Below, one piece after another: positions 1 to 64,000 of a stretch of DNA of 64,000 nucleotides. The position numbers and the translations under genes are program-made. Under the pieces are notes generated by a model. It saw only the letters and a list, made by a program, of their open reading frames with translations, was not told where the DNA came from and did not search any database. The stretch is taken from the NCBI RefSeq assembly GCF_000478275.1, contig NZ_ASJB01000028.1, positions 62,001 to 126,000 on the forward strand. Reading direction: 5' to 3'. Each line of letters opens with the position of its first letter. The stretch's first letter is position 1. Source of the stretch: Amycolatopsis orientalis DSM 40040 = KCTC 9412 (GTDB lineage: Bacteria > Actinomycetota > Actinomycetes > Mycobacteriales > Pseudonocardiaceae).

Positions 1-1225
1 GCGGGGACCACGAGGGCTGAGCCAGCCCCGCCACCGGACCGAAGACGATCACCGCGGGCGGCCGCACCCCGGCCGCCGCCGCGTCCTCGACCACACTGTC
101 CAAAGTGGATCGAAGAACCCGCTGCGTGCGCATCGTGCCGTCCTCGACGATCGCGACCGGGGTGTCCCCCGGCCGTCCGTCCAGGAGCGCCTTCGCGAAC
201 AGCGGGAGCCGCTCGACGCCCATCATCAGCACGATGGTGCCGCGCATCTTCGCCAGCAGATCCCAGTCCACCAGCGACTTCTCGTCACCCGGCGCGACGT
301 GGCCGGACACCACCACGACCTCGTGGGCGACGCCACGGTGGGTCACCGGGACGTCCGCCGCGGCGGGGACGGAGAACGCGCTCGTGATGCCGGGGACCAT
401 CGTCACCGGGATGCCCGCTTCGGCGCAGGCGAGGACCTCTTCGAAGCCGCGGCCGAACAGGTACGGGTCGCCACCCTTGAGCCGGACGACGAACTTGCCC
501 GCCTTGGCCCGCTCGATCAGCGTGGAGTTGATCACGTCCTGGCTGGCGGCGCGGCCGTAGGGGATCTTCGCGGCGTCGACGATCTCGACGTCGGGCGAGA
601 GTTCGTCGAGCAGTTCGCGCGGGGCCAGCCGGTCGGCGACGACGACGTCGGCCCTGGCGAGGAGACGGCGGCCGCGGACGGTGATCAGCTCCGGATCGCC
701 GGGGCCGCCGCCCACCAGCGCGACACCGGGAAGGTCGTCGTGGGCGTCCGGCACGCGGCCGTCGGCGACGGTGCCCGCCCGGAGGCCGTCGAGGATGCTG
801 TCCCGGACGGACGCCGACCGCAGCGGCTCCCCGCCGGAAAGGACGCCGACCAGGAGGCCGCCGTGCCTGCCCGAAGCCGGGGTGACGGCGCTGCCGAGGT
901 CTCCGTCGTCGGCGCGGACGCAGAACACCCGCGCGCGTTCGGCTTCGGCGCAGACGGCGGCGTTGACCTCGGGGTCGTTCGTGCAGGCCAGCGCGTACCA
1001 GGCGTCGGCGAGGTCGCCCTCGGTGTAGCGGCGCTCGTGCCAGACGATCTCCCCCGCGTCGGCCATGGCGCTCACCGACGGCGTCGTATGCGGTGAGACC
1101 AGTTCGACCCGCGCGCCGGCGCCGATCAACCGCGGCAGGCGGCGCTGGGCGACCGTCCCGCCACCGATCATCACGACACGACGGCCGGCCAGGTCGAGGC
1201 CGGAGAGGTAATGCGGGTCATCCAT
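1..1225 (-). CDS. cysG: Siroheme synthase CysG (partial, 3' end outside window)
   Basis: The product fuses a precorrin-2 dehydrogenase/ferrochelatase part to a uroporphyrinogen-III C-methyltransferase and makes siroheme for sulfite and nitrite reductases. It starts with MDDPHYLSGLDLAGRRVVMI followed by GGGTVAQRRLPRL, the NAD-binding Rossmann motif of the CysG N-terminal half. From about residue 165 the methyltransferase half shows VALVGGGPGDPELITVRG, ADVVVADRL, VRLKGGDPYLFGRG and MVPGITSAFSVPAAA, the usual SUMT motifs. The ATG at 1223-1225 is used. The frame is still open at base 1, after about 408 codons, so only a few residues are likely missing. No close neighbour shares its strand in an obvious operon. 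Confidence is high for family and function. Confidence 0.93.
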   Translation of the reverse strand, partial: MDDPHYLSGLDLAGRRVVMIGGGTVAQRRLPRLIGAGARVELVSPHTTPSVSAMADAGEIVWHERRYTEGDLADAWYALACTNDPEVNAAVCAEAERARVFCVRADDGDLGSAVTPASGRHGGLLVGVLSGGEPLRSASVRDSILDGLRAGTVADGRVPDAHDDLPGVALVGGGPGDPELITVRGRRLLARADVVVADRLAPRELLDELSPDVEIVDAAKIPYGRAASQDVINSTLIERAKAGKFVVRLKGGDPYLFGRGFEEVLACAEAGIPVTMVPGITSAFSVPAAADVPVTHRGVAHEVVVVSGHVAPGDEKSLVDWDLLAKMRGTIVLMMGVERLPLFAKALLDGRPGDTPVAIVEDGTMRTQRVLRSTLDSVVEDAAAAGVRPPAVIVFGPVAGLAQPSWSP

Positions 1226-1279
1226 GCGGGGCAGTGTAAGGATTCAGTGGCCCGGACCGCGATCCGAGTGAGAACCGCC

Positions 1280-1687
1280 TCAGCGTTCCAGCAGGGTCAG
1301 CAGCTCGGTGTTGCCGAACATCTTGGCCGCGTCGATCGCCGACGGCTCCCCCGCCGCCGGGTCCGCACCGCCCGCGAGGAGCGCTTTCACGACGCCGGGC
1401 TCGTTCTTGAAGACCGCGCCGGCGAGCGGGCTCTGACCTCGGTCGTTCGCGCGGTTCGGATCGGCGCCGCGCTCGATCAGCGCCGCGACGGTCTCCGCGT
1501 GACCGTGATAGGCGGCGAGCATGACGAGTGTGTCGCCACGGTCGTTGGTCAGATTCGCCGAGACACCCGCGTCGACGTACGCGACGAGATCGGCCGTCGC
1601 GCCGGCCCTGGCGTAACCGAACACCTTCGCCCACAGCGCGAGCAGTTCGGGGTCGAATTCCTCGGGCTGCCCGGGGTTCGCAGTCAT
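1280..1687 (-). CDS. Ankyrin-repeat protein
   Basis: This is a 135-residue cytosolic protein with three to four ankyrin units. The clearest repeats are NDRGDTLVMLAAYHGHAETV, ALIERGADPNRANDRGQSPL and ALLAGGADPAAGEPSAIDAA, each with the G-x-TPL/A-x-x-GH style helix-turn-helix pattern. Ankyrin units bind partner proteins; no enzyme domain is present and the partner cannot be read from the sequence. The start chosen is ATG at 1685-1687 (MTANPGQPEEF); an upstream in-frame ATG would add 35 Arg/Pro-rich residues unlike any ankyrin protein. The gene follows the zinc ribosomal operon on the same strand, but a strong hairpin separates them, so it is probably transcribed separately. Confidence 0.82.
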   Translation of the reverse strand: MTANPGQPEEFDPELLALWAKVFGYARAGATADLVAYVDAGVSANLTNDRGDTLVMLAAYHGHAETVAALIERGADPNRANDRGQSPLAGAVFKNEPGVVKALLAGGADPAAGEPSAIDAAKMFGNTELLTLLER

Positions 1688-1713
1688 ACGGCGATTCTTC
1701 CACAGGAACCGCC

Positions 1714-1743
1714 GTCCGGGCGGCGCGTGAACACCGCCCGGAC
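1714..1743 (-). terminator. Hairpin terminator after the zinc-free ribosomal protein operon
   Basis: GTCCGGGCGG at 1714-1723 and CCGCCCGGAC at 1734-1743 form a perfect 10-bp stem with a 10-base loop, starting 8 bases after the S18 stop codon. There is no U-tract, as is usual in high-GC actinobacteria. Confidence 0.6.
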
Positions 1744-1751
1744 TCCATGCC

Positions 1752-1991
1752 TCAGCGGCCCGCGTTGGGATAGGGAAGCAACGCCATCTCACGGGCGTTC
1801 TTGATCGCCGTGGCGACCTGTTTCTGCTGCCGGGGCGTCAGCCCGGTGACCCGGCGGGCACGGATCTTGCCCCGGTCGGAGATGAACTTCCGCAGCAGAT
1901 CGGCGTCCTTCCAGTCGACCTCGGTGATCTTGTTGGCGTGCAACAGGTTCGTCTTGCGCTTGAGGGGGCGGTCCCGCGTCGGTCGTGCCAT
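1752..1991 (-). CDS. rpsR: 30S ribosomal protein S18, zinc-independent paralogue
   Basis: A 79-residue S18 of the small ribosomal subunit. Its core [20 protein letters not shown] followed by [20 protein letters not shown] is typical. No cysteine is present, so this is the C-minus form that can replace the zinc-binding housekeeping copy when zinc is scarce (known role of the family). It is the last gene of a four-gene operon (L28-L33-S14-S18). An alternative GTG start at 1998-2000 overlaps the S14 stop as GTGA, matching the stop-start overlaps seen in the rest of the operon, and would add three residues; I cannot choose firmly between them. Confidence 0.93.
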
Positions 1992-1996
1992 GGCGC

Positions 1997-2302
1997 TCAC
2001 CAGCTCGACTTCGTGACGCCGGGCAGCTCGCCGTTGTGCGCCATCTGGCGCATCCGGACCCGCGAGAGCCCGAATTTCCGCAGGTAGCCGCGGGGGCGCC
2101 CGTCGGCGGTGTCACGGTTGCGGATCCGGGTCGCGCTGGCGTCCCGCGGCATCGCCTGCAGCGCCGACACCGCGGCCGCCTTCTCCTCGGGGGACGCGGA
2201 AGGCGAGGCGATGGTGGCCTTCAGCGCACGCCGTCGCTCGACGTGGCGCGCGGCGATCACCTTGCGCTGCTCGTTCTTGGCGATCTTGGACTTCTTGGCC
2301 AT
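1997..2302 (-). CDS. rpsN: 30S ribosomal protein S14, zinc-independent paralogue
   Basis: A 101-residue S14 starting [20 protein letters not shown] with the conserved C-terminal [20 protein letters not shown]. It is the long, cysteine-free type: the CxxC...CxxC zinc knuckle of the short form is missing. The ATG overlaps the L33 stop (ATGA), so translation is probably coupled. It lies within the Zur-type operon and probably substitutes for the zinc-containing S14 during zinc limitation. Confidence 0.94.
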
Positions 2303-2469
2303 CAGCGCTCCTCCTTGAACTCGACGTGCTTGCGCGCGACCGGGTCGTACTTGCGCAGCACCATGCGGTCCGGGTCGTTGCGGCGGTTCTTCTTCGTGAC
2401 GTACGTGTAGCCGGTCCCGGCCGTCGAGCGGAGCTTGATGATCGGCCGGATGTCGGTGCTCTTGGCCAT
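2302..2469 (-). CDS. rpmG: 50S ribosomal protein L33, zinc-independent paralogue
   Basis: A 55-residue L33 ([20 protein letters not shown], then [20 protein letters not shown] and [15 protein letters not shown]). The cysteine pairs of the zinc-binding form are absent. The ATG at 2467-2469 overlaps the L28 stop codon as ATGA, and its own stop overlaps the S14 start the same way. It is a component of the large subunit and is predicted to be made under zinc starvation. Confidence 0.94.
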
Positions 2470-2705
2470 CAGAGCTTCACCCCTTTCGCGCGGAGTTCGG
2501 CCACCACGGCCTCGATCCCCCGCTTGTCGATGGTCTTCATGCCCTTCACCGAGACCCGCAGCCGGACCCAGCGCCCCTCGCTCGGCACGAAGTACCGCTT
2601 GGCCTGCAGGTTCGGCTCCCAGCGCCGGGACGTGCGCCGATGCGAGTGCGACACCTGCTTCCCGTAGCCCGGTTTGCGGCCGGTGACCTGGCACACGGCT
2701 GACAT
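2469..2705 (-). CDS. rpmB: 50S ribosomal protein L28, zinc-independent paralogue
   Basis: A 78-residue L28, first gene of the leftward zinc operon. It begins [20 protein letters not shown] and carries [20 protein letters not shown]. Only one cysteine remains, so the four-Cys zinc site of the housekeeping form is not intact. The start at 2703-2705 is supported by GGGAGG seven bases upstream; a longer start at 2741 would run through the Zur-like box and is rejected. Confidence 0.93.
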
Positions 2706-2719
2706 GCACCCTCCCAAGT

Positions 2720-2740
2720 TGATATCGGTTGTCGTTTTCA
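2720..2740. promoter_or_regulatory. Zur-like operator in the divergent promoter
   Basis: TGATATCG-GTTGT-CGTTTTCA is an interrupted palindrome (eight-base arms, six of eight pairs match) in an otherwise GC-rich 84-base gap between L28 and the rightward GTPase-type gene. It resembles the TGA(A/T)AA...TTTTCA boxes of actinobacterial Zur. Every flanking gene is a classical Zur target, which is the stronger part of the evidence. Confidence 0.6.
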
Positions 2741-2789
2741 TTTACTCTACACAGCCGAACCAGAACGCCCTCGACGCCCCGGAGCTTCA

Positions 2790-4043
2790 GTGACCGACAA
2801 CCCCCGCGTGCCCCTCGTCCTGATCGGTGGCCTCGCACCGGGACCGAACGCCGACCTCGCCGAGCGGCTGCGCCTTGCCGAGCCCGGCACCGCCGTCGTG
2901 CATCACGACCTGAGGCAGATCCACTCCGGAGTGGTCAAGCGGCGGATCCGGCTCGGCGACGGCGACCAGCTGACGATCCTCGAACTGGCGCACGGCTGCG
3001 TGTCGTGCACACTGCGCGAAGACCTGCTGCCGCTGCTGCGCAAGCTTGCGCGGATGCCGCAGGTGCGGCGGATCGTGGTCCGGCTCGACGAGGCCATGGA
3101 GCCCGAGCCGGTGAGCTGGGCGCTGCGGAACGTCCTCGTCGGCGACAGCCCGGTGATCGAGGACGTCGATCTCCAGGCCGTGCTCGCCGTCGTCGACTGC
3201 GAGAGCTGGCTGACCGACGCCACCGGCGACGAAACGCTGGCCGAACGGAACATCCAGGCCAGCCCCGAGGACGAGCGCACCGTCGCCCAGGTCGCGCTGG
3301 CCCAGGTCGAGTTCGCCGACCTGCTCGTCCTGGCCGGCGCGGCGACCGACGCCTGGTCCGCGGCGAAGGCGTCGGCCGTCCTCGACCGGGTCGCGCCGTC
3401 GATCCCCCGGATCGAACTGTCCGAAGTGGACGGCGCGACCGTGCTCGGCGCCGTCCCGCCCGGCGCCCGGCGCGGTGAGGTCACCGACATGCACGGACCG
3501 CTGCTGTACGGGGAACCGCCGTTGCACACCGACTGCGGGATCGGGCTGCTCACCTTCACCGCGCAACGGCCGTTCCACCCGGAGCGCCTGCACGACGCGA
3601 TCGACGTACTGCTCGACGGCGTCGTCCGGAGCCGGGGACGGCTCTGGGTGGCGAGCCAGCCGGACATGGCGCTCTGGATCGAGTCGGCGGGCGGTGGCCT
3701 CGGTGTCGGGCACGCGGGCCCGTGGCTCGCCGCCGACGGCGGACCGGACTGGGCCGACGTCTCCCCCGAACGCCGCACGCTCGCCTCCCTGCGCTGGGAC
3801 CCGGTGTTCGGCGACCGTGCGCAGGAACTCGTCGTCGTCACCGATCAGGCCACCCCCGACGAGGTCGAGGCCGCCCTGCGCGGGGCGCTGCTGACCGACG
3901 GGGAACTCGCCGCCGGTGAGCGGGAATGGCTCCGCTACCCGGATCCGTTCGGCGAATGGCACGAAGAACCGTGTGAGGACACGGAAATCGACCCCGAGAA
4001 GCACGACGTGAACGTGTCGAACCGAAAGGACGAAACGCAGTGA
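2790..4043 (+). CDS. COG0523/CobW-like protein with a degenerate GTPase site
   Basis: A 417-residue member of the CobW/YciC metallochaperone family, first gene of the rightward zinc operon. The metal-binding region is present in altered form as [20 protein letters not shown] (family motif CxCC). The C-terminal CobW domain covers roughly residues 240-380 ([30 protein letters not shown]). The P-loop is lost: [13 protein letters not shown] stands where GFLGAGKTT is expected, and the NKxD guanine motif is replaced by LAGAAT. It should therefore not bind or hydrolyse GTP normally. The C-terminal tail is acidic with Glu, Asp, Cys and His. The start is GTG at 2790 with GGAG six bases upstream. A partner role for the intact GTPase downstream is an inference. 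Confidence 0.85.
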
Positions 4044-4297
4044 AACCAGGTATCCACCCCGACTACCACCCGGTGGTGTTCAAGGACCTCTCCACCGGGG
4101 ACGCCTTCCTGACGCGGTCCACCGCCACCTCCGAGCAGACCATCGAATGGACCGACGGCAACACCTATCCGGTGGTGAACGTCGAGATCAGCTCGTGGTC
4201 GCATCCGTTCTGGACCGGCAACCAGCGGATCATGGACAGCGCGGGCCAGGTCGAGAAGTTCCACCGCCGCTACGGCCGTCGTGGAGGTTCGAAGTAA
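4040..4297 (+). CDS. rpmE2: 50S ribosomal protein L31 type B
   Basis: An 85-residue L31 type [21 protein letters not shown], then [20 protein letters not shown] and [20 protein letters not shown]. It has no cysteines, unlike the zinc-binding type A. Type B L31 displaces type A on the ribosome under zinc limitation and so frees zinc (established in Bacillus and Streptomyces). The GTG start overlaps the preceding stop (GTGA). Confidence 0.95.
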
Positions 4298-4455
4298 TGG
4301 CCGTCCCGAAGCGGAAGATGTCGCGCAGCAACACCCGGTCCCGGCGCTCGCAGTGGAAGGCCGCCGTGCCGGACCTGGTGCCGATCAAGGTGAACGGCGA
4401 GACGAAACTGGTGCCCCGCAAGCTGATGAAGCACTTCCATCAGGGTGGGGAATGA
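4297..4455 (+). CDS. rpmF: 50S ribosomal protein L32, cysteine-free paralogue
   Basis: A 52-residue L32 ([34 protein letters not shown]). It lacks the C-terminal cysteine pairs that bind zinc in the usual L32, in keeping with its place in a zinc-starvation operon. Its ATG shares an A with the preceding TAA stop (TAATG), and its stop overlaps the next start (ATGA). Confidence 0.93.
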
Positions 4456-5552
4456 CGACGCCGGTCACGGTGCTGTCCGGGTTCCTCGGCGCGGGGAAGA
4501 CGACCGTGCTCAACCACGTCCTCGCCAACCGCGAAGGACTGCGGGTCGCGGTGATCGTCAACGACATGAGCGAGGTCAACATCGACGCCGCGCTGGTGCG
4601 GGACGGCAACAGCCTGTCCCGCACCGAAGAGCGGCTCGTCGAGATGACCAACGGATGCATCTGCTGCACCCTGCGCGACGACCTGCTGGAAGAGGTCTCG
4701 CGGCTCTGCGCGGACGGCCGGTTCGACTACCTGCTCATCGAATCGAGCGGGATCTCCGAGCCGATGCCCGTGGCGGCGACGTTCTCGTTCGCCCGCGAGG
4801 ACGGCGCCACCCTGCTGGACACCGCGCGTCTCGACACGATGGTGACCGTGGTCGACGCGGTGAACTTCGAACGGGAACTGGCTTCGGGTGACGCGCTGAC
4901 CGAACGCGAACTGGACCAGTACGAGGGCGACGAGCGGACGGTCAGCGACTTGCTGATGGACCAGATCGAGTTCGCCGACGTCCTCCTGCTGAACAAGGCG
5001 GATCTCGTCCCGGCCTCGTCCCTCGAACGGCTGACAGCGGTGCTGCGACGGCTGAACCCCGCCGCGGAAGTGGTCGTCTCGACGCACGGCCGGGTTCCGC
5101 TGGAGCGGCTGCTCGGCACCGGGCGTTACGACGTCGAGCGGGCACAGGAGGCGCCCGGCTGGGTGGCCGAACTCAACGGTGATCACGTTCCGGAGACCGA
5201 GGAGTACGGGATCTCCAGTGTCGTCTTCCGCTCCGGGCGGGCCTTCGATCCGGAACGGTTGTGGGATTTCGTCGAGCGGCTCGATTCCGGCGAGTACGGG
5301 ACCGTCCTGCGGTCGAAGGGGTTCTTCTCCCTGGCGTCGCGGCCCGGGGTGACCGGGCTGTGGTCGCAGGCCGGGTCGGTCGCGCGGTTCGAGCCGCAGG
5401 GCGTCGAGGACGCGCCGAGGCAGGAACTCGTGTTCATCGGGGTGGGACTGGAGAAGGACGCTCTGCATGACGCGCTTCGGTCGTGTCTGTCCAGTGTGGA
5501 CTTCGCCGGGGTGGATCCGTTCCCGGAGTGGGAGGCGGTGCACGTCCACTGA
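4452..5552 (+). CDS. COG0523 (YciC/ZigA-type) GTPase, putative zinc metallochaperone
   Basis: A 366-residue G3E-family GTPase with every motif intact: P-loop [17 protein letters not shown] near residue 10, metal-binding [15 protein letters not shown] near residue 70, [18 protein letters not shown] near residue 100, and the guanine-recognition motif LLLNKADLV near residue 180. The CobW C-terminal domain follows ([20 protein letters not shown]). Members of this group deliver zinc to client proteins when zinc is short. It ends the rightward operon and overlaps the L32 stop by four bases. It is the functional counterpart of the pseudo-GTPase at 2790. Confidence 0.92.
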
Positions 5553-5553
5553 A

Positions 5554-5610
5554 GTGTCATGAGGGGTCCCTATAGGACGGATCTCGTCCTATAGGGACCC
5601 CTCATGACAC
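5554..5610. terminator. Perfect 26-bp inverted repeat, bidirectional terminator
   Basis: The arms 5554-5579 and 5585-5610 are exactly complementary over 26 bp, with the five-base loop GATCT. The repeat starts one base after the GTPase stop and ends ten bases before the stop of the convergent His-rich gene, so it can terminate both. The stem centre (TCCCTATAGGA) is itself palindromic. Confidence 0.75.
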
Positions 5611-5620
5611 ACGCGCGCGG

Positions 5621-5920
5621 TCAGTGGTCGTCGTAGTGGTCCCCGTGCACGGCGTGGCGGTGACCGTCGTGCAGGTAGTCGACGTGGTCGCCATGCGGGA
5701 CGGCGACATGGCCGCAGCCCTCGCCGTGGGCGTGGTCGTGGCCCTGATGCGGGACGTGGGCGCCGGCCTCGCACTCGTCGTAGTGTCCGTCGTGAGCGCG
5801 GTGCAGGTGACCTTCGTGCACGTAGTCGACGTGGTCGCCGTGGGGCACGGCGACGTGGCCGCATCCTTCGCCGTGGGCGTGCGTATGGCCGGCGTGTTCG
5901 GTGTGCGCGGCGGTCATCAC
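5621..5920 (-). CDS. Histidine-rich tandem-repeat protein, putative zinc-binding
   Basis: A 99-residue protein built from two copies of a unit of about 45 residues; each contains HAHGEGCGHVAVPHGDHVDY followed by (V/L)H(E/D)GH. Roughly a quarter of the residues are His, with Asp, Glu and one Cys per unit, which strongly suggests metal binding. No signal peptide or membrane segment is visible, so it is probably cytosolic. The adjacent zinc regulon suggests zinc storage, buffering or hand-over; that is an inference. Either GTG 5918-5920 or ATG 5915-5917 could be the start; AGGAAGG lies just upstream of both. Nickel or cobalt binding is an alternative. Confidence 0.85.
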   Translation of the reverse strand: MMTAAHTEHAGHTHAHGEGCGHVAVPHGDHVDYVHEGHLHRAHDGHYDECEAGAHVPHQGHDHAHGEGCGHVAVPHGDHVDYLHDGHRHAVHGDHYDDH

Positions 5921-6009
5921 CGGATCCTTCCTGATCGATCTTGCCTGATCAGGCGGACCGTAGCACCGGTTTTCGCGCCCGGCAGCGCTCTCACCCGACC
6001 GAGTATCCG

Positions 6010-6073
6010 CGCGTTTCGTCCTCTGGATGCGGTAGTTGCGCGTGCAAGCACCGCATCCAGAGGACGAAACGCG
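6010..6073. repeat. Intergenic hairpin, family B (inverted pair)
   Basis: Two copies of the window's family-B unit (core TTCGTCCTCTGGATGCG) face each other: arms 6010-6032 and 6051-6073, 23 bp, fully complementary, separated by 18 bases. The element sits seven bases past the DUF899 stop and probably ends that operon. Confidence 0.7.
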
Positions 6074-6079
6074 GGCAGT

Positions 6080-6766
6080 TCAGGACGAGCAGCAGCCACC
6101 GGCGGGCGCGGCACCTTCGTAGGCGTCGTGCCAGTTCCACCACGCGTACGCCGGGGTCTGCGGGTACCCCTCCGGCGAGTCCTCCCACTCCTCCTGGCGC
6201 CCCAGCGCGGTGATGTCGAGGTAGCTCCAGGTGCTCCCCATCGCCTCGTCGCCGCGATCGTTGACGAAGTACGTCCGGAACACCTGGTCACCCTCGCGGA
6301 TGAAGGCGTTGGTGCCGTGCCATTCGCGGACACCGAAATCGACGTCGAAATCACCGGCGATCGTGTACCACGGCATCGTCCAGCCCATCCGCTTCTTCAG
6401 CCGCGCGAGATCCGCCTGCGATCCGCGTGAGGCGAAGGCCAGGGTGGTGTCGCGGGCGTTCAGGTGGGCGACGTGCGCGACCTGGTCGGCCACCAGCGAG
6501 CAGCCTTTGCAGGCGTGTTCGGGGAAACCGTCCACCCCGGGATCGAAGAACGCCCGGTAGACGATCAGCTGACGGCGTCCCTCGAACAGGTCGAGCAGGC
6601 TCACCTTTCCGGACGGTCCCTCGAACTCGTACGGCTTTTCGACCGCGACCCAGGGCATCCGGCGGCGCTCGGCGGCGAGCGCGTCACGGGCGCGGGTCAG
6701 CTCTTTTTCCTTCACCAGCAGGCGAAGCCGCGCTTCTTCCCATTCCGCCGGGGTGACCGTCTTCAT
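6080..6766 (-). CDS. DUF899 thioredoxin-like protein
   Basis: A 228-residue member of the DUF899 family, with a thioredoxin-like fold of unknown reaction. Recognisable parts are AAERRRMPWVAVEKPYEFEG near residue 32, a peroxiredoxin-like segment QLIVYRAFFDPG followed by HACKGCSLVADQVAHVAHLN (a CxxC pair), and GWTMPWYTIAGDFDVDFGV. The C-terminal tail ends GGCCSS. The ATG at 6764-6766 overlaps the stop of the SRPBCC gene (ATGA), placing it last in a four-gene operon headed by an ArsR-linked SRPBCC gene. A redox role is plausible but not shown. Confidence 0.88.
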   Translation of the reverse strand: MKTVTPAEWEEARLRLLVKEKELTRARDALAAERRRMPWVAVEKPYEFEGPSGKVSLLDLFEGRRQLIVYRAFFDPGVDGFPEHACKGCSLVADQVAHVAHLNARDTTLAFASRGSQADLARLKKRMGWTMPWYTIAGDFDVDFGVREWHGTNAFIREGDQVFRTYFVNDRGDEAMGSTWSYLDITALGRQEEWEDSPEGYPQTPAYAWWNWHDAYEGAAPAGGCCSS

Positions 6767-7224
6767 CGCGCCAGCTCCGCGGGCAGCACGCTTTGCCGGT
6801 TCGGCCGCCCCTCGCCGGTGGTGATCAGCGCGCGCAGGCTGGTGCCGACGTAGAACGTCCACGCCTTGTGACACACCTCGAAGCATTCGTACTCCGGCAC
6901 CAGGCCGTGATGCGTGAAGCGCGCTTCGGTCTTGCCGTCCTTCTCGGTGATCTCGAACGTGATCGTGGTGCCGACCCATTCGGTCTCGTCCCGGGTGAAG
7001 TCCAAGTGGTTTTCGAGGACCAGCCACGAGACCTTGCGGCCAGGCTCGGACTCCGTGATCCGCATCCGGCAGCGGTGGACCTCTTGGTAGTGGTAGTCGA
7101 ACTCGTCGCCGACGCGCACCGTGCCGCCGTCGACCTCTTCCGACCACCAGCCGCGGACGTCGGTGAAGGCGTCGTAGACCTGCCGCGGCGTCTGGTCGAC
7201 GGTGAAACTCGTCGTGAAGCTCAT
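6763..7224 (-). CDS. SRPBCC (AHSA1-like) domain protein
   Basis: A 153-residue single-domain START/Bet v1-like protein of the AHSA1 group. The N-terminal FTTSFTVDQTPRQVYDAFTD strand-helix, the central VSWLVLENHLDFTRDETEWV and the C-terminal helix KAWTFYVGTSLRALITTGEG match the helix-grip fold, which binds hydrophobic ligands. It overlaps both its upstream ArsR gene and the downstream DUF899 gene by four bases. The ligand is unknown. Confidence 0.87.
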   Translation of the reverse strand: MSFTTSFTVDQTPRQVYDAFTDVRGWWSEEVDGGTVRVGDEFDYHYQEVHRCRMRITESEPGRKVSWLVLENHLDFTRDETEWVGTTITFEITEKDGKTEARFTHHGLVPEYECFEVCHKAWTFYVGTSLRALITTGEGRPNRQSVLPAELAR

Positions 7225-7556
7225 GATGATCCCTCCAGATGGTCTTTCAAGGCGGCGAGCGGGCCGTCCCAGTCGCGGGCCAGCGCCGCCAGGAACTGCT
7301 GGGCGACCTGCATCGGGGCCGAGCGCAGCCGGTAGCGCACGCGGCGCCGCTCCCCCTGTTCCGGGGTCACCAGTCCGGCGTCGGTGAGCAGGGCGAGGTG
7401 CTTGGCGATGGCCTGCCGGGTGATGGGCAGGCGCTCGGCGAGATCGGTCGCCGTGGCGGGGCCGCCCGCGGCGAGCGTGGCGAGGATGCTCCGCCTGCTC
7501 GGGTCGGCCAGTGCGACGAAGACCTGCTCGGCGATCGCTTCGGTGTCAGGCGGCAT
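7221..7556 (-). CDS. ArsR-family transcriptional regulator
   Basis: A 111-residue winged-helix repressor: VFVALADPSRRSILATLAAG, then the recognition region DLAERLPITRQAIAKHLALL and the wing GERRRVRYRL. There is no CxC metal site, so it is of the SRPBCC-linked type rather than an arsenic sensor. Its start lies 11 bases inside the preceding SRPBCC gene. Autoregulation through the palindromes at 7995-8040 is likely. Confidence 0.9.
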   Translation of the reverse strand: MPPDTEAIAEQVFVALADPSRRSILATLAAGGPATATDLAERLPITRQAIAKHLALLTDAGLVTPEQGERRRVRYRLRSAPMQVAQQFLAALARDWDGPLAALKDHLEGSS

Positions 7557-7977
7557 CGAGGTATTCGATCAGTTCGCCCAACTCGGCCGCCCACCCCTTC
7601 GTGTTCCCTTCGAACGCGACGCGGTGGGCTTCGTCCGGAAGCTGCGAGAAGCCGCTCTCGACGACCGTGAGGCGGGTGCCCGCACCGACCGGTTCGAGGG
7701 TGAACTCGACGTAGGTCCGGCGGGGGTCGTCGTCGGGCAGGCCGTAGATCTGCCAGGTGAAGCCGAAGATCTCCGGCTCTTCGACGCGTTCGACGCGCAT
7801 GTTCGCCTTGTGCCCGTTGTCCCACTTCATCTCGGCGTCGCCGCCGGGCCGCAGGTCGATGGTCGCCTGGTTCCCGAACCAGGTGCCCAGTCCCTCGGCC
7901 GTGGTCAGCGCGGCCCAGACCTTGGCGGGCGGATGGGCGATCTCGACGGTGCGTTCGATGCGGTCGGGGAATCCCAT
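7546..7977 (-). CDS. SRPBCC (AHSA1-like) domain protein
   Basis: A 143-residue activator-of-Hsp90-homologue-like domain protein, first gene of the ArsR operon. MGFPDRIERTVEIAHPPAKV and WAALTTAEGLGTWFGNQATI form the N-terminal strand-helix-helix, and HRVAFEGNTKGWAAELGELI the long C-terminal helix. The ATG at 7975-7977 has GAGGAGG seven bases upstream and is preferred to a longer start at 7998, which would run into the operator stem. The ligand is unknown; the family often accompanies ArsR regulators in actinobacteria. Confidence 0.87.
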   Translation of the reverse strand: MGFPDRIERTVEIAHPPAKVWAALTTAEGLGTWFGNQATIDLRPGGDAEMKWDNGHKANMRVERVEEPEIFGFTWQIYGLPDDDPRRTYVEFTLEPVGAGTRLTVVESGFSQLPDEAHRVAFEGNTKGWAAELGELIEYLDAA

Positions 7978-7994
7978 GACGGCCTCCTCAAGTA

Positions 7995-8040
7995 GCAATC
8001 AGTCGGTTGCTATAACTTTGTATAGCAACCGACTGATTGC
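7995..8040. promoter_or_regulatory. Double palindromic operator of the ArsR/SRPBCC operon
   Basis: GCAATCAGTCGGTTGCTATA (7995-8014) is repeated in exact inverted form at 8021-8040 around the six-base spacer ACTTTG. Each arm is itself a partial palindrome (GCAA...TTGC), so two ArsR dimers could bind. The element overlaps the expected promoter region just upstream of the first gene's ribosome-binding site. Confidence 0.6.
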
Positions 8041-8052
8041 GTCAAGGGCGAC

Positions 8053-9453
8053 TCAGGAGGCCGTGTACAGCGCGCCGAGGAACTCCAGCAGCAGCCGTTC
8101 CCGCAGCGAGCCGGGCGCGGCGGCCAGCAGTGCGTTGATCTCCGCCATCCGCGAAGGCAATCCGGCACCGTATCCGAGGCCCGCCGCCGCCAAGAGCCCG
8201 GCGAACTGTTCCGGAGTCAGCGTCCCGGGATCCAAGGCGCCGACGAACTCCGCCACCGTCGGGTCGACGACGACCGGGCCCGACTCGCGGGCGGCCGCCA
8301 CGGAAGCGGCGAGATCGGCCAGGAAGGCCTTCTCGCTCCCACGGTTCGCGGCCGTCACGGTCAGGTGCAGGTTCGCGGGCGACGACTCGTGGGCGAACTG
8401 GGGCTGGACGTACCAGCCGCGCTCACGCATCTCGTCCGCGACGGTGAACAGGTCGAAACCCGCGTCGGCGTCCACGGTGAACGCGAGCAGCGTCGACACC
8501 GGATCGCCGAGGACGCGCAGCCCGTCCAGCGCCTCGATGCCGGCGCGAATCTCCACGGCCGCCTCACGCGCGGCCGAAGCCAGCTTCACGTACCCCTCGT
8601 CGCCGAGATGACGCACGACCGCCCACGCCGCGGCGAGCGGGCCACCGGACCGCGTGCTCTGCAGCGTGGTGTTGAGCATCGTGTAGCCGGGCCAGTCGGC
8701 GCTGGCGAAGTACTGCGTGCGCCGCAGTCCGGCGTTGGCGTGCAAGAGAACCGACACGCCTTTCGGGCAGTAGGCGTATTTGTGCAGGTCCACCGAGACA
8801 CTGGTGACGCCGGGGACGTCGAAGCCGAACGGGCCGAGCCCCAGATACGGCAGGACCCAGCCGCCGATGCAGGCGTCCACATGGAACCGGACGCCGTCCA
8901 GCAGCGCCGCGATCTCCGGGATGGGGTCGAGGACGCCGTGGGCATACGACGGCGCGCTCGCGACGACGAGCACCGTGGTGTCGTCGACGGCGGCGGCCAT
9001 CGCCCCGGGAACCGCGCGGAAGGTCACCGGATCGACCGGCACCGGAAGCACGCGGACACCGAAGAAATGCGCCGCCTTGTGGAACGCGGCGTGCGCCGTC
9101 GTGGGCAGCACGATGCTCGGCGACGTCACCTCCGGCCGCGCGTCGCGGGCGGCCAGCACCGCGAGCATGCACGACTCCGTACCGCCCGAGGTCACCGAGC
9201 CGACCGTCTCCGCCGTGCCGCCCAGCAGCCGCGCGGCGGTGCCGACGAGGTCGTTCTCCATCCGCAGCAGGCTGGGGAACGCGGTGGGGTCGAGGCCGTT
9301 GGCCGACGACGCCAGCGCGTGCGCCGCCGCGCCGAGTTCGTCCACTTCGGACAGACCGCTGTCGTAGACATAGGCGAGCGTCCGGCCGCCGTGCGTCGGC
9401 AGATCGCCCGCGCGCAGTTCCCGCAGTTCCCTCAGGACGTCCTCGGCGGTCAC
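8053..9453 (-). CDS. PLP-dependent lyase of the sphingosine-1-phosphate lyase family
   Basis: A 466-residue fold-type-I PLP enzyme. Features shared with sphingosine-1-phosphate lyases are GSVTSGGTESCMLAVLAARD, FHVDACIGGWVLPYLG, the PLP lysine in SVDLHKYAYCPKGVSVLL, and TQYFASADWPGY with STRSGGPLAAAWAV. The family cleaves sphingoid-base phosphates to a fatty aldehyde and phosphoethanolamine; related glutamate or tyrosine decarboxylases share the fold. A C-terminal extension of about 70 residues follows the catalytic core. Translation starts at GTG 9451-9453, overlapping the MFS stop (GTGA). It closes the operon that begins with ceramidase and sphingomyelinase genes, which makes a sphingolipid role likely but unproven. 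Confidence 0.82.
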   Translation of the reverse strand: MTAEDVLRELRELRAGDLPTHGGRTLAYVYDSGLSEVDELGAAAHALASSANGLDPTAFPSLLRMENDLVGTAARLLGGTAETVGSVTSGGTESCMLAVLAARDARPEVTSPSIVLPTTAHAAFHKAAHFFGVRVLPVPVDPVTFRAVPGAMAAAVDDTTVLVVASAPSYAHGVLDPIPEIAALLDGVRFHVDACIGGWVLPYLGLGPFGFDVPGVTSVSVDLHKYAYCPKGVSVLLHANAGLRRTQYFASADWPGYTMLNTTLQSTRSGGPLAAAWAVVRHLGDEGYVKLASAAREAAVEIRAGIEALDGLRVLGDPVSTLLAFTVDADAGFDLFTVADEMRERGWYVQPQFAHESSPANLHLTVTAANRGSEKAFLADLAASVAAARESGPVVVDPTVAEFVGALDPGTLTPEQFAGLLAAAGLGYGAGLPSRMAEINALLAAAPGSLRERLLLEFLGALYTAS

Positions 9454-10754
9454 GACCGGCGCTCCAGCACCGACTTCCGGAGCAACGGGATGCCCAGCAC
9501 GATCAGCACGGCCGGGAGGATCGACGCGCCGAGCAGGATCGCCGTGAGCGCGCTGTCCGGCTGCGCGGCCTTGGCGTCGAGACTGGACTGGTACCCGCCG
9601 AACTGCAGCACCAGCCCCCACAACCCCGGCCCGAGCGCCAGCCCCAGCGTCTCCGACGCGGTCCAGACCCCGGCGGCGACCCCGGCCCTGGTCTCCCCGG
9701 TCCGCTCCTCCTCGTCGCTGATCAGATCCGGCAGGATCGCCAGCGGGAACACCGAGATCCCCGCGTACCCGACGCCGCAGAAGGCGACGAACACCATCGT
9801 GACCGCGAACGGGAACACCTGGGCGCCGAGCAGCCCCAGCAGGCCGACGCCGAACGCGGCGGTGGCGATGCGGAAACCGGCGAGCTTCCCGAGGCTCGCG
9901 CCGAGCCTCGGCCACAGGGGCATGGTCAGCAGGGCCGGGCCGACGAAACCGACGAACAGGACCGTCGAATAGCCGGAGCTGCCGAGGATCCGCTCGGCGA
10001 AGAACGGGATCGCGGCCAGCACCGTGCCGATCCCGAGGGCCTGGATGAAATAGACCCCGAGCAGCCAGCGGAACGGCCGCCACTGCGCCAGCGTCCGGAG
10101 CAGCTCGCGCGGGCTCACCGTGTTCGGCCGCAGGGCGCCGACGGGGGCGTCCTTCAGGCCGAAGTACACGCCGAGCGTCGCGAGCAGGATGATCACGGCG
10201 ATGAACACGCCCATCAGCCGGTACCCGGCGATACCGCCGACGAGGTCGGTGATCGCGGGCGCGCCGCCGCCGGAGACCAGGATGGCGACCGCGAGGAAGC
10301 CGATCCGGACGCTGGTCAGCTTCGTGCGTTCCTCGGCCGAGTCGGTCAGCTCGGCGGGCAGTGCGTTGAACGGCACCTGGAAGAACGCGTACGCGGTGGC
10401 GCACAACAGGAACGCGACGACGACGTAGATCGCGTCGGGCACCGGGTCGCCGAAGCCGGGGTGCGCGAACAGCGCCGCGAAGAGGACCGAGACGCCGATG
10501 CCGCCGTAGAGCAGGAATCGGCGTCGGCTGCCGGTGCGGACCATGTCCGCGTCCGAAAGCCGTCCCGCGATCGGGTTGAACAGCACGTCCCACGCCTTGG
10601 GAACGAACACGATCACGCCGGCCACACCCGCCGGGACGGCCATCGTGTCGGTGAGGTACTTCAGGAGGAGCAGGCCGGGAACCGTGCCGAAGGCGCCGGT
10701 GACGAACGAGCCGAGCGAGTAGCGATACCTCGTCCGTGCTGGCAGGGCTGCCAT
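9450..10754 (-). CDS. MFS transporter (MelB/GPH-like)
   Basis: A 434-residue membrane carrier with about 12 predicted helices. The N-terminal RYSLGSFVTGAFGTVPGLLL and VFVPKAWDVLFNPIAGRLSD, with SDADMVRTGSRRRFLLYGGI after helix 2, match the glycoside-pentoside-hexuronide branch of the MFS. The ATG at 10752-10754 has GAGGAGG upstream; an earlier start would add a tail unlike the family. It is cotranscribed with secreted ceramidase and sphingomyelinase-like genes upstream and the PLP lyase downstream, so it may import a breakdown product. The substrate is unknown. Confidence 0.85.
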   Translation of the reverse strand: MAALPARTRYRYSLGSFVTGAFGTVPGLLLLKYLTDTMAVPAGVAGVIVFVPKAWDVLFNPIAGRLSDADMVRTGSRRRFLLYGGIGVSVLFAALFAHPGFGDPVPDAIYVVVAFLLCATAYAFFQVPFNALPAELTDSAEERTKLTSVRIGFLAVAILVSGGGAPAITDLVGGIAGYRLMGVFIAVIILLATLGVYFGLKDAPVGALRPNTVSPRELLRTLAQWRPFRWLLGVYFIQALGIGTVLAAIPFFAERILGSSGYSTVLFVGFVGPALLTMPLWPRLGASLGKLAGFRIATAAFGVGLLGLLGAQVFPFAVTMVFVAFCGVGYAGISVFPLAILPDLISDEEERTGETRAGVAAGVWTASETLGLALGPGLWGLVLQFGGYQSSLDAKAAQPDSALTAILLGASILPAVLIVLGIPLLRKSVLERRS

Positions 10755-10788
10755 GATCCTCCTCGAGGCGATTCTCCCGATGAAGGCC

Positions 10789-11748
10789 TCAGTATTGGAT
10801 CTTGGCCACCACCGGGTAGTGGTCGGAGGGAATCGTGCCACCGTCGTAATGCACGAGCTGTACCGGGCCGACAGCGGCGAGTGGACGGCCGCCGGCCCGC
10901 ACGGCTCCGACGTAGTCGAGCGAGTCGCGGTAGGTCGCCGGGACGGACTTCGCGGCCTGCGGGTTGGTCACCGCGTCGAAGGTGTACGCGCCTTCGCCCG
11001 CGGTACGGAGGACACCATCGAGGAAGGCCTCACCCTGCTGGATCTGGGTCCGGCCGAGGGAGTCCTTGCGCGTTTGTCCCGCCCAGTACTCGATGTTGAG
11101 GTCGCCTGCCACGACGACCGGCTCAGTGGCGGGCGCGTATTTCGTGACCAGGTCCCGGATCTCGCCGAGCTGCGCCATCCGGACGTCATGCGCCTTCGGC
11201 AGCGTCTCCGGTCCCTCGTCGGCCTGCATATGGGTGCCCGCGATCCAGAGCGGTTTCCCGTTCACGACGAGCCGGGCGAGCGCGGCTCCCTTGTTGGACA
11301 GGTAATCCGCCGTGCCGGAGTAGGAATTGCCGAAGACCAGCTGGTGCTTCTCGGTCACCGGCGCCTTGCTCAGCACGGTCACCCCGCCGTTGACCACGAT
11401 GGGGGAATTCGAGCAGTTCCCGTTCACCGTGGTCCAGCCCGGCGACGTCGTGCAGTACTGGCCGACGAGCGGCGTCTGGTACGGCCAGACGTCCTTCAGC
11501 CGGTTCCGCAGCTCCTCCGCCTGGGCGCTGAACGCCTCGTCGAGGACGACGACGTCGGCGTCGTTCGCGCGGATGACGGCCTCGGCGGCGCGGGCCCTGG
11601 CCTGTTTGTCCGAGGTGTTCGGACTGGCGATCCACGGGAGCTGCCAGATGTTGAACGCCATGACCTTCACCGAAACCGCGGCTTGCGCGGGGACGGCGGA
11701 TCCGGCGAACAGGGCGGCGGCGATGGCGAGTACGGCGAGCTTCCGCAC
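10789..11748 (-). CDS. Secreted sphingomyelinase-like phosphodiesterase
   Basis: A 319-residue exported enzyme of the endonuclease/exonuclease/phosphatase superfamily, resembling bacterial neutral sphingomyelinases. A Sec signal peptide (RKLAVLAIAAALFAGSAVPA, cleaved after AQA) precedes VKVMAFNIWQLP (Asn), VVLDEAF (Glu), IAGTHMQAD (His), VVVAGDLNIEYW (Asp, Asn), DSLDYV and the catalytic SDHYPVV. Substrate would be sphingomyelin, giving ceramide and phosphocholine. The start is GTG at 11746-11748 with GAAGGG upstream. It lies 17 bases after the ceramidase gene, which would act on its product. Activity on other phospholipids cannot be excluded. Confidence 0.86.
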   Translation of the reverse strand: MRKLAVLAIAAALFAGSAVPAQAAVSVKVMAFNIWQLPWIASPNTSDKQARARAAEAVIRANDADVVVLDEAFSAQAEELRNRLKDVWPYQTPLVGQYCTTSPGWTTVNGNCSNSPIVVNGGVTVLSKAPVTEKHQLVFGNSYSGTADYLSNKGAALARLVVNGKPLWIAGTHMQADEGPETLPKAHDVRMAQLGEIRDLVTKYAPATEPVVVAGDLNIEYWAGQTRKDSLGRTQIQQGEAFLDGVLRTAGEGAYTFDAVTNPQAAKSVPATYRDSLDYVGAVRAGGRPLAAVGPVQLVHYDGGTIPSDHYPVVAKIQY

Positions 11749-11765
11749 AGAAGACCCTTCCGGTG

Positions 11766-13781
11766 TCAGGAGACGACGAACGTCCGCGAAGTCCCGCTGA
11801 ACGCGGAGATCGCCCCGTTCCAGCCGTTCTTCCAGTTGCCGAAGTGGACCACGCGGTATTTGCCGATCGGGGCGTTCGGGGGGATCTTCCAGTGGACGAC
11901 GGCTTTCGATTCGGCGACGAACGTCCGCGCCCAGCGGTACTTCGTGTCCCAGTCGCCGTCGTCGGCGTGACGCACCCACTTGCCGTCGACCAGCCGCTGG
12001 ATCTCCAGGAACGTGCCGCCGCGCCGGAGGTCGTTCTTCGGATGCCCGGTGACGAACTCGACCGCGACCTGCTCACCGCGCGCGTAGGTGCTCTTCGCGT
12101 CGACCAGGACGTCACCGAAGCCCTTGAACGCGGGCGCGCTGTCGAAGACGACCCCGGGCTGGAAGTTGATCAGCTTCCCGCGCAGGTCCCTCGGTGTCGG
12201 CCCGTGTGGCACCGTCGTCCCGGCCTTCATCGCGGCGGCCAGCTTGGCGAATTCCTGCTGGTACGCGGGAAGTGTGTAGCGGCCGAAGAGCGTCGACGCG
12301 CCTTCGTACTGCTGCGAGTCGTACTCCTCCGGGGTGGTGACGTACTGGCTGTAGGCGTTGGCGTAGCCCTGGACGAGCACGTTCTCCAGCGGGACGCCGA
12401 GTTCCGCGGCGACGGTCCGGCGCAGGCGCAGCCCGGACACGATGGTCAGCTCGGCGGGTACGGCCACGAGGTGCAGCTGTCCGATGCGGACGAGCTGCAG
12501 CGGCAGGACCTCGGGCGCCCACGGATACGGCTTCATCGCACCGAACGGGACGGCGACGACCTTCGGCGCCTGCGCGTCGGCGAGGGCCTGCGGGATCGGC
12601 GCGTCGATGCCGCCGAGCCAGTCGATGAACGGGTTCTTCACGCCTTCCGGGAGCGGCAGCCCCGGGCCGTCCTCCCGGCTTCCGGCCAGCATCGACACCC
12701 CGATCGCGGCCGTGCAGGTGTGCTGCGGCCGCCCGTTCGGGGTGTACTTCGCGTCGACCGCGACGTCGGACATGTCGACGTAGCACATACGGTGGTCGAC
12801 GCCGCCTGTCACGGCCTCGGCGGCCGCGTCGAAGGCGCTTTTCGCGGCGCGGAACTGGAGATCGCCGATGGTGCGGGTGTTCTCGAACTCCGTCTCCGGC
12901 GTGCCGGGTTCGAGGTTCAGGTTCGGGCTCATGTCGCCGGTGTTGGTCTGCGGGAACGCGGCGACGAACCGCGGGTTCCCGTCGAGGTACCGCACGCCCG
13001 CGTGGTCGTGCTCCCATTCGTAGGCGGCGTACCCCTTGTTGTCGCCGCTGATCAGGTGGTTGCCGTTGCTCATCGACGTCCCGTGCGTGGCGAACCAGCT
13101 GATCGCGCCGATGTCGGTGCCGCCCTGGCTGAACCGCAGCACCGTGACGGCGGGGTCGATCGCCTGCGGGAAGTGATCCTTGTCCGCCTTGGGGTTCAGG
13201 TCGAAGGCCGCGCGGGAGCGGTTGACGCTCGCCGTGGTCAGTTCGGCGCGGCCGAGCCGGATCGACCCGGGCGCGAGGTTCGCGTGCGCCCGGCTGATCG
13301 CCTCGAAGATGCCGTCGACGACGGCGTCGTAGACCTCCTGCTGGAAGCCGAGGATCGCCAGATCGTAGGCGGCGTAATGGGAATCGCCGCCGCACGCGGA
13401 GTGGGTGTGCGTGGCGTTGAGGAGCACGTTCTGCTCGGTGTACAGGTCGCCGTACGCGGCCTGGAGCTTGCGCAGCACACCCTGGTGGACGGACTGGAAC
13501 AGCGCGCCGAGGTCGGCGGTCACGAACGCGATCCGCTTGGCGCCGTCGTCGACCACGAAGGCCCGCGCCCGGGTGCGCAGGTGGATGCCGGCGGTCTGCT
13601 GCTGCGGCATCGAGTAGCCCATCATGCCGTTCTCGGCGGCCGGGCCGGTGACGTCGGAGATCCCGGCACCGACGCGGAAACCCGCTGATGGCGCCGCTTG
13701 TGCCCGGTGGGCGCCGAGCACACCGGCCGCGACCGGCAACGCCGCCGCACCCGCGAGAACCCGCCTCCGGCTCACCGCCAT
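11766..13781 (-). CDS. Secreted neutral ceramidase (Tat signal)
   Basis: A 671-residue neutral/alkaline ceramidase that would hydrolyse ceramide to sphingosine and fatty acid outside the cell. The N-terminus MAVSRRRVLAGAAALPVAAG is a twin-arginine signal. Zinc ligands are seen in NATHTHSACGG and WFATHGTSMSNGNHLISGDN, and the catalytic serine in NTGDMSPNLNLEPG. The C-terminal beta domain (about residues 530-671: FGDVLVDAKSTYARGEQVAV, FLEIQRLVDGKWV) is also typical. The start at 13779-13781 follows GGGAGG; an upstream ATG would add 13 residues before the Tat motif. It is the first gene of the proposed sphingolipid operon, with a perfect palindrome in its promoter region. Confidence 0.92.
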   Translation of the reverse strand: MAVSRRRVLAGAAALPVAAGVLGAHRAQAAPSAGFRVGAGISDVTGPAAENGMMGYSMPQQQTAGIHLRTRARAFVVDDGAKRIAFVTADLGALFQSVHQGVLRKLQAAYGDLYTEQNVLLNATHTHSACGGDSHYAAYDLAILGFQQEVYDAVVDGIFEAISRAHANLAPGSIRLGRAELTTASVNRSRAAFDLNPKADKDHFPQAIDPAVTVLRFSQGGTDIGAISWFATHGTSMSNGNHLISGDNKGYAAYEWEHDHAGVRYLDGNPRFVAAFPQTNTGDMSPNLNLEPGTPETEFENTRTIGDLQFRAAKSAFDAAAEAVTGGVDHRMCYVDMSDVAVDAKYTPNGRPQHTCTAAIGVSMLAGSREDGPGLPLPEGVKNPFIDWLGGIDAPIPQALADAQAPKVVAVPFGAMKPYPWAPEVLPLQLVRIGQLHLVAVPAELTIVSGLRLRRTVAAELGVPLENVLVQGYANAYSQYVTTPEEYDSQQYEGASTLFGRYTLPAYQQEFAKLAAAMKAGTTVPHGPTPRDLRGKLINFQPGVVFDSAPAFKGFGDVLVDAKSTYARGEQVAVEFVTGHPKNDLRRGGTFLEIQRLVDGKWVRHADDGDWDTKYRWARTFVAESKAVVHWKIPPNAPIGKYRVVHFGNWKNGWNGAISAFSGTSRTFVVS

Positions 13782-13800
13782 GAGTAGCACCTCCCGACGT

Positions 13801-13825
13801 CGAACATGAACCGACTTCATGTTCG
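13801..13825. promoter_or_regulatory. Palindromic operator upstream of ceramidase operon
   Basis: CGAACATGAA at 13801-13810 and TTCATGTTCG at 13816-13825 form a perfect 10-bp inverted repeat with a five-base spacer, 20 bases before the ceramidase start. The form fits a TetR-type repressor site. No regulator gene lies in this operon, so the binding protein is unknown. Confidence 0.5.
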
Positions 13826-13870
13826 TTGCCGGGACGCTACGTGATGGCCCTCACGCCCGCAACCCACGAA

Positions 13871-13895
13871 CGCATCCAGAGGACTAAATGCGGGG
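13871..13895. repeat. Intergenic repeat, family B
   Basis: CGCATCCAGAGGACTAAATG followed by CGGGG is the reverse complement of the family-B unit. Read on the minus strand it folds as CGCATTTAG-TCCT-CTGGATGCG, with two G-U pairs. Confidence 0.65.
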
Positions 13896-13927
13896 GTGAC
13901 GAGACGCCGGCATCGAGCCGGTCAAGC

Positions 13928-13973
13928 CTCGTGAGTGGTAATGACGGTTCTAACCGTCATTACCACTCACGAG
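13928..13973. repeat. Intergenic hairpin, family A
   Basis: Two perfect 22-bp arms (CTCGTGAGTGGTAATGACGG plus TT, and its complement) are separated by CT. It ends six bases before the stop codon of the LLM gene and is a probable terminator. Near-identical copies occur at 29563 and 56332. Confidence 0.75.
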
Positions 13974-13979
13974 AGCGGG

Positions 13980-15005
13980 CTACGAAAGGGTCTCCGCGAC
14001 CTTCGTGAGCGTGGCGGCATCGCCCCGCAGCAGTAACGTGGTCACCACGGTCTCCTCCCAGGCGGCGAGTTCGTCGCGGATCTTCTCCGCCGGTCCGATC
14101 AGGGAGGTGTCCTCGACCAGCGACGTCGGGATCGCGGCGGTCGCCTCGTCCTTCCGTCCGGCCAGATACAGCTCCTGGACCTTGTCGGCGACGTCCTCGT
14201 ATCCCATCCGGGCGAAGACGTCGTGGTGGAAGTTGACCGATTTCGCGCCCATGCCACCGATGTAGAGCGCCAGCGACGGTTTGATCCAGCTCGCCGCCTC
14301 CTCGACGTCGTCATGGACGAGGACCGGGACGGACGCGGCGACCTCGAAATCGTCGAAACCGTGCCGGGCGCCAGGGCGCGAGAATCCCTCCTGGAGCGCG
14401 GCCCGGTAGAAGCCGTCGCTCTTGGGCGAGAAGAACAGCGGGAGCCAGCCGTCGCAGATCTCCGCCGAGAGCGCCACGTTCTTCGGGCCCTCGGCGGCGA
14501 GGAAGATCGGGATCTCCTCGCGGAACGGGTGCACTGTGGACTTGAGCGGCTTCCCCAGTCCGGTCCCGCCCCGCAGCGGGAGCTGGAAGTGCTGTCCGTC
14601 GTGGGTCACCGGCGCTTCCCGCGCGACGACCTTCCGCACGATGTCGACGTACTCACGCGTGCGGGCCAGCGGCTTCGGATACGGCTGCCCGTACCAGCCT
14701 TCGACCACCTGCGGCCCGGACGCGCCGAGCCCGAGCACGAACCGGCCGCCGGACAGGTGATCCAGCGTCAGCGCGTGCATGGCCGTCGCGGTCGGGGTGC
14801 GCGCCGACATCTGGACGATGTTGGTGCCGAGCTTGATCCGGCTGGTCGACGCACCCCACCAGGCCAGCGGGGTGAAGGCGTCCGAACCGTAGCCCTCGGC
14901 GGTCCACACGGAGTCGAAGCCGAGTTCTTCGGCCTTCAGAACAGCGTCCAGCGCGCCCTCGGGCGGGCCGGAGGACCAGTAACCGAGGTGGTAACCCAGC
15001 TTCAT
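13980..15005 (-). CDS. LLM-class F420-dependent oxidoreductase
   Basis: A 341-residue luciferase-like TIM-barrel protein. MKLGYHLGYW at the N-terminus, AEELGFDSVWTAEGYGSDAF, IKLGTNIVQMSARTPTATAM and DHLSGGRFVLGLGASGPQVV match the F420-dependent branch (MSMEG-type). It would transfer hydride between reduced F420 and an unknown substrate. It follows the MpaB-type oxygenase gene by 12 bases on the same strand and is probably under the TetR regulator at 16029. Substrate and pathway are unknown. Confidence 0.88.
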   Translation of the reverse strand: MKLGYHLGYWSSGPPEGALDAVLKAEELGFDSVWTAEGYGSDAFTPLAWWGASTSRIKLGTNIVQMSARTPTATAMHALTLDHLSGGRFVLGLGASGPQVVEGWYGQPYPKPLARTREYVDIVRKVVAREAPVTHDGQHFQLPLRGGTGLGKPLKSTVHPFREEIPIFLAAEGPKNVALSAEICDGWLPLFFSPKSDGFYRAALQEGFSRPGARHGFDDFEVAASVPVLVHDDVEEAASWIKPSLALYIGGMGAKSVNFHHDVFARMGYEDVADKVQELYLAGRKDEATAAIPTSLVEDTSLIGPAEKIRDELAAWEETVVTTLLLRGDAATLTKVAETLS

Positions 15006-15017
15006 CGAGGCTCCTCG

Positions 15018-15938
15018 TCAGACGTTCGGTGAGTAGTGCTCGGGTTTGCCCCGCTCCGAAAGCGGCGGAAGGTTCCTGGCGGGAGTCTCGACCAACGGGG
15101 CGTCCGGGGCCAGCTCGCCACGCTCCCGGCGCCAGCCCGCCCTGGCGCGCGGATGGTAACGGAGATCGTGAGGGACCAGCTTGAACGCCGCGTTGATCAG
15201 CTTTCCCACGCGGCGGTGCCGTCGCTCGTCGCGGGCGGTCCAGGTGTGGCCGAGCCGTTCGCGGATCGGCTGGTCGTACATGCCGACGGTCAGCCAGACG
15301 AAGTTCCGCGCCACGCTCCCGCGGACGAGGTTCCAGGCGAGGTCGGGCAGCCAGGGCAGGAAATGCGGCTTGGCGATGTCCTGGATCTCGAGGACGTCGC
15401 GGGTGGCCTTGTTGTCCTCCAGGACCTCCTCGCACATGCGCTTCCAGTACAGCTGGAAGTCCTCCCAGGACGCCGGCACCGGCCGCATGCTCATGCCGTA
15501 CATCTCGTACCACTGGACGTGCTCGTCGAACAGCTTCCGTTTCTCGGCCTCGCCGATACCGCCGATGAAGTTGTCGGCGATGAGGATCGCGCTCATGAAG
15601 AACGTCGCATGCGCCCAGTAGAAGGTGTCCGGGTTGAGCGCGTGATAGCGCCGGCCGTGTTTGTCGACGCCCTTGATCCGATCGTGGTAGCCACGCACCT
15701 CAAGCGCGGTCCGCCGGGCGCGCGGACCGTCGTAGATCACTCCCCCGATCGGGTACAGCGAGCGGAACAGCCGCTGCCAGCGCTCCTCGAAGAACCGCGA
15801 ATGCTCCTCCACGCCCGCGCCCAGTTCGGGGTGCATGTTCTGCATGGATCCGGCCCAGAGCGCGATGAGCAGCCCTCGCCAGTCACCGAAGTACTTCCAG
15901 GTCAGGGAATCCGGTCCCAACGGCCGCGGCTGTGTCAT
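15018..15938 (-). CDS. MpaB-type oxygenase (DUF2236)
   Basis: A 306-residue alpha-helical protein of the DUF2236/MpaB family, which includes heme-dependent oxygenases such as rubber-cleaving Lcp. Characteristic parts are LWAGSMQNMHPELGAGVEEH, the IYDGPRARRTALEVRGYHDR segment, NPDTFYWAHATFFMSAILIA and MYGMSMRPVPASWEDFQLYW. The ATG at 15936-15938 has GAGGAGACC upstream. Longer starts would run through the divergent operator region and into the TetR gene's complement. It forms an operon with the LLM oxidoreductase, suggesting oxidative conversion of one lipophilic substrate. Confidence 0.85.
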   Translation of the reverse strand: MTQPRPLGPDSLTWKYFGDWRGLLIALWAGSMQNMHPELGAGVEEHSRFFEERWQRLFRSLYPIGGVIYDGPRARRTALEVRGYHDRIKGVDKHGRRYHALNPDTFYWAHATFFMSAILIADNFIGGIGEAEKRKLFDEHVQWYEMYGMSMRPVPASWEDFQLYWKRMCEEVLEDNKATRDVLEIQDIAKPHFLPWLPDLAWNLVRGSVARNFVWLTVGMYDQPIRERLGHTWTARDERRHRRVGKLINAAFKLVPHDLRYHPRARAGWRRERGELAPDAPLVETPARNLPPLSERGKPEHYSPNV

Positions 15939-15966
15939 CCCCGGTCTCCTCACTGAGCTGGTTAAA

Positions 15967-16014
15967 CTGACCACAACTGTTGTCAGGTTAAAGTTGACAA
16001 CGGCCGTAGTCAAC
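15967..16014. promoter_or_regulatory. Two palindromic operators in the MpaB/TetR divergent promoter
   Basis: CTGACCACAACTGTTGTCAG (15967-15986) and a 22-base palindrome at 15993-16014 reading GTTGAC...GTCAAC with one mismatched pair. The two sites share TGAC/GTCA edges and lie in the 90-base gap between divergent starts, as expected for an autoregulated TetR gene. Confidence 0.6.
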
Positions 16015-16028
16015 AAGAGGAGCCGATC

Positions 16029-16622
16029 ATGGCCGGCCGCAGCTGGGCAGGCACGACGCTGGACGACCGCAAGGCCGCCCGCCGGGGACAACTCGTCGAG
16101 GCGGGTCTCGACCTGCTCGGCACCCAGGGCAGCGCCGGGGTGAGTGTCCGCGCGGTCTGCCGCCACGCCAAGCTCACCGAGCGGTACTTCTACGAGAGCT
16201 TCACCGACCGCGAGGAACTGGTCGTCGCGGTCTACGAGTTCATCGCCGAGCAGGCGCGGCAGGCCCTGGTCGACGCGGTCAGCGACACGGCCGCCCCCGC
16301 GGACAGGGCGAAGGCCGCCGTCCGCGCCTTCGTCGAACTGATGCTCGACGACCCGCGCAAGGGCCGCGTGCTCCTGCTCGCGCCGATCACGGATCCCGCG
16401 CTGACCACCCGCGGGATCGCACTCCTGCCCTCCTTCGCCGAGTTGGTCAGCGGGCAGCTCTCCCACGGCGACGCGGCCGAACGGCAGATGATCTCGATCG
16501 GGCTGGTCGGCGCGCTGAGCAACGTCTTCATCGCCTACCTCGACGGCTCGCTCAAGGTGAGCCGCGACCGCCTGATCGACCACTGCGTCCGCCTCGTCCT
16601 CGGCGCCGACCGTCAGCCCTGA
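16029..16622 (+). CDS. TetR-family transcriptional regulator
   Basis: A 197-residue repressor. The helix-turn-helix spans about residues 15-62: [20 protein letters not shown] and [20 protein letters not shown] with [13 protein letters not shown]. The C-terminal ligand domain shows no diagnostic family motif. AAGAGGAG lies eight bases before the ATG. It is divergent from the MpaB/LLM operon and most likely controls it through the palindromes in between. Its last ten bases overlap the 3' end of the convergent aldolase gene. Confidence 0.9.
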
Positions 16623-17647
16623 CCGCGTTCGGCGACCAGCTGCAGGGCGATGTCGATGATCATGTCCTCCTGCCCGCCCACGTACTTCGCGGCGCCGACG
16701 CGGTACAGGATTTCGTGCGCGGGGACGTCATAGCGTTCGGCGGCGCGCTCCGCGTGCAGCAGGAAACTCGAGTACACGCCCGCGAAACCCTGCACGATCG
16801 ACGACCGGTCCATCACCGGCAGCCGCGTGATGTAGGGCTTCACGACGTTCTCGGCCGCGTCCATCAGCACGTCCTTGTCGACGCCGGTGCGGATCCCGAG
16901 CCGTTCGAACGTCGCCGCGAGCACCTCCGTCGGCGAATTGCCCGCGCCGGCGCCGAGCGCGACGAGTGAGCCGTCGATCTGCCGGGCGCCCGCGCGGTAG
17001 GCCAGCACGGAGTTCGCGACACCGAAGCTCAGGTTCTGGTGCCCGTGATAGCCGACCTGCGCCTCGTCCCCGAACTCCGCCACCAGCGCGGCGATCCGGT
17101 CGGCGGACTCCTCCAGGATCAGCGCCCCGGCCGAGTCGACGACGTACACGCACCGGCATCCGGCGTCGACCATGATCCGGCCCTGTTTCGCCAGCGCCTC
17201 CGGTGTGGACATATGGGACAGCATCAGGAAACCGACCGTCTCCAGCCCGAGGTCCCGCGCCGCGCCGAAGTGCTGGACGGAGACGTCGGCCTCGGTGCAG
17301 TGGGTCGCGATCCGGACCGCGCCTGCGCCGAGATCGGCCGCCACCCGCAGGTCGCCGACCGTGCCGAGGCCGGGCAGGAGCAGCACGGCGATCTTCGCGT
17401 GCCGCGCCTCGTCGACCGCCGCCTCGATCAGTTTCCGTTCGTCGACCAGGGAAAAGCCGTAGTTGAACGTCGAGCCGCCGAGACCGTCGCCGTGGCTGAC
17501 CTCGATCAGCGAGACGCCCGCGTCGTCCAGCGCCCGCACGGTGTCGCGCACGTTCTTCTCGGTGAACTGGTGCGCCATCGCGTGGCTGCCGTCGCGCAGG
17601 CTCGTGTCGACCAGCCGGACCTCGCGGTCCACGTCGTCCCAGCTCAT
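16613..17647 (-). CDS. 4-hydroxy-2-oxovalerate aldolase
   Basis: A 344-residue DmpG/MhpE/HsaF-type aldolase that splits 4-hydroxy-2-oxoacids to pyruvate and an aldehyde. The N-terminal [20 protein letters not shown] holds the metal-binding Asp. [18 protein letters not shown] and [20 protein letters not shown] (metal-binding HxH) follow, and the C-terminal [20 protein letters not shown] helices form the interface with the dehydrogenase partner. Its ATG overlaps the stop of the acylating dehydrogenase gene (ATGA), as usual for this channelling pair. No 2-hydroxypentadienoate hydratase gene is next to it. Confidence 0.95.
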
Positions 17648-18546
17648 GCCGCCACCCCCTGCGTGGCCAGCAGGTCGCCGATGCGGGCGGCCGCGGCCGT
17701 CATGATGTCGAGGTTGCCCGCGTACTTCGGCAGGAAGTCCCCGTTCCCGGCGACTTCGAGGAACACCGCGACCCGAGCCTGTCCGCTCCACCCCGGCCTC
17801 GGCGGGTCGTACTGCGGATCCGCCTTGAGCGTGTAGCCCGGCACGTAGCCCTGGACCGTCTCGACCATCCGGTGGATGGATTCGGTCACCGCGCCGAAGT
17901 CCGCGTCCGGGTCGATCGCGCAGAACACCGTGTCCCGCATGATCATCGGGGGCTCGACGGGGTTGATGATGATGATCGCCTTGCCGCGGCCCGCTCCCCC
18001 GACGAGTTCGATCCCGCGCGCCGTGGTCGCGGTGAACTCGTCGATGTTCGCCCGCGTCCCCGGGCCCGCCGAACGCGACGAGACGGACGCGACGATCTCG
18101 GCGTAGGGCACCGGCGTCACCCGCGACACCGCTCGCACGATCGGGATCGTGGCCTGGCCGCCGCAGGTGATGAGGTTGACGTTCGGCACGTCCAGCCGTT
18201 CGGGCAGGCCGACGGCCGGGCAGGTGAACGGACCGACCGCGGCCGGGGTCAGGTCGATCGCGCGGATCCCGGCGGCGGCGTAGCGCGGCGCGTTCGCCAG
18301 ATGCGCCTTCGCCGAGGTCGCTTCGAAGACGAGGTCCGGCAGTTCGTCGCGGGACAGCAGCCAGTCGACACCTTCCGCCGACGTCTCCAGCCCCAGCTGC
18401 GCGGCCTTCGCCAGCCCGTCCGAGGCCGGGTCCACGCCGACCATGTACCGCACTTCGACGTGTTCGCTGCGCTTCAGCTTCGCGAGCAGGTCGGTGCCGA
18501 TGTTCCCGGGACCGACGATCGCGGCCACCGCTTTCCGTTGCGCCAT
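17644..18546 (-). CDS. Acetaldehyde (propanal) dehydrogenase, acylating
   Basis: A 300-residue CoA-acylating aldehyde dehydrogenase (MhpF/HsaG type) that turns the aldolase's aldehyde into acyl-Co[21 protein letters not shown] is the NAD-binding loop, [20 protein letters not shown] carries the catalytic Cys, and [20 protein letters not shown] the conserved SxxSxGPGTRxNIDE motif. The ATG is at 18544-18546, 41 bases from the divergent IclR-type regulator, which probably controls the pair. Confidence 0.95.
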
Positions 18547-18587
18547 GTCGGATGACGCTCCCCGAGCGGATAGGGCACACTCAACCC

Positions 18588-19355
18588 ATGCGTGCCGCTG
18601 GGCGGAACGACGAGGAGGAACGAACCGGAGCGGACGGCCTCGTGGCCGCCCGGATCTCCGCGCTGCTCTCGGCCTTCCGGCCCGGCGACGAGGCCTTGGG
18701 TGTCTCCGAACTGGCGCGGCGGACCGGACTGGCGAAGTCGACGGTCCACCGGCTCACCGGTCACCTGGTCGCGACCGGACTGCTCGAACGCGAGGGCCCG
18801 GCGCTGCGGCTCGGGCTGAAGCTGTTCGAGATCGGCCAGCTGGCGGTGCGACGCCGCGGACTGGTCGAGGCGGCGCGCCCGTATCTCGCCGACCTCCGCG
18901 AAGCGACGCGGAACACGGTGCATCTCGCGGTCCTGGAGGGCACGGAGGTCGTCTATCTCGACATCCTGCGGGGACCGGACGCGCCCTCGCTGCCGTCCCG
19001 GATCGGCGGCCGCTTTCCCGCGCACGCCACCGGGGTCGGGAAGGCGATCCTCGCCTTCTCGCCGGAATCCGTGGTGACACAGGTGATCGAGGCCGGATTG
19101 CCCCGGGTGAGCGTCCGGACGATCACCGCCGCCGGACTGTTGCGCCGTCAGCTCGCGAAGGTCCGCGCCGACGGGATCGCGTTCGAACGCGAGGAATCCG
19201 GCGTCGGCGTCGTCTGCGCGGCGAGCCCGCTCCTCGACGCGAAAGGCGTCGCGGTGGCGGCGTTGTCGATCTCCGGCTGGGCGAATCGCATGCACACCAG
19301 CCGCGTCGCGCCCGCGGTCCGGACCGCGGCTTTGGCCCTGTCACGAAATCTCTAG
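18588..19355 (+). CDS. IclR-family transcriptional regulator
   Basis: A 255-residue regulator with an N-terminal winged helix ([20 protein letters not shown], then [20 protein letters not shown]) and a C-terminal effector domain ([40 protein letters not shown]). It is divergent from the aldolase/dehydrogenase pair and is the likely regulator of that pathway. The ATG at 18588 fits the family start; an in-frame ATG at 18552 would add 12 residues. Neither has a clear ribosome-binding site, so the mRNA may be leaderless. Confidence 0.9.
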
Positions 19356-19400
19356 CTCGTCGACCGAGGGCTCGTGACGTGCCCGCTCTTCCCGCCCTGA

Positions 19401-19425
19401 CCCCGCATTTCGTCCTCTGGATGCG
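19401..19425. repeat. Intergenic repeat, family B
   Basis: CCCCGCATTTCGTCCTCTGG followed by ATGCG lies between the 3' ends of the IclR gene and the convergent MBL gene, three bases before the latter's stop. It probably ends transcription from both sides. Confidence 0.65.
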
Positions 19426-19428
19426 TTT

Positions 19429-20139
19429 TCAGCCGCCGAACATCAGCCGCCAGTCGTCCAGCGACTTGGGCTGGAACACGAAGTTCGTCTCCTTCACCCG
19501 CGAAAGGTGCGCCGACGGTTCCGCCGAGTACTGGTGACCCGGGTAGACGACCGGATCGCCGTCCAGCCCGGCCAGCCACTGCAGGCTCCGGTAGATCGCT
19601 TCCGCGTCGCCGCCGGGGAAATCGGTGCGGCCACAGCCTTCGAGGAACAGCGTGTCCCCCGAAACGAGACGGCCGTCGACGAGGAAGCACTGGCTTCCCG
19701 GCGTATGCCCCGGCGTGTGCAGCAGCCGGATCGGGACCGCGCCGACCTCCAGGACGTCGTCGTGTTCGTGCGAGCGCAGATCGGTCCCGGAAACGCCGGT
19801 GATCCGGCGGACCCACTCGGCTTCCGCGGCGTTGACGTGGATCGGCACCTGGACGCGCTCCAGCAGTTCCGCGATCCCCGGCAGCGAGAAGCCCATCATC
19901 TCGCCGCCGACGTGATCGGGGTGATGATGCGTGGCGAGGACGCCGGTCGGCCGCATGCCGTCGGCCTCCAGCACATCCAGCAGATCGCCGACGGCGTACG
20001 CCGGGTCGACGATGACGGCCTCGTTCGTCTCCCGGTCGCCGATCAGGTAGGCGAAGTTGACCATCTGCGTCGCGACCGGATCACCCACCGCGAAGTCACG
20101 GCCCGCGAGCAACTGCCGGAAGTACAGCCTGTCAGCCAT
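19429..20139 (-). CDS. MBL-fold metallohydrolase
   Basis: A 236-residue metallo-beta-lactamase-fold enzyme. The metal motif is LATHHHPDHVGGEMM, with further ligands in LLHTPGHTPGSQCF, LVSGDTLFLEGCGRTDFPGG and VVYPGHQYSAEP, a pattern close to persulfide dioxygenase/glyoxalase II types. The ATG at 20137-20139 has AAGG at good distance; a GTG six bases upstream would be too close. It lies 19 bases after the DinB-type gene on the same strand; the pairing with a DinB (thiol-dependent) protein fits mycothiol or persulfide chemistry, an inference. Confidence 0.87.
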   Translation of the reverse strand: MADRLYFRQLLAGRDFAVGDPVATQMVNFAYLIGDRETNEAVIVDPAYAVGDLLDVLEADGMRPTGVLATHHHPDHVGGEMMGFSLPGIAELLERVQVPIHVNAAEAEWVRRITGVSGTDLRSHEHDDVLEVGAVPIRLLHTPGHTPGSQCFLVDGRLVSGDTLFLEGCGRTDFPGGDAEAIYRSLQWLAGLDGDPVVYPGHQYSAEPSAHLSRVKETNFVFQPKSLDDWRLMFGG

Positions 20140-20158
20140 GGCCACACCTTACGGGGCC

Positions 20159-20680
20159 TCACTCCCCCACGGTGCCGTCGGCCAGCTCTCGCAGGATGTC
20201 CAGATGGCCGGTGTGCCGCGCCGTCTCCTGGACGACGTGCGCGAGCACCCACCGGACGGTGAACCTCCTCGACCGGCGCGCCCGGTCACCGGGCGAGACC
20301 CCGGCCAGCGCGGCTTCCGAGTGGGCCCACTCGGCGCGGTAGGACTCGACGACCGACCGCGGATCGTCGTCCTCGGTCAGGTCCCAGCTCGGATCCGGTG
20401 AGCCTTCCCACAGCGACGGCAGCTCCTCCCCGCCCGCTTCGATCGACAGCCACCAGCGCTCGACCGCGGTCAGATGCTTGAGTACGCCCAGCGCGCTCAT
20501 CCTCGGCGACCCCGGCAGCGGTGTCGCGGCCGCCTGCTCCCTGGTCAGCCCGGCGACCTTGTTCACCGCGGTGGCACGGAGAAAGCGCAGGAAGTCCCAC
20601 TGGATCCCGGCCTCGTCCTCGGCGATCCCGTCCGGCCAGGCCCGCTCCACCGGCTCGGCGCTCGAACTCGTGTTCGACAT
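20159..20680 (-). CDS. DinB-family protein (DUF664)
   Basis: A 173-residue four-helix-bundle protein. Metal-ligand histidines are visible in MSALGVLKHLTAVERWWLSI and WVLAHVVQETARHTGHLDIL, the typical H...HxxxH triad of DinB/YfiT-like proteins. In actinobacteria many act as mycothiol-dependent transferases. It is the first gene of a pair with the MBL hydrolase and is divergent, by 41 bases, from the DMT-type transporter. Confidence 0.88.
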   Translation of the reverse strand: MSNTSSSAEPVERAWPDGIAEDEAGIQWDFLRFLRATAVNKVAGLTREQAAATPLPGSPRMSALGVLKHLTAVERWWLSIEAGGEELPSLWEGSPDPSWDLTEDDDPRSVVESYRAEWAHSEAALAGVSPGDRARRSRRFTVRWVLAHVVQETARHTGHLDILRELADGTVGE

Positions 20681-20721
20681 GCGGACACCTTACACATCGG
20701 ACAGGGCTAGGCTGGCTCGTC

Positions 20722-21573
20722 ATGTGGTGGGGATTGATCTGCGCGTTCTTCGCGGCCTGTGCGTACGGCGTCGCTTCGGTGATGCAAGCGATCGCCGCGA
20801 AGGCGACCTCGGGCGACGAAGACCGCGTCGATCCCCAGCTTCTCGTACGGGTGCTGCGGCAGTGGAAGTTCGTCGCGGGCCTGGCGCTGGACGTCGTCGG
20901 GTTCGTCGCGCAGGTGGTCGCGCTGCGCGTGCTGCCACTGTTCGTGGTCCAGGCGGCGCTGGCGGGCAGTCTCGCCGTGACCGCGGTCGCGGCGCGGACG
21001 CTCGGTGTCCGGCTGGGACGTCGCGAGTGGACGGCGGTCGCGGTGGTCTGCGCCGGGCTGGCGCTGCTCGGGATGTCGGCGGAGAGCGAAGGTTCGTCGG
21101 CGACCGGGCTGGGTTTCCGGCTCGTGCTGGTCGGCGCGGTGGTCGTACTCGGCACGGCCGGGATGTTCGCCGGCCGCGCGGCACGGCGGATCCGGACACC
21201 GGCGCTGGGGCTGATCGCCGGGCTGTGCTTCGGCGTCGTCGCGCTTTCCGGCCGGGTGCTCCCCAGCCTGGCCCCGCTCGACCTGCTGACCGACCCGGCC
21301 GCGTACACACTGGCCGCGGCGGGCGCGATGGCGATGCTGTTCTACGCCACCGCGCTGCAACGCGGCAGTGTCACCACCTCGACCGCGATGATGGTGATCG
21401 GCGAGACCGTGTTCCCGTCCCTGATCGGGGTGCTCGTGCTCGGCGACACCACGCGACCCGGTTTCGCGGCCGTCGCGGCGGTGGGTTTCGTGCTCGCCGT
21501 TTCGGCGGCGCTGGCACTGGCCCGGTTCGGCGAGCCCGCCCCGATCGAGCCGGTCAGCGCGCCGCTCGGCTGA
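20722..21573 (+). CDS. DMT/EamA-like membrane protein
   Basis: A 283-residue integral membrane protein with about nine to ten hydrophobic helices. It starts MWWGLICAFFAACAYGVASV; the repeat-end motif ETVFPSLIGVLVLGDTTRPG resembles the second half of EamA transporters. Substrate unknown. The ATG at 20722 is chosen because longer starts would add soluble Arg-rich sequence opposite the DinB gene. Its final 20 bases overlap the 3' end of the convergent siderophore permease gene. Confidence 0.8.
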   Translation: MWWGLICAFFAACAYGVASVMQAIAAKATSGDEDRVDPQLLVRVLRQWKFVAGLALDVVGFVAQVVALRVLPLFVVQAALAGSLAVTAVAARTLGVRLGRREWTAVAVVCAGLALLGMSAESEGSSATGLGFRLVLVGAVVVLGTAGMFAGRAARRIRTPALGLIAGLCFGVVALSGRVLPSLAPLDLLTDPAAYTLAAAGAMAMLFYATALQRGSVTTSTAMMVIGETVFPSLIGVLVLGDTTRPGFAAVAAVGFVLAVSAALALARFGEPAPIEPVSAPLG

Positions 21574-22615
21574 CCCCACGACGGGACACCAGCAGCCAAG
21601 CCAGGTACAGCCCGCCGATCGCCCCGGTCACGAGGCCGACGGGCAGGCCGGCCAGGAACTGCTGGGTGATCAGATCGCTCGTCACCAGCAGGAGCATCCC
21701 CATCAGCGCGGCCGCGGCGAGCCCGGGACCCGAAGACCGCGTGAGCCGCTTCGCCAGCTGAGGTGCGGCGAGGGCCAGGAACGCGATCGGACCGGCGGCC
21801 GCCGTCGCGATCGAGCACAGCCCCACGCTGACCCCGAGCAGCACGATCCGGCTCCGCTGGACCGGCACGCCGAGTCCCATGGCCGAGTCGTCGCCCATCT
21901 CCAGCAACGAAAGCCTTCTGCCGTAGACGAAGGCGGGCGGAAGCAGGACGGCGATGGCGACCGCGACCGGGACCACGTGCTCCCACCCGCGTCCGTTGAG
22001 CCCGCCGACCAGCCACGCCTGTGCCGCCAGGCCGTCCTGCCAGGCCGCCCTGGTGAGCAGGTAGGAGTTGAACGCGATGAGCATCGCGTTCACCCCGATC
22101 CCGACGAGGATCAGCCGGAACGCGTGCACGCCGCGGTTCAGCGCGAGCAACGCGATCAGGGCCGCCGTCACGACGCCGCCGACCAGCGCGCCCGCCGACA
22201 CCTGGAGCATGCCGCCGTGCACGACGATGATCGACAACAGCGCGCCCGCGGCGGCCCCTTCGGTGAAGCCGATGAAATCAGGGCTGCCCAGAGGATTTCC
22301 GGACAGGCTCTGCAGGATCGCGCCACTGACCGCGAGCGCGCCGCCGACCAGCAGCGCGGTCAGCAGCCGCGGCAGGCGCAGTGTGGTCACGATGAATTCG
22401 GTGCTCCGGTCGCCGAAGCCGAACAACGTCTGGATGACTTCGCCGACGGACAACGGGTAATCGCCGGTCGTCATGCTGACCGCGCCGACGAAGAACACGG
22501 TGACGGCCAGCAGCGTGACGACGATCGCCGCCCTCGGGGTGACACGCAGGGAAAGCCCGCCGCCCGGGGTGCGCAGGACGCGGGTGCTCAACGGTGGTCG
22601 CTCCTTGATCGTCAC
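21554..22615 (-). CDS. FecCD-family ferric-siderophore permease
   Basis: A 353-residue inner-membrane permease subunit of a BtuC/FecD-type importer with about nine to ten helices. Signatures are TLRLPRLLTALLVGGALAVS, GAILQSLSGNPLGSPDFIGF and PIAFLALAAPQLAKRLTRSS. It pairs with the permease at 22612. It starts at GTG 22613-22615, overlapping that gene's stop (GTGA). The operon lies behind an iron box. No ATPase subunit is encoded alongside, so the importer must borrow one. Confidence 0.93.
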   Translation of the reverse strand: MTIKERPPLSTRVLRTPGGGLSLRVTPRAAIVVTLLAVTVFFVGAVSMTTGDYPLSVGEVIQTLFGFGDRSTEFIVTTLRLPRLLTALLVGGALAVSGAILQSLSGNPLGSPDFIGFTEGAAAGALLSIIVVHGGMLQVSAGALVGGVVTAALIALLALNRGVHAFRLILVGIGVNAMLIAFNSYLLTRAAWQDGLAAQAWLVGGLNGRGWEHVVPVAVAIAVLLPPAFVYGRRLSLLEMGDDSAMGLGVPVQRSRIVLLGVSVGLCSIATAAAGPIAFLALAAPQLAKRLTRSSGPGLAAAALMGMLLLVTSDLITQQFLAGLPVGLVTGAIGGLYLAWLLVSRRGVSRAAR

Positions 22616-23655
22616 AGCCGGGCCAGCTTCCTGCGGCGGCAGAGCGCGATGAACACCGGTGCGCCGACGAACGCGACCACGATGCCCGCCTGCAGTTCCT
22701 CGGGCGGGATCAGCACGCGGCCGAGGACGTCGGCGCCGATCAGCGCGATCGGCGCGAGCAGCATCGAATACGGCAGCACCCACCGCTGATCGGGGCCGAC
22801 CAGCATGCGTGCGGCGTGCGGTACGGCGAGGCCGAGGAACAGGATCGGCCCGACCGCCGCGGTCCCGGCACCGCAGAGCAGGGTCACCACGAGCGCCCCC
22901 AGGACCCGGGTACGGCCCACGTGGGCGCCGAGCGCCTTGCCGGTCTGGTCGCCGAGCGCGAGGACGTTGAGCGGCCGGGCGAGCAGCAGCGCGATGATCG
23001 CGCCGACCACGACGAACGGCGAGATCTGCAGCAGCACGTCCCATTTCCGGCCGCTGAGCGAACCGACGTTCCAGAACCGGAACTGGTTGAACGTCTCGGG
23101 CATCAGCAGCAGCACCCCGACGATGTAGGCCTGGAGCACGGCCATCACGGCGGCGCCGGCGAGCACGAGGCGGTCCGGGGTCGCGCTCCGGCCCGCCGAG
23201 CCGAGGAGATAGACCACCACCGAGGAGAGCGCCGCCCCGGCGAAGGCGAACCAGATGTAGCCGAGCACGCCGGAGACGCCGACGAAGGCGATACCCGACA
23301 CGACCGCGGCCGAGGCGCCGGTGTTGACACCGAGCAGGCCGGGATCGGCGAGCGGGTTCCGGGTGAGTGCCTGCATCACCGCGCCCGCCAGGCCGAGCGC
23401 CACCCCGACGACCACGCCCAGCAGCGTCCGCGGGATGCGGAGGTCGTGGATGATCACCGCGTCGGTCGAGCCGTCGTTGTGCCACAGCACCGACCAGGTC
23501 GAGGTGAACGGGATGCTCTTCGACCCGACCCAGATGCTGAGCAGGAAGACTAGTGCCAGCAGGGCGAGCCCGAGCACCAGGCCGCCGGCGCGGAACGTCC
23601 GTGCCGCCGCGCTCGGCGGGGACGCCGCGGCGGGCGGGCGTTCGGTGACGACCAC
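22612..23655 (-). CDS. FecCD-family ferric-siderophore permease
   Basis: A 347-residue partner permease. It has the family motifs DLRIPRTLLGVVVGVALGLA, GAVMQALTRNPLADPGLLGV and GPILFLGLAVPHAARMLVGP. The start is GTG 23653-23655 behind GGAGG. It is divergent from the siderophore exporter pair; two IdeR-like boxes lie in the 103-base gap. Together with the binding protein at 27309 it should take up the ferric siderophore. Confidence 0.93.
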   Translation of the reverse strand: MVVTERPPAAASPPSAAARTFRAGGLVLGLALLALVFLLSIWVGSKSIPFTSTWSVLWHNDGSTDAVIIHDLRIPRTLLGVVVGVALGLAGAVMQALTRNPLADPGLLGVNTGASAAVVSGIAFVGVSGVLGYIWFAFAGAALSSVVVYLLGSAGRSATPDRLVLAGAAVMAVLQAYIVGVLLLMPETFNQFRFWNVGSLSGRKWDVLLQISPFVVVGAIIALLLARPLNVLALGDQTGKALGAHVGRTRVLGALVVTLLCGAGTAAVGPILFLGLAVPHAARMLVGPDQRWVLPYSMLLAPIALIGADVLGRVLIPPEELQAGIVVAFVGAPVFIALCRRRKLARL

Positions 23656-23670
23656 GGGACCTCCTTCGAC

Positions 23671-23689
23671 TGAGGCGAGGCTAACCGAA
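23671..23689. promoter_or_regulatory. IdeR/DmdR-like iron box
   Basis: TGAGGCGAGGCTAACCGAA matches the 19-base iron-box consensus TTAGGTTAGGCTAACCTAA at 15 positions by eye. It lies 16 bases upstream of the permease start and should repress the permease operon when iron is plentiful. Confidence 0.7.
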
Positions 23690-23719
23690 CGCCGGAGTTC
23701 ACCTCAACGAGCTACCGAC

Positions 23720-23738
23720 TTAGACTAGCCTTACCTAC
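23720..23738. promoter_or_regulatory. IdeR/DmdR-like iron box
   Basis: TTAGACTAGCCTTACCTAC matches the consensus at 14 of 19 positions and lies 20 bases before the exporter start at 23759, so it probably controls the rightward exporter genes. Confidence 0.65.
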
Positions 23739-23758
23739 CCCGAACAACGGAGGCGCCG

Positions 23759-25444
23759 GTGACCGCAACGGCCACCACCAGCCGAAGCGTCCTGCGCCAG
23801 GCTATTTCCGGGCAACGACGGCAGGTCACGCTCGCGTCCATCCTCGCTGCCGGGCACCAAGGCGGTGAAGCACTCGTCCCGGTGATCATCGGCGTGGTGA
23901 TCGATCAGGCCGTCGCCGGCGGCTCGGTGGGCACGCTCGTGTTCTGGCTCGCCGTGCTCGGCGTGGTCTTCGCCGGACTGTCCTACAGCTACCGGTTCGC
24001 CGCGCGCGCGGCCGAAGGGGCCTCGCTGCGGGCGGCGCACGACATCCGCATCGCGATCAGCCGCCGGGTCCTGCATCCCGGCGGTGGCGCCGAAAACGGC
24101 AAGCTGGCCGGCGAACTGGTCAATATAGGCACCAGTGACGCGCAACGGGTCGGGGTCGTGAACGCCGCCCTGCCGTTCGGGATCGCCGCGCTCGCCGGAG
24201 TGCTGGTCAGCGCCGTCGCGCTGCTGCGCATGTCCCTCCCGCTCGGTCTCCTCGTCCTCCTGGGCACGCCGCCGCTGCTGTATCTCGCGCATCTCATCGG
24301 GAAACCGCTGGAGCGCCGGAGCGAGGCCGAGCAGGAACGCTCGGCGCACGCGTCGGGGGTCGCCACGGATCTGGTCGCCGGTCTACGGGTGCTCAAGGGC
24401 ATCGGCGCCGAGCCTGCCGCCGTCGCGCGCTACCGCGACACGAGCCAGAACTCGCTGAAGGCGACCTTGCGCGCCGCGAAGGCCAAGGCCTGGCACGACG
24501 GCGCGGTACTCGCGCTCACCGGTGTCTTCATCGCGATCGTCGCCCTCGTCGGCGGGCATCTCGCGTCGTCGGGCGCGATCAGCGTCGGCGACCTCGTCGC
24601 GGCGGTCGGGCTCGCCCAGTTCCTGCTCACCCCGTTCCTGATCTTCTCGTGGGTCAACAGCGAACTGGCGCAGGGCCGCGCGTCGGCGTCCCGCGTCGCC
24701 GACCTGCTGACCGCGCCGACGGCGGTCGAAACGGGCGACGGTGAACTTCCGTCGCCCGCCACCGGGAACGTCCGGCTTTCGGGCGTCTCCTACGGCAGCC
24801 TCCGCGGGGTCGATCTCGACATCCCGGCGGGGCAGCTGGTCGGCGTCGTCGCCACCGATCCCGCCACCGCGACAGATCTGCTCGACTGCCTAGGCCGCGC
24901 GGGCGATCCGGCCGAGGGCCAAGTCCGCGTCGACGGCATCGATCTGTCCACTGTGGACCCGGACCGGGTACGGGAGGTCGTCCTGGTCGCCGCGCACGAC
25001 GCGGACCTCTTCGAAGGGACGCTGGCGGAGAACGTCCACGCCGGTGGCCCCGCGCACGACCAAGCGCTGGCCGCGTCGGCGGCGGACGAGGTCGCGGCGG
25101 CGTTGCCGGACGGGATCGCGACCGCGGTCACCGAACGGGGACGCTCCCTTTCCGGCGGGCAGCGGCAACGAGTGGCCCTCGCCCGCGCGCTCGCCGCCGA
25201 GGCGCCGGTCCTCGTCGTCCACGACCCGACGACGGCGGTGGACACGGTGACCGAGGCGAGGATCGCCACCGGGCTCGCCCGGCTACGACAAGGACGGACC
25301 ACGATCCTGGTGACCACGAGTCCCGCCCTGCTCGCCGTGACGGACCGCGTCGTCGTCCTCGACGGCGGCCGGGTCACGGCCGAAGGCGGCCACGCCGAAC
25401 TCGCGCTCGATCGCGCCGACTACCGCGCGGCGGTGCTGTCATGA
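23759..25444 (+). CDS. ABC exporter half-transporter with degenerate P-loop (siderophore export)
   Basis: A 561-residue TMD-NBD protein: six membrane helices in residues 20-310 and an ATPase domain after about 335. The signature RGRSLSGGQRQRVALARALA is intact. The Walker A loop has become GVVATDPATATDLLDCLGRA (no GxGKS/T), and Walker B reads VLVVHDPTTAVDTVTE, where Pro replaces the catalytic Glu. It therefore supplies a good signature but no working nucleotide pocket. The GTG start has GGAGG upstream. Its stop overlaps the start of the second half-transporter (ATGA). Placement behind an iron box in a siderophore locus indicates export of the siderophore; uptake of the IrtAB kind is the main alternative. 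Confidence 0.88.
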   Translation: MTATATTSRSVLRQAISGQRRQVTLASILAAGHQGGEALVPVIIGVVIDQAVAGGSVGTLVFWLAVLGVVFAGLSYSYRFAARAAEGASLRAAHDIRIAISRRVLHPGGGAENGKLAGELVNIGTSDAQRVGVVNAALPFGIAALAGVLVSAVALLRMSLPLGLLVLLGTPPLLYLAHLIGKPLERRSEAEQERSAHASGVATDLVAGLRVLKGIGAEPAAVARYRDTSQNSLKATLRAAKAKAWHDGAVLALTGVFIAIVALVGGHLASSGAISVGDLVAAVGLAQFLLTPFLIFSWVNSELAQGRASASRVADLLTAPTAVETGDGELPSPATGNVRLSGVSYGSLRGVDLDIPAGQLVGVVATDPATATDLLDCLGRAGDPAEGQVRVDGIDLSTVDPDRVREVVLVAAHDADLFEGTLAENVHAGGPAHDQALAASAADEVAAALPDGIATAVTERGRSLSGGQRQRVALARALAAEAPVLVVHDPTTAVDTVTEARIATGLARLRQGRTTILVTTSPALLAVTDRVVVLDGGRVTAEGGHAELALDRADYRAAVLS

Positions 25445-27198
25445 CCCGTGAACTGCTCCCCACCGCCGACGGCAAGCGGATCCGCGCCGTCCTGGGCGAA
25501 CTGCTCCGCACTTCGAAGGCCCGTGCCGCCGGCGCGCTCGCGATGCTCGTCGGCGCGACCGCCATCGGGCTGCTCACCGCTCCCCTGCTCGGCCACATCG
25601 TCGATCTCGTCACCGGGAAACGACCGGCCACCGAGCTGACCACCCCGGTGGTGGCGCTGGTACTGGTCGCCATCGCCCAGGCGATCGCGACCGCGCTGGG
25701 CGTCTCGCTGACCGCGCGACTCGGCGAGACCCTGCTCGCGGAACTGCGCGAACGGTTCGTGGACCGCGCCCTGGGCCTCCCGCTGGAGCAGGTCGAACGC
25801 GCGGGTTCCGGCGACCTGACCGCCCGGGTCACCAACGACGTCACGGTGGTGGCGAGGGCGGTCCGCGAGGCCTTGCCCGAACTGGGCCGCTCGGTACTGA
25901 CCATCGTGCTGACGCTCGGCGCCCTCGCCGTCCTCGACTGGCGGTTCCTCCTGGCGGCACTGCTGGCGGCCCCGATCCAGCTGCACACCGTGCGCTGGTA
26001 CGTCCGCAACGCAGTCCCGCTGTACGCGGAGCAGCGGATCGCGACGGGTTCCCAGCAGCAGCAACTGCTCGACACGATCGGCGGCGCGAAGACCGTGCGC
26101 GCCTTCCGCCTCGCCGACGCCCACGTGGAGCGGGTCCGGCAGCGATCGGAGGGCGCGATGGACCTGATGCTGCGTGGCGTCCGGCTGATGACGAGGTTCT
26201 TCGCCCGGCTCAACCTCGCCGAGTTCGTCGGTCTCTCCGCCATGCTCGCGGCCGGTTTCCTGCTGGTGGGCGCCGACGCGGTGACCATCGGCGCGGCGAC
26301 GGCGGCGGCGTTGTACTTCCACAGTCTCTTCGGCCCGATCAACACCGCGCTGGCACTGGTGGACGACGCGCAGGCCGCCGCGGCGAGCCTCGCCCGCCTG
26401 GTCGGCGTCGCCGACCTCCCCGCGCCGCGGGAACCCCAGCGGCCCGCGAAACCCGTTGACGCGTCGGTGAAAGCGGCGGGCGTCTCCCATTCCTATGTGG
26501 ACGGACACCCGGTGCTGCGGGACGTCGACCTGAGTCTCGCCCCCGGTGAGCGGGTCGCGCTCGTCGGGGCCAGCGGCGCCGGGAAGACGACACTGGCCAA
26601 GCTGATCGCCGGGATCCACACCCCCGCCGCGGGCACGGTCTCCGTCGGCGGCGTACCGCTCGACGAACTCGGCCCGTCCGCGACCCGGCAGGCCGTCGCG
26701 CTGATCAGCCAGGAGGTGCACGTCTTCGCCGGTTCGCTGGCGGACGACCTCCGGCTCGCCCGGCCGGACGCGTCCGACGAGGATCTGTTGGCGGCATTGG
26801 ACAAGGTCGGCGCACGCGGCTGGGCGGAAGCGCTGGGCGAAGGCCTCGCGACCGTGGTCGGCGAAGGCGGTCACCAGCTGACGGTCACCCAGTCCCAGCA
26901 ACTGGCGCTGGCCAGGCTGGTCCTCGCGGATCCGCCGATCGCGATCCTCGACGAGGCCACCGCCGAAGCCGGGAGCGCGGGCGCGAAGACCCTCGAAGCC
27001 GCCGCGGCGGCCGCGCTCGAAGGCCGGACCGGCCTGGTCGTCGCGCACCGGCTGACGCAGGCGGCGGCTTCGGACCGCGTCGTCGTGCTCGACGCGGGCG
27101 TGGTCGTCGAGAGCGGGACGCACGACGAACTCGTCGCCTCCGGTGGCCGGTACGCGACGTTGTGGGCGGCCTGGTCGGACAACCGTTCACGGACGTGA
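25441..27198 (+). CDS. ABC exporter half-transporter, catalytic partner
   Basis: A 585-residue TMD-NBD protein with an intact Walker A (VALVGASGAGKTTLAKLIAG) and Walker B (PPIAILDEATAEAGSAGAKT), but the signature is GGHQLTVTQSQQLALARLVL in place of LSGGQ. It thus complements the upstream protein: its P-loop plus the partner's LSGGQ gives one proper ATP site, and the other site is broken on both sides. Six membrane helices lie in about residues 25-320. Heterodimer with the 23759 product is near certain from overlap and complementarity. Confidence 0.9.
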   Translation: MTRELLPTADGKRIRAVLGELLRTSKARAAGALAMLVGATAIGLLTAPLLGHIVDLVTGKRPATELTTPVVALVLVAIAQAIATALGVSLTARLGETLLAELRERFVDRALGLPLEQVERAGSGDLTARVTNDVTVVARAVREALPELGRSVLTIVLTLGALAVLDWRFLLAALLAAPIQLHTVRWYVRNAVPLYAEQRIATGSQQQQLLDTIGGAKTVRAFRLADAHVERVRQRSEGAMDLMLRGVRLMTRFFARLNLAEFVGLSAMLAAGFLLVGADAVTIGAATAAALYFHSLFGPINTALALVDDAQAAAASLARLVGVADLPAPREPQRPAKPVDASVKAAGVSHSYVDGHPVLRDVDLSLAPGERVALVGASGAGKTTLAKLIAGIHTPAAGTVSVGGVPLDELGPSATRQAVALISQEVHVFAGSLADDLRLARPDASDEDLLAALDKVGARGWAEALGEGLATVVGEGGHQLTVTQSQQLALARLVLADPPIAILDEATAEAGSAGAKTLEAAAAAALEGRTGLVVAHRLTQAAASDRVVVLDAGVVVESGTHDELVASGGRYATLWAAWSDNRSRT

Positions 27199-27241
27199 TC
27201 CGGGACGCAGTGGCGCCGGTTGCAATCGGCCGTCCGGCGTC

Positions 27242-27260
27242 TTAGGTTAGGCAAACCTGA
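27242..27260. promoter_or_regulatory. IdeR/DmdR-like iron box
   Basis: TTAGGTTAGGCAAACCTGA agrees with the consensus at 17 of 19 positions, the best in the window. It lies 48 bases upstream of the siderophore-binding lipoprotein gene. Confidence 0.8.
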
Positions 27261-27308
27261 ATCTCGATTAATCCGGCTTCGCGCCGGATCGCCGATCAAG
27301 AAGGACGG

Positions 27309-28397
27309 ATGATGGCCCGAATCCCCACCCTCTCCGCCGTGCGCGGACGCCTGAAGACCGCCGGCGTCCTGGCGTCCGCCCTGGTACTGGCCGCCACGCT
27401 CACCGCGTGCGGAGGTGGTGGCGAACCGGCCACCCCGGCCGCGCAGAACGCCGCCGGTTCGGCGGTCGACGCGAACGCGTTCCCGACGACGATCGAGCAC
27501 AAGTACGGCAGCACCACCATCACGCAGGAGCCCAAGCGGGTCGTCACGGTCGGCCTGACCGAGCAGGACGCGCTGCTCGCCCTCGGCGTGGTCCCGGTCG
27601 GCGTCACCGAATGGCTCGGCAAGTTCCCCGGCACCATCGGCCCGTGGGCGACCGACAAACTCGGCGGTGCCGCGCTGCCGGAGGTCCTCAAGGACGTCGA
27701 CGGGCCGCAGTACGAGAAGATCGCCGCGCTGAAGCCGGATCTGATCATCGCGCTGTACTCCGGGCTCACCAAGGAGCAGTACGACAAGCTGAGCCAGATC
27801 GGCGTCCCGGTCGTCGCGCAGCCGAAGGAGTACAACGACTACGGCATCCCGTGGAACGAGGCGACCAAGAAGGTCGGCCAGGCCGTCGGGCGTGCCACCA
27901 AGGCGAACGAACTGGTCAAGGGTGTCGAGGACAAGTTCGCCCAGGTCCGCAAGGAGCACCCGGAGTTCCAGGGCAAGTCGGCGCTGATGGCGTCGACCTA
28001 CGAGGGTTATTTCGTCTACGGCAGCCAGGACGGCCGCTCGCACATCCTCGAATCGCTCGGCTTCAAGCTGCCCGCCGATCTCGACGCCGCCATCGGTGAC
28101 AAGTTCGGCAAGAGCCTCAGCGCCGAACGGACCGACCTGCTCGACCGCGACGCGCTGGTGTGGCTCATCGACACCCCGGCGAAGGCGCAGGAGATCCTCG
28201 GCAAGGACGCGCTCTACAGTGGACTGAAGGTGGCGAAGGAAAAGCGCGAGGTCTTCATCGAGAACGAAGGCACCTATGGCAGCGCGGTCTCGTTCGTGAC
28301 CGTGCTGAGCCTGCCGTACGTGATCGACCGGATCGTCCCGCAGCTGTCCGCCGCCGTCGACGGTGACCCGAAGACCGAGGTCAAACCGGCCGGCTGA
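27309..28397 (+). CDS. Ferric-siderophore-binding lipoprotein
   Basis: A 362-residue class III substrate-binding protein. The signal peptide ends in the lipobox LAATLTACGGGG, so it is anchored outside the membrane. The periplasmic-binding domain begins ITQEPKRVVTVGLTEQDALL and includes GPQYEKIAALKPDLIIALYS and TKEQYDKLSQIGVPVVAQPK. It would hand the ferric siderophore to the FecCD permeases at 21554-23655. Start is ATG 27309 or 27312 after AAGAAGGA. A terminator follows the gene. Confidence 0.93.
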   Translation: MMARIPTLSAVRGRLKTAGVLASALVLAATLTACGGGGEPATPAAQNAAGSAVDANAFPTTIEHKYGSTTITQEPKRVVTVGLTEQDALLALGVVPVGVTEWLGKFPGTIGPWATDKLGGAALPEVLKDVDGPQYEKIAALKPDLIIALYSGLTKEQYDKLSQIGVPVVAQPKEYNDYGIPWNEATKKVGQAVGRATKANELVKGVEDKFAQVRKEHPEFQGKSALMASTYEGYFVYGSQDGRSHILESLGFKLPADLDAAIGDKFGKSLSAERTDLLDRDALVWLIDTPAKAQEILGKDALYSGLKVAKEKREVFIENEGTYGSAVSFVTVLSLPYVIDRIVPQLSAAVDGDPKTEVKPAG

Positions 28398-28411
28398 GCC
28401 CTTGCGGAAAG

Positions 28412-28449
28412 GAAACGGGGCCGCGACTTTTCGCTCGCGGCCCCGTTTC
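28412..28449 (+). terminator. Rho-independent-type terminator
   Basis: GAAACGGGGCCGCGA at 28412-28426 pairs perfectly with TCGCGGCCCCGTTTC at 28435-28449 around an eight-base loop, 14 bases after the binding-protein stop. It also faces the 3' end of the convergent metallophosphoesterase gene. Confidence 0.75.
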
Positions 28450-28463
28450 GTGCGCCATGACGG

Positions 28464-29498
28464 TCAGTGCGGGAATCCCCCGAAGTTGTGCAGCGGGACG
28501 GTGATCTGCTTCAGCCAGGTCTTCGTGGTGAAGTCACGGGCCTTGATGACCACCGAGCCGGGTGAGACCTCGATCTGCAGCCCCTGGTTGAACGCGCCGC
28601 CGAGGGATACTTCCCCGCCCTTGCCGTCGTCGGTCCAGCCGACCTGGACGGCCGCGGTGTTGACCACCGTGAACCCTTCGAGGTTGCCGGTGCCCGGGAC
28701 CACCCGGCGGACCACCCAGTCCGACAGGGTGAGATCCCAGTGCGTGTGCCCGGAGAAGAGGAACACGTCCGGATGGCGCCCGAGGATCGAGAGCAGCCTG
28801 TCCGACTGGAGATAGTCGGAGCGGTAGAGCTTGTTGTGCGTACCGGAAACCGTGTTGGGGAGCGGATGATGGGTCAGCACCATCACCGGGCTCCGCCGGT
28901 TCGACCAGTACCGGAGACGTTGTTCGAGCCAGGTGAACTGGCTGTCGCTCATCCAGACCTCGTCCCACAGCTTGGGGTCGTGGTACTTCGCGTACCGCTC
29001 GGTTCCGAGGCACAGCACCGGAACCCCGCCGAACGACGTCTCGGAGTAGACGGTGTTGCGGCCCGCGAACCGGTAGAAGCTGCGGAACAGGGAATCCTCG
29101 GTGGTCCCGTTCGGCCAGGTCTCCTGCGCGAGCGTGTCGGGGTCCCGCCATTTCGGGACGTAGAACTCGTGGTTGCCGATGGCCCAAGCGATCTCGCGCG
29201 GATGCGGGTGCTTGTCCAAAGTGGACCGCAGCTGGGCGTACTCGAAGTCGTAGCCACGCGGGGTGAGGTCACCCGCGATACCCAGTCCCGCGCTGCCCGG
29301 GTTGATCGCCCGCAGATCGTCGAGCGCCTTGCCGAAGTCGGCCAAGTCACCCTGGATGTCACTGAGGATGTTGAAGCGGACGACGGGCCAGTGCGGCCAT
29401 TTCGCCGGTGGCCCGGGTCGTGCCTCCGCTTGCCCCGGCAGCATCGCCGCCCCCGCCGCCGCGCCACCGGCGGCCACCATGAACGCTCTTCGATCCAT
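28464..29498 (-). CDS. Secreted metallophosphoesterase
   Basis: A 344-residue calcineurin-like phosphoesterase. The five metal-site blocks are FNILSDIQGDL, GLGIAGDLTP, AIGNHEFYV, MVLTHHPLP and FLFSGHTHWDL. The N-terminus MDRRAFMVAAGGAAAGAAML looks like a Tat signal, so it is probably exported. The ATG at 29496-29498 is preferred; a GTG at 29516 would add six residues, and neither has a good ribosome-binding site. It interrupts the siderophore locus between binding protein and MbtH gene without an obvious siderophore role. Confidence 0.85.
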   Translation of the reverse strand: MDRRAFMVAAGGAAAGAAMLPGQAEARPGPPAKWPHWPVVRFNILSDIQGDLADFGKALDDLRAINPGSAGLGIAGDLTPRGYDFEYAQLRSTLDKHPHPREIAWAIGNHEFYVPKWRDPDTLAQETWPNGTTEDSLFRSFYRFAGRNTVYSETSFGGVPVLCLGTERYAKYHDPKLWDEVWMSDSQFTWLEQRLRYWSNRRSPVMVLTHHPLPNTVSGTHNKLYRSDYLQSDRLLSILGRHPDVFLFSGHTHWDLTLSDWVVRRVVPGTGNLEGFTVVNTAAVQVGWTDDGKGGEVSLGGAFNQGLQIEVSPGSVVIKARDFTTKTWLKQITVPLHNFGGFPH

Positions 29499-29562
29499 AA
29501 AGCGAACCGTACTCACGTTTTATTTCGGCAAAGGAAATCAGGGACCAACACTCGGCTCTCGG

Positions 29563-29612
29563 GTCTCGTGAGTGGTAATGACGGTTCTAACCGTCATTAC
29601 CACTCACGAGAC
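29563..29612. repeat. Intergenic hairpin, family A
   Basis: Perfect 24-bp arms (29563-29586 and 29589-29612) with the two-base centre CT, eleven bases after the MbtH stop codon. It is a likely terminator of the 23-kb siderophore operon and the second copy of family A. Confidence 0.75.
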
Positions 29613-29623
29613 CGCAAGCGGGG

Positions 29624-29829
29624 TCAGGACTCCATGGCCTTGACGAGCGAGGCGGGCCGCAGGTCGGTCCAGTTGGTCTCGACGTATTCGAGGCACTCCG
29701 GACGCGAAGCCGGGCCGAACTTCGTGGTCCAGCCCGCCGGGACCTCGACGAACTCGGGCCACAGGCTGTGCTGCCCCTCGTCGTTGACCAGCACCAGGTA
29801 CGTGCCGTCGGGGTTCTCGAACGGGTTCG

Positions 29830-29833
<4 letters not shown>
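29624..29833 (-). CDS. MbtH-like protein
   Basis: A 69-residue MbtH-type chaperone that binds NRPS adenylation domains and supports their activity. [40 protein letters not shown] and [17 protein letters not shown] contain the conserved Trp and SLWP residues. The ATG at 29831-29833 overlaps the NRPS stop (ATGA), so the two are translated together. Confidence 0.96.
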
Positions 29834-52143
<22,310 letters not shown>

Positions 52144-52189
52144 CGGGGTTGCCTCCACCGTTCGAAGAGCGTGAAACGTCGTATGCGGT

Positions 52190-53533
52190 TCAGGCCGGCC
52201 CGGTGGCGCTGACCGCGTACTCGGGCCGGGACGCGTCGGCCGCGCGCCGGTCCACAATGGACTCCAGGATCTCGCCGACCCGGACGGCGGTGTTGGACAG
52301 CAGCGACGACGTGATGCCGTGCGTGTGCTCGGTACCGCCCTGGAGGTAGATCCCGCCGCGCAGCGCCGGTTCGGTGACGATCCGGTAGTCGCGTTCGACG
52401 CGCAGCCTGCCCTCGTCGTCACGAGCGCAGGCGGAGGCGAGTTCGCCGAGCAACGGCGTCGGGTCCGCCGGGCTGTACCCGGTGGCGTACACGACGAAAT
52501 CGGCGTCGAGCCGGGTCCGCTCGCCGGTCTCCAGCGCCTCGATGGTGACCCGCACCCCGGAGCCGGTGTCGGCGACCTCGGTGGGCCGGGAGACGTTGAT
52601 CAGCTTCAGGCGCTCGACGCCCTGGACCTTCTCGCGGTAGACGCGGCGGTACAGCTCGTCGATCAGCTCGATGTCCACGGCCGAGTAGTTGGTCGCGCCG
52701 TGGTAGCGCATCAGGCGTTCCTTGACCTCTTCCGGCGCCTCGTAGAACCGCCCGACCGCCTCGGGGTCGAAGATGCGGTTGGCGAACGCGCTGTCGTCGG
52801 CCGGGCTGTAGCCGTAGCGCGCGAACACCGCGCACACCTCGGCACGCGGGAAGCGGTCGTGCAGCAGGGCGCTGACCTCGGCCGCGCTCTGGCCGGCGCC
52901 GACGACGACGAACCGGCGCGGCTCCTCGGCGGCCATCCCCTCGACGCGGTGCAGCAGTTCGCTGTTGTGCCAGATCCGCGTCCCCGGCGTCACCCCTTCG
53001 GGCAAGTTCGGCCGCAGCCCGGTGCCCATCACCAGGTTGCGGGCGCGCAGGTTCACCAGTTCGCCGTCGGTGCGGGCGTGGACGTCGAAGAACACGATCT
53101 CATCGCCGTCGAAGACGGGCGTCACCGAAAGGACCTCGGTGCCGTAGGAGACCAGGTCGTCGACCTTCGCCGCCGCCCACTCGAAGTAGTCGTGGAACTC
53201 GATTCGCAACGGGAACAGGTTCTTGTGGTTGATGAAATCGACCAGCCGGTCCTTGCTGTGCAGATACGACAGGAAGCTGAACGAACTCGTCGGATTCCGC
53301 ATCGTGGCCAGGTCCTTGAGGAAGGAGACCTGCATGGTGGCATTGTCGAGCAGCATCCCGCGGTGCCAGCCGAAGCGGACCTGGCGCTCCAGGAAGTGGG
53401 CCGTGACGGTCTCGGCCCCGGGTGCGGCGTTGTGCTCGGTGACGGCGATGGCGAGCGCCAGGTTCGACGGACCGAACCCGACCCCGACCACGTCGTAGAC
53501 CGGAACCCGTTCACCGACCACTGCTCGTGCCAT
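52190..53533 (-). CDS. L-ornithine N5-monooxygenase
   Basis: A 447-residue FAD/NADPH-dependent N-hydroxylating monooxygenase (SidA/PvdA/CchB type) that makes N5-hydroxyornithine for the siderophore. [20 protein letters not shown] is the FAD loop, [20 protein letters not shown] and [20 protein letters not shown] are family-specific, [20 protein letters not shown] is the NADPH loop, and [20 protein letters not shown] the C-terminal signature. It is first in the operon, 46 bases ahead of the NRPS, with iron boxes upstream. Ornithine rather than lysine is inferred from the A3 code and formyltransferase. Confidence 0.95.
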
Positions 53534-53583
53534 CTTGAACCCCTAGCGCGGCTCAGCCGCATCTCGGTACTTCGTTACAAAGA

Positions 53584-53602
53584 CCAGGGAACCCTAACCT
53601 AA
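53584..53602. promoter_or_regulatory. IdeR/DmdR-like iron box (minus orientation)
   Basis: Read on the minus strand, TTAGGTTAGGGTTCCCTGG has a perfect left half and matches the consensus at about 14 of 19 positions. It lies 50 bases upstream of the monooxygenase start and is the likely control of the NRPS operon. Confidence 0.6.
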
Positions 53603-53603
53603 G

Positions 53604-53622
53604 TTAGGTGAGGCTCAACTAG
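53604..53622. promoter_or_regulatory. IdeR/DmdR-like iron box (plus orientation)
   Basis: TTAGGTGAGGCTCAACTAG matches about 15 of 19 consensus positions. It directly abuts the minus-orientation box, and together they cover the divergent monooxygenase and formyltransferase promoters. Confidence 0.7.
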
Positions 53623-53670
53623 TACTTTCAGTGGTGATGTTCATCCCTCGACCAGGAGGAGGCCGGTCCC

Positions 53671-54618
53671 ATGCGGGTCGCCATGTTCGGATACCAGACC
53701 TGGGGACACCGCACCCTGCGGGCGTTGATCGACGCGGGCCACGACGTCGCCCTCGTCGTCACCCACCCGAAGAGTGACCACGCCTACGAGAAGATCTGGT
53801 CCGATTCCGTCGCGGACCTCGCCGAGGCCAACGGGATCCGCGCCCTGCTGCGCCAGCGTCCCGACGACGCGGAACTGCTGGCGGAGCTGAAGGAAGCCGA
53901 TCTCGACCTGATCGTCGCCAACAACTGGCGTACCTGGCTGCCGCCCGAGATCTTCGAGATGCCTCGTCACGGCACGCTGAACGTGCACGATTCCCTGCTG
54001 CCCGCCTACGCCGGCTTCTCCCCGCTGATCTGGGCACTCATCAACGGCGAGCCGGAGGTCGGCGTCACCGCCCACATGATGGACGCCGACCTCGACGCGG
54101 GCGACATCGTGCTGCAGCGCTCGGTCCCGGTCGGGCCGAAGGACACGACGACCGACCTCTTCCACCGGACCGTCGACCTCATCGCGCCGATCACCACCGA
54201 CGCCATCGAACTGATCGAGAAGGGGAACTTCACCCCGGTCAAACAGGACCGGTCGAAGGCCAGCTTCTTCCACAAGCGCGCCCTCGAGGACAGCCTCATC
54301 GACTGGTCCTGGCCCGCCGAGGAGATCGAACGGCTGGTGCGCGCCCAGTCCGACCCCTACCCCAACGCCTTCACCTACCACCGCGGGAAGCAACTGCGCG
54401 TCGTCCGCTCGTCGGTGTCGGCCGGGCTCTACGGCGGCACCCCCGGCCGGATCTTCATCCGCGAGGGCGAGGGCGTCGTGATCGTCGCCGGACCGGAGGC
54501 GCGGCGCGGCCGTTCGCACGGGCTCGTCATCGAGCGGGTCCGGACCGAGGACGGCACCGAACTGGCCGCGACCGACTACTTCCGCACCATGGGCGGCTAC
54601 CTCACCGCTCGCCCCTGA
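53671..54618 (+). CDS. N5-hydroxyornithine formyltransferase
   Basis: A 315-residue member of the methionyl-tRNA formyltransferase family, of the siderophore-tailoring kind (CchA/Rft-like). It would move formyl from 10-formyl-tetrahydrofolate to N5-hydroxyornithine. The catalytic region shows LIVANNWRTWLPPEIFEMPR, GTLNVHDSLLPAYAGFSPLI and TAHMMDADLDAGDIVLQRSV (Asn, His, Asp). A C-terminal domain follows from about residue 205. It is divergent from the hydroxylase/NRPS operon under shared iron boxes. The ATG has GGAGG about seven bases upstream. Confidence 0.93.
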   Translation: MRVAMFGYQTWGHRTLRALIDAGHDVALVVTHPKSDHAYEKIWSDSVADLAEANGIRALLRQRPDDAELLAELKEADLDLIVANNWRTWLPPEIFEMPRHGTLNVHDSLLPAYAGFSPLIWALINGEPEVGVTAHMMDADLDAGDIVLQRSVPVGPKDTTTDLFHRTVDLIAPITTDAIELIEKGNFTPVKQDRSKASFFHKRALEDSLIDWSWPAEEIERLVRAQSDPYPNAFTYHRGKQLRVVRSSVSAGLYGGTPGRIFIREGEGVVIVAGPEARRGRSHGLVIERVRTEDGTELAATDYFRTMGGYLTARP

Positions 54619-54660
54619 CCTGCGGTCAGTGAGGGGTCGAGCGTGGCGGATTCGGGACGT

Positions 54661-54703
54661 GTGGGGAAGATTCCGGCCGTCCAACATCCGGAATCTTCCC
54701 CAC
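54661..54703. terminator. Intergenic hairpin after the formyltransferase gene
   Basis: GTGGGGAAGATTCCGG and its exact complement (54688-54703) form a 16-bp stem with an 11-base loop, 43 bases after the stop codon. It is a probable terminator. Confidence 0.6.
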
Positions 54704-54743
54704 TCGGTCACCTAACACGGGTCGTGACCGGCACGACCACCGC

Positions 54744-54790
54744 GACGATGGAGGAATCGGGACACTCAACGTCCCAATTCCTCCATCGTC
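54744..54790. repeat. Second intergenic hairpin
   Basis: GACGATGGAGGAATCGGGAC (54744-54763) pairs with 54771-54790 with a single G-U wobble and a seven-base loop. Its function is unknown: back-up terminator or regulatory RNA structure ahead of the sigma factor gene. The rest of the 54619-54914 gap shows nothing else recognisable. Confidence 0.55.
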
Positions 54791-54914
54791 ATCCCTTGAC
54801 GACCGCCGAACTGACCTGCGGTTAGGCGCTGTCCGGAAAAAAGTCATCGCGGGACCGATGAGTTCCCGCGGAAGGCGCCGTTACATCGGGTAAGAACACT
54901 CGATGGGAGGCTCC

Positions 54915-55877
54915 ATGACCGACACGATCGCCGCCGCGAAGGCGGGGGACGAAACCGCTTTCGCCGCGCTCACCGGACGACACCGGCGGGAACTGCACGT
55001 CCACTGCTACCGGATGCTCGGCTCGTTCGACGAGGCGGAAGACGTCGTCCAGGAAGCGCTGATCAACGCCTGGCGGGGATTGGGCACCTTCGTCGGCGGG
55101 AACTTCCGCGCGTGGCTGTACCGGATCGCCACCAACGCCTGCCTCGACGCGATCCGCAGGAACGAGCGGCGGGTGCCGTCACTGCGCTCGTTCGCCGAAG
55201 TCCCGTGGATCCAGCCTTATCCGGACAGGCTGCTGGACGAGATCGCGCCGCCGGAGGGCGAACCGCACGCGCTCGCCGTCGCCAGGGAAACCATCGAACT
55301 CGCCTTCCTCGCGGTCCTGCAGCTGCTGCCTCCGCAGCAGCGCGCGGTCCTGATCCTGCGCGACGTCCTCGGCTGGCAGGCCGCCGAAGCCGCCGAGCTG
55401 CTGGACCTTTCGGTCCCCGCCGCTAACAGCGCCCTGCAGCGCGGCCGGGCGACCCTGCGGGAACGCCTTCCGCAGCAACGCGGTGAATGGTCCGCGTCGG
55501 CGCCGTCCGAAGAGGAACGCGCGCTGGTCCGGCGGCTCATCGACGCACACGACCGCGGTGACTTCGCCTCGCTGGGCGAACTGGTCCGCGACGACGTCCG
55601 CGTCACGATGCCGCCGGAACCCCACTGCTACATCGGGCTCGAGCACCTCGCCAGGCACGGCAGGACCGCCGAGGAGATGGGCGAATGGCGCGCCGTCGCG
55701 GTCGACGCGAACCGGATGCCCGCCTTCGCCTCGTACCTGCGTCGTCCCGGCGACACCGAGTTCCGGGCGTTCAAACTGGACGTCCTCCGCGTCATCGACG
55801 GCAAAGCCGCCGAGTTCACCACGTTCGACAGCCGACTGTTCCCGGCCTTCGGCCTGGACACCACTCTGAGGGGATGA
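54915..55877 (+). CDS. ECF sigma factor with C-terminal SnoaL-like domain
   Basis: A 320-residue sigma-70 family protein of the actinobacterial long ECF type (SigJ/SigX5-like). Region 2 is HVHCYRMLGSFDEAEDVVQE, then ALINAWRGLGTFVGGNFRAW; region 4 is LLPPQQRAVLILRDVLGWQA, then AAEAAELLDLSVPAANSALQ. From about residue 200 a SnoaL-like/NTF2-fold domain follows (VRRLIDAHDRGDFASLGELV; RVTMPPEPHCYIGLEHLARH), which tunes activity in place of an anti-sigma factor in such families. The ATG at 54915 follows GGGAGG at 54905; an ATG at 54903 would overlap that site. A PPOX-type gene follows after five bases. Confidence 0.88.
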   Translation: MTDTIAAAKAGDETAFAALTGRHRRELHVHCYRMLGSFDEAEDVVQEALINAWRGLGTFVGGNFRAWLYRIATNACLDAIRRNERRVPSLRSFAEVPWIQPYPDRLLDEIAPPEGEPHALAVARETIELAFLAVLQLLPPQQRAVLILRDVLGWQAAEAAELLDLSVPAANSALQRGRATLRERLPQQRGEWSASAPSEEERALVRRLIDAHDRGDFASLGELVRDDVRVTMPPEPHCYIGLEHLARHGRTAEEMGEWRAVAVDANRMPAFASYLRRPGDTEFRAFKLDVLRVIDGKAAEFTTFDSRLFPAFGLDTTLRG

Positions 55878-55882
55878 AGTAA

Positions 55883-56320
55883 ATGCCGGAGAAGATGACC
55901 GACGAGCAGCGTCGTGCCTTTCTCGCCGAGGGGACCCGTACCGCCGTCTTCGCGACGGCCCGCCCGGACGGCAGGCCGCACGCCGTGCCGGTCTGGTTCG
56001 CCGTCGACGGGGAGGACATCCTGGTCAACCTGGGCATCGACACCGTCAAAGGCCGGACTCTCAAGGAGAACCCGCGTGTTGCGGTGGTCGCCGAGGACCC
56101 GCGTCCGCCGTATTCCTTCGTGAGTGTGGAGGGCGTCGCGGAGATCGTTTCGGATCCCGATCAGGTCCGCTCCGGATCGGCGTTGATCGCCGAGCGCTAC
56201 CTCGGCGAGGCCGGGCAAGAGGTGATCGACGGCTGGCTGGAGTACGCGACGTCGCCGGGGAAGGTCCTGGTGCGGGTGCGGCCTGAGAACATCGTGGCGA
56301 TCGCGAAGGTCGGCGGCTGA
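55883..56320 (+). CDS. PPOX-class F420-dependent oxidoreductase
   Basis: A 145-residue split-barrel flavin/deazaflavin protein. FLAEGTRTAVFATARPDGRP, HAVPVWFAVDGEDILVNLGI and KGRTLKENPRVAVVAEDPRP match the F420-binding pyridoxamine-oxidase-like group. Substrate unknown. It lies five bases after the sigma factor gene and ends before a family-A hairpin, so the two form an operon. Confidence 0.87.
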   Translation: MPEKMTDEQRRAFLAEGTRTAVFATARPDGRPHAVPVWFAVDGEDILVNLGIDTVKGRTLKENPRVAVVAEDPRPPYSFVSVEGVAEIVSDPDQVRSGSALIAERYLGEAGQEVIDGWLEYATSPGKVLVRVRPENIVAIAKVGG

Positions 56321-56331
56321 CCACACAGGGC

Positions 56332-56377
56332 CTCGTGAGTGGTAATGACGGTTAGAACCATCGTTACCACTCACGAG
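56332..56377. repeat. Intergenic hairpin, family A
   Basis: Arms 56332-56353 and 56356-56377 pair over 22 bp with two mismatches (ACGGTT against AACCATCG), centre AG. It is the third, most diverged copy of family A and lies just after the PPOX gene. Confidence 0.7.
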
Positions 56378-56411
56378 ACTCTCTTGGCCAAGGCGACCGC
56401 GGGAGGCCAGG

Positions 56412-58526
56412 ATGGCGTTCGTGCCCGAGATCGTTTTCGACGAAAACACCCGTTCCTGGCTCATCCGCACGGCAGCCACGAGCTACGCGCTCCGGCTGGC
56501 CGAGGATGACTCCCCCGCCCACGTCTACTGGGGACCGGCGCTCACCCCGGCGCAGCTCTCCGACGTCTTCCCCGCGTCGGGATCCCGATGGGACTCCTTC
56601 AACGATCCCGACGAGGGGCTCGACGAACTCGCCGCCGACGGCGGCACCCGCCACTGGACCCCCGCCCTCCAGGTCCGCTTCGCCGACGGCACCCGCGCCC
56701 TCGAATGGCGGTACCTCTCCCACGACATCGACGGCGGAGAACTGCGTGTTCACTTCCGCGACCGCCACTACCCCCTGCGCATCACGCTCGGCTACCGCGT
56801 CCCGGCGGGCACCGACGTCATCGAGCGCTGGACCGAACTCACCCACGACGGTACGGACGACCCGATCGAGGTCGTCCGGGCCGATTCGGCGAGCTGGGTC
56901 GTGCCGCTCCGGCCGGACTACCGGATCAGCCATGTCACCGGCCGCTGGGCCGCGGAGAGCCAGCTGCTCCGCGAGGCGGTCCCCCACGGCGAGACCACCT
57001 TCGGCAGCAGGCGCGGGATCACCAGTCACCACGCCAATCCGTGGGTGATGCTCGACGACGGCGAGGCGACCGAGCGCCACGGCGAGGTCTACAGCGCCGC
57101 GCTCGCGTGGAGCGGTTCGTGGCGGATCACCACCACCCGCTCGTCCACCGGCCGCGTCACCGTGACCGGCGGCTTCGGCCAGGACGGCGTCGTCCACCGG
57201 CTCGCACCCGGTGACACGCTCACCACCCCCGTCTTCGCCGGGCTGTACACCGACGGCGGCTTCGGCGCCGCGAGCCGCGCGTGGCACGCGTACACACTCG
57301 GCCATGTCCTCCCCCATCCCGGCGAACTCCGGCCGGTGCTCTACAACTCCTGGGAGGCGACGGGGTTCGACGTCACCGAAACCGGGCAGCGCGCGCTGGC
57401 GGAGAAGGCGGCGGCGCTCGGGGTCGAGCTGTTCGTGATGGACGACGGCTGGTTCGGCGAACGCAGCGGAGACCACGCCGGCCTCGGCGACTGGCACGTC
57501 AACCGCGAGAAGTTCCCTGAAGGTCTCAAGCCGCTGATCAGTGAAGTACGCCGGCTCGGGATGAAGTTCGGGATCTGGGTCGAACCGGAGATGGTCAACC
57601 CGGACAGCGACCTCTATCGCACCCGGCCGGACTGGGTCCTGCACCATCCACATCGGACCCGGTCGGAACTGCGAAATCAGCTGGTGCTCAACTTCGCCCG
57701 GCCGGACGTCGCCGAATGGGCGTTCGGCTGGCTCGACGCCCTCGTCGGCGAGCACGGGATCGACTTCCTGAAATGGGACATGAACCGCCCGTTCAGCGAA
57801 GCGGGCTGGCCTGCCGACAGTGACCCGGACCGGCTGTGGGTGGAACACACCCGAGCGGTCTACGCGATCATGGACCGCCTGCGCGACGGCCATCCCGGGC
57901 TGCGGATCGAGGCGTGCAGCGGTGGCGGCGGCCGGATCGACCTCGGGGTCATGGCGAGGACGGACCAGGTCTGGACCTCCGACAACACCGACGCGCTCGA
58001 CAGGCTCGTCATCCAGCACGGTTACGGGCAGGTGTACCCGCCCCGCGCGATGTCGGCGTGGGTCACCGACGACCCCAACTTCATCACCCAGCGCTCCACC
58101 CCGCTGCGGTTCCGGTTCCATGTCGCGATGGCGGGTGTGCTGGGCGTCGGCGGCGACATCGTCAAGTGGTCCGAGGAGGATCTCGGCTACGCGCGGGAGC
58201 AGATCGCGCTGTACAAGGAGATCCGGCCGGTCGTGCAGCACGGCAGCCTCTACCGGCTCGTTCCGCCGACCACCGACGGGGTCTCGGCGCTGCAGTACGT
58301 GGCGGCCGACGGCGGGCGCGCGGTCGTGTTCGTGTTCCGGCAAGCGGCACATTTCCCCACTTCCGAACGACCGGTCCGGCTCGACGGTCTCGACCCCGCC
58401 GCCCGGTACCGCGACGAGGACAGCGGGAAGGTGTGGCACGGCGCCGCACTGCTGGCACACGGCCTGTTCCCCGGTCTTCCGGCCGGTGATTTCGCGAGTG
58501 TGGTGATCCGGTTGACCAAGCTCTGA
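56412..58526 (+). CDS. Alpha-galactosidase, GH36
   Basis: A 704-residue glycoside hydrolase family 36 enzyme removing terminal alpha-galactose. The N-terminal beta domain (residues 1-310) is followed by the barrel: VLYNSWEATGFDVTETGQRA, FVMDDGWFGERSGDHAGLGD, FGIWVEPEMVNPDSDLYRTR, the nucleophile in DFLKWDMNRPF and the acid/base in WTSDNTDALDRLVIQHG. No signal peptide is present, so it acts inside the cell on imported oligosaccharides. GGGAGG precedes the ATG. A terminator separates it from the sugar ABC importer genes downstream. Confidence 0.94.
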   Translation: MAFVPEIVFDENTRSWLIRTAATSYALRLAEDDSPAHVYWGPALTPAQLSDVFPASGSRWDSFNDPDEGLDELAADGGTRHWTPALQVRFADGTRALEWRYLSHDIDGGELRVHFRDRHYPLRITLGYRVPAGTDVIERWTELTHDGTDDPIEVVRADSASWVVPLRPDYRISHVTGRWAAESQLLREAVPHGETTFGSRRGITSHHANPWVMLDDGEATERHGEVYSAALAWSGSWRITTTRSSTGRVTVTGGFGQDGVVHRLAPGDTLTTPVFAGLYTDGGFGAASRAWHAYTLGHVLPHPGELRPVLYNSWEATGFDVTETGQRALAEKAAALGVELFVMDDGWFGERSGDHAGLGDWHVNREKFPEGLKPLISEVRRLGMKFGIWVEPEMVNPDSDLYRTRPDWVLHHPHRTRSELRNQLVLNFARPDVAEWAFGWLDALVGEHGIDFLKWDMNRPFSEAGWPADSDPDRLWVEHTRAVYAIMDRLRDGHPGLRIEACSGGGGRIDLGVMARTDQVWTSDNTDALDRLVIQHGYGQVYPPRAMSAWVTDDPNFITQRSTPLRFRFHVAMAGVLGVGGDIVKWSEEDLGYAREQIALYKEIRPVVQHGSLYRLVPPTTDGVSALQYVAADGGRAVVFVFRQAAHFPTSERPVRLDGLDPAARYRDEDSGKVWHGAALLAHGLFPGLPAGDFASVVIRLTKL

Positions 58527-58529
58527 GCC

Positions 58530-58559
58530 GGGCGATAGGTCAGATGTATCGCCCTTTTT
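58530..58559 (+). terminator. Rho-independent terminator after alpha-galactosidase
   Basis: GGGCGATA (58530-58537) pairs with TATCGCCC (58547-58554) and is followed by TTTTT, the only classical U-tract terminator noticed in the window. Confidence 0.75.
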
Positions 58560-58585
58560 GAGCCGATCTGGCCCGGCGGACCTGC

Positions 58586-58615
58586 TTGACATCACCCTAG
58601 ACATCCGATCGAATG
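58586..58615 (+). promoter_or_regulatory. Putative promoter and operator of the sugar ABC operon
   Basis: TTGACA at 58586-58591 is a good -35 box, but the -10 region near 58609 (TCGAAT) is weak. CATCCGATCGAATG (58602-58615) is a partial palindrome centred on CGATCG and could be a LacI-type site. No regulator gene is adjacent. Confidence 0.4.
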
Positions 58616-58663
58616 CCGTCGTATATGAGACGCCGCAGATCGCCGTGAGAAGGGTGGACGGGC

Positions 58664-59941
58664 ATGAGAAGGTCCTTCGCGTTGGGAGCGGCGCTGCTCC
58701 TCGCCGCGAGCCTCACCGGCTGCACCGTCGGCGGAGGCACGGGAGGCTCCGGCGGCGGTGCGGAGATCTCCTTCCTGACCTTCGAAACGCCGAATCTGCC
58801 ACCGTCCTATTGGGACTCCGCGATCAAGCGTGTGACGGACCGGAACCCCGGTCTCAGCGTGAAGAAACTGGTCGCCCCGTCGACCGATCGCACCGGGTAC
58901 GCCAAGCAGCTGTTGCAGTCCGGTCAGTTCCCCGACGTCGCGATCGCCGTCGACTCGGCCGGTTTCGCCGAATCGGGCAACCTCTACGCGTGGACGCCCG
59001 AGGAGCTCAAGGACTTCCAGTTCCCCGGCGCCAACCCGATCAAGGGCGGTCACCACCAGCTGCCCGCCAACACCCAGACCATCCCGCCGATCTACTACAA
59101 CAAGAAGCTCTTCGCCGACGCCGGGATCACCTCGGTCCCGGCGACCTGGGCGGACCTCCTTGCCGCGTCGGAGAAACTGAAGGCGAAGGGCATCACGCCG
59201 TTCACCATCGGCGGCGGCAAGGAGGGCTTCCCGTCCGCGATGCTCCTGGACGGCCTCGTCAGCGTCGACGTCTACGGCAAGACCCCGGACTGGCTTTCCC
59301 GGCGGCGGGCCGACCAGGTCAAGTTCACCGACCCGGACTTCCAGCGGGCGTTCGGGAAGTTCGCCGACCTGGTCGCCAAGGGCTACCTCGACAAGACGCA
59401 GGTCTCGCGGGACTACTCGGCGACCGAAGCGGCCTTCCTCAAGGGCGAAGGCGCGATGTACCCGATGGGCAACTGGTTCGCCGCCAGCGCCGACGCCAAG
59501 AAGCCGTCGTTCGACATCGGCGTCTTCAACTTCCCTTCCGAGGACGGGAAACTCGTGGTTCCCGCCTATACCGGCGGCGGTATCGTCGTCAACGCCAAAT
59601 CCCCGAACCTCGACGCGGCGAGGAAGTTCGCGCTCGCGTTCCAGCTCGACAAGGAACAGATCGACGCCTCGGTCAGGGCCGACGGCCTGTTCCCCGCCAT
59701 CAAGGGTTACACGCCGCCCTCCGACGCCGGGCCGGTCTTCAAGGCGGGCTACGACCTGTACCGGGAAGCCGTCGCGAAGAACGCCGTCGTGAACGCCTTC
59801 AGCTGGGAGACCGCGGACGACGGGCTCCTGCCGGGGATGAAGGACAAGGTCTACCAGGCCGCCCAGGACGTCATCACCGGCCGCAAGACGGTGGCCGACG
59901 CGTGCGCGTTCCTGGACACCGAGTGGGCGAAGGCGCGCTGA
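58664..59941 (+). CDS. Sugar ABC transporter substrate-binding lipoprotein
   Basis: A 425-residue class I extracellular solute-binding protein. The signal ends in lipobox SLTGCTVGG. The mature domain contains SFLTFETPNLPPSYWDSAIK, PPIYYNKKLFADAGITSVPA and WADLLAASEKLKAKGITPFT, as in oligosaccharide-binding proteins. It starts a three-gene importer operon with two permeases. The GH36 gene upstream suggests alpha-galactosides such as raffinose or melibiose, which is an inference. The ATPase is not encoded here. Confidence 0.92.
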   Translation: MRRSFALGAALLLAASLTGCTVGGGTGGSGGGAEISFLTFETPNLPPSYWDSAIKRVTDRNPGLSVKKLVAPSTDRTGYAKQLLQSGQFPDVAIAVDSAGFAESGNLYAWTPEELKDFQFPGANPIKGGHHQLPANTQTIPPIYYNKKLFADAGITSVPATWADLLAASEKLKAKGITPFTIGGGKEGFPSAMLLDGLVSVDVYGKTPDWLSRRRADQVKFTDPDFQRAFGKFADLVAKGYLDKTQVSRDYSATEAAFLKGEGAMYPMGNWFAASADAKKPSFDIGVFNFPSEDGKLVVPAYTGGGIVVNAKSPNLDAARKFALAFQLDKEQIDASVRADGLFPAIKGYTPPSDAGPVFKAGYDLYREAVAKNAVVNAFSWETADDGLLPGMKDKVYQAAQDVITGRKTVADACAFLDTEWAKAR

Positions 59942-59948
59942 CACCACG

Positions 59949-60836
59949 ATGGGGAGAAAACCGATCCTGCCGCGGGTGTGGCATTTCGCCTCGTTCGGCG
60001 CTCCCGGCGTCCTCATCTATCTCTGCTTCGTGATGGCGCCGATCCTCATCAGCTTCGGCTACAGCCTGACGAACCACAACCCGTTCAATCCGCCTTCGGA
60101 GTTCGTGGGGCTCGACAACTACGCACTGCTCTTCCAGGACGAGCAGTTCCTGACCGCGCTGCGGGTCACCACGATCCTCACCGTGATCGTCGTGGTCGTG
60201 CCGAATCTGCTCGGCCTCGGCGTCGCCCTGCTACTCGACCGGAAAGGGTGGCTGTACAACGCTTTGCGGAGCGTGTTCTTCACGCCCGTGATCCTCAGCT
60301 CGGTCGTCGTCAGCATCATCTGGACGAAACTGCTCGACGACCGGGGCCCGGTCAACGAGGTCCTGCGCGCGATCGGCGTCGAGCATCCGCCGGGCTGGCT
60401 CTCGGATCCGGATCTGGCGCTGTACTCGGTCGCGTCGATCGTCTGCTGGCAGATGCTGGGCTTCTGCGTGGTCGTCTACCTCGCGGGACTGCAGGGTGTC
60501 CCGGCCGAACTGCTGGAGGCGGCGGAGATCGACGGCGCCGGACCCGTCCGGCGGTTCCGCGCGGTGACCTGGCCGCTGCTCGCGCCGTCACTGACGATCA
60601 ACACCGTCGTCCTGCTGATCTCGGCGTTCAAGACCTACGACCACGTCAAGGTCGTCACCAACGGCGGGCCGGGTTCGGGGACCACGGCCACGATCGCGTT
60701 CGACGTCCTCGCCACCGGCCTCGACGCGAACCACGTCGGCTACGCCTCCGCGATGGCCGTGGTGATGCTGGTGATCGTGGCGACGCTGACCACGATCGTG
60801 CTGCGCTTCCTGCGGCGGCGGGAGGTCGACCTGTGA
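59949..60836 (+). CDS. Sugar ABC transporter permease (MalF-like)
   Basis: A 295-residue inner-membrane permease with six helices. The EAA loop for ATPase contact is AELLEAAEIDGAGPVRRFRA, then VTWPLLAPSLTINTVVLLIS. It lies seven bases after the binding-protein gene, and its stop overlaps the second permease start (GTGA). Confidence 0.93.
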   Translation: MGRKPILPRVWHFASFGAPGVLIYLCFVMAPILISFGYSLTNHNPFNPPSEFVGLDNYALLFQDEQFLTALRVTTILTVIVVVVPNLLGLGVALLLDRKGWLYNALRSVFFTPVILSSVVVSIIWTKLLDDRGPVNEVLRAIGVEHPPGWLSDPDLALYSVASIVCWQMLGFCVVVYLAGLQGVPAELLEAAEIDGAGPVRRFRAVTWPLLAPSLTINTVVLLISAFKTYDHVKVVTNGGPGSGTTATIAFDVLATGLDANHVGYASAMAVVMLVIVATLTTIVLRFLRRREVDL

Positions 60837-61672
60837 CCACAGTGGACGGTGCGAAGCGGTCGTGGCTCCGGCCCGCCGCGGCGATCCTGGTGAGCGCGAT
60901 CTTCTTCGTGCCGCTGTACTACGTGCTCGTCAACGTGGTCAAACCCGGCGAGCTGATCGCGCGGGAACCGGCGTCGGTCCCGCTGCCGCCGACACTGGCC
61001 AACATCCACGCCGTCCTCACCCGGCCCGACGGCCTGTTCTGGGTGAGCCTGGCGAACAGCCTGCTCGTGACGCTGCTGTCGATCCTCATCCTGACGGTGC
61101 TTTCCGCCATGCTCGGGCATTACCTGGCGCGGTCGGGCAAACGCTGGACCAGGGTCCTCGCGCTGATCCTGTTGGCGGGCCTGATGATCCCGCCGCAGGT
61201 GATCCTGATCCCGGTCACCGACGTACTGCGGCTGACCGGGCTGATGGCGACCGTGCAGGGCCTGGTGCTGTTCAACGTCGGGTACTACGTGCCGTTCGGG
61301 GTCTTCGTGTTCACCGGGTTCATCCGCGGGGTGCCGGTGGAACTCGAGGAGGCCGCCCTGCTCGACGGGGCCAGCCGGACCCAGGTGTTCTGGCGGATCG
61401 TGTTCCCGCTGCTGCGCCCCGCCACGGCCAGTGTGCTGATCTTCCTGGGGGTGTGGATCTGGAACGACTTCATCGATCCGCTGATCATCCTCGGCCCCGG
61501 CCAGGGGACCACGATCACGACCGGGGTCTACCGCTCGATCGGCCAGTACCAGGCGGACCTCGGGAGCGTGTTCGCGCTGATGTTCCTGGCGACGCTGCCG
61601 GTGCTGATCTTCTACCTGGCGCTGCAGAAGCAGTTCGTGAAGGGCCTCACCGGCGGCGCGACCAAGGGCTGA
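60833..61672 (+). CDS. Sugar ABC transporter permease (MalG-like)
   Basis: A 279-residue permease with six helices. The EAA loop is VELEEAALLDGASRTQVFWR, then IVFPLLRPATASVLIFLGVW. The start is GTG 60833-60835 behind GGGAGG; a far upstream in-frame start would run through the first permease in another frame. It completes the carbohydrate importer; a shared MsiK-type ATPase from elsewhere is expected, as is common in actinobacteria. Confidence 0.93.
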   Translation: MTTVDGAKRSWLRPAAAILVSAIFFVPLYYVLVNVVKPGELIAREPASVPLPPTLANIHAVLTRPDGLFWVSLANSLLVTLLSILILTVLSAMLGHYLARSGKRWTRVLALILLAGLMIPPQVILIPVTDVLRLTGLMATVQGLVLFNVGYYVPFGVFVFTGFIRGVPVELEEAALLDGASRTQVFWRIVFPLLRPATASVLIFLGVWIWNDFIDPLIILGPGQGTTITTGVYRSIGQYQADLGSVFALMFLATLPVLIFYLALQKQFVKGLTGGATKG

Positions 61673-61677
61673 CCGCC

Positions 61678-61701
61678 CCCGCATTCAGTCCTCTGAATGC
61701 G
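61678..61701. repeat. Intergenic hairpin, family B
   Basis: CGCATTCAG-TCCT-CTGAATGCG, here with a perfect nine-bp stem, lies between the convergent permease and ABC-F genes, six bases after the permease stop. It is the best folded member of family B. Confidence 0.7.
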
Positions 61702-61718
61702 TTCGCTGCCCTGGCCGT

Positions 61719-63356
61719 TCACAGCTCGGTGACCTTCCCGTCGGCCACTTCCAGGCGCCGCGTGGTCGCCACCGCGTCCAGCATCCGGCGGTCGTGGGTC
61801 ACCAGCAGCAATGTCCCCGGATACTCCGACAGCGCCGATTCCAGCTGCTCGATCGCGGGCAGGTCCAGATGGTTCGTCGGCTCGTCGAGCACCAGCAGGT
61901 TCACCCCGCGCGCCTGCAGCAGCGCCAGCGCCGACCGCGTCCGCTCCCCCGGCGACAGCGTGGCCGCCGGCCGCAGGACGTGCGCGGCCTTCAGCCCGTA
62001 CTTCGCCAGCAGTGTCCGCACGTCGGCGTCGGCGAGTTCCGGCACCTCGCGGGCGAAGGCCTCGACCAGCGGGAGGTCACCGAGGAACAGCTTTCGCGCC
62101 TGGTCGACCTCGCCGACGACGACGCCGGAGCCGAGCGACGCGCCGCCCTCGTCGACCGGGACCCGGCCGAGCAGCGCGGCCAGCAGCGTCGACTTCCCGG
62201 CGCCGTTGGCCCCGGTGATCGCGACCTTGTCCGCCCAGTCGATCTGCAGGTCCACCGGGCCCAGGGCGAACTCACCCCGCCGCACCACCGCGCCGCGCAG
62301 GGTCGCCACCACCGCGCCCGCCCGGGGCGCCGCGGCGATCTCCATCCGCAGTTCCCATTCCTTGCGCGGTTCCTCGACGACGTCGAGCCGTTCGATCATG
62401 CGGTCGGTCTGGCGGGCCTTCGACGCCTGCTTCTCCGTCGCTTCGCTCCGGAACTTGCGGCCGACCTTGTCGTTGTCGGTCGCCTTGCGCCGGGCGTTCT
62501 TGACGCCCTTCTCCATCCACGAACGCTGCATCGCGCCCCGGGCTTCGAGCGACGCCTTGGTGTTCGCGAACTCCTCGTACTCCTCGCGGGCGTGCCGCCG
62601 CGCGACGGCGCGTTCCTCCAAATAGGACTCGTAGCCGCCGCCATAGGTCCGTACCTGTTGCTGCGCGAAGTCGAGTTCGACGACGCGGTCGACGGTGCGG
62701 GCGAGGAATTCCCGGTCGTGACTGACCAGCACCGTCCCGGCGCGCAGCCCGGTCACGAACCGCTCCAGCCGCTCCAGGCCGTCGAGGTCGAGGTCGTTGG
62801 TCGGCTCGTCGAGCAGGAAGATGTCGTACCGGCTCAGCAGCAGCGACGCCATTCCCGCCCGCGCGGCCTGCCCGCCGGACAGCGACAGCATCGGCAGGTC
62901 GAGGCTGATCGTGAGCCCGAGTTCCGCGGCGACCTCGCCCGCCCGGTCGTCCAGATCGGCGCCGCCGAGCGCGAGCCAGCGGTCGAGGGCCTCGCCGTAG
63001 GCGTCGTCCGCGCCGGGTTCGCCGGCGGTCAGCGCCTCGGTGGCGGCGTCGAGCGCGGCCTGCGCGGCGGTGACCCCGGTGCGGCGTGCGAGGAACGCGC
63101 GGACGGACTCCCCCGTACGGCGTTCCGGCTCCTGCGGGAGGTGACCGACGGTGGCCGTCGGCGGGTTCAGCCGGACGCTGCCCTCCTCCGGCGGTACCAG
63201 GCCGCCGAGGGTCTTGAGCAGGGTCGACTTGCCCGCCCCGTTGACGCCGACGAGGCCGATCACCTCGCCCGGCGCGACGACGAGGTCGAGACCGGAGAAC
63301 AGGACACGGTCGCCGTGGCCGGCGGCGAGATCTTTGGCAACGAGTGTGGCGCTCAT
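61719..63356 (-). CDS. ABC-F family ATPase
   Basis: A 545-residue protein with two ATPase domains and no membrane segments. Domain 1 has IGLVGVNGAGKSTLLKTLGG, LSLSGGQAARAGMASLLLSR and DIFLLDEPTNDLDLDGLERL; domain 2 has VAITGANGAGKSTLLAALLG, ATLSPGERTRSALALLQARG and LLVLDEPTNHLDLPAIEQLE. The charged linker between them (about residues 240-320) matches the ribosome-contacting linker of ABC-F factors. Members act in translation or protect the ribosome from antibiotics; which applies cannot be decided here. Confidence 0.93.
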   Translation of the reverse strand: MSATLVAKDLAAGHGDRVLFSGLDLVVAPGEVIGLVGVNGAGKSTLLKTLGGLVPPEEGSVRLNPPTATVGHLPQEPERRTGESVRAFLARRTGVTAAQAALDAATEALTAGEPGADDAYGEALDRWLALGGADLDDRAGEVAAELGLTISLDLPMLSLSGGQAARAGMASLLLSRYDIFLLDEPTNDLDLDGLERLERFVTGLRAGTVLVSHDREFLARTVDRVVELDFAQQQVRTYGGGYESYLEERAVARRHAREEYEEFANTKASLEARGAMQRSWMEKGVKNARRKATDNDKVGRKFRSEATEKQASKARQTDRMIERLDVVEEPRKEWELRMEIAAAPRAGAVVATLRGAVVRRGEFALGPVDLQIDWADKVAITGANGAGKSTLLAALLGRVPVDEGGASLGSGVVVGEVDQARKLFLGDLPLVEAFAREVPELADADVRTLLAKYGLKAAHVLRPAATLSPGERTRSALALLQARGVNLLVLDEPTNHLDLPAIEQLESALSEYPGTLLLVTHDRRMLDAVATTRRLEVADGKVTEL

Positions 63357-63504
63357 GAGATCGGTAAGTCTACGGGGACCGATTGAACAGCTCGTGGTCC
63401 CTCAGAAGAGTGGCAAGTATCCAACCGATCACGGAACGTGGGTAACCTGGTTGTTTCTTCTGGACCCGAACGAATCCCCGAGCATTAGAGGTCGGTGACA
63501 GCAA

Positions 63505-64000
63505 ATGGCGGATTCCGCCACCCCGGTCCCCGTCGCGCACCAGCGGAAAGGTGGTACCCGAAGGCCGACGATGAGCAGGCGGCGGGAAGTCAGTCATGCC
63601 AGCGCGCGCTCGCTGCTGATGACGATCCTCGGCGAGTACGTCCTCCCTCGCGACCAGCCGATTTGGACGTCCACGCTGGTCGAGGCGCTGCGTGTACTGG
63701 ACATCGAGGAGAAGTCCGCCCGGCAGGCCCTGGCCCGGTCCTCCGCCGAGGGCTGGGTCGTCTCCGAACGTGTCGGGCGAAGAGTGCGCTGGTCGCTCAC
63801 CCCACCAGGCAGACGCCTCCTGACCGAAGGCGCGGAACGGATCTACGCCTTCGGCAACGACGAGCGGAGCTGGGACGGCCACTGGCTGATGCTGATCGTC
63901 TCGGTCCCCGAAGCGAAGCGGGATCTCCGGCACCGGCTCCGCACGCGCCTGACCTGGGCCGGTTTCGGTTCCCCGGTCGCGGGCGTCTGGGTCAGCCCGG
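63505..64000 (+). CDS. PaaX-family transcriptional regulator (partial, 3' end outside window)
   Basis: About 165 codons are present. The winged helix shows SARSLLMTILGEYVLPRDQP and WTSTLVEALRVLDIEEKSAR, then QALARSSAEGWVVSERVGRR; this is followed by WDGHWLMLIVSVPEAKRDLR and the start of the PaaX middle domain (TRLTWAGFGSPVAGVWVSP). In phenylacetate catabolism the family represses paa genes on sensing phenylacetyl-CoA; many actinobacterial members have other, unknown targets. The ATG at 63505 is used. The 148-base gap to the divergent ABC-F gene shows no clear operator. Confidence 0.88.
   Translation, partial: MADSATPVPVAHQRKGGTRRPTMSRRREVSHASARSLLMTILGEYVLPRDQPIWTSTLVEALRVLDIEEKSARQALARSSAEGWVVSERVGRRVRWSLTPPGRRLLTEGAERIYAFGNDERSWDGHWLMLIVSVPEAKRDLRHRLRTRLTWAGFGSPVAGVWVSP

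What the first reader, a model, noticed from the sequence alone, without database searches (positions are those of the whole stretch)
8053..13781. Candidate sphingolipid-degradation operon: ceramidase, sphingomyelinase, carrier and S1P-lyase-like enzyme
Four tightly spaced same-strand genes (gaps of 17 and 34 bases and a 4-base overlap) encode, in order, an exported ceramidase, an exported sphingomyelinase-like enzyme, an MFS carrier and a cytosolic PLP enzyme with S1P-lyase motifs. Together they could turn host or environmental sphingomyelin into fatty acid, phosphocholine and an imported sphingoid base for cleavage. Most actinobacteria do not make sphingolipids, so this would be a scavenging or interaction pathway. 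No sphingosine kinase is seen, so the lyase substrate is open.
Basis: partly seen in the sequence, partly recalled or inferred. Interest (0 to 1): 0.72.

Follow-up and report, generated by a model that had tools for sequence, protein, structure and literature searches.

The report
Amycolatopsis sphingolipid-breakdown operon with unusual lyase
In soil bacteria of the genus Amycolatopsis, two secreted enzymes of kinds that cut up sphingolipids sit in one apparent operon with a carrier and a cell-internal cutting enzyme whose phosphate-gripping site is altered, which suggests that the bacteria take in and cleave the freed sphingoid base, possibly without phosphorylating it first.

Summary
The four genes, spacings and families are as described. 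The reading as a sphingolipid-scavenging operon is partly supported. Comparison shows two modules. Carrier + lyase is older and common: adjacent in 37 of 40 strong-lyase genomes among 120 of the family, and in other families, mostly without sphingolipid genes nearby. Ceramidase, with or without the sphingomyelinase-like gene, stands before the carrier in 21 of 21 Amycolatopsis loci found by ceramidase, 0 of 59 others. A palindrome, perhaps an operator, precedes this ceramidase in four genera. Against: ceramidase and lyase do not co-occur across the 120 genomes (p = 0.56), and Tamaricihabitans has both secreted enzymes without carrier or lyase. The lyase is an S1P-lyase relative with its PLP site kept, but two of five substrate-phosphate residues are changed (His to Asp, Ala to Tyr) in 53 of 53 carrier-linked copies; the carrier lacks a Lys tied to phosphate binding in MFSD2A/B. 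Most novel reading: a lyase for unphosphorylated sphingoid bases. No activity is shown here.

The parts
11766..13781 (-). Neutral ceramidase (PF04734 + PF17048), exported by eye (Tat-like N-terminus)
   Evidence: motif residues present
10789..11748 (-). Sphingomyelinase-C-like phosphodiesterase (PF03372; TIGR03395 below cut-off), exported by eye
   Evidence: seven active-site residues kept in 16 of 16 copies
9450..10754 (-). MFS carrier of the GPH/MFS_2 family, nearest folds MFSD2A and MelB
8053..9453 (-). PLP-dependent lyase related to S1P lyase, with Tyr28 and Asp55 at the positions of StSPL Ala103 and His129
13802..13824 (.). Perfect palindrome GAACATGAA-N5-TTCATGTTC, 20 bases before the ceramidase start; candidate operator
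13928..13973 (.). 46-base hairpin of a large repeat family between the F420-oxidoreductase gene and the ceramidase; that it separates two transcripts is inference

Best explanation
A catabolic operon for sphingolipids of other organisms, built from two modules. Outside the cell, the sphingomyelinase-like enzyme removes a phosphorylated head group and the ceramidase frees the sphingoid base and a fatty acid. The MFS carrier brings the base in, and the PLP enzyme cleaves it by a retro-aldol reaction to a long-chain aldehyde and ethanolamine (or phosphoethanolamine if a kinase acts first). Shown by sequence: gene order, families, active-site residues, conservation in Amycolatopsis, a shared palindrome before the ceramidase. 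Inferred: co-transcription, substrates, direction of transport, regulator, and whether the lyase takes the free or the phosphorylated base; I think the free base about as likely or somewhat more so.
For: Ceramidase directly precedes (sphingomyelinase-like gene and) carrier in 21 of 21 Amycolatopsis loci among the best 80 of 104 found with the ceramidase; the lyase follows in 19 (A. anabasis has none there; the A. rhizosphaerae contig ends). In the family sample all 5 genomes of the genus label g1 have all four genes together. Catalytic residues kept. Lyase nearest to S1P lyases (252 bits against 75 for MfnA) with PLP residues kept. Foldseek ranks MFSD2A first (TMq 0.74-0.82; MelB 0.75-0.77), and MFSD2B exports S1P (PMC5862976, abstract and passages). 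The palindrome precedes the ceramidase in 34 of 34 loci of Amycolatopsis, Saccharopolyspora, Tamaricihabitans and Kribbella; 19 of 2000 random 300-base stretches score as high, real sites included.
Against: Carrier + lyase occurs in many genomes without ceramidase nearby; two of four sampled genomes of label g26 (G026, G092) have the pair but no ceramidase match. Ceramidase in 22 of 40 strong-lyase genomes and 38 of 80 others, fragments counted (p = 0.56). Tamaricihabitans has the secreted pair alone; A. anabasis lacks the lyase at the locus. The palindrome is absent before stand-alone carriers but for three weak matches of 59. No EutB for ethanolamine use. Ceramidase, sphingomyelinase and carrier score under the NCBIfam cut-offs. 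MelB folds almost as well as MFSD2A.
Confidence: 0.58

Rival explanations
1. Carrier and lyase handle a substrate that is not a sphingolipid (for example another beta-hydroxy-amine or an amine to be decarboxylated), and the ceramidase cassette was merely inserted upstream and shares the transcript.
For: The pair is spread without sphingolipid genes nearby; lyase relatives at E<=1e-55 in 93 of 345 class genomes, ceramidase at E<=1e-60 in 31 of 345; no co-occurrence in 120 genomes; phosphate-site changes are the same with or without ceramidase; Tamaricihabitans keeps only the secreted pair.
Against: Adjacency is kept in 21 of 21 Amycolatopsis loci although the content varies; the lyase is closest to S1P lyases and the carrier's first-ranked fold is a lysolipid carrier.
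Confidence: 0.3
2. Same pathway, but the imported base is first phosphorylated by a DAGK-family lipid kinase encoded elsewhere, and the lyase is an S1P lyase in function. (A variant of the main reading; the odds overlap.)
For: Four DAGK_cat hits in the genome; three of five phosphate-site residues kept (Tyr105, Asn126, Lys317 equivalents); an S1P lyase of Burkholderia has Gln instead of His at position 129 and is active (PMC6148460, section read).
Against: Asp at the His129 position and Tyr at Ala103 in 53 of 53 linked copies, while the five S1P lyases of Table 3 have His or Gln and Ala or Thr; mutating the yeast His made less healthy yeast (same section); no kinase is linked; DAGK_cat is near-universal (13 of 14 control genomes).
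Confidence: 0.27
3. The operon serves detoxification or attack (removing antimicrobial sphingoid bases, or damaging eukaryotic membranes) rather than nutrition. (About purpose; it can hold together with the main reading.)
For: Sphingoid bases inhibit bacteria, and P. aeruginosa sphBC promote sphingosine metabolism to a non-toxic product (PMC11893366, abstract and passages); A. anabasis has the secreted pair and carrier without lyase at the locus.
Against: A secreted ceramidase would generate the toxic base, so detoxification alone does not explain it; nothing here tests host damage.
Confidence: 0.2

Closest known systems
Pseudomonas aeruginosa sphingosine-responsive SphR regulon (ceramidase, sphBCD)
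   Same: Secreted neutral ceramidase (the closest solved relative; its source organism is recalled) and metabolism of the freed sphingosine (PMC11893366, abstract and passages; PMC5150637, title and start of abstract in a listing). That the head-group enzyme PlcH belongs to it is recalled.
   Different: There a periplasmic oxidase SphC and cytochrome SphB; no carrier-lyase pair in the passages seen. Here the hydrolases lie in one row with carrier and lyase, and the candidate operator is a 23-base palindrome.
Bacterial S1P lyases (Symbiobacterium StSPL; Legionella; Burkholderia)
   Same: PLP lysine, PLP aspartate, His/Cys sandwich, and Tyr105/Asn126/Lys317 equivalents.
   Different: His129 to Asp and Ala103 to Tyr; a clade apart from StSPL (the other solved S1P lyases were not in the tree); nearly always beside an MFS gene.
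MFSD2A/MFSD2B lysolipid carriers and MelB (GPH family)
   Same: Fold, PF13347 for the own protein, Asp at the Asp93/Asp55 position in 59 of 59.
   Different: The Lys436 position of MFSD2A (suggested to touch the substrate phosphate; PMC5862976, passages) is Thr in 51 of 53 linked copies, preceded by a Glu in 59 of 59; Asp97/Asp59 is Asn in 47 of 53.

Membership tests
Neutral ceramidase (PF04734/PF17048) | Both domains over the Pfam cut-offs | tested here: met
   592.5 and 182.9 bits
Neutral ceramidase (NF041649 equivalog) | Score over 1200 bits | tested here: not met
   674 bits
Neutral ceramidase | Metal ligands and serine nucleophile in their motifs | tested here: met
   Own protein has all; H, H, H, E, Y in 81 of 81 rows, Ser in 75 of 81. 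Roles recalled.
Bacterial sphingomyelinase C | Active-site Asn, Glu, His, Asp, Asn, Asp, His | tested here: met
   16 of 16 rows; roles and numbering recalled from B. cereus SMase
Bacterial sphingomyelinase C (TIGR03395 equivalog) | Score over 248.2 bits | tested here: not met
   127.2 bits; activity on sphingomyelin itself is open
S1P lyase | Closest solved relatives are S1P lyases rather than decarboxylases | tested here: met
   252 against 75 bits
S1P lyase | PLP-binding residues (StSPL K311, D274, H201, C276, G168, T169, H310) | tested here: met
   All kept in the own protein and in 53 of 53 linked copies; cup residue S353 is Thr in the own protein and in 46 of 53, Ser in 7
S1P lyase | Substrate-phosphate residues (Y105, H129, A103, N126, K317) | tested here: not met
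   3 of 5 kept; H129 to D, A103 to Y. For this reason not filed as an S1P lyase proper
S1P lyase | Cleaves S1P | not testable with these tools
   needs an enzyme assay
GPH:cation symporter (TIGR00792) | Score over 231.35 bits | tested here: not met
   177.3 bits; PF13347 met with 261.4 bits

The most novel reading that the evidence does not exclude
The carrier-linked lyase clade is a phosphorylation-independent sphingoid-base lyase: Asp at the His129 position may pair with the kept Lys317 and stand in for the substrate phosphate, and the carrier, lacking the phosphate-contacting Lys and having an invariant Glu beside that place, would import the free cationic base. If so, a two-gene unit spread over several actinobacterial families would be a route of sphingosine breakdown that needs no kinase.
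Probability: 0.27. Interest if true: 0.8.

Novelty: new variant of a known kind. Interest (0 to 1): 0.5.

Why it matters
If true, it gives an extracellular-to-cytosolic route of sphingolipid breakdown in one actinobacterial operon, and the only genomic clue found here to the substrate of a widespread carrier-lyase pair (lyase relatives, not all of this clade, in 93 of 345 class genomes; carrier beside the lyase in 22 of the 35 class loci in which a lyase was called). None of the papers listed by my ten searches of the open-access library (one search listed 25 of 869, one search listed 12 of 25) describes such an operon in its title or the shown start of its abstract; most subscription papers are not held.

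Tried and rejected
Rejected: amino-acid decarboxylase identity as first reading (MfnA and GAD score far below S1P lyases). Rejected: genome-wide co-occurrence as support (Fisher p = 0.56). Rejected: the palindrome as a general regulator site of the carrier-lyase pair. Other near-matches to the palindrome were looked at and showed no common gene to my eye, so the regulator is unknown. Partners of stand-alone carrier-lyase pairs: those looked at were unrelated or housekeeping genes (by eye; two proteins checked with Pfam). The AlphaFold2 model of the lyase had mean pLDDT 51.4 from 14 close sequences and was not used. A weak second PF04734 hit in the genome was not followed.

Limits. Gene calls come from my own codon-usage caller, which gave no lyase in 5 of the 40 class loci fetched (L127, L139, L142, L148, L150); these are left out of counts. 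Of the 40 strong lyases of the family sample (own included) 34 were read, and the 40 class loci were picked by hand from the match list. The ceramidase loci are the best 80 of 104 and were found by ceramidase, so they say nothing of Amycolatopsis without one; neighbours were sought with tblastn E<=1e-20 within the fetched flanks (8 kb at most, less on short contigs). 'Strong' means 45% identity or more. In one search the start of two loci (L212, L226) was misplaced. The StSPL numbering was placed by alignment to a PDB chain stretch. The Lys436 column is uncertain by one or two residues, but the own protein has no Lys in that stretch. Both trees are rooted at the midpoint for drawing only.
Full report
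What is there. The window lies in an Amycolatopsis-like genome: G000 shares its genus label with G015 and G107, whose contig lengths (561193 and 230700) equal those of A. regifaucium and A. azurea contigs (inference). On the minus strand lie ceramidase 13781-11766, sphingomyelinase-like 11748-10789, MFS carrier 10754-9450 and PLP lyase 9453-8053, with gaps of 17 and 34 bases and a 4-base overlap. Upstream are an F420-dependent oxidoreductase of the Rv3520c subfamily (over cut-off), an MpaB-type oxygenase, a TetR regulator on the other strand, a 4-hydroxy-2-oxovalerate aldolase and an acylating acetaldehyde dehydrogenase; I recall such genes from mycobacterial cholesterol catabolism. Downstream are AHSA1, ArsR-like and DUF899 genes, in part shared with the three other loci of the genus read.

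Are the enzymes intact? Ceramidase: 1.3e-186 to the solved bacterial neutral ceramidase. Of 81 aligned rows, 81 keep the motif residues H, H, H, E, Y; 75 keep the Ser and six have Thr. Sphingomyelinase-like: seven of seven active-site residues in 16 of 16 rows, but only about half of the TIGR03395 cut-off, so its head-group preference is open. Soil sources could be fungal or plant inositol-phosphate ceramides as well as sphingomyelin (inference).

Two modules. In 120 genomes drawn from the family, 40 (own included) have a strong lyase, and the carrier lies next to it in 37; it is elsewhere in G030, G119 and G078, and four more genomes have the carrier without a strong lyase. In the class sample I fetched 40 loci; of the 35 in which a lyase was called, 22 have the carrier adjacent, 13 of these with a 4-base overlap. 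The pair stands between different genes in different families. In 21 of the 37 family loci in which a carrier was called, the Rv3520c-type gene lies upstream as here. The ceramidase lies between that gene and the carrier in this genus (directly in three of four loci read, own included; G015 has a 409-aa gene in between) and in G113 and G064; the other two sampled genomes of their genus label, G026 and G092, have no ceramidase match.

Named relatives. A scan of genome contigs (84,980 species) with the ceramidase gave 104 relatives, best 80 kept. All 21 Amycolatopsis loci have ceramidase, then the sphingomyelinase-like gene in 14, then the carrier; the lyase follows in 19. A. anabasis has a 218-aa gene in its place, and the A. 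rhizosphaerae contig ends. None of the 59 other loci has carrier or lyase within its flanks. Tamaricihabitans has ceramidase and sphingomyelinase-like gene only, and its genome (G018) gave no carrier or lyase match. On a ceramidase tree of 41 of the 80 loci, Saccharopolyspora, Kribbella and Tamaricihabitans copies fall among Amycolatopsis copies (midpoint root, some weak forks), so the gene has probably moved between genera or left the operon.

Regulation. A perfect 9-5-9 palindrome ends 20 bases before the ceramidase start. Variants of GAACGTGAA-N5-TTCACGTTC begin 21 to 69 bases before the ceramidase in 34 of 34 loci of Amycolatopsis (21), Saccharopolyspora (11), Tamaricihabitans and Kribbella, scoring 13 to 18 of 18; the other 46 loci score 12 or less, though 17 of 17 Lentzea have a related form at a constant place. 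In 2000 random 300-base stretches of the same loci 19 scored 13 or more, real sites included. In G018, G025, G063 and G091 the only place within two mismatches lies at the ceramidase; G000, G085, G107, G064 and G113 have further places, and the reversed-pattern control gave matches only in G018. A weight matrix trained on the ceramidase sites scores 22-32 at ceramidases (partly circular) and 12 or more at only 3 of 59 carriers. So in Amycolatopsis the pair seems to have come under ceramidase control. I read this, with the kept adjacency, as the best sign of a functional link.

Lyase substrate. Table 3 of PMC6148460 (section read) lists substrate-phosphate residues Y105, H129, A103, N126, K317 of StSPL. 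On 69 lyases, the 53 carrier-linked copies all have Tyr at 103 and Asp at 129, and keep the other three and the PLP residues, except that the PLP-cup Ser353 is Thr in 46. Of 16 unlinked copies six are Leu/Asn, three Ser or Thr/Gln, one Asn/Tyr, four Tyr/Asp, and two had gaps there. The 57 Tyr/Asp copies and G030 form one clade (100/100) apart from StSPL. The five S1P lyases of the table have His or Gln at 129, never Asp; the same section says that changing this His in yeast gave less healthy yeast. In the carrier, the Lys suggested to touch the substrate phosphate in MFSD2A, and needed in MFSD2B (PMC5862976, passages), is Thr in 51 of 53 linked copies, next to a Glu in 59 of 59. MelB, a sugar carrier, also has a Lys there (alignment), so its loss may concern cation coupling instead. 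The changes fit a free, unphosphorylated base, but Lys317 is kept and Gln at 129 is compatible with S1P cleavage, so this is a hypothesis.

Against. Ceramidase occurs in 22 of 40 strong-lyase genomes and in 38 of 80 without, fragments counted (p = 0.56). The genome has no EutB match and has four DAGK_cat hits, a family found in 13 of 14 controls. The carrier model (pLDDT 81.9) fits MelB (TMq 0.75-0.77) nearly as well as MFSD2A (0.74-0.82). There is no datum here on activity, transport or expression.

Verdict. An Amycolatopsis sphingolipid-degradation operon is the best single reading (0.58). It is a new combination of known enzyme kinds, with a lyase variant whose substrate is the interesting open point.

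Noticed in passing
window 13928-13973, 29565-29610, 56332-56377: A 46-base palindromic element whose ends read CTCGTGAGTG occurs three times in the window; the 22-base arm of the first has 310 forward and 306 reverse matches within three mismatches in the genome, 0 for the reversed control. A large repeat family.
   Followed up: partly
L144, L146, L147: S1P-lyase-like genes with Gln at the His129 position lie directly upstream of a gene cluster c50 of the FGGY carbohydrate-kinase family (gaps -8, -4 and 1; one member checked with Pfam).
   Followed up: partly
ceramidase rows (loci): Six of 81 ceramidase rows have Thr where the others have the serine that I take for the nucleophile.
   Followed up: no
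window 13980-18546: The operon follows an Rv3520c-type F420 oxidoreductase, an MpaB-type oxygenase, a TetR regulator, a 4-hydroxy-2-oxovalerate aldolase and an acylating acetaldehyde dehydrogenase; the carrier-lyase pair lies next to this cluster in about half of the family loci read.
   Followed up: partly
window 6080-7977: Downstream cassette of AHSA1, ArsR-like, AHSA1-like and DUF899 genes, shared in part by other members of the genus.
   Followed up: no
G063, G091, G067, G116 (L076-L079): A close relative of the carrier is present without a strong lyase beside it or elsewhere.
   Followed up: no
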